Notes under the pieces: model-generated
The model's input: the letters and a program-made list of their open reading frames with translations, nothing else
Databases searched by the model: none
What the model was told of the DNA's origin: nothing
Program-made: the position numbers and the translations under genes
Shown: piece after piece, positions 1 to 64,000 of the stretch
Position numbering within the stretch: the first letter of the stretch is position 1
Layout: every line of letters starts with the position of its first letter
Assembly (NCBI GenBank): GCA_017854535.1
Contig: JAFMHL010000021.1
Coordinates: 1 to 64,000 of the forward strand
Direction of reading: 5' to 3'
DNA: 64,000 nucleotides
From: Nitratireductor sp.
GTDB taxonomy: Bacteria > Pseudomonadota > Alphaproteobacteria > Rhizobiales > Rhizobiaceae

Positions 1-13
1 GCCCCATTAACAA

Positions 14-523
14 TCAAACCCTCACTTCGTTTCTTATGATTTTCGCTCCCGTCTCTTCCAAAAACGCCTGAAGCTCATCGCATTCTTTCAAAACGCCTTG
101 TCTATAATTGCCATGAACAACGTGGAGTTTTTCGCCATCGGCAAAGACCAGATAGACACTGAAAAATTCACCATCATTGTCTGATACCTCAATGCGCAAT
201 TCACGTAACTGGCTAACATGGCGATGATCAGTCCATTGGGCCCTTATCGTGCGGTGATTAATTTCAATATTGCCGGGGCGCTTGTTGATGCGCACTTTAA
301 TCAAAGTGCCCCGCCAAAGTTGATGAACCAATAGCAGCAGCGCTACCAAAACCATTACTGTGAATAGAACAACCTGCCATCGCGGCGCGACCTCTGGGGG
401 CTCACCCCAAAGCAAAAAGACGCCAATCGTAAAAGGGATAATGAAGAACAAGCTAAAAACCCACATGCATCCTGCATGGGAGTTTGACAGTTTCAATACA
501 TCGCCTTCAATCTTGATCGCCAT
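14..523 (-). CDS. hypothetical membrane protein
   Basis: ORF of 169 aa with two hydrophobic segments near the N-terminus; no family recognised. Confidence 0.6.
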   Translation of the reverse strand: MAIKIEGDVLKLSNSHAGCMWVFSLFFIIPFTIGVFLLWGEPPEVAPRWQVVLFTVMVLVALLLLVHQLWRGTLIKVRINKRPGNIEINHRTIRAQWTDHRHVSQLRELRIEVSDNDGEFFSVYLVFADGEKLHVVHGNYRQGVLKECDELQAFLEETGAKIIRNEVRV

Positions 524-587
524 GAGATGATTTTACAATCAATCCATGAAGCAATGACAAAGGCATATGGTTAGAGGCAGGTTACCT

Positions 588-1223
588 CTAAGGATACAAC
601 CTCGTCACATACCACCCACCACTCGGCCCCTCGCGGTCAAATCTCTCACGATCATGCAAGCGAAATTTGCCGTCGTTCCAGAATTCGATGGATGTTGGTT
701 TGATGCGAAAACCTGACCAGTGAGCTGGCCTTGGAATTTCTCCAACGCCAAATTTGGCTGAATATTTGGCAACGGCTTTTTCCAACGCAAAGCGGCTTTC
801 CAGCGGACGCGATTGTTGGGAAGCATGTGCGCCAATTCGGCTGCCACGGGCGCGTGAGTAGAAATATTCATCCGCCTCTTCTTCACTCACTACTTCAACC
901 AGGCCTCTAAAACGGACCTGCTTGCGCTGGGTTTTCCAGTGGAAATTAGCCGCTGCTTTTTTTGCGTAGAGCAGCTCCTCGCCTTTTTGGCTTTCGAAAT
1001 TAGTAAAGAACACAATGCCGCGCTCGTCATGGCGACGCATCAAGACCATGCGCACATTTGGCAATCCATCTTTATCAACCGTGGCAATAGACATGGCAGA
1101 TGGGTCATTCGGTTCGCTATTTTCCGCCAAGGCCAACCATTTTGAAAACTGACTAAAGGGCAGTTTTTCGTCAACTTTGGTTTTTGAGTCACTGTTTATT
1201 AACCCAGATGTTGGATTATTCAT
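588..1223 (-). CDS. pdxH: pyridoxamine 5'-phosphate oxidase
   Basis: PNPOx signatures: [55 protein letters not shown] and C-terminal WxVTRLYP. Confidence 0.95.
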
Positions 1224-1258
1224 GGATGGGCCGTCTTTCGTATTTATTGGGGCAATTA

Positions 1259-1771
1259 ATGTTTATGCGTATATCTTGGTCTCCGCCAAGTTCAATCCAC
1301 AAAACCGATCTGAACAATAGCGTTCGTGCTGGCAAATTCAACTATTCTTACCAAGGCATTTTAAGGGCAGGCATGGCAGGACTGCTGGCCCTATCGATTT
1401 CCGGTTGCGCTGTAAACAAGACCATGAGCCGTATCGATAACAATCCGGACATCATCACAGGCTCGATTACCAAGCCCGTGGAAGTTGAAGGCATTGATCC
1501 TACAGATGCAGAAAAAATCAAAGTCGCGGTAGTAAGTGCAGACAAGCCAGCAAACGATAGCCATCTATTAGCTTGGAATAATCCTGAGACAGGCAATAGC
1601 GGAACCATTACTGCTATCGATCAATTCATCGGAACCAGCGGGCAATCGTGCAAGAAGTTTCGCACGACCGTCGACAGCTTCATGGGCATCGCGCTATATA
1701 ACGGCGAAACCTGCGAATTGAAAAAAGGGTTGTGGGTTTTGTCATGGTTCATCCGCGACGAAGCTGAGTAA
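1259..1771 (+). CDS. RT0821/Lpp0805-like surface lipoprotein
   Basis: Lipobox-like LSISGC and C-terminal [11 protein letters not shown]...[17 protein letters not shown]; start uncertain because the longest ORF (1184) overlaps divergent pdxH. Confidence 0.6.
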
Positions 1772-1809
1772 TAAACGCTCTTTTTCGCTTCTTACCCCGT
1801 AAATTCTGT

Positions 1810-1846
1810 GCATTTTCAGGGCAAGCGCTGGAAATGCCTGTTTTTT
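1810..1846 (+). terminator. putative intrinsic terminator
   Basis: GCATTTTCAG-ggcaagcg-CTGGAAATGC stem (one G-U) followed by ctgTTTTTT, downstream of the lipoprotein gene. Confidence 0.65.
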
Positions 1847-1937
1847 ATTCCCATATCTTTCTCAAACACGCCATATTGATTGTCTGGCGAGATCTGTTCA
1901 GGTCTTGCGACATCTTTTTTAATGAGAGGGACTACCC

Positions 1938-2891
1938 GTGAAAGACCCATATGTGGTTTTGGGGGTGAAGAAGGACGCGAGCGAAGCCGAAGTTAAAAAA
2001 GCCTATCGCGTTCTCGCCAAAAAGTATCACCCTGATCAGAACAAAAACGACCCAACTGCCAAGGAGAAGTTCTCTCAGGCAACCAATGCCTATGAAATTT
2101 TGGGCGATAAGGAAAAGCGCGGAAAATTTGACCGTGGTGAAATTGATGGTGAAGGCAAAGAAAAATTCACAGGCAATCCGTTTGGCGGCGGCGCTAGAGG
2201 CGCTGGTCGCGGCGGCGATCCGTTCGCACATATGCGCAGAGGTCCAGGTGGCCAAGGCGGATTTGGCGGCGCTGAAGATATCTTAAGCGAAATGTTCGGC
2301 TCTGCTTTTGCTGGCGCGCGCCAAGGTGGTCCACAAGGTATGGGCGGAATGGGAGCCGGTATGGGCGGCAGTCCTCGCCCACAACGCCCGCAACCCTCGC
2401 CTGACGCAAAAATCAAAACCTTAGTGAGTGTTGAAGATTTGGCGCGTGGCAAAGCAGAGGTAACACTGCAAGACGGCAGCCGAATTTCTGTTTCTATCCC
2501 CGCAGGAGCAACAGACGGGCTAACCATTCGACTGGCCGGCAAAGGAAAAGCACAGCCCGGTTCAGCCCCCGGTGATATATTGTTGACGCTGGTGTTCAAA
2601 TTACATTCGGAGTTTCGAGTAGAGGGCAGTGATTTGCGCAGCGAAGTTCAAGTGCCACTCAGAACTGCTGTTCTTGGTGGGTCGGTTTCGGCCAATACGC
2701 TGGACGGGAAAGTTTCTTTGAAAATCCCCACATGGACCAATTCAGGCAAAGTGTTTCGAATACCAGGACGCGGATTGCCGAAAAAAGGCGGCGGCCATGG
2801 CGATTTGAAAATTTCAGCCGTAATCATGCTGCCTGAAAGTCAAGATGCGGATTTGATCAGAATTATGGAAAAAGCGAGAGCTGCCGAATAG
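1938..2891 (+). CDS. DnaJ C-terminal domain protein (CbpA-like J-protein)
   Basis: N-terminal J domain with HPD (KKYHPDQNK), Gly-rich linker and DnaJ C-terminal domain; no CxxCxGxG zinc fingers. Confidence 0.9.
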
Positions 2892-2892
2892 G

Positions 2893-4146
2893 CTATTTCA
2901 ACAAGCTAACCTGCGTATCTCCTATAATGCCCTCAGGCACGGGCACATCGGAATTGGCATAGTCGGAGTTGATCTGGAGTTGTGGGCCTTTGCCTACTTC
3001 AAATTTGTTCGCAACAATAGCTGTCCATTTTGACTGCTGCCCAACGCGGCTTTCTTTGTCGACATAAAGCCGACCGTTTGGCAGATAAATAGTACCCTCG
3101 AATTTTTCTGCGTCTTTGCTGCGTATGGTGAAGTTCCTATTCTTGGGAGAGCTTCTGTCTTCAAAAAACAAAATACCTGCCATGTCTCTAGTCTTAGGCG
3201 CTGTCAGTACTGCTTGTGTAGAGACAGCAAAATCAAATATTGCGTTTGATCCTGTAAAATAAAAACCAACATGATCCCCTATCAAGGAGGCGTTCCCTCG
3301 GATTGATAGAGGTCCATCTTTAATCACGTAAATGCCAGGTTCAAGTTTGGCAATAGCTTTATCGCCAATATCCAACCCGCCGCAATAAACGCCCGGATTA
3401 AGGGTTTCAGTCACGTTTGAGGACAGACTGTAATTCTTATAATCACATATTCCGACTTTTGGCTCCGCACGGCTTGCAAGTGGGTCAGGAACTATCGGAG
3501 CATCGGTAATTGGAACCGGAGTGAAGCTTTGGTCAGAACCGGCATAACCGCCAGCCGATTGAATCGAAACAGCCCCCATCGAAGCCTTCGGATCAGAATT
3601 TATGCCTTTTGATGAACTTGAATTGGAAAATATTGAACAGCCATTTGCTGTGACCGATGATTTTGAGCCAACGCTTAGTGCAAAATTAGAACTGGTATCC
3701 AAGGTCAAAACACAAATACTGGACTTATTGCCAGCAAAGCCTGCCTTTGATGTCACGACGATCGGCAGTGCTTTTTTGTCCAGATATTTTATGAAAAACG
3801 GTTCCCAGACATAGGAAACAGTCACGTCGATTTCAGAGCCGTCTGTTTTTCTATCAGCTTTTACAGCCAACGAATTGCGGCTTGGAACCTCAAACTGGCT
3901 ATGGACATAATTTTCCGCGAGGCTTTGAACATCAAGCGTTTTAGAGTTAGCCAAAGCCATCTCTTTAGCCACAGCAAGAGCAGAACCATCAACAGCTTCT
4001 TGTAGGGATGATCTTTGTTGGTTCAACGCCACGTAATCAGTGACCAATGCGATGCCGCCAAAAAGAGGCGCGGCACACAGCGCAATTATCAACGCAAAGT
4101 TGCCTGCTTCAGATCGTCTGAACTTTGATAGCAGTCGTTTCGACAT
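2893..4146 (-). CDS. TadE/TadG-like pilus assembly protein
   Basis: N-terminal RRSEAGNFALIIALCAAPLFGGIALVTDYVALNQQRSSLQEAVDGSALAVAKE typical of TadG; start at MSKRLL preferred over 4170. Confidence 0.75.
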   Translation of the reverse strand: MSKRLLSKFRRSEAGNFALIIALCAAPLFGGIALVTDYVALNQQRSSLQEAVDGSALAVAKEMALANSKTLDVQSLAENYVHSQFEVPSRNSLAVKADRKTDGSEIDVTVSYVWEPFFIKYLDKKALPIVVTSKAGFAGNKSSICVLTLDTSSNFALSVGSKSSVTANGCSIFSNSSSSKGINSDPKASMGAVSIQSAGGYAGSDQSFTPVPITDAPIVPDPLASRAEPKVGICDYKNYSLSSNVTETLNPGVYCGGLDIGDKAIAKLEPGIYVIKDGPLSIRGNASLIGDHVGFYFTGSNAIFDFAVSTQAVLTAPKTRDMAGILFFEDRSSPKNRNFTIRSKDAEKFEGTIYLPNGRLYVDKESRVGQQSKWTAIVANKFEVGKGPQLQINSDYANSDVPVPEGIIGDTQVSLLK

Positions 4147-4412
4147 AAGAAGTATTCGCCCTAAACCCACTTTTTCGCAGTTTTGTTACATAGATTGCGG
4201 TGGTTATACCAAACACCTGCTTTAAACTTTGTGTTACCCGCCTGCGATTTTCGCAACTATTTATACGTAGGGTAAACTAATTACTAATCTAGGGTGCCCG
4301 CTGCCGAATTCTGTTGGCTTTGAGCGAAGCTTGGACGCGCTGACTTGCCTGAATATGCGCCATATGCAATATCCCATGGTCACAGCCTAAAGATACTTCT
4401 CGGAGAAAACAC

Positions 4413-5246
4413 ATGTCAGAAGCAAATGGTGCCTCAAATAATTTGATGGAGGGGAAACGCGGCATCATTCTTGGCTTAGCCAATAAACGCTCGATCGCCT
4501 GGGGCATTGCAAAATCTTTAGCAGATGCCGGCGCAGAAATAGCCCTAACCTATCAAGGCGAAGCCATTCAAAAGCGGGTTGAGCCGCTTGCTGCTGAACT
4601 TGGCGCTGTTGTGGTTGGCCATTGTGATGTTACCGATGAAGCCAGCATGGATGCGGTCTTTGCCGATCTTGAAAAGCGTTGGGGCAAGATTGATTTCATG
4701 GTTCACGCCATTGGCTTTTCAGACAAAAACGAACTTACAGGGCGCTATGTGGACACAAGCGCTGGCAACTTCCGCATGTCGATGGATATTTCAGTTTACT
4801 CCTTCACAGCGCTGGCACAGCGGGCTGAAAAATTGATGAGCGAAGGTGGCTCGATGTTGACGCTAACCTATTATGGCGCAGAAAAAGTGATGCCCCATTA
4901 CAACGTTATGGGCGTTGCCAAGGCAGCACTTGAGGCGTCAGTTCGTTACCTTGCTGTTGATCTTGGAAAACAAAACATCCGTGTGAACGCGATTTCAGCG
5001 GGGCCAATCAAGACTTTGGCTGCATCAGGCATTGGTGATTTCAGGTATATTTTGAAATGGAATGAATATAACTCACCGCTAAAGCGCACCACGACCATCG
5101 AAGAAGTTGGCGATAGCGCGCTTTATCTGTTGTCTGACCTTGGACGCGGCACATCGGGAGAAATCCTTCATGTGGACTCTGGCTATCATGTAGTCGGCAT
5201 GAAGGCTGTGGATGCGCCAGATATTTCAGTGGTGAAGGACGAGTAA
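4413..5246 (+). CDS. fabI: enoyl-[acyl-carrier-protein] reductase (NADH)
   Basis: SDR fold with GIILGLANKRSIAWGIAKSLADAGAEIALTYQG and YYGAEKVMPHYNVMGVAKAALE. Confidence 0.95.
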   Translation: MSEANGASNNLMEGKRGIILGLANKRSIAWGIAKSLADAGAEIALTYQGEAIQKRVEPLAAELGAVVVGHCDVTDEASMDAVFADLEKRWGKIDFMVHAIGFSDKNELTGRYVDTSAGNFRMSMDISVYSFTALAQRAEKLMSEGGSMLTLTYYGAEKVMPHYNVMGVAKAALEASVRYLAVDLGKQNIRVNAISAGPIKTLAASGIGDFRYILKWNEYNSPLKRTTTIEEVGDSALYLLSDLGRGTSGEILHVDSGYHVVGMKAVDAPDISVVKDE

Positions 5247-5847
5247 TATCTCCTCAACAACTGCATCTGCCAATCCTATATTTTATATCCGACACGGCCT
5301 AACCGACTGGAACGCAGAAATGCGGTTTCAAGGACGTCGTGATATTCCCCTGAACGATACGGGTCGCGATCAAGCAAAGCGCAACGGCAAAGCGCTGGCT
5401 GATTATCTTGGCAAAGCAGAAGGCTATGATTTTATTTGCAGCCCGATGCAGCGCACGCGCGAAACAATGGAAATCATTCGTGGCGAAATGGGGCTTGAAC
5501 CCACACAATATGCGATTGAAGATCGCCTGATTGAAGCTGCCTATGGCGAGTTGGAAGGCATGACCATCCACGAATTAAAGGCAAACCATCGCGACATTCA
5601 TCGTGACCGCAAAACCAATCGGTGGCATTTTTGCCCGCCGAGCGGTGAAAGCCTTTCGATGACATTGGAACGTGTCGCCCCTGTTTTTGATGAGATTATC
5701 AAACCCAGTATCGTTGTTGCCCATGGCGCAGTTGGGCGCGGCGTCCGCAAACATTTGCTTGGACTGAGTGAAGAAGATGCAGCCTGGTTCGTTTTCCCGC
5801 AGGACAAGGTATTCAGGTTTGAGAATCAGACAGAAACTCTAGTCTGA
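5236..5847 (+). CDS. histidine phosphatase family protein, start codon unresolved
   Basis: RHG motif (FYIRHGLTDWNAEMRFQGRRDIPLNDTG, catalytic His codon 5293-5295) and later VVAHGAVGR; the first ATG (5320) lies after the RHG; 5236 is only the first base after the upstream in-frame stop. Confidence 0.8.
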   Translation, partial: RTSNISSTTASANPIFYIRHGLTDWNAEMRFQGRRDIPLNDTGRDQAKRNGKALADYLGKAEGYDFICSPMQRTRETMEIIRGEMGLEPTQYAIEDRLIEAAYGELEGMTIHELKANHRDIHRDRKTNRWHFCPPSGESLSMTLERVAPVFDEIIKPSIVVAHGAVGRGVRKHLLGLSEEDAAWFVFPQDKVFRFENQTETLV

Positions 5848-5994
5848 CGATAATCCAAACCTAGAAAATCCATAAAAAACGGAAGGCATGCCTTTCGGTG
5901 TTTATTAACTCACTGACGAGTGGGTTACCATTGACCCAAAACCGTTCTAACCATACAAACATGCTTCTTTTCGCAGTTTCAGGCGTTTGTCTTC

Positions 5995-7092
5995 ATGTCT
6001 TATAATTCGTTCGGCCATTTGTTTCGTGTTACCACCTGGGGTGAAAGCCATGGCAAGGGTATTGGTTGCGTAATTGACGGCTGCCCTCCGGGAATACGGT
6101 TCAAGGTTTCGGATATTCAAGCAGATCTTGATAAGCGCAAGCCGGGCCAATCGCGCCACACAACACAGCGCAAAGAAGCCGATGAAGTGAATGTTCTTTC
6201 AGGCGTATTGGAGGATGAAACGGATCCTGAAATTCTGATCACGACAGGTACGCCTATTTCACTGGCAATCTGGAATACGGATCAGCGCTCGAAAGACTAT
6301 TCAGAAATCAAAGACCGCTATCGTCCGGGCCATGCCGATTACACCTATGACACCAAATATGGCATTAGAGATTATCGCGGCGGCGGGCGTTCTTCTGCCC
6401 GTGAAACTGCCGCCCGTGTTGCAGCTGGTGCAATTGCACGCAAAGTCGTTCCAGGATTGGTGGTTCGCGGTGCATTGGTTCAAATGGGTACGAAGAAGAT
6501 CAATCGCGAAAATTGGGATTGGGATGTGGTCCACAAAAATCCCTTCTTTTCACCAGATGCCAGCATGGTTCCGGAATTTGAAACATATCTCGATGATATT
6601 CGCACAGGGCAAAACTCGGTGGGTGCAGTTCTTGAAGTTGTGGCAACAGGCGTTCCAGCAGGCATCGGCGCGCCAGTGTATGCGAAACTCGATCAAGACA
6701 TTTGCTCGGGTCTGATGTCCATCAATGCGGTAAAAGGCGTTGAGATTGGAAATGGATTTGAAGCTGCTGAGATCACCGGCGTTGAAAACGCTGATGAGAT
6801 GCGCCTTGGCAAAGATGGTGACATTGAATTTTTGTCGAATAATGCTGGCGGTATTTTGGGTGGCATTGCCACAGGCCAGCCGGTTGTCGCGCGTTTTGCT
6901 ATCAAACCTACCTCGTCCATTTTGACCGCAGTCAAAAGTGTGACGGCTAAAGGTGAAGAAGTGGACGTGCGAACCAAAGGCCGCCACGACCCATGTGTCG
7001 GTATTCGGGCAGTTCCTATCGGTGAGGCGATGGTGGCATGCGCCATTGCAGACCATTATCTTCTTCATCGCGGACAAACGGGCCGCGTTTAG
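5995..7092 (+). CDS. aroC: chorismate synthase
   Basis: [58 protein letters not shown] and [18 protein letters not shown]. Confidence 0.97.
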
Positions 7093-7124
7093 TTTCTAAT
7101 CATTAAGTGTGAAAGAGTATTGAG

Positions 7125-8234
7125 ATGAGTTTCGATCAGGCGAGAGTTGCAGAAGCGCTGCGGGCATTTGAAGCGGGTGAAATTGTCGTTGTTACGGACG
7201 ATGATGACCGCGAGAATGAAGGCGACCTGATTGTCTCGGCGATCCATTGTACCGCAGAAAAAATGGCGTTCATCATCCGCCACACCAGCGGCATTGTATG
7301 CGCGCCAATGACCTTGTCTGAAGCACGAAGATTGAACCTTGGACCAATGGTTGCTGAAAATGATGCACCCCATGCAACTGCCTTCACGGTTTCTGTCGAT
7401 TATCGCCATGACACCACAACGGGTATCTCTGCCGAAGAGCGCACATCAACCTGCCGCGCTTTGGCAAATCCCAATGCGGGAGCCGGTGACTTTGTAAGGC
7501 CTGGCCATATCTTCCCGCTGGTTGCCAAAGAAGGCGGCGTCTTGATGCGGTCAGGACATACAGAAGCAGCCGTTGATTTGTGCAAATTGTGCAATCTTCC
7601 ACCTGTGGGCGTTATTTCCGAACTAATGAACGAAGACGGCACTGTCACAAAGGGCCAGCAGGTCACGGACTTTGCCGAGAAGTTTAAACTGAAAATGGTT
7701 TCGGTTGCCGACCTCATTGCCTATCGCCAGCGCCAAGAAAGTCTGGTGGACCGTATTGAGAGCGAGAAGGTCAACACCAATGGCGGCGAGGCGATTGCCT
7801 ATACTTACCGCACGCCTTGGGACCCAATGCACCATCTGGCTTTGGTCTTTGGTGATATTCGTGATGGCGTAGATGTGCCTGTTAGGTTGCAAATTGAATC
7901 AGTCGTCGATGATGTTTTTGGTTCTGCCGACACCCTACGCAACATAACAAAAGACTTTGCGAAAAAAGGCCGTGGCGTCATTGTCTATCTGCGTGAAGGT
8001 TCTGTTGGTGTTGTGCAAAAATCTTCTGAACCTGCGGGCAAAATCGTGGGCCATGCGGAAGATCATGGCACAGCACAAAGCCGGAAAGACGAATGGCTGG
8101 AAATTGGGCTGGGCGCTCAAATACTAAAAGACTTGGGTATTCAATCGATTGTTTTGCATGCCTCGCGAGAACGTCATTATGTTGGACTGGAAGGGTTTGG
8201 TATCAAGATCAGCAAAACCGAAACCCCGGAGTGA
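7125..8234 (+). CDS. ribBA: 3,4-dihydroxy-2-butanone-4-phosphate synthase (RibBA-type, with C-terminal GTP cyclohydrolase II-like domain)
   Basis: DDDDRENEGDLIVSA, TGISAEERTSTC and GVLMRSGHTEAAVDLC plus C-terminal extension. Confidence 0.92.
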   Translation: MSFDQARVAEALRAFEAGEIVVVTDDDDRENEGDLIVSAIHCTAEKMAFIIRHTSGIVCAPMTLSEARRLNLGPMVAENDAPHATAFTVSVDYRHDTTTGISAEERTSTCRALANPNAGAGDFVRPGHIFPLVAKEGGVLMRSGHTEAAVDLCKLCNLPPVGVISELMNEDGTVTKGQQVTDFAEKFKLKMVSVADLIAYRQRQESLVDRIESEKVNTNGGEAIAYTYRTPWDPMHHLALVFGDIRDGVDVPVRLQIESVVDDVFGSADTLRNITKDFAKKGRGVIVYLREGSVGVVQKSSEPAGKIVGHAEDHGTAQSRKDEWLEIGLGAQILKDLGIQSIVLHASRERHYVGLEGFGIKISKTETPE

Positions 8235-8237
8235 ATT

Positions 8238-9161
8238 ATGCCTAACCTGTTGCGCGCCACACTATGTTTTGCCCTCGGCTTCATGTCAGCCTTTTACGCT
8301 ATGAACGTGGAGGCAAGTGCTCAAACGCGTTGGCAGGTTACAAAAATGGAATCTGCGAGTGAAGCTGCAGCCGCTCTGATAGATACCAGAGAATTGGCAA
8401 ATGCCGGGTTCCCGGATGGGCGTATAGCAACTTATGAGGATGGTGATATTTCATCCGCATGGTATGGCTTACCTACAGAACGCTATGCCCATGGCATTTT
8501 GGGCGATGCTATCGAAGCAGCCAGACTTTATGTAAAGACGAAAAATGGTAAAACGCTGAAACTGGATCTGACAAAGCTGGAAGTGTTTGAAGATCAAACG
8601 CCTCGCCTGGCTGATCTGGATAGTGATGGCACAGTTGAAGTCATCACAATCCGCTCTTCCCTGCTCGCGGGTGCGTCAATGACCATATATGGTCTGGAAG
8701 GCATTCGGTTGAAACAAAAAGCCACAACAGCGTTTATTGGTCGCCCCAATCGCTGGCTAAACATTGCGGGTATCGCACCCTTTCTTGGAACGAAATACAA
8801 AGAGATTGCCTATGTGGTTACGCCTCATATTGGTGGAACTTTATTCTTCTATCGTTATGACGGCAAAAAACTCATAAAGCTCAGCGCTGCAACGGATGTA
8901 TCCAATCATGCGATTGGTTCGCGTGAGATGCGCCTATCCTCAGTTGCTGATGTGGACTCTGATGGCAGCAGCGACATTGCTGTACCTTCGAATGATCGGG
9001 ATCTCCTGAAGATTTTTGGCTTCAAGAACAAGAAGTTGAAGCAAATTGCTACCGCTGCGCTGCCCTCGCCCATTGTTAAAGCCATTGGGTTGCAAACCGA
9101 GGGCACAAAGGGTTTTATAGTGGGATTGGAAAACGACGATTATTATCTGGTTCACCCATAA
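8238..9161 (+). CDS. secreted VCBS/FG-GAP repeat-like protein
   Basis: Signal peptide and DLDSDGTVEVITI / DVDSDGSSDIAVPS repeats. Confidence 0.7.
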   Translation: MPNLLRATLCFALGFMSAFYAMNVEASAQTRWQVTKMESASEAAAALIDTRELANAGFPDGRIATYEDGDISSAWYGLPTERYAHGILGDAIEAARLYVKTKNGKTLKLDLTKLEVFEDQTPRLADLDSDGTVEVITIRSSLLAGASMTIYGLEGIRLKQKATTAFIGRPNRWLNIAGIAPFLGTKYKEIAYVVTPHIGGTLFFYRYDGKKLIKLSAATDVSNHAIGSREMRLSSVADVDSDGSSDIAVPSNDRDLLKIFGFKNKKLKQIATAALPSPIVKAIGLQTEGTKGFIVGLENDDYYLVHP

Positions 9162-9218
9162 AAACCGTAATTTGATCGTACCGCGCATTGATCATCGAAT
9201 GAGTTTAAAGGCAAAGCT

Positions 9219-10145
9219 ATGACCACGCGTCTTTATCACCATCCTATTTGTCTTGAACATGTGAACAGCCCCGGCCATCCAGAACGACCGGATCGGCTGC
9301 GCGCTATTGAAAAAGCCATTTCTGGTGATCAATTCAATGCTCTGGAACGCTTGGAAGCGCCGGAAGCTGACCCTGAATTGTTTATGCTCGCCCACCCAAA
9401 ACGCCATGTGAAAAAAGTGGAGAGCCTCATTCCAGAAGAAGGCTTTGTTCGGGTCGATGCCGACACATCTGCGTGCCCCCAAAGTTGGCTAGCAGTAAAA
9501 CGGGCTGTTGGTGGTGCATTGGCTGGCGTTGATGATGTGTTTGAAAAACGCGCCAATAATGTTTTTGCTTCTGTGCGCCCTCCCGGCCATCACGCAGAAA
9601 AATCCACGGCCATGGGTTTTTGCCTGATTAATTCTGTTGCCGTTGCTGCGCGTTACGCTCAAGAGAAATACGGTGCTGAGCGCATTGCGATCATTGATTT
9701 TGATGTACATCACGGAAATGGAACGCAGGATATTTTTTATGATGACCCCAGCGTCCTGTTTGCCTCTTCTCACCAAATGCCGCTTTATCCGGGCACTGGC
9801 GCTTTAAACGAAACTGGAATGGGGAATATTTTCAACACCCCATTGCGGGAGGGTGATGGCGGAAGCGCCTTCAAGGAAGCTTATCGCCAGCGTGTTTTGC
9901 CAGCTATTGATAATTTCGCACCGGATCTTATTTTGATCTCTGCGGGCTTTGATGCGCACCATCGTGACCCTCTTGCAGGGCTTGAACTTGTGGCTGATGA
10001 TTTTGATTGGGTAACCGGTAAATTGATGGAACTTGCCACAAAACATTGCGACAATCGGGTTGTAAGCATCTTAGAGGGTGGATATGACCTTGAAGGGCTT
10101 GCAGAATCTGCCGCCGCCCATATAAACAGACTGATGGTTGGCTGA
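9219..10145 (+). CDS. histone deacetylase family protein
   Basis: HPERPDRL, SVRPPGHHAEKSTAMGFCLINSVAVAA, DFDVHHGNGTQDIFYDDPSVLF and ISAGFDAHHRDPLAGL. Confidence 0.95.
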   Translation: MTTRLYHHPICLEHVNSPGHPERPDRLRAIEKAISGDQFNALERLEAPEADPELFMLAHPKRHVKKVESLIPEEGFVRVDADTSACPQSWLAVKRAVGGALAGVDDVFEKRANNVFASVRPPGHHAEKSTAMGFCLINSVAVAARYAQEKYGAERIAIIDFDVHHGNGTQDIFYDDPSVLFASSHQMPLYPGTGALNETGMGNIFNTPLREGDGGSAFKEAYRQRVLPAIDNFAPDLILISAGFDAHHRDPLAGLELVADDFDWVTGKLMELATKHCDNRVVSILEGGYDLEGLAESAAAHINRLMVG

Positions 10146-10172
10146 GCCTGACTAAACCAAACAGGAAAACCC

Positions 10173-10421
10173 ATGAGTGATCTTCAATCCGATATTTCCA
10201 AGATGAGCTTTGAGCAAGCGCTTGAAGCGCTGGAAAAGATTGTCAGCGGACTTGAGGGCGGAAATGTGCCGCTTGATCAATCAATCTCACAATATGAACG
10301 CGGCGAAGCGCTTCGCACCCATTGTCAGAAATTGCTCGCCGCTGCAGAAGCGAAAGTTGAGAGAATCAGACTTGGCGGAGACGGTAAGCCATCTGGCACC
10401 GAGCCTCTCGATCCTGAATAA
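10173..10421 (+). CDS. xseB: exodeoxyribonuclease VII small subunit
   Basis: [53 protein letters not shown]. Confidence 0.93.
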
Positions 10422-10526
10422 GCAGCAATTGTCTGTGCGGCATATCGTACTGCGACAAGCTGATACCTTCAAATAAACACACCGAATTCCTATGTTTAAT
10501 CCAATAGAAAAATTGGAGATTTCATC

Positions 10527-11009
10527 ATGTCGTTTGTTCGTAGATTTGTCACTGGCTCTTTTCTAGCTTTATCCCTGATTGCCAGCCCTGCTTTGGCGGA
10601 GACCAAGATGGCAACAGCGGAGCTTGGCACTCTCAAACTTTCTGACGGTTGGGTAAAGGTCATGATTCCCGGCGCAAAAGTTGCAGGCGGATATCTAACC
10701 ATTGAAAACACTGGCACTGAAGCAGATCGTTTAGTTGCATTGAAAACCTCCTTTGCCAAAAAGAACGAAATCCACGAAATGGCCATGAACAATGATATTA
10801 TGACCATGCGTCCATTGGAAGACGGTCTGGATATTCCTGCTGGCGAAACTGTGATTTTGAAGCCAGGTTCGTTTCATCTAATGTTCATGGGGGTAACGGA
10901 TCCCATTGAAGCAGGCGAAGAAAACGAGATTACTCTGGTTTTCGACAAAGCTGGTGAGATTACAGTTTCATTTCCAGCGCTTGAAGGTGCCATGCATTCC
11001 GGACATTAA
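10527..11009 (+). CDS. PCuAC-type copper chaperone
   Basis: Signal peptide; H/M copper motif (IHEMAM ... MRPLEDG ... PGSFHLMFMG). Confidence 0.9.
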   Translation: MSFVRRFVTGSFLALSLIASPALAETKMATAELGTLKLSDGWVKVMIPGAKVAGGYLTIENTGTEADRLVALKTSFAKKNEIHEMAMNNDIMTMRPLEDGLDIPAGETVILKPGSFHLMFMGVTDPIEAGEENEITLVFDKAGEITVSFPALEGAMHSGH

Positions 11010-11047
11010 TATCCAAACTTAATGATACAACAGAAAATAGGTCGGCC

Positions 11048-11626
11048 ATGAAACAGTTTCGTATTTTGCTTTGGGGTCTTGTGGCAATTTCTGTTGCCGG
11101 TCTTGCGTGGTTCACGCTTAATCAGACAGCTCCTGGCTCTTCTGGTGGTTTTTCTACAGATTTTGATCTAGTCGATACCAAAGGAAATCCCGTGGATGGG
11201 GAAGCCCTTCGCGGTCGCCCGCATCTGATTTTCTTTGGATTCACCCATTGCCCTGAAGTCTGCCCAACCACTTTGTTTGAGGTGACTGGCTGGTATGATG
11301 AATTGGGCAAAGATGGTGATTTGCTGGATGCCTATTTTATTTCCGTTGACCCTGAGCGGGATACAGCGGAGCTTTTGGAAAACTATGTCGCAAATTTTGA
11401 TCCAAGGATTAAGGCTCTATCAGGCTCAGTGGAAGAAATCGAAAAAGCTACCAAAGCCTATCACGTATTCTACAAAAAAGTACCGCTTGACGATGGCGAT
11501 TATACGGTTGATCATACGGCCAGCGTATTTCTGATGAAGGCTGATGGAAGTTTCAAAGGCACTATCTCCTATCAGGAGAATCCAGAAATTGCCCTGGAAA
11601 AAGTTCGCAATCTTTTGAAGAGCTAA
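11048..11626 (+). CDS. SCO1/SenC family copper protein
   Basis: FFGFTHCPEVCPTTL (CxxxC), ISVDPERDT and DHTASVFLM. Confidence 0.95.
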   Translation: MKQFRILLWGLVAISVAGLAWFTLNQTAPGSSGGFSTDFDLVDTKGNPVDGEALRGRPHLIFFGFTHCPEVCPTTLFEVTGWYDELGKDGDLLDAYFISVDPERDTAELLENYVANFDPRIKALSGSVEEIEKATKAYHVFYKKVPLDDGDYTVDHTASVFLMKADGSFKGTISYQENPEIALEKVRNLLKS

Positions 11627-11635
11627 GCTGTTTAA

Positions 11636-11785
11636 ATGACCATTATCAGAAATATCACCAGCCCAACAATGGTTTTGAGCCTCTTGATTGGTTTGTTTTT
11701 AGGCGCATTTTTCTGGCTGTGGGCGAATTATGGCTCGCAAGTTTTACTGGGTTATATTCAAGGAATTGCCCTGTCCTGTTTTTGA
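11636..11785 (+). CDS. small membrane protein (49 aa), not in ORF track
   Basis: MTIIRNITSPTMVLSLLIGLFLGAFFWLWANYGSQVLLGYIQGIALSCF; starts 9 nt after the SCO1 stop; hydrophobic. Confidence 0.45.
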   Translation: MTIIRNITSPTMVLSLLIGLFLGAFFWLWANYGSQVLLGYIQGIALSCF

Positions 11786-11936
11786 TGGTTTCAGCAAAAA
11801 CACTCTCCCGCCTCGTTAAAATTTTCAGAAAACTTTAACCTTGCTTCTTTTCAGTTTCCTAAAAGTAAGGTGGTAAAACCCTGTGCAACACCATCCAAAA
11901 GAGATGGGTTGAAAACGACTATGGACAGGGAAGCCC

Positions 11937-12269
11937 ATGAAAAAGAACACGCTTTTGGCGCTCGCTTCGGCCGCGCTTTTGTATGCCAATTTTGGCACAA
12001 CAAATGCATTTGCAGGCGCTGAGACAAACACTGACATTGAATATCAAGCGTCGAAACCAAAACATGGCCGAAAAATTGAAGCAGCGGCCATCGAAAAAGT
12101 TGCAGCAAAAATTGGTGACTTGCGCGGCTCATTAGAGGGTGATTTGATAGGCAAAATCATTTCAGAAGACAATCTTGCAAACGATAATTCGAGCCAATTG
12201 GGGTTTCCTATCATTCAGGAAAGATCCATGGTTCAACCTACCGACAGCGATGCTGTTCCAATCGTCTAG
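11937..12269 (+). CDS. secreted hypothetical protein
   Basis: Signal peptide MKKNTLLALASAALLYANFGTTNAFA. Confidence 0.55.
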   Translation: MKKNTLLALASAALLYANFGTTNAFAGAETNTDIEYQASKPKHGRKIEAAAIEKVAAKIGDLRGSLEGDLIGKIISEDNLANDNSSQLGFPIIQERSMVQPTDSDAVPIV

Positions 12270-12362
12270 GCTGGATTGTTTTGAGGCGATTGTTTTTGCG
12301 TAACCCGGAACGAACTGCGATAGCACTTGTAATTTCCGGTTCTTGACAGCAAAAGCTTTTCT

Positions 12363-13118
12363 ATGAAAAGCAAACTTCGCCTTGATCAACTGCTTGTTGA
12401 GCGCCACGGATATGAAACCCGGTCTCGGGCCCGTGATGCTGTTTTACGCGGATGTATTTTTATTGACGGCAAGCTTGCGATAAAACCAGGCCATACACTC
12501 TCGGTGGATGCCAACATCCAAATAAAAGATGATGCAGCCAAGTATGTTTCTCGCGCTGCACTCAAACTTCTTCATGCCCTCAAGGTCTCAGAGTTTGATG
12601 TTCGTGGTAAAACAGCACTTGATCTAGGCGCGTCAACGGGCGGGTTTAGCCAGGTCTTGTTGGAAAGCGGCGCGCGGCATGTATTTGCGCTGGATGTTGG
12701 CTCTAGTCAATTGCATCCCTCTCTTATTAGCCACCCTGTGCTCACTAATATTGAAAACCTCAATGCGCGCGATCTCACTCTTGACCATCTTGATGGCAAT
12801 AAGCCTGAAATAATCGTCAGTGATGTGAGTTTCATCTCGTTGAAGCTGGCATTGCCTCCTGCCCTTGCACTAGCAGCAGACGGAGCAAAAGGGCTTTTTC
12901 TGATCAAGCCGCAGTTTGAAGTTGGAAAAGATGGTCTTGGCAGTGGCGGTATTGTTCGCAATCAGGCATTGATAGACGCGGCAGTTGACGATCTTGGAGT
13001 CTGGCTCGAAAACCAGCCCCATTGGCATCTCCATTCTATCGTTCCCTCACCTATTGTGGGCGGTGATGGAAACCATGAATTCCTGATGATCGGTTACAAG
13101 GAAATGAACCATGAATGA
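12363..13118 (+). CDS. tlyA: TlyA family rRNA methyltransferase/hemolysin
   Basis: S4 domain RLDQLLVERHGYETRSRARDAVLRG plus GKTALDLGASTGGFSQVLLESGARHVFALDVG. Confidence 0.93.
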   Translation: MKSKLRLDQLLVERHGYETRSRARDAVLRGCIFIDGKLAIKPGHTLSVDANIQIKDDAAKYVSRAALKLLHALKVSEFDVRGKTALDLGASTGGFSQVLLESGARHVFALDVGSSQLHPSLISHPVLTNIENLNARDLTLDHLDGNKPEIIVSDVSFISLKLALPPALALAADGAKGLFLIKPQFEVGKDGLGSGGIVRNQALIDAAVDDLGVWLENQPHWHLHSIVPSPIVGGDGNHEFLMIGYKEMNHE

Positions 13119-14340
13119 TACTGTAACCATCAGCCGGATCGGCCATCAAGGAGATGGCATTGGCGAGATTAACGGCAAGGCTGTCTTCGTTCCTTACTCT
13201 ATTGAGAGCGAAGAACTTGTTGTTACGGGTAGCAATGCGCGCAAACAGATTGTGACGATTGCCAAGGCCTCGCCGCACAGAATTGAGCCCTTCTGTCAAT
13301 ATTTCGGTCAGTGTGGTGGGTGCCTGCTACAACATGTGGAGCATCAAAGATATCTTGATTGGAAACAAGAAATTTTGCTTGAGGCGTTTAACCGTGAAGG
13401 TCTGACCATCGATCCGCTGGCTATGCGCAGCTATGAAAAGACCAACCGTCGAAAAGCTGTCCTTACGGCACGAAAACATGCAGCTGGCGTAATTTTGGGT
13501 TTTTCTGAACGAGGTAGTAATGACCTTATCGATATTCAAAACTGTCCGATTCTTATTCCGGAACTCAATGCCGTTTTGGATAAGGTTCGAGACCTTGCGA
13601 AAGTCATTGGCTTGGACAAGGGCGAGATCCGGATCAACCTGCTTCATTGTATCAATGGCATCGACCTTTCGATGACTTTCAAAGGCAAAGTGAATGACGC
13701 ACTGATTAGAGCTGTGATTTCACATACGGCTGCGCGCGCGTTTATACGATTGACCCTCAATGGAGAAATTGTGTTTGAAAGCCAAAAGCCTGTGTTAAAA
13801 ATTGGGACGGCGCAAGTGACCCCGCCGCCGAATTCTTTTGTGCAAGCTGTCACTACCGCTGAACATGACATGGCGGATTTGGTTGTTGATCATTTGTCAA
13901 AGTGCAAAAAAACCGCTGATCTGTTTTCCGGTTTTGGGACTTTCGCTCTGCGTTTAGCTGAAAAAAGTCTCGTCTATGCTGCTGAAAGTAATGAAGCGGC
14001 CCTTGCTGCAATGGACCGTGCATGGCGCGAAACGGGTGGCAAACTGAAGACCATCACCCATGAAAAGCGCGATCTTTTTCGCCGACCAATGAATGTGAAA
14101 GACCTCAAATATTTTGATGGCGCGGTGTTCGATCCGCCAAGAGCTGGCGCTGAAGCACAGGCCCGCGAACTTGCTAAATCACCTGTTAGAAAGATCGCTG
14201 CCGTTTCCTGTAATCCGCAAACTTTGGCACGGGATGTGAAGCTGCTGGTTGATGGCGGGTTCAAGATCAAATCGGTTACCCCTATCGACCAATTTGCCTA
14301 TACGCCGCATTTGGAGGCTGTTGTATTACTGGAGAGATAA
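13111..14340 (+). CDS. class I SAM-dependent RNA methyltransferase (TrmA/RlmD-like m5U)
   Basis: TRAM-like N-terminus, CQYFGQCGGCLLQH, VFDPPRAGAEAQ and VSCNPQTLARD; overlaps tlyA. Confidence 0.92.
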   Translation: MNDTVTISRIGHQGDGIGEINGKAVFVPYSIESEELVVTGSNARKQIVTIAKASPHRIEPFCQYFGQCGGCLLQHVEHQRYLDWKQEILLEAFNREGLTIDPLAMRSYEKTNRRKAVLTARKHAAGVILGFSERGSNDLIDIQNCPILIPELNAVLDKVRDLAKVIGLDKGEIRINLLHCINGIDLSMTFKGKVNDALIRAVISHTAARAFIRLTLNGEIVFESQKPVLKIGTAQVTPPPNSFVQAVTTAEHDMADLVVDHLSKCKKTADLFSGFGTFALRLAEKSLVYAAESNEAALAAMDRAWRETGGKLKTITHEKRDLFRRPMNVKDLKYFDGAVFDPPRAGAEAQARELAKSPVRKIAAVSCNPQTLARDVKLLVDGGFKIKSVTPIDQFAYTPHLEAVVLLER

Positions 14341-14361
14341 TCCGCGAAAGGAAAACCTGAG

Positions 14362-14706
14362 ATGAATTGGGAAAAGTATCGCGAACTGGCTTTGAGTTTA
14401 GATTTGCCAAATGTTGTAGAAGCAACCAGTTGGGGAAACCCCTGTTTGAAAGCCCATGGAAAACTTTGGGCTTGGTGGAGCCCATCAGAAGATGCGCCCG
14501 TTTTCAAAATGCCAAAGGAAGAGCGCGAGTTTTTAATCGAAGTTGATCCAAACACCTTTTTCGTAACCGATCATTATCGGGCACATAATCTAGTTCTGGT
14601 TCACCCGACAAAACTGGATCCTGAATGGGCAAAAGCCCACCTGACAAAGACATGGCGATCCATGGCGCCCAAACGCGTTCTCAAGACTTTTGATGAAGGC
14701 AAGTAA
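14362..14706 (+). CDS. MmcQ/YjbR family DNA-binding protein
   Basis: VVEATSWGNPCLKAHGKLWAWW and YRAHNLVLVHPTKLDPE. Confidence 0.8.
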   Translation: MNWEKYRELALSLDLPNVVEATSWGNPCLKAHGKLWAWWSPSEDAPVFKMPKEEREFLIEVDPNTFFVTDHYRAHNLVLVHPTKLDPEWAKAHLTKTWRSMAPKRVLKTFDEGK

Positions 14707-14714
14707 ACTTCGGC

Positions 14715-14846
14715 TTATTTCTTTTTGACGCCTTTGGCATCCAGCTGCTTAATAGCGGTGCCAGCTGCAACAACAGGCGCGGCAACTTTTTTGTCTTTTT
14801 TCGGTTTGCGAACTTCTTTGTTCGACTTTTGCTGACCTTTAGACAT
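14715..14846 (-). CDS. small Lys-rich protein (43 aa), not in ORF track
   Basis: Read by eye: MSKGQQKSNKEVRKPKKDKKVAAPVVAAGTAIKQLDAKGVKKK*. Confidence 0.5.
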   Translation of the reverse strand: MSKGQQKSNKEVRKPKKDKKVAAPVVAAGTAIKQLDAKGVKKK

Positions 14847-14906
14847 GGTTTTCCCTATAGGGTTGGAAATCAGATTATTTCAGCACTTTGCTTTGGCAAC
14901 GAAGTT

Positions 14907-15035
14907 TTAATTCGCGACCTCATCAGATTTTTCTGAATCTGTATTTTTCTTAGGTGTGTTTTTTTGAGATGCTGTTTTCTTCTCAGCAGCACTCTCTGTT
15001 TTTTCAGTTTTTGAAGGCTGATATTTTATGGCCAT
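14907..15035 (-). CDS. small charged protein (42 aa), not in ORF track
   Basis: Read by eye: MAIKYQPSKTEKTESAAEKKTASQKNTPKKNTDSEKSDEVAN*. Confidence 0.35.
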   Translation of the reverse strand: MAIKYQPSKTEKTESAAEKKTASQKNTPKKNTDSEKSDEVAN

Positions 15036-15157
15036 ATTGGCTCCAGTCCGGCTTTCACAAACTGAAGCCGTACCTAGAGTCTAGACCTTCTAGAGAAAAT
15101 AGCGATCTAATTCTTTTGTTATCACGCGCTAATTTAGCGCGTGGCAAAGCATTCGTT

Positions 15158-15922
15158 TTAGCTAGCTTTCTTTTGCCCCTTGGACATAAAGGCCATAAAC
15201 GCAGTTTTTGCCTCTTCCGAGGTCAAGCGTTCGCCAAACAGCACCGCTTCCTCCTTCATTCTGGCCAAGACATCGGAGCGATCACCGCGGATCAATTTGC
15301 GAGATATGGATAAGGCTTCTGGTGGTTTTGCAGCCAAGGCACCAGCTATTGCATAGGCTTCTTGCTCAATGGAGTTAGAATCGGTGACTTTGTTCACAAG
15401 ACCTGCGCCTTGCGCTTCATCGGCAGACCATTTGGCACCCATTGCCAACAATTCGAAGGCTCTTTGATGCCCCATGATCCGGGGCGCAATCAGGCTGGAA
15501 CCAGCCTCAGGGACCAGGCCCAAATCAACAAATGGCGTTGAAAAAGCGCTTTGATTGGAAGCAATCACATAATCACAATGCATCAGCATCGTTGTGCCAA
15601 TGCCAATTGCCAATCCATCAACGCCAGCAAGAAGCGGCTTTTCGCTCATAATGATCGCTTCCAAAAAGTCGAAAACATCCATTGAGCCCCGCTTGCCAGT
15701 CATGGCGACCTGCATAAAGTCATTGATATCATTACCAGCGGAAAATGCGCCTGGCACACCTAAAAACAAGGTAGCGCGGATATTGCTATCGGCCTTAGCC
15801 GAGTTCACCGCCGCTGCCATATCTTTATACATGGCACCTGTGATTGCATTTTTCTTGTCAGGACGGTTCATCCGAATGGTTTGAACTTGGTCTGCAACAG
15901 AAATCTCAATTGGGTTTGTCAT
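15158..15922 (-). CDS. enoyl-CoA hydratase/isomerase family protein
   Basis: Crotonase fold: RMNRPDKKNAITGAMY, GAFSAGNDINDFM, GVDGLAIGIGTTMLMHCDYVIA. Confidence 0.92.
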   Translation of the reverse strand: MTNPIEISVADQVQTIRMNRPDKKNAITGAMYKDMAAAVNSAKADSNIRATLFLGVPGAFSAGNDINDFMQVAMTGKRGSMDVFDFLEAIIMSEKPLLAGVDGLAIGIGTTMLMHCDYVIASNQSAFSTPFVDLGLVPEAGSSLIAPRIMGHQRAFELLAMGAKWSADEAQGAGLVNKVTDSNSIEQEAYAIAGALAAKPPEALSISRKLIRGDRSDVLARMKEEAVLFGERLTSEEAKTAFMAFMSKGQKKAS

Positions 15923-15947
15923 GGTCTTCTCCGTTTTCTGTTGGGTA

Positions 15948-17723
15948 TTATGCCATTTTCAAAAGGGTTTTTGCCGATAGAAGGCTTTCCGCCCCTTCCA
16001 TCACCGTGGTCTTGAGACCTGAGCATTCCCCAAGGAAACTGTCTGCAAAATATCGCGCTAAGACCGCATGTTCTTTCTTGTCACCAGCTAGACCTGCTTT
16101 TGCCAAATAGGCTCCACCAGCGGCCAAGCCATACATTCTCAAGAAAGGTGTTGCACCTGACAGCGCTTCTTCCGCCCGCCCGTCTTTCAAAGCTGCTAGC
16201 ATCCAATGAGTGGCAGCTTCCACATCGTCAATCGCTGAACTCAACCGCGCGGCGGTCTCGCCAAATTCAGGATCATTTGCTCCCCGCACGGCCTCTGCGA
16301 TATCGCGCAATTCGCTAGTATACGCATTGATCGATTGGCCACCTGAAAGCGGTAATTTGCGCATGACAAGGTCAATGGACTGAATGCCGTTGGTGCCCTC
16401 ATAAATCGGGTTGATCCGAGCATCGCGCAAGAACTGAGCCGCTCCGGTTTCTTCGATAAAGCCCATGCCCCCATGAATTTGTACACCGATGGAAGCAACA
16501 TCAACGCCCATATCTGTGGAGAATGCCTTGGCAATCGGGGTCAGAATATTGGCGCGTTCACTCCACATTTTCTGCTCATCGCCAGTGCTTTCACGGGCCA
16601 TGTCCAGCGCATGAGCGCATGAATAGCATATGCCTCTTGCAGCGCGGATCATGGATTTCATGGTCAGCAAATTACGCATCACATCTGGGTGGTCGACGAT
16701 CGGGCTCATGCCCTCGCTTTTACTGCCGGGCGCTTTGCCCTGTTTGCGGTCATGGGCATAGGCAAGTGCGTGCTGGTAGGCCGCCTCGCCAATTGCAACA
16801 CCCTGAATGCCCACATTCAAACGGGCATTGTTCATCATTGTGAACATGCAATTGAGGCCACGATTTTCTTCGCCGATCAGATAGCCGATAGCGCCGGGTT
16901 CGTGCCCTTGAAACCCGTCCCCATAGATCATCACGCAAGTAGGCGATCCGTGAATGCCGAGCTTATGTTCGGTGCTTTGGCAAAATACATCGTTACGCTT
17001 TCCAAGCGAGCCATCATCATTGACCATGAATTTTGGAACCAGAAAGAGCGATATGCCTTTTACGCCCTCAGGGGCATCTGGCAGACGCGCCAACACCAAA
17101 TGACAAATATTGTCCGTCATATCGTGTTCGCCATAGGTGATGAAAATTTTCTGACCAAAAATCTTATAAGTTCCATCGCCGACAGGCTCTGCTTTCGATT
17201 TCAACGCAGCAAGATCAGTCCCCGCCTGCGGCTCAGTTAGGTTCATGGTACCGGTCCATTCACCGGCTGTCAGCTTTGCAAGAAACTTTGCTTTAAGCGC
17301 ATCTGAGCCGTGCTTATCCAAAGCTTCTACTGCGCCAACGGTCAATAATGGGCAAAGCGCCCAAGCCATAGAGGCCGAATTCCACATTTCAGAAGCTGCT
17401 AGCGCCATTGTTGCTGGCAGTTCCTGCCCGCCAAACTCTTCAGGTCCGGCAAGCGCGTTCCAGCCAGCATCTGCCCAAGCCTTATATGTTTCTTTCCAGC
17501 CAGGAGGCGTTGTTACAACCGCATCTTTGACTTTAGAGCCCGTCTGGTCTCCCAACCAATTCAACGGTGCGATTTCTTCCGATGCAAATTTTCCTGCTTC
17601 TTCGAGAATTGCATCGACTAAATCTTCACTCAAACCGTTCAACTTACCCGCATCCATGGCAGCCTTCATGCCTGCCACATATTTAAGGGCGAAAGCGATT
17701 TCCGATACGGGTGCGCGGTACAT
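15948..17723 (-). CDS. acyl-CoA dehydrogenase (long C-terminal type)
   Basis: MNLTEPQAGTDLAALKSKAEP, FITYGEHDMTDNI, QIHGGMGFIEETGAAQFLRDARINPIYEGTNGIQ; start at MYRAP preferred over 17735. Confidence 0.93.
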   Translation of the reverse strand: MYRAPVSEIAFALKYVAGMKAAMDAGKLNGLSEDLVDAILEEAGKFASEEIAPLNWLGDQTGSKVKDAVVTTPPGWKETYKAWADAGWNALAGPEEFGGQELPATMALAASEMWNSASMAWALCPLLTVGAVEALDKHGSDALKAKFLAKLTAGEWTGTMNLTEPQAGTDLAALKSKAEPVGDGTYKIFGQKIFITYGEHDMTDNICHLVLARLPDAPEGVKGISLFLVPKFMVNDDGSLGKRNDVFCQSTEHKLGIHGSPTCVMIYGDGFQGHEPGAIGYLIGEENRGLNCMFTMMNNARLNVGIQGVAIGEAAYQHALAYAHDRKQGKAPGSKSEGMSPIVDHPDVMRNLLTMKSMIRAARGICYSCAHALDMARESTGDEQKMWSERANILTPIAKAFSTDMGVDVASIGVQIHGGMGFIEETGAAQFLRDARINPIYEGTNGIQSIDLVMRKLPLSGGQSINAYTSELRDIAEAVRGANDPEFGETAARLSSAIDDVEAATHWMLAALKDGRAEEALSGATPFLRMYGLAAGGAYLAKAGLAGDKKEHAVLARYFADSFLGECSGLKTTVMEGAESLLSAKTLLKMA

Positions 17724-17913
17724 GAATTCCTCCAAAGAACAGTTTAACTTAGCAGATTGAAGAGGTAGCTTTTTTTGACGTATACGTCAATTAAACTTCA
17801 CTCTACAATAATTTTGTAGAAGCTTTTTACCAACTACCTATGGAGAGTTTGCGCTTTTTCCAGCATATGCCTATGGAAAGCAGTAACTTTTCAATTTTTT
17901 ATAGACATAAAGC

Positions 17914-18885
17914 ATGGCGTATATCCTATCCACAAACGAACGAGCTGAGGCCTTGAGCCAAACAGTTGCTGCTTTGCGAAACGGTGAAACAGTCGCGATT
18001 CCAACTGAGACTGTTTATGGCCTTGCAGCAGATGCGACCAATGGCTTGGCAGTGGCGAAGATATTTGCCCAAAAAGGCCGTCCAAGTTTCAATCCCCTAA
18101 TTTGCCATGTGGACGGCATGGTTATGGCGGAAGAGAACGGATTGATGAATGATTTGGCATCGCGGCTGGCAAAGGCCTTTTGGCCGGGGCCATTGACCCT
18201 CGTCGTGCCGCTCCACTCCCATTCAAAGCTCCATGATCTTGTAACCGCTGGATTGGGAACCGTTGGCCTTCGATGTCCAAAAGGATTTTCACGCCAGATC
18301 ATCAGCGCATTTGGTAGACCACTGGCTGCACCAAGCGCCAACCGCTCAGGCAGAATTTCACCCACCACGGCTGCCCATGTAGCAAACGAATATCCAAACG
18401 AGCCATTGCTCATTGTTGATGATGGACCCTGTGAGGTTGGTCTCGAATCGACCATTGTGAAAGTAGATGGCGATCACCTGACACTGCTTCGACCAGGCGC
18501 TATCAGCATTGAAGCTCTGGAAGAAATTTCAGCTACTCCAGTGCGATTTGCAAAATCGACGGACGGCATACAAGCGCCGGGCATGATGGCAAGCCATTAT
18601 GCGCCAGATGCCGCTGTTCTATTGAATTGCTCATCCTGCGCACGCGGAGCCGCTTGGCTCGGCTTTGGAAATCAGCCAGCGCCAATTGATACCAGCCCTT
18701 CTCTCAATTTAAGCTCCTCAAGCAATTTGACCGAGGCGGCAGCAAATCTATATTCTTATCTCCAGAAGCTTGACGAAAGCGGTGCAAAGACGATTTGCGT
18801 TGCGCCTATTCCGATGGAAGAATTGGGCATAGCCATCAACGACCGATTGACACGCGCAGCTGCTCCACGACCTGAAACACCATGA
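17914..18885 (+). CDS. L-threonylcarbamoyladenylate synthase (Sua5/YwlC)
   Basis: IPTETVYGLAADATN, KGRPSFNPLICH, LRCPKGF, APSANRSGRISPTTA, PGMMASHYAPDA. Confidence 0.94.
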   Translation: MAYILSTNERAEALSQTVAALRNGETVAIPTETVYGLAADATNGLAVAKIFAQKGRPSFNPLICHVDGMVMAEENGLMNDLASRLAKAFWPGPLTLVVPLHSHSKLHDLVTAGLGTVGLRCPKGFSRQIISAFGRPLAAPSANRSGRISPTTAAHVANEYPNEPLLIVDDGPCEVGLESTIVKVDGDHLTLLRPGAISIEALEEISATPVRFAKSTDGIQAPGMMASHYAPDAAVLLNCSSCARGAAWLGFGNQPAPIDTSPSLNLSSSSNLTEAAANLYSYLQKLDESGAKTICVAPIPMEELGIAINDRLTRAAAPRPETP

Positions 18886-20315
18886 GTGAGAACATGAACG
18901 CACCTCTTTCTGACGACCTACTTCAAAAATTTGTTGCGATTGTTGGCGAGCGGAACGTGTTGCGCAGTGGTGATGACCTGACGCGATACACCCATGAAAA
19001 CCGAGATATTTATATTGGCAAAACGCCTTTGGTTTTGAAGCCTGCCTCCACTCAAGAGGTAGCTGAAATTGTTTCACTCGCCAATGAAACAAAAACAGCG
19101 ATTGTCCCTCAAGGGGGACACACTGGGCATGCAGCAGGAGGCGTTCCTGACGAAAGCAATCGGCAAGTGGTTGTTTCTTTGGAGCGCATGAATGCGATCC
19201 AGCATGTGGATCTGGAGGGCAATACAGCACTTGTTGAAGCTGGCGTCATTTTGCAATCCATTCAGGAAATGGCTGACAGCCATGACAGATTGTTTCCATT
19301 GTCTCTGGCTTCTCAAGGCTCCTGTCAGATAGGCGGCAATATTTCAACCAATGCCGGCGGCACTGCGGTTCTTTCTTATGGCAATACCAGAGACATGATC
19401 CTTGGCCTTGAGGTTGTTACTGCAAAGGGAGATATTTGGAACGGGCTTCGCCGGCTTAAGAAGGATAATACTGGCTATGATCTGCGCGATCTGTTTATCG
19501 GTGCTGAAGGGACGTTGGGGATTATTACTGCCGCTGTTATCAAGCTGCTACCAAAACCAAAGGGCCGCATTGCGGCATTTGTTGGCATGAAGTCACCCCA
19601 AGCGGCTTTGAAATTATTACAATCGGCATTGGCGATGGGTGGCAAGTCTGTCACAGGGTTTGAATTCATACCGCGCATTGCAATTGAAGCCGTTACTTCA
19701 AATTACCCTACCCATCGCGACCCATTGGAAAGACCACATGAATGGTATGTGCTGATGGAGATTTCGTCAGGGCGTTCTGAAAGTGATGCCACGGATTCAT
19801 GCGAAACAATTTTGGGCAATGCACTTGAAAACAGCATAATTGACGATGCCAGTATTTCTCAAAATGAAGCTCAACGAAATCAATTTTGGGCAATAAGGGA
19901 AACCATACCCGGTTGCCAGAAATTTATGGGGGGCTCGGTTAAAAACGATGTGTCGGTACCCGTACATCTTGTGCCCGAATTTTTAGAACGGTCGGATAAA
20001 GCCGTTCTCAATTTCATGCCGGATGCTCGCATCTTCTCATTTGGCCATATGGGCGATGGTAATATCCATTACAATATTTCCCAACCGGAAAACATGACCA
20101 GCGATGACTTTCTGGCAAGGCGTATCGAAATCAATAATGTCGTCAACGAAGTCGTTCTTGATCTTGGCGGCTCAATTTCTGCTGAACATGGTATTGGCAA
20201 ATTAAAGCGGGATCTCTTGGCTCAGACCAAGCAACCTGTCGAATTGCAGATGATGCGTTCGATCAAACAGGCTCTAGATCCCAATGGGATCATGAATCCT
20301 GGCAAAGTGATCTGA
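18882..20315 (+). CDS. FAD-binding oxidase (GlcD / D-2-hydroxyglutarate dehydrogenase-like)
   Basis: VPQGGHTGHAAGGVP, QIGGNISTNAGGTAVLSYGNTRDMILGLEVV, GHMGDGNIHYN, SAEHGIGKLKRD; ATGA overlap with upstream gene. Confidence 0.93.
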   Translation: MSENMNAPLSDDLLQKFVAIVGERNVLRSGDDLTRYTHENRDIYIGKTPLVLKPASTQEVAEIVSLANETKTAIVPQGGHTGHAAGGVPDESNRQVVVSLERMNAIQHVDLEGNTALVEAGVILQSIQEMADSHDRLFPLSLASQGSCQIGGNISTNAGGTAVLSYGNTRDMILGLEVVTAKGDIWNGLRRLKKDNTGYDLRDLFIGAEGTLGIITAAVIKLLPKPKGRIAAFVGMKSPQAALKLLQSALAMGGKSVTGFEFIPRIAIEAVTSNYPTHRDPLERPHEWYVLMEISSGRSESDATDSCETILGNALENSIIDDASISQNEAQRNQFWAIRETIPGCQKFMGGSVKNDVSVPVHLVPEFLERSDKAVLNFMPDARIFSFGHMGDGNIHYNISQPENMTSDDFLARRIEINNVVNEVVLDLGGSISAEHGIGKLKRDLLAQTKQPVELQMMRSIKQALDPNGIMNPGKVI

Positions 20316-20539
20316 CCGCTTCTTAACCCATTGAAAAGACTCATTACCGGAACCTTACACCCTGTAATAATTCAATAACCACGCTTTTTGGTAACGGATG
20401 ATTCACCTTCTCTGTTAAGCGGATAGTGGCTGGCCTCAGCTATATTCCTCCCAACACGAAAAATAACAACAACAATATTCGTGATCAGAAGCATCGGCAA
20501 AAGATCGGGCTCTGAAGGGAAGACAGGAAGGCATTTACT

Positions 20540-21106
20540 ATGGTCGATATGGCCCTTAGCACCGAACAGGTGTGCGACGCATCAGCGGAATTTTTTCGCC
20601 TTGACCCTTACAAAATGACAGAGCGTTTGTGCTATGCCAAAGGTGATATGCAATACACAATCGACTGCACGGGCGTTTCAGTGAAAATGAAATTACCTAA
20701 GAGCGGGCTGCCTTTGGCGTTCGGCATTGCAAGATCAGCCTTCAAAGGAATAGCTGCACGTGCTGTGGAAAACGCAGATGGTTCGCAAACTGTTTCGCTT
20801 GAATTACATCATTTGGACCCTGATCTTTGCGTCAAGGTTTTGGTTGCAGATAATCTTGATGACATCGCAGCTGATTGGCATTCATGGAGCCGATTGATGA
20901 AGCTTCCAATGCTGATTATTGATGCAGACGGAATGTCAAAACCTGTTCGCGATGAACTTGGCATGGTTATGCTGGAAACACCCACAGCCCGCCGCAAGCG
21001 CATTACTGGTTACAAGCCGCGTCCGTGGTTTTTGAAGCGCCGTAAGATGGGTGTTGTTGGTAACATTACCCGACTTACTGCAAATGAAATCATAGCCAGA
21101 GTTTAG
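20540..21106 (+). CDS. conserved hypothetical protein (DUF6101-like)
   Basis: 188-aa ORF; ends in basic RRKRITGYKPRPWFLKRRKMG; family call from memory. Confidence 0.6.
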   Translation: MVDMALSTEQVCDASAEFFRLDPYKMTERLCYAKGDMQYTIDCTGVSVKMKLPKSGLPLAFGIARSAFKGIAARAVENADGSQTVSLELHHLDPDLCVKVLVADNLDDIAADWHSWSRLMKLPMLIIDADGMSKPVRDELGMVMLETPTARRKRITGYKPRPWFLKRRKMGVVGNITRLTANEIIARV

Positions 21107-21252
21107 TCAGAAACGGACGGGGATGTCCGCGGCAGCATTGAGGTAACTCATGTAAGGTTGCCAACCAAATTGACCAAAGCGACGACGTTGCGCGAGAGAC
21201 AAGCGCAGCGCCGTCGCAGCTCTAACAATTCTATCGCTCACAGAAAACTTTG

Positions 21253-22245
21253 CTATCGAACCAATACAGAAGCCAACAATCCCAGAAACAGCAGCCAGCC
21301 AAATCCGGAATTGGATTTGAACAAGTGCAGGCTGTTTGCCGGATCGCTATAGCTGAAACTTTTCACTTGCCAAGTAAGATGCGCAGCGCTGAGCACCAAA
21401 CCAATCCAGGCTGGCCAATTCACACCAGTTAAATAAAAAGCAATTGCAAACATAACCAGCGCAGCGCTGTAAAGAATAATGAGAGCAGTTTTCGTATTTT
21501 CTGCGAACAATCTTGCTGTCGATTTCACTCCCACCAAAGCGTCGTCTTCGATGTCCTGATAGGCATAAATCGTATCATAAGCGATAACCCAGCAGATGCT
21601 GCCGAGATAGAGAATGATCGCTGGTAAATGCAATTGACCTGCTATGGCAGTCCAGCCGACCAGCGCACCCCAAGAAAATGCCAGTCCTAAAAACAGCTGC
21701 GGCCACCAGGTTATGCGTTTCATGAATGGATAAACAACAATGGTCACCACCGACACCAAACCGACAATTATCGTCGTTGTGTTGAACTGCAGTAGAATGA
21801 TCAATCCGACAAGCAATTGAAGTGCGAGAAATATCGCTGCTTTTTTTCGAGTGACGCGACCAGAAGGCAAAGGTCGTGAACGGGTTCGGGCAACCTTATC
21901 ATCAATATCCTGATCGACGAGATCGTTGTAAGTGCACCCTGCCCCGCGCATAACGAAGGCGCCAAGGAAGAAAAGTAGTAAGTAATATGGGAATATAGAA
22001 TCACCAGAAAACCATCTAACTTTTTCAGCTATTGATAAGTTATCGAATTCGATTGCAGATATAGAATTGATCCAAACTGCCAAAGCCAATGCCGCAGACC
22101 ACCAGCACGGCCACATGAGCAGTTTCCAGCCAATGGGCCGTTCCCATCTAGCCAGTTGCGCGTAAGGCCAAAGGCTCTCGGGCAGAAACTTGTGAACCCA
22201 GCTTCCGCGCAGTGCGTCTGCTACCATTTTGTTTTCATCTGTCAT
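21253..22245 (-). CDS. ubiA: 4-hydroxybenzoate octaprenyltransferase
   Basis: RWERPIGWKLLMWP, CTYNDLVDQDIDDKVARTRSRPLPSG, DTIYAYQDIEDDALVGVKSTA. Confidence 0.95.
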   Translation of the reverse strand: MTDENKMVADALRGSWVHKFLPESLWPYAQLARWERPIGWKLLMWPCWWSAALALAVWINSISAIEFDNLSIAEKVRWFSGDSIFPYYLLLFFLGAFVMRGAGCTYNDLVDQDIDDKVARTRSRPLPSGRVTRKKAAIFLALQLLVGLIILLQFNTTTIIVGLVSVVTIVVYPFMKRITWWPQLFLGLAFSWGALVGWTAIAGQLHLPAIILYLGSICWVIAYDTIYAYQDIEDDALVGVKSTARLFAENTKTALIILYSAALVMFAIAFYLTGVNWPAWIGLVLSAAHLTWQVKSFSYSDPANSLHLFKSNSGFGWLLFLGLLASVLVR

Positions 22246-22409
22246 GGCATGGTTGTGTAATTGGGGATGGGATTCGTCAAGGGCTTATTGGATTGGTTCA
22301 CTGAGCAGCTGAACAAATTAGTCTTATAGTTTCCGTGGATAGACCATCCCAAGCTTTGCGCAAGATAGGCGGTGGTGTTAAAAACCCGCTAAACAAAACG
22401 GAATTTCAG

Positions 22410-23696
22410 ATGGATATTTTACTTATTGGCTCAGGCGGACGTGAGCATGCGCTGGCTTGGAAACTGACCCAGTCTCTGCATTGCGATGACCTTTATTGCG
22501 CACCGGGCAATGGCGGCATTTCTCAATATGCTACCTGCGTTGCCTTAGACATCATGGACAATGATGCTGTTGTTGCTTTCTGCAAAGACAAAGGCATCGG
22601 CTTTGTTGTGGTTGGCCCTGAGCAGCCTTTGGTCAACGGCATAGTAGATGCCCTTGAAGCAGCTGATATTCCTGCTTTTGGCCCGTCTGCTTTCGCAGCA
22701 CAGTTGGAAGGCTCCAAGGGTTTTACCAAGGATCTTTGTGCCGAGTTTAATATCCCAACCGCTGCCTATCAACGCTTCAACAATGCACCAAAAGCAAAGA
22801 TGTATGTTCGCCAACAAAATGAAGGCCGCGGAGCGCCTATCGTGATCAAGGCTGATGGACTTGCCGCTGGCAAAGGCGTGATTGTAGCCACAACACTGGA
22901 CGAAGCAATTGATGCAATTGATATGTGTTTTGAAGGCTCCTTCGGCGCCGCGGGTGCTGAAGTGGTTGTCGAAGCGTTTTTGGAAGGAGAGGAAGCCAGC
23001 CTCTTTGCCATTTGCGATGGCCAGACCGCCATGCTTATGGGGACTGCGCAGGATCATAAGCGTGTTGGCGATGGTGACATTGGTCCCAATACGGGCGGAA
23101 TGGGGGCTTACTCCCCTGCCCCTATTTTGACCCAGGAACTTATCGATGAAGTGATGAGCGATATCATCGTCCCGACCCTTGCGGGTATGCACCACAAGGG
23201 TCATCCGTTTAAAGGCATCTTATATGCTGGTTTGATGCTGACGAAAGACGGGCCGCAACTGATCGAATATAATACGCGCTTTGGTGATCCTGAGTGTCAG
23301 GTGCTTATGCCGCGTCTAAAAACCGATCTGGTTGAGCTGATGCTTGCAGCTGCCAGCGGCAACCTTCTTGAGATCGAAGCGGAATGGGATGATAAAGCAG
23401 CGCTGACGGTCGTGCTGGCTTCCAAAGGTTATCCGGCCGAATATGAAAAAAATACAGAGATTGAAGGCGTCGATGCTGCAGAAAAATCTGGCGCATTGGT
23501 GTTCCACGCCGGAACTGCCGAAAAAGACGGAAAGTTATTGGCAACCGGAGGACGCGTTTTGAACGTAACCGGATTTGGCAACACCATCACCGAAGCGCAA
23601 ACATCGGCCTATATGGCTATTGACCAGATAAAATGGGATAATGGATTTTGCCGCCGCGATATTGGCTGGCGCGCAGTTGAGCGCGAAAAAGGCTGA
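22410..23696 (+). CDS. purD: phosphoribosylamine-glycine ligase
   Basis: [59 protein letters not shown]; start reset from 22335. Confidence 0.97.
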
Positions 23697-23705
23697 CATT
23701 CAATT

Positions 23706-24491
23706 ATGAGTAATCTGGAAATCACATCAAAAGACCGGGTGCTCATTGTCGCCATAGATAGAATTGAACGCAAAAACGCGGTTGATCTGCAAACTGCAAA
23801 AGAACTGTATCAAGCCTTTCTTGACTTCGACAGAAATGAAAATTTTGATGTGGCAATCCTGACAGGAAAAGGTGGGGCGTTTTGTGCTGGGGCTGACTTG
23901 AAAGCCCTTGGTGGTGAAGACTTTCAAAGCCGCGTGAGCGATGGCGGCGAAGGAACATTCGCTCCCATGGGTGTTTCTCGCATGGAACTTTCCAAACCGG
24001 TGATTGCAGCCATTGAGGGCCATGCGGTTGCTGGCGGTATGGAATTGGCGCTTTGGTGTGATCTGCGGGTGATGGCCGAAGATGCGATCATGGGCATTTA
24101 TTGCCGCCGCTTTGGCGTGCCGCTGATTGATATGGGCACGATACGCCTACCCCGTTTGATCGGCCAGTCCCGGGCGGTGGACCTGATCTTAACGGGCCGA
24201 CTCGTAGATGCGAAGGAAGCCCATGCTATTGGCCTTGCCAATCGGATTGTACCTTCTGGTGACACTCTAGATCATGCCATGAAATTAGCTGAACAAATTT
24301 CAGCATTCCCGCAAACCTGTATGCGCAATGATCGTAAGTCTGTGTTAGACCAATGGTCATTGGGTCTTGACGATGCTATCGAGAATGAAACAGAGCTTGG
24401 TCGAACCACTATTGGAACAGGTGAAACGGTTTCTGGCGCAGGTAGATTTTCTGCTGGCGAAGGCCGACATGGAGAATTTGAAAACAAATGA
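23706..24491 (+). CDS. crotonase/enoyl-CoA hydratase family protein
   Basis: RIERKNAVDLQTAKEL, GAFCAGADLKALGG, AIEGHAVAGGMELALWCDLRVM. Confidence 0.92.
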   Translation: MSNLEITSKDRVLIVAIDRIERKNAVDLQTAKELYQAFLDFDRNENFDVAILTGKGGAFCAGADLKALGGEDFQSRVSDGGEGTFAPMGVSRMELSKPVIAAIEGHAVAGGMELALWCDLRVMAEDAIMGIYCRRFGVPLIDMGTIRLPRLIGQSRAVDLILTGRLVDAKEAHAIGLANRIVPSGDTLDHAMKLAEQISAFPQTCMRNDRKSVLDQWSLGLDDAIENETELGRTTIGTGETVSGAGRFSAGEGRHGEFENK

Positions 24492-24907
24492 CGATGGTTT
24501 TAAGTCTGGTAAAAGCAATTCATCTGCTGGCCCTTGTTTTCGGTTCGGTTGCGGCCTTGGGAAATATCTACCTTGGTCTTGCCAAAGGACCCCATGATCT
24601 GGCTGCTCCGGGGTTCAACAACACTCTGCGCAAAGCTTATCGATATACTTCTTTGTTTGCGATCATCGCACTTTGGGGTAGCGGTATCGTGTTATTGCTG
24701 ACTTATGGCGGCTGGGTACCTGGCTTTGCCTTTACGGCGAAAATACTATTGGTCGCCTTGATGACAGCGATCATCTTTTTCATGAATTTAATGGCACCGA
24801 GCTGGGCAAGAAATGGCGGCCCGCCAAGCTATGTTCCCATATTAAGCTGGATAAACGCCATCAGCCTTTTGTCAATCGTCACTCTGGCTGCGTTTGCTTT
24901 TGGTTAA
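24488..24907 (+). CDS. hypothetical four-TM membrane protein
   Basis: Hydrophobic 139-aa ORF overlapping the upstream stop (ATGA). Confidence 0.65.
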   Translation: MTMVLSLVKAIHLLALVFGSVAALGNIYLGLAKGPHDLAAPGFNNTLRKAYRYTSLFAIIALWGSGIVLLLTYGGWVPGFAFTAKILLVALMTAIIFFMNLMAPSWARNGGPPSYVPILSWINAISLLSIVTLAAFAFG

Positions 24908-24985
24908 GTATACGACCAAAACCACGTAGAATTTTACGAATATTTCCCTTTTCTGATGCAAAATGCATTGAAACGAGGGAAAAAC

Positions 24986-25342
24986 ATGGCACATCGCATC
25001 GAATTGAACCAATTAGGCCTGGGCGGCGGATTAGCGGTCATTGTTGCATTTGGTGCAGCAATATTTATTGGAACGCAAACTCAAATTAGTCGTGGGGTAG
25101 TGAACGATACTATTCTCGTTGTTGCCGGTGAAACCTATAGCACCCATGTTCAATGCGGTGAGACAAACTCTGTTGCACCTTCATTGTTGAAGGCCTTTGT
25201 CGGGCTGCATAATGGAGAACGCGTGGTGATCAAAGGCTACAATCGCAGAGATGCTCAAAATGCATTAGCGACAAATTTTCAAGATTGTAAAATCGGATCG
25301 CTCAGCCGGTCTAAAAGGGCATTGTGGAAAAGCATGATCTAA
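24986..25342 (+). CDS. hypothetical membrane-anchored protein
   Basis: Single N-terminal hydrophobic segment; start at MAHRIEL preceded by purine-rich RBS. Confidence 0.5.
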   Translation: MAHRIELNQLGLGGGLAVIVAFGAAIFIGTQTQISRGVVNDTILVVAGETYSTHVQCGETNSVAPSLLKAFVGLHNGERVVIKGYNRRDAQNALATNFQDCKIGSLSRSKRALWKSMI

Positions 25343-25356
25343 CGATTGGAATGACA

Positions 25357-25599
25357 TCAATCGTCGATCTCGCTCAATCGACGGTCAGGGCTCCAAAGCT
25401 TTTTGACCATCCACAAGCAACCCAAGGTGAAAGCACCTGCAAGCAGTCCAAACCATATAGGACCGTCTGCGAAACCGGACCAAGCGCCATGAGCTCCGGC
25501 ATAAGCAAACCCAAGCGGTACTATGCTGATCAATCGGCTATAAATTTTCCCGCCAATACGATTAATCGCCTCGCCAGTTTTTCCAATCTGATTTCTCAT
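25357..25599 (-). CDS. hypothetical small membrane protein
   Basis: 80-aa ORF with two hydrophobic segments. Confidence 0.45.
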   Translation of the reverse strand: MRNQIGKTGEAINRIGGKIYSRLISIVPLGFAYAGAHGAWSGFADGPIWFGLLAGAFTLGCLWMVKKLWSPDRRLSEIDD

Positions 25600-25686
25600 C
25601 GAGCTGTCTCCACAATCTGAAAATCTCTTTCCAGACAGATGATGCTGTAGATTTGTTAAATAAAACTGAAAGAACGATTTGAGACC

Positions 25687-26160
25687 TTACGCCTTGTCCG
25701 TATAGCCCTTTAGCTCACCCTTAATCACATAACGCAGAATATCGACAATCTGCTCAACAGTTTTGGTCACAGCCAAAGCCGCCGCATCAACTTCTTTTAA
25801 AGCATGGGCATGCTCATCTTGATGTTGGATGATCAAAGGTTTCCCAAGGGCTGAAGCAAAACCTGCCTCAAAAGCAGCGTTCCATTGTTTGTATTTTTCG
25901 CCGAAGCGCACAACTACAATGTCAGCTTCCTTTATCAAAGTTCGTGTGCGGATCGCATTGACCTGTGCACCTTTGTGATCATGCCAAAACTTGTTTGGCT
26001 CTTCGCCCAATATTGCAACACCACAATCGTCTGATGCTTCGTGATGGGTTACCGGCGCATCAAATGTGACAGGCAAACCAGCTGATTTGCAGCCGGCTTC
26101 TATATCCCCGCGCCAGTCATTGTGGATTTCGCCGGAGAGATAAATTTTCCAGGTTTTCAT
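25687..26160 (-). CDS. YtoQ family protein
   Basis: MKTWKIYLSGEIHNDWRGDI ... FDAPVTHHEASDDCG ... GKPLIIQHQDEHAHALKEVDAAALAVTKT. Confidence 0.85.
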   Translation of the reverse strand: MKTWKIYLSGEIHNDWRGDIEAGCKSAGLPVTFDAPVTHHEASDDCGVAILGEEPNKFWHDHKGAQVNAIRTRTLIKEADIVVVRFGEKYKQWNAAFEAGFASALGKPLIIQHQDEHAHALKEVDAAALAVTKTVEQIVDILRYVIKGELKGYTDKA

Positions 26161-26262
26161 GCATATTCCTATTAATACATTTGTTTGCCACCAATTGATC
26201 CTGATCATAGTGGCAATTCAATTTCGGACTATTCTAATAGGACAAACCTAAAGGAGGTTCAA

Positions 26263-26643
26263 ATGTTTATAAATTTTAAGAAATCGAATATTAGCAGTTC
26301 GGTGACGGCTGTATCAGCGTTTCTCATAACAACTGCAAGTGCCATGGCCCAATCTGGCGAAGGTGTCTATCGCCATGGGCCACGCATGATGTGGGGCGGT
26401 GATGGAATGGGCGGCTTTGGTATGATGTTCGGATTTGTCTTCATGTTCATCTTAATCGCTGCAATTGTTGTCGGCACAATATTTCTATTGCGTTACATCG
26501 GCATTGGTGGCCATAGCCCCCATTCTGGCGCAAGCCATTCAGGACTACGCCCCGTGGATATTCTTGAAGAGCGATATGCCAAAGGCGAAATTGACACCAA
26601 AGACTTTGAAGCGCGCAAAGCGCTCTTGATCAAAAAATCCTAG
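26263..26643 (+). CDS. SHOCT-like domain membrane protein
   Basis: Start preceded by AAGGAGG; central TM; C-terminal [24 protein letters not shown]. Confidence 0.8.
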
Positions 26644-28922
26644 CCACTGATTTTACTAAGGTCCGCAACCGTCGCCGTAGCGGCACGGATGCGGGCCAGC
26701 AAAGCCAAACGGTTTGCGCGAATTTTCTCATTCTCATCGTTTACATGCACGTTTTCAAAGAAAGCATCGATGGGCGCGCGCAGCGTAGCAAGACGGCTCA
26801 TGGCTTCATCATAATTTTCAGCTTCAACCGCATTTGCGGCCAGCTTCTCGACATTTTGAAGCGTGTTGACCAGTGCCCGCTCATGATCATTTTGCAACAA
26901 TGCATCATCAACCTGATTAGCAATCGCCGTGCCTTTTTTCTCTTCAGCCGCGAGGATATTTGCAGCGCGTTTATAGCCCTGAATGAGGTTCACGCCATCA
27001 TCGCTATCGACAAGTTTTTGAAGGGCCGTTGCCTTTTGTGAGATGGCCAATAGGTCGTCAGATTCTGGTGTGATTACCGCATCCAACACATCATGACGAA
27101 TGCCCTGATCTTTGAGGTACACTTTGAGGCGATCATGGAAGAATGAGAGGAGATCCGAAGAGCATGATAGAATATCAAAAGAACCGAACTCCTCCAACAA
27201 CTTATGTTCTGCTCCAAAAGGCTCATCTCCACTAGTGTCAGTTTTTTTCTGTAAGTCCGACATTTGTTTTGGCAAAGCATCTCTTAGAGAGCCTGCCATC
27301 GTTTGCTCAATTAGTTTAATCGAATACCATCTTATTCCATTCTCCAACACCAATCTAATCACACCCAAGGCTGCGCGTCTGAGTGCAAAAGGGTCTTTGG
27401 AGCCAGTCGGCTTTTCATCAATCGCCCAAAAGCCGACCAGCGTATCCAGCTTATCAGCAAGTGCGACTGTCACGGAAACCGGATCAGATGGAACTTCGTC
27501 GGTTGGTCCCAGCGGCTTGTAGTGTTCTTCAATCGCCAGCGCCACAGAGGCGTCCTCACCAGCCCGTTCTGCATAGCGGCGACCCATCTTTCCCTGCACT
27601 TCAGGAAATTCGAAAACCATCGCTGATTGCAAATCTGCCTTTGCAAGATAGGCAGCGCGTTTTGCTTTGATGGGGTCGGCGCCAACGATAGGCACAAGCT
27701 CTTCAGCCAGCGCCATGATGCGTTTTACGCGATCTCCCTGAGAGCCCAATTTGGCATGGAAAGTAACACTATCAAGCCCTTCAACCCATGATTCAAATCC
27801 GTCAGTTTTTGAATCACCTGTTTGCTGTAAGTCACTGTTCCAAAAGAACTTTGCATCAGACAACCGTGCTGCAACGACCTTACCATTGCCCCGCACAACT
27901 TCTTTGCCACCATCCGATGGGATGATGTTGGAGACCAGAATAAAGCGGTTGGCTAGCGGACTTTCTTCGCTCACGTGAACAGCTTCGCTGTCACTGCGCG
28001 GGCGCGCTGTCGCGGGTCGCTCTTCGCTCCCTGATCCCTGCTTGCGAGCAACAAAACACTTCTGGTTTTCGCGGATAGTTAGCTGAATAACTTCAGCTGG
28101 AATGTCCAAAAAGGATGGATCAAACTCGCCCATCAACACAGTTGGATATTCAACCAGATTGGCAACTTCTTCCAAAAGGCCAGCATCTTCGACCAGCTCA
28201 AAACCTTGGGCAAAGGCGAGGTTTTTTGCATCCGCCAAGATCATTTCCTTGCGGCGTTCGGCATCCAAAACCACTTTGGCTTTTTCAAGCTTGTCTGCAT
28301 AGTCTTCGAAACGCTTTACCTTGAACGCATTGGGCGCAAGGAAGCGATGGCCCCGCGTTTCATTGCCGGCGATAATGCCCGCCACTTCAAACGGAATGAC
28401 TTCCGGCTCTTCTGTTTCAGGGCCAAAGGTGCAGATGATTGAATGAAGCGGGCGCACCCATTTGATGGCCCCTGCTTCTCTTGAAGCCTCACCCCAGCGC
28501 ATGCTCTTTGGCCAGGGAAAGTTCAAGATGATTCCAGGCATCACATTGGCAATGATATCCTTCGCATCTCGGCCGGGCTTCTCAATAACGGCAACATAAA
28601 AGTCCCCTTTTTTAGGATCGCTCTGGACTGTAACCTGATCAACAGAGTCCAAACCCGCGCCGCGCAAAAAACCAGCAATTGCCTGTTCAGGCGCATCAGT
28701 GCGCGGGCCTTTTTTCTCTTCTCTAATGGCTGCTGATTTTGGCGTTAAACCACGAAGGTCCAAGGTCAGTCGGCGCGGTGTCCAATACTCTTTCGCGCCT
28801 TCATAAGTCAGCCCCGCATCGACCAATGCATTGGTAACGAGCTGCTTCAAATCACCCGCAGCTTTCCTTTGCATACGGGCAGGAATTTCCTCGGAGAACA
28901 GTTCGAGCAGTAAATCAGGCAT
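26640..28922 (-). CDS. glyS: glycyl-tRNA synthetase beta subunit
   Basis: [64 protein letters not shown]-type C-terminus. Confidence 0.96.
27960..28043 (-). repeat. GC-rich in-frame insertion in glyS ([28 protein letters not shown])
   Basis: Interrupts the QKCFVxR...[11 protein letters not shown] region; GC-rich and low-complexity; resembles 28957-28990. Confidence 0.55.
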
Positions 28923-29034
28923 GGAATAAAACTCCCCGCATGATTGTTATGATTTGCGCGTCCTCGCTACGCTGCGGGCGCGCGGGCTGTGCAGGAATTT
29001 CCTCAGAAAATAGTTCAAGCAATAAATCAGGCAT
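28915..29034 (-). other. 39-aa ORF with duplicated glyS 5' end
   Basis: Encodes [15 protein letters not shown] identical to the GlyS N-terminus; 46/52 nt match between 28991-29042 and 28879-28930; TGA at 28915-28917 lies within the glyS start region. Confidence 0.85.
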
Positions 29035-29275
29035 GGGATAAATCTAACGCAAATTGATGTTGTGTCTGCGTTAGCAAGAGCAGGCATAAAAGTCACCACT
29101 GGAGTTGCTTAACAAGTGAATTTTGTGGATCCAATTGATCCTCAATCCAAAATCACATTGCAGAGAAACCGCTCAATTTTGTCTCACACCTTTGTGGTTT
29201 GTTGTTGATCAGTCCTGCCCGTAGGTTTTCGACAACTGCTTCTTCCCAAGCGGTTTGTCCAATCCTCAGGAGAGA

Positions 29276-29758
29276 ATGAAAATGTTGAAAATCCTTCGCC
29301 TAACCCTCACCGGAGCTGTGTTTGCCACGAGCATGGCATTTGCTGCTTTTGCCGGACAGTTCGATGTTAACCAGACCAATACTGGCCTTGGTATCAGAGG
29401 TTATGATCCGGTTGCTTATTTTACCGTTGGTGCGCCGACACAGGGCAATTTCTCAATCACCGCGCAACATGATGGCACTACCTATCGCTTTGCCTCAGAG
29501 GAAAACAAGAAATTGTTTGAAGCTGACCCTGTGAAACATCTCCCACAATATGGCGGGTTCTGTGCGTTTGGCCTCGCCAATGGCGTGAAAGTAGATGCTG
29601 ACCCAGTGTTGTGGACGGTTGCCGATGGCCGCTTGTTCCTGAATCTTGCTCCGCCCGTTGCAGAGCGTTTCAACAAAAATGTTGCAGGCTTTGTTGCTGA
29701 TGCAGACAAGAAATGGGTTGATCTGAAAGACACAGATCCGCTTGAAACTGTGAAATAG
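29276..29758 (+). CDS. secreted YHS domain-containing protein
   Basis: Signal peptide; GIRGYDPVAYFTVGAPTQG ... YRFASEENKKLFEADPVKHLPQYGGFCAFGLANG. Confidence 0.88.
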   Translation: MKMLKILRLTLTGAVFATSMAFAAFAGQFDVNQTNTGLGIRGYDPVAYFTVGAPTQGNFSITAQHDGTTYRFASEENKKLFEADPVKHLPQYGGFCAFGLANGVKVDADPVLWTVADGRLFLNLAPPVAERFNKNVAGFVADADKKWVDLKDTDPLETVK

Positions 29759-29799
29759 GTACATGATCCCCTTCCCCCTTAGATGATCAGTTACCAAAC

Positions 29800-29830
29800 G
29801 AAAAAGCCGGGAGATTTTCCCGGCTTTTTC
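29800..29830. terminator. bidirectional intrinsic terminator
   Basis: gAAAAAGCCGGGAgattTTCCCGGCTTTTTC between convergent YHS and CDGSH genes. Confidence 0.92.
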
Positions 29831-29849
29831 AATTTTCTAATAATGACAT

Positions 29850-30089
29850 TTAAAGCGCTTTGTGGCTGCCATCACAGAATGGCGAACCATTGGTCTGCTT
29901 GCATGCGCAGAAATATTTGGTTCCAGATTCAGTCGCTTCCCATTTCATCGGAGCAAAAACACTGCCCTTATGGGTTCCATCACAAAATGGTTGCTTGGAA
30001 GACTGCCCGCATGTGCACCAGAAATAGGCTTTGCCTGCCTCCACATCTACTGCGATTGGTGCTTTTGCCGCTACTGCGCCTTTGGTCAT
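29850..30089 (-). CDS. tandem CDGSH iron-sulfur protein
   Basis: Two motifs: CTCGQSSKQPFCDGTH and CACKQTNGSPFCDGSH. Confidence 0.93.
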   Translation of the reverse strand: MTKGAVAAKAPIAVDVEAGKAYFWCTCGQSSKQPFCDGTHKGSVFAPMKWEATESGTKYFCACKQTNGSPFCDGSHKAL

Positions 30090-30179
30090 TCGAATAATCC
30101 TTAGATTGAAAATCAGAAAACAACTTTAACTGTTCGCAGAATAGTCGCAAGCAGGATTTTGTGAACAGAACGTGCTGAA

Positions 30180-31193
30180 TTAGAGCGCTCCACCAGCCTC
30201 GGTCTTCAAGAATGCTTCGCCGCAGGCCTTGGAAAGGGTGCGGACTTTCAAGATATATTGCTGGCGCTCGGTCACTGATATCACGCCGCGGGCATCCAGC
30301 AGATTGAACACGTGCGAGGCTTTGATGCATTGGTCATAGGCTGGATGGGCCATGACGATGGACTTCCCGTTTTTCGGATCAATGTCTTCTGCTGCCAAAA
30401 TGCGTTTGCATTCAGCTTCAGCATCTTCAAAATGGCGAAGCAAAGTGGCCGTATCTGCAATATCAAAATTCCAACGTGAATATTCACGTTCCGTTTGCTG
30501 GAAGACATCGCCATAGGTGACTTTGTCATTGCCTTCACGGCCATTGAAGTTGAGGTCGTAAACATTGTCCACGTCCTGAACATACATGGCAAGGCGCTCC
30601 AAGCCATAGGTCAGTTCGCCAGCAACGGGCGAACATTCAAAACCGCAAACCTGTTGGAAATAAGTGAACTGGGAGACTTCCATCCCGTCGCACCAGACTT
30701 CCCAACCAAGACCCCAAGCACCCAAAGTTGGTGATTCCCAATCGTCTTCCACAAAACGAATATCGTGCAGGTCCGTATCAATACCGATGGCCTTCAAAGA
30801 CCCGAGATAAAGCTCCTGCAAATTCGGTGGCGATGGCTTTAGCAGCACCTGATATTGATAGTAATGCTGCAAGCGGTTCGGGTTCTCACCATAGCGCCCA
30901 TCGGTCGGTCGGCGTGAGGGCTGAACATATGCCGCGTTCCAGGCTTTTGGACCTAATGCGCGCAAGGTGGTTGCCGGATGGAATGTTCCCGCTCCAACCT
31001 CCATGTCGTAAGGTTGCAGGATAACGCAGCCATATTCAGCCCAATATTGATGCAGGGTCAAGATCAAGCCCTGAAAGGAACGGGAAGGATGCATATGGGG
31101 GGCAATTTCGGATTTGGTTGCTTGGGCAGATTTGGCGTTCACGGAAGGCCTCATGTTAAATTTGTTTGAGGCCATCGTTAAGCATTTACACAA
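30180..31193 (-). CDS. glyQ: glycyl-tRNA synthetase alpha subunit
   Basis: [66 protein letters not shown]; true start probably internal. Confidence 0.97.
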
Positions 31194-31319
31194 TGCCCCG
31201 TCAAGAAAGCTGATTTACCCTGTCCAGCAATGCGACCTCATAAGGCGCAGGTGGCATTTTCATGCAGGCTTAAACTAAGCTAAGCAGACCCATAATGATG
31301 TCATACAAAAGCAGCCTAT

Positions 31320-32636
31320 ATGTCCCAAGGAATCATCAAAACAAAAACCACTGAAGTTTCGACCAATCGCTCAAGGCTTTTGGCGGTTTCTGGCATTATT
31401 TTCTCGACGACTGTTATGTCGGCGGCTAGCGGATTGCTGTTTGCCTATGTGCCGACCAAACTGCTCGACTTGGGTTTCGAGCCCTGGGTTGCTGCAGCTA
31501 TGACGCCCGCTGTTGCCTTGGGCGGGCTATTTGGCTGTTTTGCAATTGGACCTTTGCTCCGAAATTCAGGCCATGCGCGCATATTCATGTTGCTGTATGC
31601 GCTTATAGAAATGTCGATGCTTACTGTTGCTGCCTTTGCCAGTCCCTGGATTTGGTTGGCGGCCCGTGTCGGTTATGGCTTTGCTATCAATGGAGTTTTC
31701 ATTCTAGCGCAAAGCTGGTTGCACAATGCTGTAACAGATGAAATACGCGGCAAGGTTATCTCGATTTTTTACCTTGGCTATGTTCTTGGATACGGGGTTG
31801 GCAGCTTTTCCATTGGTTATCTGGATGTTGAAGGCAATATTGTCCCGATGATCGCAACCTTTATTGTGGCGATTGCCACGATACCTGTTGCCCTCACTCG
31901 TTTGCCGCAACCTGAGCCCCCGGAAGCCATTACAGTCGATATCAAAAAAGTGTGGTCTATTTCTCCCGTTGGTCTGGCTGGTATGTTTACTGTTGGCGGC
32001 GTGACGATGTTGATGCAATCCTTCGCGCCTATTTATGCAAAGACTGAAGGTTTTTCTACCGCTGATGTTGGCCTTTTAATGCTTTGCATGCAGCTTGGGT
32101 TGCTAGTTGTTCAGTTTCCAATGGGCGCTTTGTCCGACCGCATAGACCGGCGTTTTGTTCTGCTAATCGTTTCGGCTGGCGCCTGTATCATTTCAATTTT
32201 TGGATTATCCACCCACGGATATTTATCGTTCATGATGATGGTTTTGATGTTTGCAATTTGGAATGGCTGTAATGAAACGCTTTATTCGGTATCCAGCGCA
32301 CTGGCCAATGACCGCGCAGACCCATCTCAATATGTACTGCTTTCATCAACACAGATGATTACATGGTCGATCGCGGCTTTCATTTTTCCAACGATAGCAA
32401 CGATAGCCCTACCCTTTGTTCCAATACAATCCTTCATGGGAATTTGTGGAGCTATCGTTTTGGTATTCGGCATATTTATCTTTTACAGGATTAATCAGCG
32501 TTCTGAGGAAGTCCCACCTGATGAGCGTGACAATGTTTTGCCGGGAACTGCGCTGGTTGTGAATCCAGGGGATTATTCAAACCCTGATGCATATGAAGAT
32601 GAAGATGCAGGTTCAACGAGCGGCTTGGTAAGCTGA
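31320..32636 (+). CDS. MFS transporter
   Basis: About 12 hydrophobic segments, GALSDRIDRR motif, acidic C-terminal tail. Confidence 0.88.
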   Translation: MSQGIIKTKTTEVSTNRSRLLAVSGIIFSTTVMSAASGLLFAYVPTKLLDLGFEPWVAAAMTPAVALGGLFGCFAIGPLLRNSGHARIFMLLYALIEMSMLTVAAFASPWIWLAARVGYGFAINGVFILAQSWLHNAVTDEIRGKVISIFYLGYVLGYGVGSFSIGYLDVEGNIVPMIATFIVAIATIPVALTRLPQPEPPEAITVDIKKVWSISPVGLAGMFTVGGVTMLMQSFAPIYAKTEGFSTADVGLLMLCMQLGLLVVQFPMGALSDRIDRRFVLLIVSAGACIISIFGLSTHGYLSFMMMVLMFAIWNGCNETLYSVSSALANDRADPSQYVLLSSTQMITWSIAAFIFPTIATIALPFVPIQSFMGICGAIVLVFGIFIFYRINQRSEEVPPDERDNVLPGTALVVNPGDYSNPDAYEDEDAGSTSGLVS

Positions 32637-32691
32637 TTACGCGACATTGAAGCAGTATTAGGAGAGATACCAAAAGCAACTGAAATCAGCT

Positions 32692-32907
32692 TTATTCTTT
32701 GTCTTCCAGCTTATCGCTTTTCAAGCGATATACCCCATCGGGGCCCAATTCCAATTCGTCAGCTGATGCCGTTTTGGCGGCTTTGTCTTTTTTGGCTTTT
32801 TCGGACTTTTCCAATTCTTCGCCAATCGCCGCCATGTGTTTTTGGAATGCACGGTATGCATACCAGCCAAGGCCACCCACCAATGCTACTGCTACCAGTT
32901 GAACCAT
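32692..32907 (-). CDS. hypothetical small protein with N-terminal TM
   Basis: 71-aa ORF with hydrophobic N-terminus and Lys/Glu-rich tail. Confidence 0.6.
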   Translation of the reverse strand: MVQLVAVALVGGLGWYAYRAFQKHMAAIGEELEKSEKAKKDKAAKTASADELELGPDGVYRLKSDKLEDKE

Positions 32908-32929
32908 CTAAGACACCCCCGATAATAAG

Positions 32930-33793
32930 TTACAGGCCAAATCTTGCCCAAAGGGCACGCTCTTCCAATTCGCTTGCTATACTGGATGGCAGCGATCCTG
33001 CAAGATCAGTTCCAATTGAATTACCTGATAAGCCTACTGAAGAAACCGGCCGGCCCAAAAAGCTTTTCTTGGCTTGCATTAATACAAGCTTGGTTTTCTT
33101 GCCATAGCGCTCTTTCAAGATCGGGCTCATATGGCCGAAACTATCAATCAAACCGCGCTCTTTTGCCGGGCGGCCAGTCCAATACATGCCTGTGAAAATG
33201 TCACCGTCATCCGACAGTTTTCCACTGCGGCGCGCTTTCACCATATCAATAAAAATCTCGTGGATATCAAGTTGGAGATCTTTGATATGTTTGATGTCGC
33301 TGTCTTTGACGGGCTGGAAGGGATCCAGCGAAACCTTGTTTTTACCAGCTGTATAGACACGGCGCTCAACGCCCAGTTTTTTGATCGCTTCCACAAATCC
33401 GAATGTTGACGCAACAACACCAATTGATCCGATTACAGAGGTTTCATCAGCAATAATTTCATCGCCAGCCAGGGCAATCATGTAACCGCCTGATGCTGCC
33501 ACATCTTCAACGAACACCAAAACGCGCTTTTGTTTTTCTTCAGCAAGTTCTCTGATGCGGGAATAGATCAAACGAGATTGCACTGGCGAGCCGCCCGGTG
33601 AGTTGACGCTGATGGCAACAACAGGCGCGTCTTTCATATCGAAAGCGCGCTGTAACGGTCCAGCAACACCAGCAAGTGAAAGATTTTGCCGCATTGGCGA
33701 AGAATTCGCCATTATTGCGCCCTGCATCCTAACCACAGGAATGACCGTATCTGTTTTGCGAAGGGAAGCGGGAAGCAGTTTGGAGAGTCTCAT
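32930..33793 (-). CDS. S49 family peptidase (SppA/SohB-like)
   Basis: VVAISVNSPGGSPVQSRLIYSRIRELAEEK, VEDVAASGGYMIALAGDEIIADETSVIGSIGVV; start near MRLSKLL. Confidence 0.93.
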   Translation of the reverse strand: MRLSKLLPASLRKTDTVIPVVRMQGAIMANSSPMRQNLSLAGVAGPLQRAFDMKDAPVVAISVNSPGGSPVQSRLIYSRIRELAEEKQKRVLVFVEDVAASGGYMIALAGDEIIADETSVIGSIGVVASTFGFVEAIKKLGVERRVYTAGKNKVSLDPFQPVKDSDIKHIKDLQLDIHEIFIDMVKARRSGKLSDDGDIFTGMYWTGRPAKERGLIDSFGHMSPILKERYGKKTKLVLMQAKKSFLGRPVSSVGLSGNSIGTDLAGSLPSSIASELEERALWARFGL

Positions 33794-33892
33794 CAAAATT
33801 ACCTTTTTGGAATGCAATATTCAATGCAAATGGCTATTTTGGCCCACAATTGCAAGATTACTTTTTGGAAAGGTGCAAAACTGCTGGAACAA

Positions 33893-34675
33893 TTACCCGA
33901 AATTAATTCGCGCTTCACCATTCAATAGAGCGACGGCTTGTTTGGTGGACTGTCCATCGCCATCATGGGTCACAAAACCTGGCATAATCGACAAGGGCGC
34001 GCGTGACCCTTTCGTCATTTTTACAAGAATGCGTTTGGCTGACTCATCGCTTCTGGAGTGAATAGGTACGATTACCTGCCCGCCAAAGCGACCTTGGCTA
34101 CAGGCGGAAATTTCACCAATTTTCTCGGTTCGATAAATCAAAACCAACGTTGCGCCCGGCTTCATGATCGCAGCAGAAGTGCGCATCCAGGCATCGAGTC
34201 CTGAAACACCCATCACATGGGCTTGCGATCTGAGGATGTCCGGCGAAGCACGAAGCCCTGCTTCGTTATAGGGAGGGTTCATAATTACATAGTCAAAATG
34301 GTCATTTTTCAATCCGCTAGCAGAACGTTTTGCGCCAGAAAGCGTCACATCTGCTTCCAGCACTTCTGCCCTTGATGCATATTGAAGATTTTGCCTCAGC
34401 TTTAGTGTTTTGCGCGCCAAGTCTGCCATCATAGGGTTTTTTTCAACTAAGACAGCATTCAGCCTTGGGTTTACACTAATAGCAGCAAGCCCTGCCACTC
34501 CGGCGCCGGAGCCAAGATCAGCAACATAGCCAGATGCGTCAAGGGGCAAGGAAGCGGCGATCAACAACGCATCAAGCCCCGAGCGATGGCCCGTCTTGGC
34601 AGGTTGCAACACTTTGAATGCGCCGCGATAAAAATCGTCCGTTGTTGTTTCCAGAACCTCTGCCTTTATGCCCAT
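33893..34675 (-). CDS. tRNA1(Val) N6-adenine methyltransferase-like protein
   Basis: VADLGSGAGVAGLAAISVNPRLNAVLVEKN and NPPY motif (YVIMNPPYNE). Confidence 0.88.
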   Translation of the reverse strand: MGIKAEVLETTTDDFYRGAFKVLQPAKTGHRSGLDALLIAASLPLDASGYVADLGSGAGVAGLAAISVNPRLNAVLVEKNPMMADLARKTLKLRQNLQYASRAEVLEADVTLSGAKRSASGLKNDHFDYVIMNPPYNEAGLRASPDILRSQAHVMGVSGLDAWMRTSAAIMKPGATLVLIYRTEKIGEISACSQGRFGGQVIVPIHSRSDESAKRILVKMTKGSRAPLSIMPGFVTHDGDGQSTKQAVALLNGEARINFG

Positions 34676-34681
34676 GGTATT

Positions 34682-34921
34682 TCAATATCCTACCGGGGAA
34701 TCGGTTTTCAGATATTTTTCTAAACCTGCATCTTTCATCAATCGACGAGCGCTTATACTGCTTTCTTCTGCAACCATTATGCGCCGCGCAATCATCCCAA
34801 TCGAGCCTTCCAAAATACTCATATGTTGATCAAGAACAATATGATGGATATCGCTGTCCTTGAGCAAGGATTGGACCAAAGAAATGATAACCACGTCATT
34901 GGTTCTCATCAATTCTATCAT
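34682..34921 (-). CDS. DUF2007-like protein
   Basis: MIELMRTNDVVIISLVQSLLKDSDIHHIVLDQHMSILEGSIG; start reset from 35005. Confidence 0.8.
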   Translation of the reverse strand: MIELMRTNDVVIISLVQSLLKDSDIHHIVLDQHMSILEGSIGMIARRIMVAEESSISARRLMKDAGLEKYLKTDSPVGY

Positions 34922-35236
34922 TTTGCACTCTTTCAGCTGCAACCCCATTGCAGCGGTTTGGAAATAGGTTCTTATAGTTGGTTCGCGCAGGCAAGTAACA
35001 ATCATGCCATATCGATAACGTAACGGTTATCAAACGTTAATGGCCAAAAATATTCGATCTACTAATTTTGTGGCAATGTATTTCATCAAGCCTAGATTAA
35101 AGACTTGAGCAAAAAGTGATTTCTGCGTTTTCTAAGGCTTTACCTGCCTTCTCTTCTAGGCCAATCTGTCACCTTACATTTGGTGGTTCTTTTCATTAAA
35201 ACGCATCAAGTAAAAAATTCGAATAAGGAATGAAAA

Positions 35237-36265
35237 ATGTCTGGTGTTGTTGTTCCGCTCAAAGGTGAGCAGTCGGGGAAAGTGAAAACTGCAAGCGTCG
35301 AGCCCCTGGTTGAACTTGTTCGCCCCGATATGGAAAGGGTCAACCGCCTCATCTTAAGCAAATGCGGTTCTGATATCGAACTCATTCCTGAGGTCGCGCG
35401 CCACTTAATTGACAGTGGCGGTAAGCGACTTCGTCCTATGTTGACCATTGCTGCCGCAGCCATGTGTGGCTATAAGGGCGATCATCATGTGACACTAGCA
35501 GCAAGTGTAGAGTTCATGCATACAGCAACGCTCTTGCACGATGATGTGGTGGATGAAAGCGATCTTCGCCGGGGTAAATTGGCTGCCCGTATGCTTTGGG
35601 GCAATCAGGCCAGTGTTCTTGTCGGAGACTTCTTGTTAGGGCAGGCCTTTCGTATGATGGTGGAAGCTGGCTCTCTTCAAGCACTGGATGTGCTTTCCCA
35701 TGCCGCAACGGTTATTGCCGAGGGCGAGGTATTACAGCTGAGTACAGCAAAAAACCTTGATACGACCCAAGACGAATATATGCAGGTAGTAAAAGCCAAG
35801 ACGGCGGCACTGTTTGCTGCGGCGACAGAAGTGGGTCCAATTCTTGCCGGATCCGGCAAAGCCGTGACGTCAGCATTTAGATCTTATGGGAACAATCTTG
35901 GCTTGGCATTTCAGCTGATAGATGATGCGCTTGACTATGGCGGGAATGCAAAAACATTGGGCAAAAATGTGGGTGATGATTTTCGAGAAGGCAAAGTCAC
36001 GCTTCCAGTATTGTTATGTTATCGACGCGGTAATGACGCTGAGCGCAATTTTTGGCGCGAGGCAATCGAGCATGGTAAAAACGACAGCAGCCGCCTTGAA
36101 GAAGCCATGAGGCTGATGCACGAACATAATGCTCTAGGCGATACTCTGGAACGTGCACGACAATATTGTGAATTGGCTCAAGATGCTTTGGCAACTTTTG
36201 AAGATACACCACATAAAGCGGCGTTGATCGAGGTGTTGGAATATAGCTTATTGCGCGCAAATTGA
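35237..36265 (+). CDS. polyprenyl synthetase family protein (octaprenyl diphosphate synthase-like)
   Basis: GGKRLRPML, LLHDDVVDESDLRRG, FQLIDDALDYGG. Confidence 0.95.
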   Translation: MSGVVVPLKGEQSGKVKTASVEPLVELVRPDMERVNRLILSKCGSDIELIPEVARHLIDSGGKRLRPMLTIAAAAMCGYKGDHHVTLAASVEFMHTATLLHDDVVDESDLRRGKLAARMLWGNQASVLVGDFLLGQAFRMMVEAGSLQALDVLSHAATVIAEGEVLQLSTAKNLDTTQDEYMQVVKAKTAALFAAATEVGPILAGSGKAVTSAFRSYGNNLGLAFQLIDDALDYGGNAKTLGKNVGDDFREGKVTLPVLLCYRRGNDAERNFWREAIEHGKNDSSRLEEAMRLMHEHNALGDTLERARQYCELAQDALATFEDTPHKAALIEVLEYSLLRAN

Positions 36266-36322
36266 CTTTCATACAAACGCACCGCAAAATCCGTTTAGCT
36301 TAAATGATATGGACCTTATCCT

Positions 36323-38074
36323 ATGAATCTTCATAAAAAATATTTGCTATCTTTCGCAGTGTCTTGGGGGATCTTAGCGAATATTTCAGTACCTGCACAA
36401 AGTGCAGGGTTTCTGGATGAGTTGGAAATTGCTCATTCGAAGATTCTTGAAACGAAGAATGTAGATAATACTCCAAGTTTGTCTGGCAGTTTCCTTGCTG
36501 CCTTAAGTGCATCTTCGCAAGGCGATGATCCGGCTGCGATAGAAAATTATCGAAATGTGATTGCAGTAGACCCTACCAATTCGAATGTTCAACAATCGCT
36601 GTTTGCTGCTTTGACAGCAGATGGCAAGATTTCAGAGGCGATCGACTTTCTTGGGACCATGAGTCCGGAATCGCAGAATGTAAATTTGAACAGGATTGTG
36701 ATTGCGGCAAATGCAATCAAACAGAAATCCTGGAAGCGTGCCGTCTCGACCATAGACAAAATCAATGGCTCAGCCCTTGATGACATGGTCACCAAAATCG
36801 TTGGTGCCTGGGCCTTGTATGGCGAGCGGGACCTGCCTGAAGCGATTAAAAGAGTTCAATCCATCGAAGGGCCGGACTGGGTATTGCTTATCAAAGAATA
36901 TCATCTCGGATTACTTCATGCAGCCAATGGGCAAGACAAAGAAGCTGCTGCCTTTTTTACCCAGGCAGTAGGGCGACGCAATGTTGCGGCTGCACTTACC
37001 GAAACCTATATGCGTGCCATAGAAGGCCTCGCCAGAGTGCAGACCAAAAGCGGCGATTTGGATACTGCAATCAAAACTGCTGAAAATGGCTTAAATCTAT
37101 TGGCTGAGCATCCTCCGTTGAAACAGTTTTTAACAAAGCTTGATGAAAAACAGAAAAGCGCGCCGTTGGTCAAATCAGCCCAACAAGGAACTGCCGAAGT
37201 TTTTTATAATGTTGGTTCTGCGATTAGCCGTCAGGGCGGGCTTCCATTTGCTCAGGGCTATTTGCAGTTGGCAAATTTCCTCGTGCCAAAAAACAACACA
37301 GTGGTGATGGCGCTTGCAAACACCTATTCGGACCAGAAAAAATTTGTTCGCGCGAATGAACTGTTCGCAACTATTGAAGAAACATCTGCATATTATTCAC
37401 GCGCTCAATTGGAAGAAGGGTTGAACCTCAACCGTATGGATCAATATCCTGATGCGGAAAAAATATTGAGCACCTTGTTTGATGCCTCACCTGATGACGG
37501 TGTCGTCGCGCTTTCCTTGGGTGGCGTGTACAGCCAACGTGAAGAGCATCCGAAGGCAGTTGCGCTTTATGACCGTATTATTGCAACGCAAACCGAAACC
37601 GAAGAGCGCGATTGGGTGTTATATTATCGCCGCGGCATTTCCCATGAGCGGACAAAGAACTGGCCAATGGCTGAAGCAGATTTCCTTCGCGCATTGGAAC
37701 TGTCACCAGACCAGCCGGATGTTTTGAATTATCTTGGATATTCGTGGATTGATCAGGGCATCAATCTTGATGACGGTTTGGCGAAGGTAAAAAAAGCGGT
37801 GCAGTTAAAGCCTAACTCGGGCTTTATTATCGATAGTCTTGGATGGGCCTATTATCGGCTTGGCAGATATGAGGAAGCCGTTGTCGAGCTAAGTCGCGCA
37901 TTGGAACTCATGCCGTCTGATCCTGTTGTGAATGATCATTTGGGCGATGCATTCTGGAAAACCGACCGTAAGCTTGAGGCTGTTTTCCAATGGAAACATG
38001 CCCTTTCGCATAAACCTTCGGAAGAAGAAGAAGCGAAAATACGCGAGAAAATACGCGCTGGCCTTACCCATTAG
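36323..38074 (+). CDS. tetratricopeptide repeat protein
   Basis: 583 aa, signal peptide, several TPR motifs. Confidence 0.9.
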   Translation: MNLHKKYLLSFAVSWGILANISVPAQSAGFLDELEIAHSKILETKNVDNTPSLSGSFLAALSASSQGDDPAAIENYRNVIAVDPTNSNVQQSLFAALTADGKISEAIDFLGTMSPESQNVNLNRIVIAANAIKQKSWKRAVSTIDKINGSALDDMVTKIVGAWALYGERDLPEAIKRVQSIEGPDWVLLIKEYHLGLLHAANGQDKEAAAFFTQAVGRRNVAAALTETYMRAIEGLARVQTKSGDLDTAIKTAENGLNLLAEHPPLKQFLTKLDEKQKSAPLVKSAQQGTAEVFYNVGSAISRQGGLPFAQGYLQLANFLVPKNNTVVMALANTYSDQKKFVRANELFATIEETSAYYSRAQLEEGLNLNRMDQYPDAEKILSTLFDASPDDGVVALSLGGVYSQREEHPKAVALYDRIIATQTETEERDWVLYYRRGISHERTKNWPMAEADFLRALELSPDQPDVLNYLGYSWIDQGINLDDGLAKVKKAVQLKPNSGFIIDSLGWAYYRLGRYEEAVVELSRALELMPSDPVVNDHLGDAFWKTDRKLEAVFQWKHALSHKPSEEEEAKIREKIRAGLTH

Positions 38075-38086
38075 AGGAGCCAAGGC

Positions 38087-39013
38087 TTGGCTGAACTTTT
38101 GGAAAGCGCCATTACTTGCTTTGCCCCTGCGAAGATCAATCTTGCGCTGCATATAACTGGCCAGCGAAACGATGGATATCATTTGCTGGACAGTCTGGTT
38201 GTCTTTGCAAATATTGGCGACACAATAACCCTCAAGACCCCGCAAAATAACGCCCAAGGCACTGCCATCTGCCAGTTTAACGGCCCGTTTGGAAAACAGC
38301 TGGAGAAAACTATTGCTGGCACATCCGATCACTTGATATTGAAAGCAGCAGAAGCGTTTCAAAACTCTTTTGGTCAGTTCGAACGCGGCCTCTCAATCCA
38401 TTTGGAAAAGAGACTTCCTATTGCAAGTGGCATTGGAGGAGGCTCTGCGGATGCTGCAGCTACCTTGCTGGCGATGGGAAAATTACATAGTGGAATATCG
38501 CAGGCTGATTTACAGGCTATGAGCGAAAAACTGGGGGCTGATGTTCCCATGTGCCTTCATTCTCAAGCTTTGCAGGCAAAGGGCATTGGCACAGATTTGA
38601 ACCTGGTAAATCATATGCCAAAGCTTCATCTGTTATTGATAAATCCTGGAATTGAAGTTTCAACCTCTAAGATTTTTGAAGCATTGGAAAGCAAGAAGAA
38701 CGCGCCGTTGACACCCCTTCCTGCACAACTGTCCTTCGACAATTTGATTGACTGGTTGGCTCATCAGCGCAATGTTCTTGAACCAACAGCGATAGACATA
38801 ACGCCTCAAATTGGAGATTTGCTTTCAGCTTTGCATAATACAAATGCATCTTTGGTTAGGATGAGCGGATCTGGAGCAACCTGCTTTGGCATCTATAGAA
38901 GCACACAGGCCAGCAAAGCGGCGGCGGAAACAATCCGAAATGCCCAGCCGCACTGGTGGGTTGAAACGACTGAAACTTTTGACCATGGCTACGACAGGGC
39001 TTTGGCCCCATAG
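38087..39013 (+). CDS. ispE: 4-diphosphocytidyl-2-C-methyl-D-erythritol kinase
   Basis: APAKINLALHITGQRNDGYHLLDSLVVFA and LPIASGIGGGSADAAATL; TTG start. Confidence 0.95.
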   Translation: MAELLESAITCFAPAKINLALHITGQRNDGYHLLDSLVVFANIGDTITLKTPQNNAQGTAICQFNGPFGKQLEKTIAGTSDHLILKAAEAFQNSFGQFERGLSIHLEKRLPIASGIGGGSADAAATLLAMGKLHSGISQADLQAMSEKLGADVPMCLHSQALQAKGIGTDLNLVNHMPKLHLLLINPGIEVSTSKIFEALESKKNAPLTPLPAQLSFDNLIDWLAHQRNVLEPTAIDITPQIGDLLSALHNTNASLVRMSGSGATCFGIYRSTQASKAAAETIRNAQPHWWVETTETFDHGYDRALAP

Positions 39014-39033
39014 AAAATTGAAGCGAGCATAAG

Positions 39034-39585
39034 ATGTCGAGAATTGATGAAACCCGCACGTTTGTTCCTGTTGGCATTGCCGTTTTGACGGTCTCCGATA
39101 CGCGCCAGCTAAGCGATGATAAATCCGGCAATATACTGGTTGATCGGTTGGAAACTGCCGGACACAAATTGATCGACCGTATGATTGTAAAAGATGACAT
39201 CCCCGCTATTCAGGCCAAGGTCGCAGGCTGGAGTAAAGACGACAATATTGACGTGATCATCACCACGGGTGGCACTGGATTTACCGGGCGTGACGTTACC
39301 CCAGACGCGCTCGAGCCGTTATTTGAAAAGAAGATGGACGGATTTTCCGAAGTTTTTCACCGCATCAGCTATGACAAGATCGGCACCTCAACCATTCAGT
39401 CCCGCGCTACAGGCGGCGTCCTCAATGCAACTTTCATCTTCTGCCTGCCTGGCTCACCGGGAGCCTGCAAAGATGCCTGGGATGGCATTTTATCGCTGCA
39501 ACTCGATTATCGTCACATGCCCTGCAATTTCGTGGAGATCATGCCAAGATTGGATGAGCATTTGAAGCGAGGCAGCGGGAAGTAA
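39034..39585 (+). CDS. moaB: molybdenum cofactor biosynthesis protein B
   Basis: AVLTVSDTRQLSDDKSG, ITTGGTGFTGRDVTPDALEPLF, LPGSPGACKDAW. Confidence 0.94.
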   Translation: MSRIDETRTFVPVGIAVLTVSDTRQLSDDKSGNILVDRLETAGHKLIDRMIVKDDIPAIQAKVAGWSKDDNIDVIITTGGTGFTGRDVTPDALEPLFEKKMDGFSEVFHRISYDKIGTSTIQSRATGGVLNATFIFCLPGSPGACKDAWDGILSLQLDYRHMPCNFVEIMPRLDEHLKRGSGK

Positions 39586-39662
39586 TTCACTCAATAATTT
39601 CGGCCCCACTGCTTTCTACTTTAGAACACTGATTGGCGCGTCCACATTTATCTCGACATTTA

Positions 39663-39677
39663 GTTCTTGCTTTGTTC
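39663..39677 (+). promoter_or_regulatory. LexA (SOS) box candidate GTTC-N7-GTTC
   Basis: GTTCTTGCTTTGTTC, exact match to the alphaproteobacterial LexA consensus, 19 nt before ATG 39697. Confidence 0.6.
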
Positions 39678-39696
39678 TCATTTCCAAGATAGGAAT

Positions 39697-40917
39697 ATGT
39701 TCATAGACACAGTGAGTCTTTTTAGCGAGGCCAATATGGGTATTTCAATTGCAGTAGATCATCGTTCGGTTCGTTCTGATTTGTCAGGCATGAACAGACT
39801 TGCCCATGATGGGTTTATGGCCAAGTCCGAACTTGGGGCAAAAGCCGATCAGATTGCTGATTTGCGCCGGCGTGGTCGTGCAGCGACGATTAACCCGTCA
39901 GGTCGCTTTGAACCCATCAGCCGCCATGTATTTGACGATGGATGGCAAACCTTAGATGAATTGCCTCCCTTCAAGACCGAGGTCTATGAAGAAAAGCCGA
40001 AGACCATCATAACCCGCAACGCCTCGCCTGATATTTCCTTTGATCGTTCGATCAATCCTTATCGCGGCTGTGAGCATGGCTGCGTCTATTGTTTCGCCCG
40101 CCCTACCCATTCTTATATGGGGCTTTCCTCTGGGCTTGATTTTGAATCCAAGCTTTTTGCCAAAAGCGGTATTGGTCGTCTTTTGGAAGCGGAACTTTCG
40201 AAAAAAGGCTATGAGCCACGCACCATTGCTATTGGGACAAATACTGATCCGTATCAGCCAATTGAAAAAGATCGCCGGATCATGCGCGATATTCTTGAGG
40301 TATTGGAGAAGGCCAACCACCCTGTTGGTATCGTAACCAAATCAGCTTTGGTGATACGCGACATCGATATTCTTTCCCGCATGGCTGCCAAAGGTCTGGT
40401 GAAAGTTGCCCTGTCCATCACCACGCTTGATCGAAAACTGGCTAGAGCCATGGAACCCCGTGCTGCCACCCCTTCTTTGCGGTTGAAGGCCATTCACGAA
40501 TTGTCCGAAGCAGGTATTCCGACCTCAGTGATGGTTGCTCCGGTCATTCCTGCCATGACGGATCATGAGTTGGAACATATTCTCGATTCAGCTGCTGGTG
40601 CAGGCGCCAAAGAGGCGGGCTATATACTTTTGCGATTGCCTGCAGAAGTCAGCCCGCTGTTTCGTGACTGGTTACTGCAACATTATCCTGACCGCTATCG
40701 TCATGTGATGAATGTGCTTCGCTCTATGCGCGGCGGCAAGGACTATGATGCTGAATGGGGCAAGCGTATGAAAGGAAAAGGACCGTATGCGATCCAGATT
40801 GGCAGACGCTTTGAATTGGCTGCCAAACGTTGCGGGCTAAACGAACGTCGTTTGTCCCTTAGAACTGATTTATTTGAAGCGCCGGAGGGAGCAGAGAAAC
40901 AGTTGGCGCTTTTTTGA
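39697..40917 (+). CDS. PA0069-family radical SAM protein (COG1533 SplB-like)
   Basis: SINPYRGCEHGCVYCFARPTHSYMGLSSGLDFESKLFAK (CxxxCxxC) and IAIGTNTDPYQPIEK; start uncertain (39697 or 39736). Confidence 0.92.
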   Translation: MFIDTVSLFSEANMGISIAVDHRSVRSDLSGMNRLAHDGFMAKSELGAKADQIADLRRRGRAATINPSGRFEPISRHVFDDGWQTLDELPPFKTEVYEEKPKTIITRNASPDISFDRSINPYRGCEHGCVYCFARPTHSYMGLSSGLDFESKLFAKSGIGRLLEAELSKKGYEPRTIAIGTNTDPYQPIEKDRRIMRDILEVLEKANHPVGIVTKSALVIRDIDILSRMAAKGLVKVALSITTLDRKLARAMEPRAATPSLRLKAIHELSEAGIPTSVMVAPVIPAMTDHELEHILDSAAGAGAKEAGYILLRLPAEVSPLFRDWLLQHYPDRYRHVMNVLRSMRGGKDYDAEWGKRMKGKGPYAIQIGRRFELAAKRCGLNERRLSLRTDLFEAPEGAEKQLALF

Positions 40918-41099
40918 GAGCAAACTGAATACATTTGAGATGCAACATCTGTTGTGAAAACCTAATTCCGGCTTCCCCGCCGGTTTAAACCAATCCTGGT
41001 TGCTGCCGCACAGATCTTTTGAAGGAGGTTCCCCACTTCTTTTCAAGAGGAACAGGATTGGGACTTGAAGAGAATCGGTGTTCAGGCAAACATTGCCGC

Positions 41100-41771
41100 A
41101 TGTCCCCAAAGCCTGTCACCGATTCTCTCCTCTTTTTATCTCCCGATGAGAAAGAGCCACATTTTCTTTTTGAGCAACGTCTCATTGATAAAGGCGCAAG
41201 AACTGTTGCTGGCGTGGATGAGGCAGGCCGTGGTCCATTGGCTGGGCCAGTTGTTGCTGCGGCTGTGATCCTGGATCCAAACAATCTTCCTATTGGTTTG
41301 AACGATTCCAAAAAACTGACAGAAAAGAAGCGCAATTTTCTCTTTGATGAAATATGCAAAAAGGCCCACGCCATCAGTTGGCATTCAGCATCAGCCCAGC
41401 GCGTGGATCAGATCAATATTTTGCAGGCGAGCCTGGAGGCAATGGCAATCTCTGTCGTCAGTCTATCTTTGCCCTGCGATGCCGCTCTGTTTGATGGGCG
41501 TGATGTGCCCCTTGATTGTCGTCATTTCGGAACAGCCATAATCAAGGGTGACGCCAAGTCTCTATCTATCGCTGCAGCATCCATCATTGCAAAAGTGCTG
41601 CGCGATACAATTATGGTTCAGATGGACAGACATTACCCCGAATATGGTTTTGCAGGTCACAAAGGATATGGTGCAAAGTCTCATATGGCAGCCATTGCGG
41701 CCCATGGCCCATCACCGCTTCATAGAATGTCTTTTTCACCCATGAAAGATATTGGGGCAGATCAAGTTTGA
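41100..41771 (+). CDS. rnhB: ribonuclease HII
   Basis: TVAGVDEAGRGPLAGPVVAAAVILD, LNDSKKLTEKKR, HYPEYGFAGHKGYGAKSHM; ATG 41100 preferred over TTG 41019. Confidence 0.93.
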   Translation: MSPKPVTDSLLFLSPDEKEPHFLFEQRLIDKGARTVAGVDEAGRGPLAGPVVAAAVILDPNNLPIGLNDSKKLTEKKRNFLFDEICKKAHAISWHSASAQRVDQINILQASLEAMAISVVSLSLPCDAALFDGRDVPLDCRHFGTAIIKGDAKSLSIAAASIIAKVLRDTIMVQMDRHYPEYGFAGHKGYGAKSHMAAIAAHGPSPLHRMSFSPMKDIGADQV

Positions 41772-41796
41772 TCATCTTTAAGGTAGACACAAAAAA

Positions 41797-41816
41797 AACC
41801 CGCTCTTGAGCGGGTT
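41797..41816 (-). terminator. intrinsic terminator for the atp operon (minus strand)
   Basis: AACCCGCTCttGAGCGGGTT with a run of A on the plus strand just upstream (U-tract on the minus strand). Confidence 0.88.
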
Positions 41817-41841
41817 CATTCATAGTCAAATTTTACTGCTA

Positions 41842-42321
41842 TCAGTTAAGGCGGGCCTTAACTTCAGCAATGCCATCTGAAATCAGCTTGTCGGCTGTTG
41901 CGCCAGAAGCCTTGCCCTGCAAGATATTACCTGCAGCAGCTACTGCGATGTCTACAGCTGACGCACGAACCTCAGCGATTGCCTGTGCCTGTGCCTGCTC
42001 GATCTTTTGTTCAGCCAAAGCCGTACGACGAGCGACAAATTCTGCAGCTTTCACTTCAGCGTCTTTTTCGAGATTAGCGGCTTCGCGTTTGGCAGCCGTA
42101 AGGATCTCGCCAGCCTCTTTCTCAGCTTCTTTGCGTTTGCGCTGATAGTCTGCCAACAATTCCTGTGCTTCTTCGCGCAGACGGCGCGCTTCATCAAGAT
42201 CACTTTTGATCTTGTCAGCACGAGCGTCCAAGCCTTCAGCCATTTTAGCCGGAACTTTTACATAAGCCAAGATGCCTAGGAAAATGATAAGAGCGATCAA
42301 TGCCCAAAAGGTAGCGTCCAT
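41842..42321 (-). CDS. atpF: F0F1 ATP synthase subunit B
   Basis: N-terminal TM FWALIALIIFLGILAYVKVP and long charged coiled coil. Confidence 0.93.
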   Translation of the reverse strand: MDATFWALIALIIFLGILAYVKVPAKMAEGLDARADKIKSDLDEARRLREEAQELLADYQRKRKEAEKEAGEILTAAKREAANLEKDAEVKAAEFVARRTALAEQKIEQAQAQAIAEVRASAVDIAVAAAGNILQGKASGATADKLISDGIAEVKARLN

Positions 42322-42337
42322 ATTCTTTCTCCCTAGC

Positions 42338-42880
42338 TTAGCGCGTTACCGCAGCCACAGCTTTGTCGATTTCAGCTTTAGATATTGAGCCGCCAACTAA
42401 TTCTTTTACGATCTCGGCAACAGCTACAGAAGCAATACCATCGACTTCACCCAAAGCTTTTGCCTTGATTGTAGCAATTTGTTTTTCTGATGCGGCTAGC
42501 TTTTCATTCAAAGCTGCTTCGCTGGTCGCGCGCTTTTCGTCTGCTTCAGCCTTAGCTTTGTCTTTAGAAGTCTGAGCGATTGAATGGGCGCTGTTACGTG
42601 CCTCTGTCAATTCCTGCTCATAGGCTGCCAAAGCAGCATCTGATTCTTCTTTCAAACGCTGTGCTTCGTCCAGATCACGGGTGATACGGTCACGGCGAAC
42701 GCCTAAAATTCCTGATATACGCGGAATGACTACTTTTGACATCAAATAGTAGAAAATTCCAAATGTAATCGCCAACCACAATAACTGTGAAGCAAAAGAA
42801 GATGGATCGAACGGAGGAAATACCCCTGTTGCTCCATGCGCTGCTTCTTCTGTGGCTGCAAAAGCTGTGCTGATAAACAT
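42338..42880 (-). CDS. F0F1 ATP synthase subunit B'
   Basis: FPPFDPSSFASQLLWLAITFGIFYYLMSKVVIPRISGILGVRRDRI. Confidence 0.93.
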   Translation of the reverse strand: MFISTAFAATEEAAHGATGVFPPFDPSSFASQLLWLAITFGIFYYLMSKVVIPRISGILGVRRDRITRDLDEAQRLKEESDAALAAYEQELTEARNSAHSIAQTSKDKAKAEADEKRATSEAALNEKLAASEKQIATIKAKALGEVDGIASVAVAEIVKELVGGSISKAEIDKAVAAVTR

Positions 42881-42910
42881 GATTTTATCCCGAAGGGAGA
42901 AACTAATTTA

Positions 42911-42949
42911 CGAAGAGGCGCGGCTATTGTTTCCAATAACCGCGCTTCG
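42911..42949 (-). promoter_or_regulatory. intercistronic RNA hairpin between atpE and atpF'
   Basis: Minus-strand RNA GCGCGGUUAUUG-GAAA-CAAUAGCCGCGC: 12 bp with one G-U and a GAAA tetraloop; no U-tract. Confidence 0.8.
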
Positions 42950-42962
42950 AAATATTGTAGTC

Positions 42963-43190
42963 TTAAACTGCGAAAAGCAGAAGAAGAGCGACTAGCAGTG
43001 AGAAGATGCCAAGAGCTTCTGTCACGGCAAAGCCGAAAATCAAACGACCGAACTGGCCATCAGCTGCTGATGGGTTGCGCAAAGCGCCTGCCAAATAGCT
43101 ACCGAAAATGTTACCAAGACCAATGCCGGCTCCGCCCATTCCTAGGCATGCAATTCCTGCACCGATGTATTTTGCTGCTTCAGCTTCCAT
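42963..43190 (-). CDS. atpE: F0F1 ATP synthase subunit C
   Basis: 75 aa; [19 protein letters not shown] and [18 protein letters not shown]. Confidence 0.97.
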
Positions 43191-43249
43191 AATGAACTCC
43201 TTGAGGTTTTGAACTGGAAATTTGAGTTAAGGTTGTAATTACCAAACGC

Positions 43250-43999
43250 CTAGTGAGACGGATGAAGTGCGTCGTTGAGATACATGCAAGTCAAGACGGC
43301 AAACACATATGCCTGCAAGAATGCAACGAGAAATTCGAGACCAGTAAGTGCTACGGTCATGATCAGCGGCAGGATCGCAATGCCGATACCAGCGGCGCCC
43401 AAACCGCTCAGGCTCACCACAAAACCGGCAAACACTTTCAATGTGATGTGACCAGCCAGCATGTTTGCGAACAAACGAACTGATAGAGAAATTGGACGGG
43501 AAATAAATGAAATCACTTCAATCATGATTACCAATGGCATCAAGACAGCAGGAATGCCGCTTGGCACAAACAGTTTCAAGAAGCCAATGCCGTTCTTGTA
43601 AAAACCGTAAACCACCACTGTGCCTATCACTAGCATGGAAAGGGCAAAGGTCACGATGATATGGCTGGTAACCGTAAAGAAATACGGGAACATGCCGAAT
43701 AAGTTTGCCACCAAAATGAACATGAATAGTGAAAATACCATCGGGAAGAACTTCATTCCCTCAGATCCCGCACCATCTCGCAACATGGACGCTACAAATT
43801 CATAGGACATTTCAGCCAACGACTGTGTGCGGCTCGGGATAAGCCCACGGCCGCTTGTCGCCCAAATCAAGAAAGCTGCAGTTGCAGCAACTGTAACAAC
43901 CATGAAAAGGGATGAGTTCGTAAACGAAATATCCGTACCGCCAATATCAAGCGGGATCAGCTTGTTTAACTGAAACTGATGGATTGGATCGTTAGCCAC
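43250..43999 (-). CDS. atpB: F0F1 ATP synthase subunit A
   Basis: [22 protein letters not shown] and [23 protein letters not shown]. Confidence 0.97.
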
Positions 44000-44028
44000 A
44001 GTGCAATTCCTTAATTGAGCAATTCTGC

Positions 44029-44439
44029 CTATTCGTCTTCATCGTCGTAAAGATCATCGCGGCCTTTATCAGTCGGCTTTTGATCTTTCTTGTCACCTTT
44101 TGCAGCAGCCCACCCTCTTTGATACGGGTCAGCCATCTCACCAGATGAACGCAAAACATTAATAACACCCGCTACAAATCCTAGAAGCAACATGACAATC
44201 ATAGCCCAAGGTCTCGTACCAGTAAGAGAGTCGATCAGATATCCGATCCCCGCCCCCACTAAAATTGCCGAAATAAACTCACTCGACATTTTAAGCGCAT
44301 TACCAAAGCCCGGCTTCCCGGTTTTTGGCATATTCTTTATCAGGTCCGTCTGACGGCTGCTAGCCAGTTTTGCCTCAAGGGCAGCCAAACGTTCTTTGCG
44401 ATTCTTGTCGGCAAGGTCTTTCTCGTTGTTGTTTTTCAT
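44029..44439 (-). CDS. atpI: ATP synthase protein I (AtpI)
   Basis: Two TM segments, position upstream of atp[43 protein letters not shown]. Confidence 0.88.
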
Positions 44440-44779
44440 CTCGGCCTGCCTGTTTCATTCCTAGTCCCGCAAATTCGCGGAAAAAGATAACTCTAAAAGC
44501 TTTGTTGGACAAAATTAGCCCTTAAGCAAGTTCGTATTTGAAACCATCGACCAAGCGAAAACCCACCAGATTTCCAACCTTACCAAGTCGGGCGCAACAT
44601 AGATTTGTGCCCCCCGCCTGTCAAGGCAGAGGTTTACAACTTAAGTATCTGTTTTTGAATGTTTTTTGTAGAAACATTGCCAATGCGACAATGCGTCAAA
44701 CGGATGAAATGGGGAATCTGTCAATCAGCGCCCCATTTGCCAGTGCAAATCCGAATTGATGCGTAGCAATTTTAGCCGC

Positions 44780-45958
44780 TTAAGACCACCCACCGCCGAA
44801 TGTGCGGTAGAAGATGTGCAGACCGATGCGTCCTACTTTTTTCATGGAATGGGCCCATTTCGGGTTCACATAAGTCGCGTGATAATGTGTTGATGATCCA
44901 ACCTCTTTGAACCAAATACGCCCTTCAGTCGTTTCCCGGGCAACATAACTCGCAATATCCCAACGCTTTCGATCATTCACCTTGTCTTTGATGTTATCGC
45001 AGGCAAATGAGAACTGACAGCGATTGCGCCAATGTTTGTTTTGATAAACCACACCGCATATCGTGTTTGGATAAGTCGGGTTTTTAACTCGATTAAGAAT
45101 GACCTGTGACACAGCCGCCTGGCCACGGACTGGCTCGCCGCGGGCTTCAAAATAAATTCCCGCAGTCAGACAATGCTGCTCACGCTCCGAGAAAACTGCC
45201 TTTGGCAAAGGATCAGCAGCCCAGCTATGATCACCCTTTTCAAGCTTGGGAATGATGTTGATTGGCCCTGCCTCTTCGAGAACCTCGGCAAATGGCGAAC
45301 GCTCAAATTCCGGCTCCGGCGCAAAGGCCAGAATATTGGGGACAGACTCAGTAACAAGACTGGCGACCATTACAGGAAGATCAGCCTTTGGCGCAAATTT
45401 ATCTTGTTTCTTTTGTTTTGGATGAAACGCAAATGCGACCTGCAACGCTTCAGCGGCAGGCTTGGCTTTTACAAAAGCCAGTTCAGTCTTTTTACCCACA
45501 TCCAAAGGTGCAAGCATCGAATAGCGCTCAGCAACCGTTCCAGCATTAAACTTCGCTGGTGGAGCCCTTTTTGTTGTGGAAACTACGCGAGCGCCTTTTC
45601 CTGAACGATTCACGGTCTGAGGCTCGCGTTCAATCTTGACTTCGCTTGTCAAACGCTCTTCGAATTCTTTGCTGCTTGAACCTTGCAACAAGGCAGTAGT
45701 TTTTGGCAATTCTGCATCGATTTGGGTTTTTGAAATTGAGCTGGTGGTCAGTTGTGAAACACCCGGCTGCTCATCGGCGCTGATCAACCAACGCATGTTC
45801 GCTGTTACCGAAGCGGTCGCCTTTGAAAGGCTGGCAACATCCTGGTGTGCAACCAGGGTTGGGTAGGTCAGAAAAAGCGAAACTCCCGCTACGACTGGAA
45901 AAAAACCATTTTTAACACGCGCCCAAAGGGGCTGACGCTTCACATCAGATTTTATCAA
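44780..45958 (-). CDS. cell wall hydrolase (SleB/CwlJ-type)
   Basis: C-terminal EQHCLTAGIYFEARGEPVRGQAAVSQVILNRVKNPTYPNTICGVVYQNKHWRNRCQFSFACD. Confidence 0.93.
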   Translation of the reverse strand: MIKSDVKRQPLWARVKNGFFPVVAGVSLFLTYPTLVAHQDVASLSKATASVTANMRWLISADEQPGVSQLTTSSISKTQIDAELPKTTALLQGSSSKEFEERLTSEVKIEREPQTVNRSGKGARVVSTTKRAPPAKFNAGTVAERYSMLAPLDVGKKTELAFVKAKPAAEALQVAFAFHPKQKKQDKFAPKADLPVMVASLVTESVPNILAFAPEPEFERSPFAEVLEEAGPINIIPKLEKGDHSWAADPLPKAVFSEREQHCLTAGIYFEARGEPVRGQAAVSQVILNRVKNPTYPNTICGVVYQNKHWRNRCQFSFACDNIKDKVNDRKRWDIASYVARETTEGRIWFKEVGSSTHYHATYVNPKWAHSMKKVGRIGLHIFYRTFGGGWS

Positions 45959-46182
45959 AACTTTACTCCAAACAAACCGTTTTGACTGCTATCAACAAAC
46001 CTAAGCAGTGTTTTGATATTGGTTTGTTAACCTTGATATTGGGTTAAAGAGACATTTCTGATTGGTTAACAGCAGCCGTTTTTGCGTGCCTTAGGCCATG
46101 CAAATGCCCTTCTATCCAATCAGTGGACTGGATAAATTGCTTATTTGGCGGGATTTTGACCCTCATGTGGCAGCGAGAAGTT

Positions 46183-47619
46183 TTACCTGCGTTTTTTACG
46201 CGTAGCGTATGGGTTATCGCCTTTGCGAAGGAATAACCGAATGGGCACCGACCAAAGATCGAAGCTTTCTCTGATCTGGTTCACCATATAACGGGTATAA
46301 GATGCTGGCATCGATTCTGGGCGCGTACAATGAGCCATGAATGTCGGCGGACGCGCTTTAGCCTGTGTAACATATTTCATACGGATCCGCCGACCGGAAA
46401 CAGCTGGCGGTGGGTGATGGGCCTGAATATCATCAAGCCAACGGTTTAGTTTGGACGTACCGATACGGCGATTCCATTGTTCATGCACATCGAAAACCGC
46501 TTGCATTAATTTGGGAAGACCGTCTCCAGTTAGACCAGAGATTGGCATAACCTTGAGGCCCTTAACCTGAGACAGGCTTTCCTCTGACAATTCACGAATT
46601 TCTGCAAGGCGCTGCTGACGCTGTTCAACCAAGTCCCATTTATTGACGGCAATGACAGGAGCCCTGCCCTCACGAATAATCAAATCGATGATTTGCACAT
46701 CCTGCTTTTCAAACGGGATTTCGGCATCAATTACAATAATGACCACTTCCGCATATTTGACCGCGCGCAATCCGTCTGACACGGACATTTTTTCGAGCTT
46801 TTCTTGAATTCTGGCTTTGCGGCGCATGCCAGCCGTATCATAAAGCTTGATGACCCGACCTTGATATTCCCATTCCACCGAAATAGAATCGCGCGTGATG
46901 CCAGCTTCTGGGCCAGTTAAAAGCCGCTCTTCCTGAACCATTTGGTTTATCAGTGTAGACTTGCCAGCATTTGGCCGCCCTACAATGGCGATGCGCAAAG
47001 GCTTGGAAGTGTCATAGGCCGGGATTATCTCCTCGCCATGTTCGTCGAGTTCCAATTCTTCAAACTCGACATCATCCTCTTCTTCTTCATCTTCGGCATA
47101 GATGCCAGTACCATAAGCTCTATCTTCGCCAACAGCTGCAACGAGGGCATTGTACAAATCCCCCATGCCAACGCCATGTTCGGCAGATATTGGAACAGGT
47201 TCCCCGAAGCCGAGCGAAAAAGCATCATAGTAACCAGCCTCGCCCAGTTTGCCTTCCATCTTGTTGGCAACCAGCACGATCTTTTTAGAATGTTTACGTA
47301 CAATTTGCCCGAAGCTTTTATCAGTCGGAGTGATACCAGCTTTTGAATCAATCAGGAAAAGGCTGACATCAGCTTCAACAATGGCCTTTTCAGTCTGCTC
47401 GCGCATACGTCCTTCAAGGCTGTCTTCATCGGCATCTTCAAGGCCAGCGGTGTCGATGATCTTAAATTCCAGATCACCAATATGTCCATCGGCCATGCGG
47501 CGGTCGCGTGTAACACCCGGCGTATCATCGACAAGCGCAAGTTTCTTGCCAACCAAGCGATTGAAAAGCGTGGACTTGCCGACATTTGGCCGGCCAATGA
47601 TTGCAACGGTGAAACTCAT
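46183..47619 (-). CDS. der: ribosome biogenesis GTPase Der (EngA)
   Basis: Two G domains: [18 protein letters not shown] and [33 protein letters not shown]. Confidence 0.97.
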
Positions 47620-47648
47620 AATATGTTTGTCTCAATGAAAGCCTGACC

Positions 47649-48320
47649 TTAGCCGGCGGCTTTAATGCCTTTTCCTGCGAGAATGTTCAGCATCAACTGC
47701 GCCCGACCTCTAACGCCCTGCGGTGACGCCGTATCTTCAACAATTGATTGATACCAATCGAGCGCTTTTGTGTCTTCTCCTGCATTCATGGCTGCAATGC
47801 CCAATGCTTCACGGGCAGAATGGCGGAATGGCTCCCCAGCTGATGCAAGGGCTTTCAGCCGTGTTTCCAATGATCCATAATCTTCTTCGTCAACTGCTAA
47901 CAGGCCAGAGCGTAATGTTGCGATTTGTTGCAAGATCGGTGAAAAAGATTTGTCCGCAGCAAGTGCATCAAATTCTTTTATGGCTGCAGCTTTGTCGCCT
48001 TTGGCTGCAGTCTCACTGGCAATACGCAGTTTTGCAAGTGCAGCATATTGACCGCCGCCTTCATCAGCAATCGCATTAAGGGCGCTGATTGCCGCGTCGT
48101 GCTGACCTTCATTGGACATAGCAATCGCATCCATATAGCGATCACCCAAGCTGGCAGCACTGGTTTCCTCAAAATGTTTCCAAGCTTGAAAAGCTGCTGT
48201 AGCAACTGCAATCAACACTGCCAGAGCTATGATATATTTGCCGTATTTCGCCCAAAAATCCTGCGCCCGATCCTGACGGATTTGATCATCAACTTCGCGA
48301 ATAAAAGTATCTTCTGCCAT
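47649..48320 (-). CDS. tetratricopeptide repeat-like membrane protein (YfgM-like)
   Basis: DFWAKYGKYIIALAVLIAVATAAFQAWKHFEE and TPR-like helices; adjacent to der. Confidence 0.85.
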   Translation of the reverse strand: MAEDTFIREVDDQIRQDRAQDFWAKYGKYIIALAVLIAVATAAFQAWKHFEETSAASLGDRYMDAIAMSNEGQHDAAISALNAIADEGGGQYAALAKLRIASETAAKGDKAAAIKEFDALAADKSFSPILQQIATLRSGLLAVDEEDYGSLETRLKALASAGEPFRHSAREALGIAAMNAGEDTKALDWYQSIVEDTASPQGVRGRAQLMLNILAGKGIKAAG

Positions 48321-48478
48321 GGTGCCTGTCGTTTGTTTTCAATAGGAGGTTTTTAAGCGCTCATCAAACTGCGCTCTTTTGCAGCCTTTTAACTGACAAA
48401 GGCTCTGAAAAGCAATGGCAACCGCAATCAATTAACGGACACCATTTACCTTACCAGTTTTTGGCACTAGCTAAATCC

Positions 48479-49051
48479 TCAGCCAACCATGATCGGCGCA
48501 ACGCCAAACAGCCATTCATGCAGACCGAATAAAAATACTGCCCATAAAACAATACCGCCGAAGATTGCCAGACCGTCCTGCAATATTGGTTTGACAGGTG
48601 GTAAAGCCGCCGTTCTTTTCCGTACGCTTACAAAGTTTAAACTTGCCCAGATGATAAACGAACCGAACAGCAAGACAGAAGCAGTGTCGCCATTGGCAAA
48701 CAAATGCGCCAAAGACCAAAGGATGATTGCGAGCAAAAACGGATGATGTGTAATAAATTTTAGTCGGCTGGAGCGCATGTTAAAAGTCATCAAAATGAAA
48801 GCTGGCAACATCAACAACACTGCCAGTGTTGGGCCCCAATCCGGCCTAACATAGACAATGTCAGCGTCAGGACGGGCAACGGAGTATCCGTAAATCAACA
48901 CAACCAATGCAATCAAAGAAGCCAGAGAGTACAAGCCCTTCCACTTGTTCTCACCCATTTGAGCATATTTTGCATCCCGCCATTTTGGTGCTATCATTCG
49001 CAAAGAATGCAAGCCGTGAAATAATATCAATCCAATAATGAGCCAAGTCAT
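48479..49051 (-). CDS. NnrU family protein
   Basis: LILFHGLHSLRMIAP, FNMRSSRLKFITHHPFLLAIILWSLAHLFANGD. Confidence 0.88.
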   Translation of the reverse strand: MTWLIIGLILFHGLHSLRMIAPKWRDAKYAQMGENKWKGLYSLASLIALVVLIYGYSVARPDADIVYVRPDWGPTLAVLLMLPAFILMTFNMRSSRLKFITHHPFLLAIILWSLAHLFANGDTASVLLFGSFIIWASLNFVSVRKRTAALPPVKPILQDGLAIFGGIVLWAVFLFGLHEWLFGVAPIMVG

Positions 49052-49143
49052 ATTTTTTGTCCCTGAATTGCACTTGTATAGCATTGCGCTAGTGGGCGAT
49101 CTCAATTGTGTTTTCGGTTAACAAGAGTATTGGGAAACGGACT

Positions 49144-49473
49144 ATGTCTGTCAATCAAAGGAAAGCCAAACAGCTTCTTGCCACTAAACGCGCCGAGTTG
49201 GAAAAAGAGTCTAAACTTTCCAAAGAAGCGCGCGAAACGGTTGAACTTGATCAACAATCTGTTGGACGTTTATCCCGTATGGACGCAATGCAACAAAAAG
49301 CGATGGCGGATGCACAAGAAAGAACAAGAGCACTTGATCTTCAACGCATCGAAATGGCTGAGCGTCGGATCCATGATGACGAATACGGTTTTTGCTTATC
49401 TTGCGGCGAGGAAATCGCCGAGGGCAGACTTGCCCTCGACCCGATGGCTGAACGATGCATCAAATGCGCTTAA
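49144..49473 (+). CDS. TraR/DksA family zinc-finger protein
   Basis: C-terminal C4 finger YGFCLSCGEEIAEGRLALDPMAERCIKC. Confidence 0.9.
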   Translation: MSVNQRKAKQLLATKRAELEKESKLSKEARETVELDQQSVGRLSRMDAMQQKAMADAQERTRALDLQRIEMAERRIHDDEYGFCLSCGEEIAEGRLALDPMAERCIKCA

Positions 49474-49475
49474 CA

Positions 49476-50825
49476 CTATGACTTCAATTTTTCGTCCAAG
49501 TCTCCATTTAGCGGTTTCAGGGTCGCCACTTCTTTAAGATATTCCTGATCGATCTCCGGCAATGGTTCATTGTTCATAGCCGCTTCAAACGCTTTCAAAC
49601 GTTTATGGATCGACATCAATTCAACAATCGTTCCCCAGGAATTGACCAGATACTGGAATGAGTTCGCTACCTGGTTAAATGCGGAAACGATCTGTTGGAA
49701 CAACCCGAATGTGATTTTACCAGCAGCAATGGTTGGAACCAGCAAGATAATCGAAAAAACATTGTCCGTTTGCAGATACAGATATCTTGCGACATTAAAA
49801 TAGAGGTAGTGGAAATATAGGCGGAAATAATTTTTTCGCACATTTCCAAAAAGGTCTCGCAAAGAAGGCGGCCCAGCACGATCCTTGCTGTCCTCACCAT
49901 AAACAAGCTCTTTACGATAGGCCGCCTCAACTCTTTGGTTCTTAAAATATAGCCCAGGCAGTTTAATACCTGCAACCAGTAGAAGAACGGTTCCGAAAAT
50001 GGACCAGAAGAGAGCGGCCATAAGCAATGGCGCTGGAATTTGTCCGATGATTGGAAGTTCGGTGATGTTTTGGCCGAGCACATATAAGATCGGTAAAAAA
50101 GCGATCAAAGTAAGAATTGAATCAATTGCTCTGGTTCCAAGAGATTCAACAGTCTCGGCAAAGCGCATCGTATCTTCTTGAACACGCTGGGAAGCACCCT
50201 CAATGTGACGCAGGTTAGCCCAGTTTTCGGCGTAATAGTCATTCATCGCGGTGCGCCAGCGAAAGACATAATGGCTCGCAATGAAACTGGTTATCACGGC
50301 TATTACGATGTTGATCGAAGCAATTTCAAGAAAATCAAAAACGCCTGCAAAAAGTTCGGATACTGGCACTGTTCCTTTTGTGTCACCAGTTAGAGCATTT
50401 TGGATCATGTCAAAAAATGATCCACGCCAATTGTTCAGCGCGACGCTGGTCTGAACAGAAAAAGCCGTGGTGAACAAGATCAATCCCGAGACCAAAAGCG
50501 ACCAAATCTGCCATTTGTGTGGTGCAAAATGGAACCATAAAGCAGAGAAAATCAAAATGGACAGAGCATAATAAAGGTAAAACCAAAGCATATCATTTGA
50601 AAAGAAAAACCAGACCGTCGCTAATTGTCCCGCGCCTTCTTGTGGCGGCAATCCAACTAAACCGCCCCAACCCGAAGCGCCGCCCGCATACCAGATGCCC
50701 ATCGCGATGGCGCACCAGACTAAAAATGACGGAAAGAAAATTTTAGGGTTGGGGAAAAATGAATGAAACACGGTGTTCTCCTGCGATTCGGTCTTTTGAT
50801 GATGTCGCACACTCTTGATGGGCAA
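49476..50825 (-). CDS. bacA: peptide antibiotic transporter SbmA/BacA
   Basis: FHSFFPNPKIFFPSFLVWCAIAMGIWY and MNDYYAENWANLRHIEGASQRVQEDTMRFA. Confidence 0.95.
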   Translation of the reverse strand: MPIKSVRHHQKTESQENTVFHSFFPNPKIFFPSFLVWCAIAMGIWYAGGASGWGGLVGLPPQEGAGQLATVWFFFSNDMLWFYLYYALSILIFSALWFHFAPHKWQIWSLLVSGLILFTTAFSVQTSVALNNWRGSFFDMIQNALTGDTKGTVPVSELFAGVFDFLEIASINIVIAVITSFIASHYVFRWRTAMNDYYAENWANLRHIEGASQRVQEDTMRFAETVESLGTRAIDSILTLIAFLPILYVLGQNITELPIIGQIPAPLLMAALFWSIFGTVLLLVAGIKLPGLYFKNQRVEAAYRKELVYGEDSKDRAGPPSLRDLFGNVRKNYFRLYFHYLYFNVARYLYLQTDNVFSIILLVPTIAAGKITFGLFQQIVSAFNQVANSFQYLVNSWGTIVELMSIHKRLKAFEAAMNNEPLPEIDQEYLKEVATLKPLNGDLDEKLKS

Positions 50826-50990
50826 TCAAGAAATTGGACCTGTCTTCATGTGCTTTGGAAATCAGGTTTTTGAGAGCAATCACTGATTAATATTGATCAA
50901 ATTGAAAACTTGTTCCCGCTATTAACCACTCGGTTACGTTTAACGAACAAAATCAGTTTCACCACAAGCGATTCGTATGGAGTACGTTAC

Positions 50991-51236
50991 ATGAAGTTGA
51001 TCGATTCACAGATCAAATTGCCGACGATTGAAGAGGCTGAGGTTATCGCCAATCTGCCTCGCAAAAGTGATGAACAACTGGCCCGTGAATATGCCGAAAT
51101 GATTGATCAAATGTACCTGAATGCAGAGATGCTGGACATTGATGCCTGCCCGCCGGATCGCCGGATATTCAAAGGTGATCGTGAAGCTTGGATATACGAG
51201 CATGGAAATGTTGCTGAGCTCGTCTTTGTAAAATAG
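50991..51236 (+). CDS. hypothetical protein (81 aa)
   Basis: Start at MKLIDSQIKLP; no family recognised. Confidence 0.55.
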   Translation: MKLIDSQIKLPTIEEAEVIANLPRKSDEQLAREYAEMIDQMYLNAEMLDIDACPPDRRIFKGDREAWIYEHGNVAELVFVK

Positions 51237-51357
51237 ATCCGCTAGCGAACCTTCTCAATTGAAAATAGACGTCGCTCCACTTGCTCTCATTTGAATGCAA
51301 GTGATAGTATTTGATAGCATTGATTGATTTCGTATTTAATTTGCGGGATTTAGAAAG

Positions 51358-52758
51358 GTGTTGAAAGACTTGTTACACCCTGACCGCCTTTTTCCTGTTG
51401 AGCAATCCGCCAGAAACTTGGCGCGGAGTTTATTCCAAACTGTTGAAAAGCTGCCGATTATCTCTCCGCATGGGCACACGGATTCCCGATGGTGGGGTGA
51501 GAACCAGCCCTTCACGAACGCCGCAGAGTTATTCGTCATTCCTGACCATTATGTGGTCCGCATGTTGATTAGTCAGGGCATCAGTTTTGAAGCGCTGGGG
51601 ATTGGCGCCGATAGAGAACACGATCCTCGCAAAATATGGCGATGCTTTGCCAGCCACTATCGCCTGTTTGCTGCAACTCCATCGCAATTATGGTTAGACC
51701 ATGCATTTCAGGAAGTATTCGGCCTCACGGATCGATTGAGTGATAAAAACGCTGATGATTTTTTCGATGCTATTGGGGATAAGTTGACCAAACCGGAGTT
51801 TCGCCCTCGATCTCTTTATGACCGTTTCAACATCGAGGTTATCGCTACCACCGATAGCGCGCTAGACGACTTGAAGCAGCATCAGTTGGTTCAAAAATCT
51901 GATTGGAACGGGCGTGTCATACCCACTTATCGTCCAGATGCAGTTGTTGATCCAGATTTTGAAGGGTTTCAAGACAACCTTGATCAACTAGGAGAACTGA
52001 CCGGATGTGATACGCATGACTGGACAGGCTATCTCGATGCCCATCGAGCGCGACGTGCATTTTTCATTTCCATGGGAGCAACGGCCACCGACCACGGCCA
52101 TCCATCGGCATTTACTCAAGACCTATCTTTCAGCGATGCGAAAACGCTCTTCGGCAAAGTTCGGTCTGGCAAAAGTAGCGTTGATGAAAATGAGATATTC
52201 CGAGGCCAAATGCTGACAGAAATGGCACGCATGTCTGTTGATGACGGTTTGGTTATGCAACTGCATGCAGGTTCGTTTCGAAATCACAACAAATCTGTAT
52301 TTGAAAAATATGGTCGTGATCGCGGATTTGATATTCCAAAGCGAACAGGATTTGTTTCTGAATTGAAACCGCTGCTTGATGCTGTGGGCTTGAATCCCAA
52401 ATTTTCAATGATCCTGTTCACACTGGATGAAAGCACCTATTCGCGGGAGTTGGCTCCTTTGGTTGGCGCTTATCCAGGTTTGAAAATCGGCCCGCCATGG
52501 TGGTTCCATGATAGTTTTGAAGGCATGCGCAGATATCGCGAAACGGTTATAGAAACAGCAGGTTTTTATAACACAGTCGGGTTTAACGATGATACGCGTG
52601 CGTTATGCTCAATACCCGCAAGGCATGATGTGGCGCGACGGGCTGATTGTGCTTTCCTAGCAGAATTGGTCACGAGGCATAGGCTGGATGAAGACGAAGC
52701 CTATGAGCTGGCGCCCCTATTGGCGAACGGTTTTGCGCGGGAAACATATAAATTGTGA
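51358..52758 (+). CDS. uxaC: glucuronate isomerase
   Basis: PIISPHGHTDSRWWGENQPFTNAAELFVIPDHYVVRMLISQG and GPPWWFHDSFEGMRRYRE; GTG start. Confidence 0.96.
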   Translation: MLKDLLHPDRLFPVEQSARNLARSLFQTVEKLPIISPHGHTDSRWWGENQPFTNAAELFVIPDHYVVRMLISQGISFEALGIGADREHDPRKIWRCFASHYRLFAATPSQLWLDHAFQEVFGLTDRLSDKNADDFFDAIGDKLTKPEFRPRSLYDRFNIEVIATTDSALDDLKQHQLVQKSDWNGRVIPTYRPDAVVDPDFEGFQDNLDQLGELTGCDTHDWTGYLDAHRARRAFFISMGATATDHGHPSAFTQDLSFSDAKTLFGKVRSGKSSVDENEIFRGQMLTEMARMSVDDGLVMQLHAGSFRNHNKSVFEKYGRDRGFDIPKRTGFVSELKPLLDAVGLNPKFSMILFTLDESTYSRELAPLVGAYPGLKIGPPWWFHDSFEGMRRYRETVIETAGFYNTVGFNDDTRALCSIPARHDVARRADCAFLAELVTRHRLDEDEAYELAPLLANGFARETYKL

Positions 52759-52770
52759 GATGAGTAAATA

Positions 52771-53970
52771 ATGCGACAGACATGGCGTTGGTTCGGACCA
52801 GATGACAAAGTCACACTTTCAGACATCCGCCAAGCGGGTGCAGAAGGAATTGTGACTGCGCTCCACCAGTTTCCACCGGGCCAATTGTGGGATGAAGCTT
52901 CTATTCATCAGCGCCTTTCAGAAATCACGTCTAATGGTTTGAGTCTCACATGGGATGTGGTTGAAAGCCTGCCTATTAGTGAAGAAATCCGCACCGCTGG
53001 TCCCAACCGTGATGCTCATATCGCAATATGGATAGAAAGTATGGCGAACCTTGCCAAAGCTGGCGTCAAAGTGATTTGTTATAATTTTATGCCCGTGCTG
53101 GATTGGACCCGCACAAATTTGGCGGCACCTATGCCATCAGGAGCGAAGGCACTGCTTTTCGAGCTAAGTGACTTTGCTGCTTTTGATATCCATGCCCTCA
53201 AACGTGAAAATGCTGCAAAAGACTATCCAGTTGATATCGTCAAAAAGGCTAGTGAAATCGCTCAAAGGTTTACTGAAAAAGACATCCAAACACTGACAGC
53301 TAATATTCTTGCGGGATTACCGGGAGCCATGGAGAGTTGGACTCTAGACAGTTTACGCCAACGTCTTGCAGTCTATCGTGATATTGATGGCACGCAACTC
53401 AGGCAAAATCTGAAAACATTTCTTGAGGCCGTTATCCCCCATGCGGAAGCGTTGGATATGCGCCTTTGTTGTCATCCAGATGATCCGCCTTGGCCGCTGT
53501 TTGGCCTGCCCAGAATTATGTCGACCGAGAATGACTATCAATGGCTGGTTGACGCTGTGCCGAGCAAAGCCAATGGCATAACCTTTTGCACAGGCTCCTT
53601 AGGCGCACGCAGCGATAACGATCTTGTCGGTATGGTCGATAGACTGGGCAAGCATATTCATTTTCTCCATCTTAGAAATGTACGACGCCACTTTGAAACC
53701 ATTCCATGTTCGTTTCATGAGGACGAACATCTATCAGGCAGCACCGATATGGTTGCTGTCATCAAGGCTGTGTTGAAAGAACAGAATCGCAGGAAACAGG
53801 AAGGCCGACCTGACTGGCAAATCCCCATGCGCCCGGACCATGGGCAGGAAATACTGGATGATAAAAATCGTAAAGCAGCGCCCGGTTATCCGGCGATCGG
53901 CAGGTTAAAGGGGCTGGCGGAATTGCGCGGTGTCATGATGGCTTTGGAACATGGTGCGTCGTCAACATGA
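52771..53970 (+). CDS. uxuA: mannonate dehydratase
   Basis: MRQTWRWFGPDDKVTLSDIRQAGAEGIVTALH, CCHPDDPPWPLFGLPRIMS, MRPDHGQEILDD. Confidence 0.96.
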   Translation: MRQTWRWFGPDDKVTLSDIRQAGAEGIVTALHQFPPGQLWDEASIHQRLSEITSNGLSLTWDVVESLPISEEIRTAGPNRDAHIAIWIESMANLAKAGVKVICYNFMPVLDWTRTNLAAPMPSGAKALLFELSDFAAFDIHALKRENAAKDYPVDIVKKASEIAQRFTEKDIQTLTANILAGLPGAMESWTLDSLRQRLAVYRDIDGTQLRQNLKTFLEAVIPHAEALDMRLCCHPDDPPWPLFGLPRIMSTENDYQWLVDAVPSKANGITFCTGSLGARSDNDLVGMVDRLGKHIHFLHLRNVRRHFETIPCSFHEDEHLSGSTDMVAVIKAVLKEQNRRKQEGRPDWQIPMRPDHGQEILDDKNRKAAPGYPAIGRLKGLAELRGVMMALEHGASST

Positions 53971-55448
53971 ATGGGACCCATCGTGACCTGTCCAACCCGC
54001 ATAAAACGGGGATCCTTCACTTTGGTTTAGGAGCCTTTCACCGAGCCCATCAGGCAGATTTCACTCAAGATGCGATGGATGCGGTTGGCGGAGATTGGGG
54101 TATTGAAGCAGTTTCAATGCGAGATGCAAAACTGGCAAATGCCGTCAATCACCACAATGACTTTTCGTTACTCGTCAAGCGACCAGAAGGCGATGCGTAT
54201 AAGAGAGTAACTGCGATCAAAAAGGCATATTCCCTAGCCGATAATCCGACTATCATTGCTCAACGCATTGCGGCTGCTAATATTCACATCATTACGATTA
54301 CCGTCACGGAAAAAGGTTATGGGCTTGACCGGATAACCAGCGGGCTGGATACCAAAGACCCTATTGTGCAGCATGATCTGGCAAATCCATCTAGTCCAAA
54401 AGGGCTGCTTGGTATTTTGGTCGCGGGGCTAGATCTTAGGAAGCAAACTCTCGGCACTGGCCTGACTTTGATTTCTTGTGACAATCTGCCATCAAATGGC
54501 AAACTGCTCAAGCGACTGGTTTTGGAGTTCGCTAGAGTTTCCAATGGCGAGCTGGCAAATTGGATAGTGGATAAATGCACCTTTCCATGCTCGATGGTAG
54601 ATCGCATAACACCGGCATCGACGGACGTAACGCTCAACCTAGCTAGACAAAATCTTGGCCGTGATGATCCCTTAGCCGTTGAAACGGAACCATTTCGCCA
54701 ATGGGTGATCGAGGATGATTTCGCAGGACCAAGGCCCGCTTGGGACCGGGTTGGTGTCACATTTGTCAAAAATGTTGAGCCGTTTGAGCTTATGAAATTG
54801 CGCATGCTGAACGGCGCGCATTCGTTCATTGCCTATCTTGGAACTTTTCTCGAATTTACTGCTGTTCGCGATGTCATGGCGAACTCATCTTTTTCCAGTT
54901 TGATTGACCAGCATATGAAACTGGCCGGTGAAACGCTGCCCGAAATCCACGGATTCAATTTGGATGCATATAGGGCTGCACTTGTTGAGCGTTTCAAAAA
55001 TACTGCAATTGATCATCGCTGCATTCAGATAGCCATGGATGGTAGCCAGAAATTGCCTCAGCGTATATTCGCTGCAGCAAAAATTCGCCTTGACGCAGGA
55101 AAAAATATCTCGAGCTTTGCTTTAACTACCGCCCTATGGATGAAACATATTGAGGGCAAAACTGTTTTTGGTGCGCCTTTGCCGTTAAACGATCCGATGG
55201 CCGAAACTCTCAAAACTGCCATTATTCAATGCACTGGCAGTGCTGCTGATCAAACACATGCGTTGGGCAAGATAGATGGTCTAGAAACATATGGCCTGTT
55301 TACCAAACCGGAATGGCTCGCATCCGTTATCAGTGCAAAAAAACTATTGGATCGTTTAGAAACCCAACAAGCTAATTCTGGTGAAGCCACCATTGAATTT
55401 CACATCTCCGAAATTCAATGGTGGTTTATGGGTCCAATTAAAGCCTAA
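53967..55448 (+). CDS. uxuB: mannitol dehydrogenase family protein (fructuronate reductase)
   Basis: GILHFGLGAFHRAHQADFTQDAM, SCDNLPSNGKLLKRLVLEFA, LRMLNGAHSFIAYLG; ATGA overlap with uxuA. Confidence 0.93.
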   Translation: MNGTHRDLSNPHKTGILHFGLGAFHRAHQADFTQDAMDAVGGDWGIEAVSMRDAKLANAVNHHNDFSLLVKRPEGDAYKRVTAIKKAYSLADNPTIIAQRIAAANIHIITITVTEKGYGLDRITSGLDTKDPIVQHDLANPSSPKGLLGILVAGLDLRKQTLGTGLTLISCDNLPSNGKLLKRLVLEFARVSNGELANWIVDKCTFPCSMVDRITPASTDVTLNLARQNLGRDDPLAVETEPFRQWVIEDDFAGPRPAWDRVGVTFVKNVEPFELMKLRMLNGAHSFIAYLGTFLEFTAVRDVMANSSFSSLIDQHMKLAGETLPEIHGFNLDAYRAALVERFKNTAIDHRCIQIAMDGSQKLPQRIFAAAKIRLDAGKNISSFALTTALWMKHIEGKTVFGAPLPLNDPMAETLKTAIIQCTGSAADQTHALGKIDGLETYGLFTKPEWLASVISAKKLLDRLETQQANSGEATIEFHISEIQWWFMGPIKA

Positions 55449-56317
55449 GCTAGACCCAAAAGACGCGCTGCATTTCCTTTGATGATATCGGGGCGCAGTT
55501 CGTCTTTGATGTTGATTTTCTCAAAATCAGCAAGCCAGCGTTCGGGGGTGATCATCGGCCAATCGGATCCAAACAAAACTTTCTTTCTCAAAATCGAATT
55601 GCAATAACGCACTAGGATTTCAGGAAAATATTTCGGAGACCAACCACTTAGATCGATATAAACATTTGGCTTGTGTTGAGCCACGGCAAGCGCTTCTTCT
55701 TGCCAGGGAAATGAGGGATGTGCCAAAATGATCTTCATCTCAGGAAAATCCACGGCCACATCGTCCATATACATTGGGTTGGAATATTTCAGGCGCATGC
55801 CATTGCCGCCCGGCATACCAGAGCCGACACCAGTCTGACCCGTATGGAAAAGCGCAATTCCGCCTTCCTCTGCAATGGCTTCGTATAATCCGTAGGCCAT
55901 TCGGTCATTGGGATAAAAACCCTGCATGGTCGGGTGGAACTTGAAACCTTTGATTCCAAAATCTTTAATCAGGCGCCGTGCTTCACGCTGTCCAAGTTTG
56001 CCCTTATGGGGGTCGATACTGGCAAAGGGAATCAGTACATCAGAATTATCCGCTGCAATTTCAGCTACTTCTTCATTGGCATAGCGCCGATAGCCCGTCT
56101 CGCGTTCTGAATCGACTGGAAAAATAACTGCCGCAATATTCTGTTCGCGATAGTGCGCCGCCGTTTCAACCATGGTAGGCGGATGGGTCCAAGGCGCACG
56201 GAAATATTTCGCCATGGTCGATTGCAGATCATCATAGCCATCATCCCCGTGGCAACCACAAGGCTCTTCTGCATGGGTATGGATATCAATGGCACGGACT
56301 TTAGATATATCGATCAT
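55445..56317 (-). CDS. amidohydrolase family 2 (metal-dependent TIM-barrel hydrolase)
   Basis: AIDIHTHAEEPCG, GFKFHPTMQGFYPND, ILAHPSFPWQEEAL, LFGSDWPMITPERWL. Confidence 0.92.
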   Translation of the reverse strand: MIDISKVRAIDIHTHAEEPCGCHGDDGYDDLQSTMAKYFRAPWTHPPTMVETAAHYREQNIAAVIFPVDSERETGYRRYANEEVAEIAADNSDVLIPFASIDPHKGKLGQREARRLIKDFGIKGFKFHPTMQGFYPNDRMAYGLYEAIAEEGGIALFHTGQTGVGSGMPGGNGMRLKYSNPMYMDDVAVDFPEMKIILAHPSFPWQEEALAVAQHKPNVYIDLSGWSPKYFPEILVRYCNSILRKKVLFGSDWPMITPERWLADFEKINIKDELRPDIIKGNAARLLGLA

Positions 56318-56802
56318 AGTTTTGATCCTCCTGCAATCTCAATTTTCTTCAGAACTTCCATCAACGTCACAAGTGATTGCGCATCGGTATCGCCGAGGAT
56401 TTGTCGTTCGTGTTTTTGCACTGCGCGAACAGCTTTTTCACAAAGCCGCCTTCCCGCCAATGTTGCCTGAATTAGCCAGACCCGTCGATCTGTTGCCAAT
56501 CGCTCCCGAATGATTAAGTCGCGACGCTCTAACCCATCCAAAGCAACCACCAAGTTCGGCGCTTCTATGGAAAGGGCGTCGGCGATCTGGGACTGGCGAA
56601 TTCCGTTGTTGTCAATGATCATCACCAGAACTGAAAAACTGACCATGCGCAAATCAAAAGCTGACAGTGTTTCGTTCAAATCCGCTTGAATGACATTGAA
56701 GGTTCGTTTCGTTTGATAGCCGACAAATCCTCTCAAGGTTTTATCAGACACATCTAATACGCCACTGGTTTGCTCATTTGTAGTTTGACTTGCGAAACTC
56801 AT
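56314..56802 (-). CDS. MarR family transcriptional regulator
   Basis: wHTH: GIRQSQIADALSIEAPNLVVALDGLERRDLIIRERLATDRRVWLI. Confidence 0.92.
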   Translation of the reverse strand: MSFASQTTNEQTSGVLDVSDKTLRGFVGYQTKRTFNVIQADLNETLSAFDLRMVSFSVLVMIIDNNGIRQSQIADALSIEAPNLVVALDGLERRDLIIRERLATDRRVWLIQATLAGRRLCEKAVRAVQKHERQILGDTDAQSLVTLMEVLKKIEIAGGSKL

Positions 56803-57563
56803 CGAAACGTCGGTGCTCTTTTTTCAAGAAAGGCAGCAAGTCCTTCTTGGGCATCGGGGCTTGTCTGCGCAATAGCGGCGCAAAGGCTCTCGGTAAACAA
56901 CCCGTCCGTCTTTGACATATCCGCGATCCGGCTGATTGCCTGGATCATGATGTAATTTGATAATGGCGCATTGCCTGCGATTTTATGAGCCATGTCTGTG
57001 GCCGTTTGAAGCGCCTTACCTTCTTCAACCAAATAGTGGACCAAGCCCAAAGCATGGCCTTCGTCGGCATTGTATTTGCGGCCTGTTAACATCATTTCGG
57101 TCATGCGATCAGCGCCTAAAATCCGCCCAATGCGAACGGTTGCACCACCGCCAACAAATATACCGCGCCGACCTTCAGGCAATTGAAAGATTGTTGACGG
57201 CTCAGCAATGCGCACATGAGTAGATGCTGCAATTTCCAATCCGCCGCCAATCACCGCCCCAAACATTGCGGAGACCACAGGAAGGCCGCTGTACTGGATT
57301 TTTTCCATCACCTGATGCCAGCCGCGAGAATGCTTCATTGTACCCTCGGCGTCTCGGGCAACATGTTCGCTTAAATCAAGGCCGGAACAAAAATGTCCTG
57401 CTGTTCCGGTCAATACGGCAACTTTGACCCCCTCAGGTGGCTTGGTGAAAAACCCATCAATGGCTTCCAGCAATGCATCGCACATGGCGTTGCGCTTGTC
57501 TGGCCTGTTCATGGTTAAAACAGCCACATCATTTTCGATTTCAATTTTCAGCATTTCAGCCAT
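56799..57563 (-). CDS. enoyl-CoA hydratase/crotonase family protein
   Basis: TMNRPDKRNAMCDALLEAI, GHFCSGLDLSEH, FGAVIGGGLEIAASTHVRIAE. Confidence 0.93.
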   Translation of the reverse strand: MAEMLKIEIENDVAVLTMNRPDKRNAMCDALLEAIDGFFTKPPEGVKVAVLTGTAGHFCSGLDLSEHVARDAEGTMKHSRGWHQVMEKIQYSGLPVVSAMFGAVIGGGLEIAASTHVRIAEPSTIFQLPEGRRGIFVGGGATVRIGRILGADRMTEMMLTGRKYNADEGHALGLVHYLVEEGKALQTATDMAHKIAGNAPLSNYIMIQAISRIADMSKTDGLFTESLCAAIAQTSPDAQEGLAAFLEKRAPTFR

Positions 57564-58382
57564 CTATCCTGCTCCAAACAAATTACCACCAGCATCTGTT
57601 ATCATATTTGAATAAAGATTATAAGATATAACTATTTTTAAGTACCCAGCAATCAACATATGAAAAAACCGGCTATCACAAGGATGCCAGCTTTTTAAAC
57701 TTATTAATAATCGCGCATTGTGCAGATAGCCACTCACTCCCACTCGATTATTTGGAAAGTGCGTAAGCGTTTGAACTATATGCGCATTCACCTGCGGCAA
57801 TTCGCGCATACCGCCACAGATACCGTCAATAAGCTAAACTCTTGAAAAATAATGTTTAATAATCATGGGGTTACGTCATTCACTTTTTGGTCCATATGAT
57901 AAATTTGGACGTGAAATTATCACTGTGTAAAACTTGTTCGATTTACTACCTAACTTCAAATTTCACAATTTGAAAACATTTTTGAGTAGATCCTACTACC
58001 AAGATTTAAATTTGGAAGCAATCTTTTGGGCACTTTAAGCTATTACAGAATGTCTTAAGAGGGCGGAAAGAAGACCTTTGGGAAAGCTCAACCCTTTTGT
58101 GCAAAATCATAAAAAGCAGACTTTCAGTGGATTTTGATATCCGATTTCTCCCTTACCGCCGTATACTTGCTTAGAACTCAAGTTTGACATCGCTAAGCGA
58201 TTAGTTGAAGTTATTCTACCCGACAACCACGCCTCCTTTTATTGATCTCATTCTAGATTAACTGAATCTCCAAATCACAAGCATCCAGTAATATGAAACC
58301 GCAGATGCATATTCTCCGTATCGTAATTGCAGAAATCAGTGATATGGTATTTGCATAACCAATGTTAGGAATTGGGTAAGCG

Positions 58383-59291
58383 GTGGCATTTACTATTCGA
58401 CAACTTCAATATTTTGTGGCTGTGGCCGAAGTTGGAACGGTGTCGGGCGCCGCACAAGTCATTTCGATTTCACAATCATCTGTTACAGAAGCAATAAAGG
58501 AACTTGAGAACGATCTTGGCGTATCGCTTTTTGAGCGCCATTCACGCGGCCTGAACATCACACACAAAGGGCATCAGTTTCTGCGCCACGCCAGAATGAT
58601 CCTGAACAATGTGTCAGGAGCTAGAATGGCCTTTGACGAACCGAAAGATGATGAGCCAAGGGTTTTGCAGCTTGGCGTAACATCGCTCGTTGCGGGCTAC
58701 ATCCTTTCGGATATCCTGTCCCGCTACCGGCGCGCCTACCCTTCAGTGAGCGTGCGGGCAATTGAAGATGACGGCAGTTATCTGGAGCACTTGCTGGTTG
58801 GTGGCGAACTTGATGCAGCCGTGATGGTTATCTCCAATGTTCGCGACCAGGATGCGTTGCAGGCGGAAATTCTCGAAACCTCACCTTATAGATTATGGCT
58901 TCCCATGGGGCACGAACTCACCACTGTGGAACGCATCACGCCGGGCGATCTTTCATCTGAGCCATTGATCATGCTGACAATCGATGAAATTGAAGAAGCA
59001 ACCGGAAAACTTCTCGGAAGCCTTGGAGCCACGCCGGAAATTGCTTTTAGAACGCGTTCGGTAGAAGCGGTGCGCGGGCTAGTGGCAACCGGAGCGGGCC
59101 TGGCGCTCTTGCCGCAACTCATTTACCGGCCATGGTCGTTGGAAGGGGACCGAATTGAAAGCAGGGATGTTTCTGCGGCACTGCCTGTTGTTCAGGTGGG
59201 GATTGTCTGGCGTCGAGGCTCTGCTCTTCCTCAAGCCGCTCGAGATTTCATTGCAATCGCGCAATCGCAAAATTTGACAAGGCAGAAGTGA
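58383..59291 (+). CDS. LysR family transcriptional regulator
   Basis: N-terminal HTH: RQLQYFVAVAEVGTVSGAAQVISISQSSVTEAIKELENDLGVSLFERHSRGLNITHKG; GTG start. Confidence 0.95.
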   Translation: MAFTIRQLQYFVAVAEVGTVSGAAQVISISQSSVTEAIKELENDLGVSLFERHSRGLNITHKGHQFLRHARMILNNVSGARMAFDEPKDDEPRVLQLGVTSLVAGYILSDILSRYRRAYPSVSVRAIEDDGSYLEHLLVGGELDAAVMVISNVRDQDALQAEILETSPYRLWLPMGHELTTVERITPGDLSSEPLIMLTIDEIEEATGKLLGSLGATPEIAFRTRSVEAVRGLVATGAGLALLPQLIYRPWSLEGDRIESRDVSAALPVVQVGIVWRRGSALPQAARDFIAIAQSQNLTRQK

Positions 59292-59475
59292 TTTCGGTTT
59301 TTCCGATAGTATATTTCTGAATTTTGAATTTGCGAAATTTGTCATTTTTGAGCAGTTTATATCCGGCGTCTTTAGTTTCTTCTCAACCAGAAGAATTGGC
59401 GATGAGGGAGGATGTTCATCTGCAACTGTCGCCGCTATCGTGTGCAATCGGGAAAACGCTTAGGGAGAGAATGTC

Positions 59476-60615
59476 ATGTACATCAAGAAATTTATTACTT
59501 CTACACTTGCAGCAACACTTGCGCTTAGCACAGCTGCCCAGGCAGCAGGTGAAGGTCAGGTAAATATTGTCGCCTGGGCCGGATATATCGAGCGCGGCGA
59601 GACGGACAAAAATTTTGACTGGGTTACCGGATTTGAAAAGTCTACGGGCTGCAAGGTCAATGTCAAAACGGCCAATACATCTGACGAAATGGTGGCCCTG
59701 ATGAATGAAGGCGGCTTCGATCTGGTAACAGCTTCCGGCGACGCTTCTTTGCGACTTATTGCCGGTAAGCGGGTTCAGGAAATAGATCTGAGCAAAATAC
59801 CTAGCTGGGGCACCATTGATGATCGTTTGAAAAATGCGCCATGGCACACTGTGGATGGTAAGCATTATGGCGTCCCTTATATGTGGGGCCCAAACGTCTT
59901 GATGTACAACACTGATGTTTTCAAGGAGGCGCCAAAAAGTTGGGATGTGGTGTTCAAGGAAATGACATTGCCGGACGGAAAGTCAAACATGGGGCGCGTA
60001 CAGGCCTACGACGGCCCAATCCATGTTGCCGATGCAGCAAACTACCTGATGAAGCATCAGCCTGAACTGGGCATCACCAGCCCTTATGAACTCAATCCGG
60101 ATCAATATGCCGCCGCTTTGGATTTGCTTCGGGGGCAGCGCAAGATTGTATCGCGCTATTGGCATGACGCATTCATTCAAATGGATGACTTTACAAATGA
60201 AGGCGTTGTTGCATCTGGCTCGTGGCCATTTCAGGTCAATATTCTGAAATCCAAAGGTGCGCCGGTAGCATCGACAATTCCAGAAGAAGGCGCCACTGGT
60301 TGGGCCGATACAACCATGATGCACGCAGAAGCAGCAAACCCGGAATGCGCTTACATGTGGATGGAGCATACTTTGACATCTAACCTGATGAGCGATTTAT
60401 CAGTTTGGTTTGGTGCGAATCCGGCAGTATTGGCGGCATGCACCGATGGGCGGGGTATGCAAACGGCAGAAGGATGCACAACCAATGGTCTGGAAGATTT
60501 TGACAAGATCAAATTTTGGACAACGCCTGTGTCTAAATGCGCATCACAAAACGATACTTGCGTACCTTACTACAAATGGGTCAGTGATTATATCGGTGTA
60601 ATCGGCGGTCGCTGA
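59476..60615 (+). CDS. ABC transporter substrate-binding protein (spermidine/putrescine type, YdcS-like)
   Basis: Signal peptide; VNIVAWAGYIERGETDKNFDWVTGFEKSTGCKVN and YGVPYMWGPNVLMYNTDVFKEAPKSW. Confidence 0.93.
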   Translation: MYIKKFITSTLAATLALSTAAQAAGEGQVNIVAWAGYIERGETDKNFDWVTGFEKSTGCKVNVKTANTSDEMVALMNEGGFDLVTASGDASLRLIAGKRVQEIDLSKIPSWGTIDDRLKNAPWHTVDGKHYGVPYMWGPNVLMYNTDVFKEAPKSWDVVFKEMTLPDGKSNMGRVQAYDGPIHVADAANYLMKHQPELGITSPYELNPDQYAAALDLLRGQRKIVSRYWHDAFIQMDDFTNEGVVASGSWPFQVNILKSKGAPVASTIPEEGATGWADTTMMHAEAANPECAYMWMEHTLTSNLMSDLSVWFGANPAVLAACTDGRGMQTAEGCTTNGLEDFDKIKFWTTPVSKCASQNDTCVPYYKWVSDYIGVIGGR

Positions 60616-60652
60616 GCGCTCTCTTCATAAATTGAGATATCGAAAAATCAAC

Positions 60653-60678
60653 TATCCGCCAGATTTTTCTGGCGGATA
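60653..60678 (+). promoter_or_regulatory. intercistronic hairpin between substrate-binding and ATPase genes
   Basis: TATCCGCCAGA-TTTT-TCTGGCGGATA, 11-bp perfect stem, 4-nt loop, no U-tract. Confidence 0.85.
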
Positions 60679-60694
60679 CCAACCCGGATGTCCC

Positions 60695-61687
60695 ATGACC
60701 AGTGCTGTAGAATTCAAAAAAACATCACGTCACTTTGGAAAAGTGAAGGCCGTCGACAATGTCGATTTGACCATTGGGGAAGGTGAATTTTTCGCCATGC
60801 TGGGTCCTTCCGGCTCGGGAAAAACTACCTGTTTGCGCCTGATAGCAGGGTTCGAACAACCGACCCAAGGTGAAATCTTAATATTCGGCGAAAGCGCCGG
60901 CGGCGTGCCTCCGTACCTGCGAAACGTCAATACCGTTTTCCAGGACTATGCATTGTTCCCGCATCTAAGTGTTGCTGAGAACGTAGCCTACGGACTGATG
61001 ATAAGAAAGGTCGAGAAGTCGAAACGGATTCGCGCCGCAGAGGAAGCATTGGCGATGGTTCGTCTTGAGGGGTATGGCGACCGCAAACCTAGTCAACTTT
61101 CTGGCGGACAGCGCCAGCGTGTGGCCTTGGCACGTGCCTTGGTAAATAAGCCAAAAGTGCTATTGCTGGATGAACCGCTTGGTGCCCTTGACCTTAAGCT
61201 GCGTGAGGAAATGCAGGAGGAACTCAAGGGGCTCCAGCGTTCTTTGGGAATTACTTTTGTTTTTGTCACCCATGATCAGGGTGAGGCGCTTTCAATGGCA
61301 GATCGTGTTGCGGTATTCAATGATGGCAAGGTCATGCAGGTGGGATCCCCTCAGGACATCTACCATCGCCCAAAGACCCGGTTTGTCGCTGATTTCGTCG
61401 GCTCATCGAATGTACTGGATGGCACATTTCCTGGCAAACAGCCCAATAAGAATGTGGCCGCCAGCTTACGACCAGAGGCAATCAGAATCGTCAAGAGCGG
61501 TGGCCATGAGGCAGATATCATTTCAGTCAGTTTTCTTGGTGCAGTGACAAGAATTGGCGTGGATGTTGGCGGGTGCAAACTGCAAGTGCTGGTTGATAAG
61601 GCACAGTCTTCACTAGCTGTCGGTCAAAAAATTCGAGTGAATTGGTCAAATGACGATCTCCACTATATGGAGGCAGCAAGTGAATGA
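60695..61687 (+). CDS. ABC transporter ATP-binding protein (PotA-like)
   Basis: Walker A GPSGSGKTT, signature LSGGQRQRVALARALVNKPKVLLLDEPLGALDLKLRE. Confidence 0.96.
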   Translation: MTSAVEFKKTSRHFGKVKAVDNVDLTIGEGEFFAMLGPSGSGKTTCLRLIAGFEQPTQGEILIFGESAGGVPPYLRNVNTVFQDYALFPHLSVAENVAYGLMIRKVEKSKRIRAAEEALAMVRLEGYGDRKPSQLSGGQRQRVALARALVNKPKVLLLDEPLGALDLKLREEMQEELKGLQRSLGITFVFVTHDQGEALSMADRVAVFNDGKVMQVGSPQDIYHRPKTRFVADFVGSSNVLDGTFPGKQPNKNVAASLRPEAIRIVKSGGHEADIISVSFLGAVTRIGVDVGGCKLQVLVDKAQSSLAVGQKIRVNWSNDDLHYMEAASE

Positions 61688-62624
61688 CGCAGCGATCATG
61701 ACGCGCGAAAACCGCAGCTTTCTTTCCCGCATGTCAGATACATTGTGGCGAAAGCCGCGGTTGCTTTTGATTTTGCTTTTGACCCCGCCGATACTCTGGT
61801 TGGGCATCATATATTTGGGCTCGCTATTTGCATTGCTCGCCCAGAGTTTTTTCTCGATTGACGAGTTTTCTGGCCTTATAAAATACGAGTTGACGCTCAA
61901 AACCTACCGGGAACTGCTTGTTCCAGCCAATTTAGACATTCTGGTGCGAACCACACTAATGGCTGTTATCGTAACGCTTGCAGCAGCAGTGGTTGCGTTT
62001 CCTATAGCCTATTATGCCGCCCGATATGCGCGCGGTAAATGGAAAGCAATCTTCTATCTTAGCGTCATGTTGCCGCTTTGGTCCAGTTACCTAGTGAAAG
62101 TCTATGCCTGGAAGCTTATTCTGGCCAAGGAAGGTATTCTCAATTGGTTGTTTGAGGTTTTGTATCTCAAATGGCTGCTCGATGCTTATTTGAGCCTCCC
62201 TCTGATCGGAGGTAATTCTCTTTCTGTCAGCTATACCGGTACGTTTCTGGTTTTCTTGTATGTTTGGCTGCCATTTATGGTTTTGCCCATGCAGGCGGCG
62301 CTGGAACGTGTCCAGGCGAGTTATCTTGAAGCCTCGGCGGATCTCGGCGCAACACCGTCACAAACGTTCAAAAATGTTCTCTTTCCGCTCGCTTTGCCGG
62401 GCATAATTGCGGGTTCAATTTTCACCTTTTCTCTTACATTGGGTGACTATATCATTCCGCAAATCATAGGCTCTTCACGCCTGTTTATTGGTCAGGCGGT
62501 TTACGCCCATCAAGGAACGGCCGGCAACATTCCGCTGGCAGCGGCCTTTACCGTTGTACCGGTTATCGTGATGGGCTTTTACCTATGGATGGCCAAGAGG
62601 CAAGGAGCATTCGATGCGCTCTGA
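61680..62624 (+). CDS. ABC transporter permease (PotB-like)
   Basis: Six hydrophobic segments; [31 protein letters not shown]; start GTG 61680 or ATG 61698. Confidence 0.93.
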
Positions 62625-63429
62625 TCAATCAAACCGTGCATCAACCGGCCTTAAACTAGCAGCAATTGCTGGCCTTTTGTTCATGCATTTGCCGATCCTA
62701 TTGATCTTTGTTTATGCCTTCACAACCGAGGACAAGACATACCAATTTCCGCCTCCAGGCTACACGCTTAAATGGTTCGCAATCACCTGGAACAGACCTG
62801 ATGTGTGGGAAGCGTTGCAACTGTCCGTCAAAGTGGCTTCCATTTCGACAGTAATTGCACTGGTTCTCGGAACCTTATGTGCCGCTGCCGTATCGCGCTC
62901 AAAATTCTTCGGACGCGAAGCCATTTCGCTCATGGTCATCCTGCCCATAGCCTTGCCTGGTATCATTACCGGGATTGCGCTGCGCTCTGCATTCAATCTG
63001 GCCGACATCCCCTTTTCGATGTGGACTATCATTCTTGGGCACGCAACCTTCTGCGTCGTTGTGGTTTACAACAATGCCGTTGCGCGTTTCCGTCGCCTCT
63101 CAGGGTCGCTTATTGAAGCGTCCATGGATCTTGGGGCAACTGGGATCCAGACATTTCGCTATGTTGTCATGCCAAATATCGCAACGTCTCTTTTGGCAGG
63201 AGGTATGTTGGCGTTTGCCCTATCGTTTGATGAAGTCATTGTGACCACTTTTACGGCCGGGCAACAAGCGACACTGCCAATCTGGATGCTGGAGGAACTC
63301 GTACGGCCAAGACAGCGACCGGTAACCAATGTGGTCGCCATGGTCGTCGTGCTGGTCACATTCCTTCCCATTCTGGGCGCATATTACTTGACGCGAGGTG
63401 GAGATCAAATTGCGGGATCAGGTAAATAA
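62614..63429 (+). CDS. ABC transporter permease (PotC-like)
   Basis: [46 protein letters not shown]. Confidence 0.94.
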
Positions 63430-63449
63430 CAAATTGAGGAGTAACCACA

Positions 63450-64000
63450 ATGGAAACACAAATGTTGATAGGCGCCGCGTTTGAAGCAGGCACCGGACAA
63501 GAAGAGAAAATCTTCAATCCAAGAACAGGCGAGGTAATATTGAACTTACCCGAAGCCTCTGATAGTCAGATTAATCGGGCGGTTGAAGCTGCTGAAAAGG
63601 CTTTCGGCAAGTGGTCCCGTACGACGCCAGCAGAACGCTCGGCTTACTTGATGAAAATTGCAGACCGGATCGAAGCCGAAGCCGATGATTTCGCTGCACT
63701 GGAAGCGCTGAATTGCGGCAAGCCTATAAATGCGGTCAAAGGAGATGAGATTCCGGCAATTGTCGATTGCTATCGTTACTACGCAGGTGCCGTGCGCAAT
63801 ATTCCAGGTGTTGCTGCCGGCGAATATCTGGAAGGTTTTACTTCCATGGTCAGGCGCGATCCAATCGGTATTGTCGGCTCAATTGCACCGTGGAATTACC
63901 CGTTGATGATGGCTGCGTGGAAGCTTGCACCGGCAATTGCTGGCGGTAACACAGTTGTTTTTAAACCATCTGAACAAACACCTTTGACGGCTATGAAGCT
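63450..64000 (+). CDS. aldehyde dehydrogenase family protein (gamma-aminobutyraldehyde dehydrogenase-like), truncated by window end
   Basis: Read by eye: METQMLIGAAFEAGTGQEEKIFNPRTGEV ... IGIVGSIAPWNYPLMMAAWKLAPAIAGGNTVVFKPSEQTPLTAMK. Confidence 0.93.
   Translation, partial: METQMLIGAAFEAGTGQEEKIFNPRTGEVILNLPEASDSQINRAVEAAEKAFGKWSRTTPAERSAYLMKIADRIEAEADDFAALEALNCGKPINAVKGDEIPAIVDCYRYYAGAVRNIPGVAAGEYLEGFTSMVRRDPIGIVGSIAPWNYPLMMAAWKLAPAIAGGNTVVFKPSEQTPLTAMK

Follow-up and report, generated by a model that had tools for sequence, protein, structure and literature searches.

The locus considered here lies in a stretch of 64,000 nucleotides from a Nitratireductor sp. (contig JAFMHL010000021.1), to which we refer as the window, and consists of a gene for a radical-SAM protein that is preceded by a candidate LexA operator and followed by rnhB (Table 1). 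The assignment of the protein to the PA0069 family, already made in an earlier note on this DNA, is well founded: the NF033668 model (rSAM_PA0069) gives 570 bits over model positions 1-348, the cut-off being 360 bits, and an alignment of 44 orthologues has C112, C116 and C119 of the cluster motif invariant. Of the 77 relatives examined (L118-L197), 75 likewise have rnhB downstream in the same orientation. Two or more copies or fragments of PA0069-family genes per genome occur in G222, G477 and G327, and Pseudomonas phages such as PAE1 (hits H45-H60) encode a distant radical-SAM relative, at 24% identity and E values of about 7e-6 to 8e-6, which is named 'DNA repair photolyase'.

Table 1 Features of the PA0069-family locus in the window
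Feature	Positions	Strand	Basis or remark
Predicted LexA operator GTTC-TTGCTTT-GTTC	39663..39677	+	Exact match and conservation in orthologues
Putative -35 element TTGCTT	39667..39672	+	TTG conserved within the box, 17 nt ahead of the -10
Putative -10 element TAGGAA	39690..39695	+	TAGGAA in close relatives, TAnnnT class-wide
ATG of the earlier gene model	39697..39699	+	Abuts the -10; very probably unusable as start codon
Shine-Dalgarno-like GAGG	39727..39730	+	5 nt ahead of ATG 39736
PA0069-family radical-SAM protein, likely 393 aa	39736..40917 (including stop)	+	NF033668, PF04055; start from promoter geometry
CEHGCVYC radical-SAM [4Fe-4S] motif, residues 112-119	40069..40092	+	Three Cys invariant in 44 orthologues
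C-terminal QLALF (residues 389-393), putative docking peptide for the beta clamp	40900..40914	+	Conserved in orthologues
rnhB (RNase HII)	41100..41771	+	PF01351; ORF opens at 41019, later start estimated

The box itself, GTTCTTGCTTTGTTC, is the sole exact GTTCN7GTTC in the window, and the earlier description of it as an exact alphaproteobacterial LexA pattern is borne out. By itself, such a match in a single window is not significant, and it is conservation that gives it significance. Shuffled windows contained a mean of 1.68 exact sites each, with one or more in 78 of 100 shuffles, and in the 3.53 Mb assembly we counted 93 exact sites against 179 for a reversed-motif control, i.e. there is no bulk enrichment of GTTCN7GTTC in the organism's own assembly. 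Since these genome-wide counts are at chance level, they are not usable as evidence for an operator.

Conservation in front of orthologues, which had been suggested as a check, is extensive. Of 110 close relatives, 105 have an exact box upstream of the orthologue, in almost every case GTTCTTGNNNTGTTC, and the five exceptions all retain a box with one mismatch at that place (GTAC-TTGYTTT-GTTC in four genomes of the same genus, GTTC-TTGTTTT-GTTT in the remaining one). The GTAC first half-site is found in four of six own-genus relatives (L099, L103, L104 and L113; the comparison covered all but the sixth, G002), still leaves the TTG of the putative -35 element in place, and may mean that SOS control is weakened in this sublineage; the same change from GTTC to GTAC is seen in L230, a genome from another family in the class-wide sample. 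In that broader sample, the exact box is present in the expected stretch in 75 of 80 alphaproteobacterial genomes, whereas 59 control motifs, in which the half-site was permuted or the spacer length changed, were found in 0.9 of these genomes on average and in no more than 4. In a version with 81 loci, which counts one genome twice, 76 exact sites fall within the 25.6 kb of expected stretch as compared to 2 in 159 kb elsewhere. The first 69 genomes represent 49 families by manual count, 65 of them with an exact box, and sequence outside the box is not conserved class-wide. The gene is associated with a GTTC box in Paracoccus ferrooxidans, Azospirillum brasilense and Sinorhizobium sp. K101, among others; in Methylobacterium bullatum (L391) the box stands ahead of the preceding reading frame, which is of the glyoxalase/VOC type as judged by eye, and this arrangement suggests that the frame and the PA0069-family gene form an operon there. 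As it stands, the LexA operator looks near-universal among the sampled Alphaproteobacteria that possess the gene, and the gene looks like a core component of their damage response.

Outside the class the operator is of a different kind. The GTTC box is absent from the expected stretch in all 28 family members from elsewhere in the phylum, and 20 of these have an exact CTGT-N8-ACAG in that stretch, nearly always 210-290 nt ahead of the cluster motif and nowhere else in 28 kb. CTGT-N8-ACAG is the LexA operator of Beta- and Gammaproteobacteria. One further member carries TTAGCAATAATACTA, which is of the TTAG-N6-TACTA type that occurs in xanthomonads. Legionella adelaidensis has the gene with none of the tested operators, and these are also absent in L315, a non-alphaproteobacterial member in which the DNA immediately ahead of the gene contains a long inverted repeat (TGATCAATATAG...CTATATTGATCA), perhaps a site for another regulator. 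Two actinobacterial relatives were included as well: in Nonomuraea (L392), GAACTGCTGTTC, of the GAAC-N4-GTTC type, is located shortly ahead of the gene, and the Tsukamurella relative (L390), annotated as Rv2578c family, has TCGAACGAGATGTTCGA, an imperfect palindrome whose halves are 5 nt apart. The use of different operators in different lineages, each of a known LexA type, implies selection for LexA control and would otherwise be hard to explain.

The genome of the window also contains LexA and its classical targets with the same operator. Two overlapping exact boxes precede lexA (PF01726 and PF00717, TIGR00498), and single exact boxes are found ahead of recA (PF00154), ssb (PF00436; uvrA lies at a greater distance on the opposite side), dnaE (PF07733) and an imuA-like gene, the ImuA match being weak and below cut-off. 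The box of the latter, GTTCTTGTTTTGTTC, differs by one base from the one studied here. The proposed scan for such sites at lexA, recA and imuA thus gave the expected picture. Other boxes in this genome (upstream of DUF3108, GFA and GST genes, in the ddl region, and within genes) have no link to repair and are probably due to chance. A benchmark with recA loci of relatives, in which an exact box was detected at 9 of 23 anchored loci, with anchoring that failed or possibly slipped on some of them, was set aside due to this unreliable anchoring pattern and the presence of reduced genomes in the sample. Based on the conservation of the site and the company in which it occurs, we consider it very likely that LexA uses the box as its operator and represses the gene until DNA damage lifts the repression.

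An alignment of the loci anchored at the box makes it possible to place the promoter. It reveals the TTG inside the box, a gap of 17 nt, and then TAGGAA in close relatives or TAnnnT class-wide, from which we infer that the operator overlaps the -35 element of the gene's promoter. The assignment is made because of this conservation and not from a generic scan: a scan for consensus promoters does not list it, the -10 hexamer TAGGAA being non-consensus. This geometry has consequences for the gene model. The earlier note had put the start codon at ATG 39697, at 19 nt from the box; the distance is correct, but with the -10 element where it is, this ATG would lie ahead of the expected transcription start and cannot serve, so that its use as start codon is very probably wrong. 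The ATG at 39736, with its Shine-Dalgarno-like sequence, is more likely the true start. In 54 of 74 class-wide loci (from L199-L267 and L324-L335) an in-frame ATG occurs 21-27 nt after the box, most commonly at 24-25 nt, which suggests leaderless transcripts of the gene outside the window's relatives.

The enzymatic identity of the protein deserves separate attention, as it had been described as SplB-like. This description holds as a statement of kinship. The AlphaFold model of the protein, which is of moderate quality (pLDDT 76.4), has spore photoproduct lyase (4fhf) as its best fold match in the PDB (E 3.8e-7, TM 0.49-0.56), with peptide and cofactor maturases among the weaker structural matches; PDB searches by sequence gave no match with the single sequence and weak matches only with a profile. 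It does not hold as a statement of enzyme identity. The radical pathway of spore photoproduct lyase requires Cys141, the hydrogen atom donor in the Bacillus subtilis enzyme, and Tyr99 (PMC5368176). Among the 44 orthologues there is no conserved fourth cysteine that could be the counterpart of C141, the best other cysteine column being occupied in 13 of 44, and the position of Tyr99, as assigned by motif reading and not by structure superposition, is Phe in 37 of 44 sequences, including the window protein. Furthermore, the spore photoproduct lyase model TIGR03886 finds no match in the organism's own genome, and among the 61 genomes searched, i.e. this one and relatives, none has a protein above the cut-off. 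The name spore photoproduct lyase was rejected on these grounds.

A feature that points more directly to the place where the enzyme may act is found at its C-terminus. The window protein ends in ...EKQLALF, and in the alignment of 44 orthologues the Gln of this tail is invariant and L392 nearly so, following a variable linker. A pentapeptide Q[L/M/I]x[L/M][F/L/Y/W] is present at or near the C-terminus in 158 of 168 alphaproteobacterial proteins, and four more of these end in QLSLI, QLMLI or QMSFL. Related terminal pentapeptides (QMSLF, QINLF, QLSLF, QGSLF etc.) occur in all 16 members from outside the class, out of 20, that had a readable tail; the Legionella tail is QLDLF, and the two actinobacterial relatives have QESLF and QLRLL. 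The tail region is of low confidence in the AlphaFold model and is probably flexible and exposed. The consensus by which replication and repair proteins of bacteria bind the beta sliding clamp is QL(S/D)LF (PMC9690074). Thus, it is probable that the PA0069-family protein is a clamp-binding protein. In a limited search, which is no proof of novelty, no literature report was found of a clamp motif in the PA0069 family or in any radical-SAM enzyme.

If these elements are put together, the following scheme can be envisaged. LexA bound to both GTTC half-sites would cover the -35 element and block RNA polymerase. Upon damage, RecA assembled on single-stranded DNA would trigger self-cleavage of LexA, and the gene would be switched on together with recA, lexA and other SOS genes. 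The QLALF tail would then dock the radical-SAM enzyme, a member of the SplB-like clade, on the beta sliding clamp and bring it to replication forks, where it could chemically reverse or modify a DNA lesion that blocks replication. The sequences directly show the box with its conservation and promoter geometry, the different operator outside the class, the radical-SAM and C-terminal motifs and the want of a conserved lyase cysteine; that LexA binds, that the gene is induced, that the protein docks on the clamp and acts on DNA, and on which lesion, is deduced. Points that weigh against the scheme are the chance-level motif counts in the genome, the GTAC half-site of the own-genus relatives, the non-consensus -10 element, the moderate quality of the structure model and the Legionella gene with none of the operators. 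The combined picture, a radical-SAM DNA repair enzyme that is induced in the SOS response and recruited by the clamp, is one that we hold to be likely, if slightly less so than its parts. A DNA-directed repair role as such is again probable. The proposal that SOS control of this gene points to a role in DNA damage gains strength from the boxes at lexA, recA, ssb and dnaE, from the class-wide conservation, and from the operator switch outside the class. A more far-reaching view, which we put forward tentatively and would rate at somewhat below an even chance, is that the family constitutes a phylum-wide class of SOS-induced, clamp-riding radical-SAM repair enzymes that act on a replication-blocking lesion other than the spore photoproduct, such as another intrastrand or interstrand crosslink, by light-independent direct reversal at the fork.

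Other explanations deserve consideration. The protein could be a true spore photoproduct lyase with 5-thyminyl-5,6-dihydrothymine as its substrate, in which case the regulation would amount to SOS-controlled 'photoreactivation'. The carriers of the PA0069-family gene encountered here are not known to form spores, which counts against such an activity, as do the lack of a conserved fourth cysteine, the predominance of Phe at the Tyr99 position and the failure of any relative to reach the TIGR03886 cut-off. The spore photoproduct is moreover described as a lesion of spores (PMC4929162), so that in spite of the nearest solved fold being 4fhf and the use of the name splB for the gene (PMC3323433), we regard a true lyase as very unlikely. 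It is less improbable, but still unlikely, that the gene is indeed under LexA control and that the substrate is a protein or a tRNA needed under genotoxic stress, with the tail serving some other contact. Radical-SAM enzymes have many substrates, and the maturases among the weaker fold matches would fit such a role; on the other hand, the enzyme with the closest fold acts in DNA repair, and a clamp-type pentapeptide is conserved at the C-terminus over several classes.

The remaining possibility, that the box is a chance match without function, could be argued from its frequency, since about 1.7 copies of GTTCN7GTTC are expected per window and the motif is no commoner than chance in a single genome. 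It can hardly account for the large excess over the controls in the class-wide sample, for the lack of class-wide conservation beyond the box, or for the presence of a different LexA operator at the gene in other classes, and we regard it as highly implausible. The preferred reading of an SOS-induced repair enzyme that works at the clamp is of importance in several respects. The clamp motif leads to a concrete claim on the work site of the enzyme, namely on DNA at the replication clamp. In view of the missing conserved catalytic cysteine, the names SplB and photolyase are misleading. Finally, the gene is widespread, and the combination of LexA control and a clamp motif turns its role into a defined question, i.e. 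which lesion is the target.

Pseudomonas PA0069 and Mycobacterium tuberculosis Rv2578c reportedly figure in published lists of LexA targets. A comparative-genomics study predicted that LexA regulates a 'splB' gene in Alpha- and Betaproteobacteria (Sanchez-Alberola et al. 2012; PMC3323433); it dealt with species with several chromosomes, did not see the trait in the Gammaproteobacteria studied there and used the term 'photoreactivation'. Since none of the 61 genomes has a protein above the TIGR03886 cut-off, the 'splB' of that study is very probably the PA0069-family gene. SplB proteins of COG1533 were later noted to be SOS-regulated in several species and to occur in Bacteroidetes (2021; PMC8565304), and the LexA targets of the damage response that ChIP-seq and RNA-seq with mitomycin C identified in Streptomyces venezuelae include a radical SAM protein (PMC9380542). 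The idea of LexA control is thus not new, the prediction of 2012 having come first; what the present analysis adds is how widely the box is conserved, how the promoter is laid out, the correction of the start codon, the case against the lyase label, and the clamp motif.

It is instructive to compare the PA0069 family with known systems. The 'splB' of the 2012 LexA regulon has the same operator, occurs in the same class and very probably belongs to the same family as the window gene; as compared to that work, conservation was tested here class-wide, and CTGT-N8-ACAG was found in other classes. SplB has the CxxxCxxC radical-SAM motif in common with the PA0069 family and is its nearest solved fold, whereas PA0069-family proteins lack a conserved hydrogen-donating cysteine, mostly have Phe instead of Tyr99, and possess a clamp-type tail at the C-terminus. 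The Rv2578c family of Actinomycetota is related as well, the window protein scoring 224 bits with the NF038135 model, under the cut-off of 430 bits; clamp-like tails are present in the two actinobacterial relatives, but the operator type is different. With the beta-clamp-binding proteins the family shares the pattern of the C-terminal pentapeptide, clamp binding by the family itself being predicted. A related association is found in archaea, where SplB-like proteins are encoded beside NreB and other DNA crosslinks have been proposed as their targets (PMC4929162). There, too, a SplB-like protein is connected to sliding-clamp-associated repair factors, by genomic linkage, but the clamp motif is carried by the neighbouring Nre protein, whereas in the PA0069 family it is part of the radical-SAM enzyme itself.
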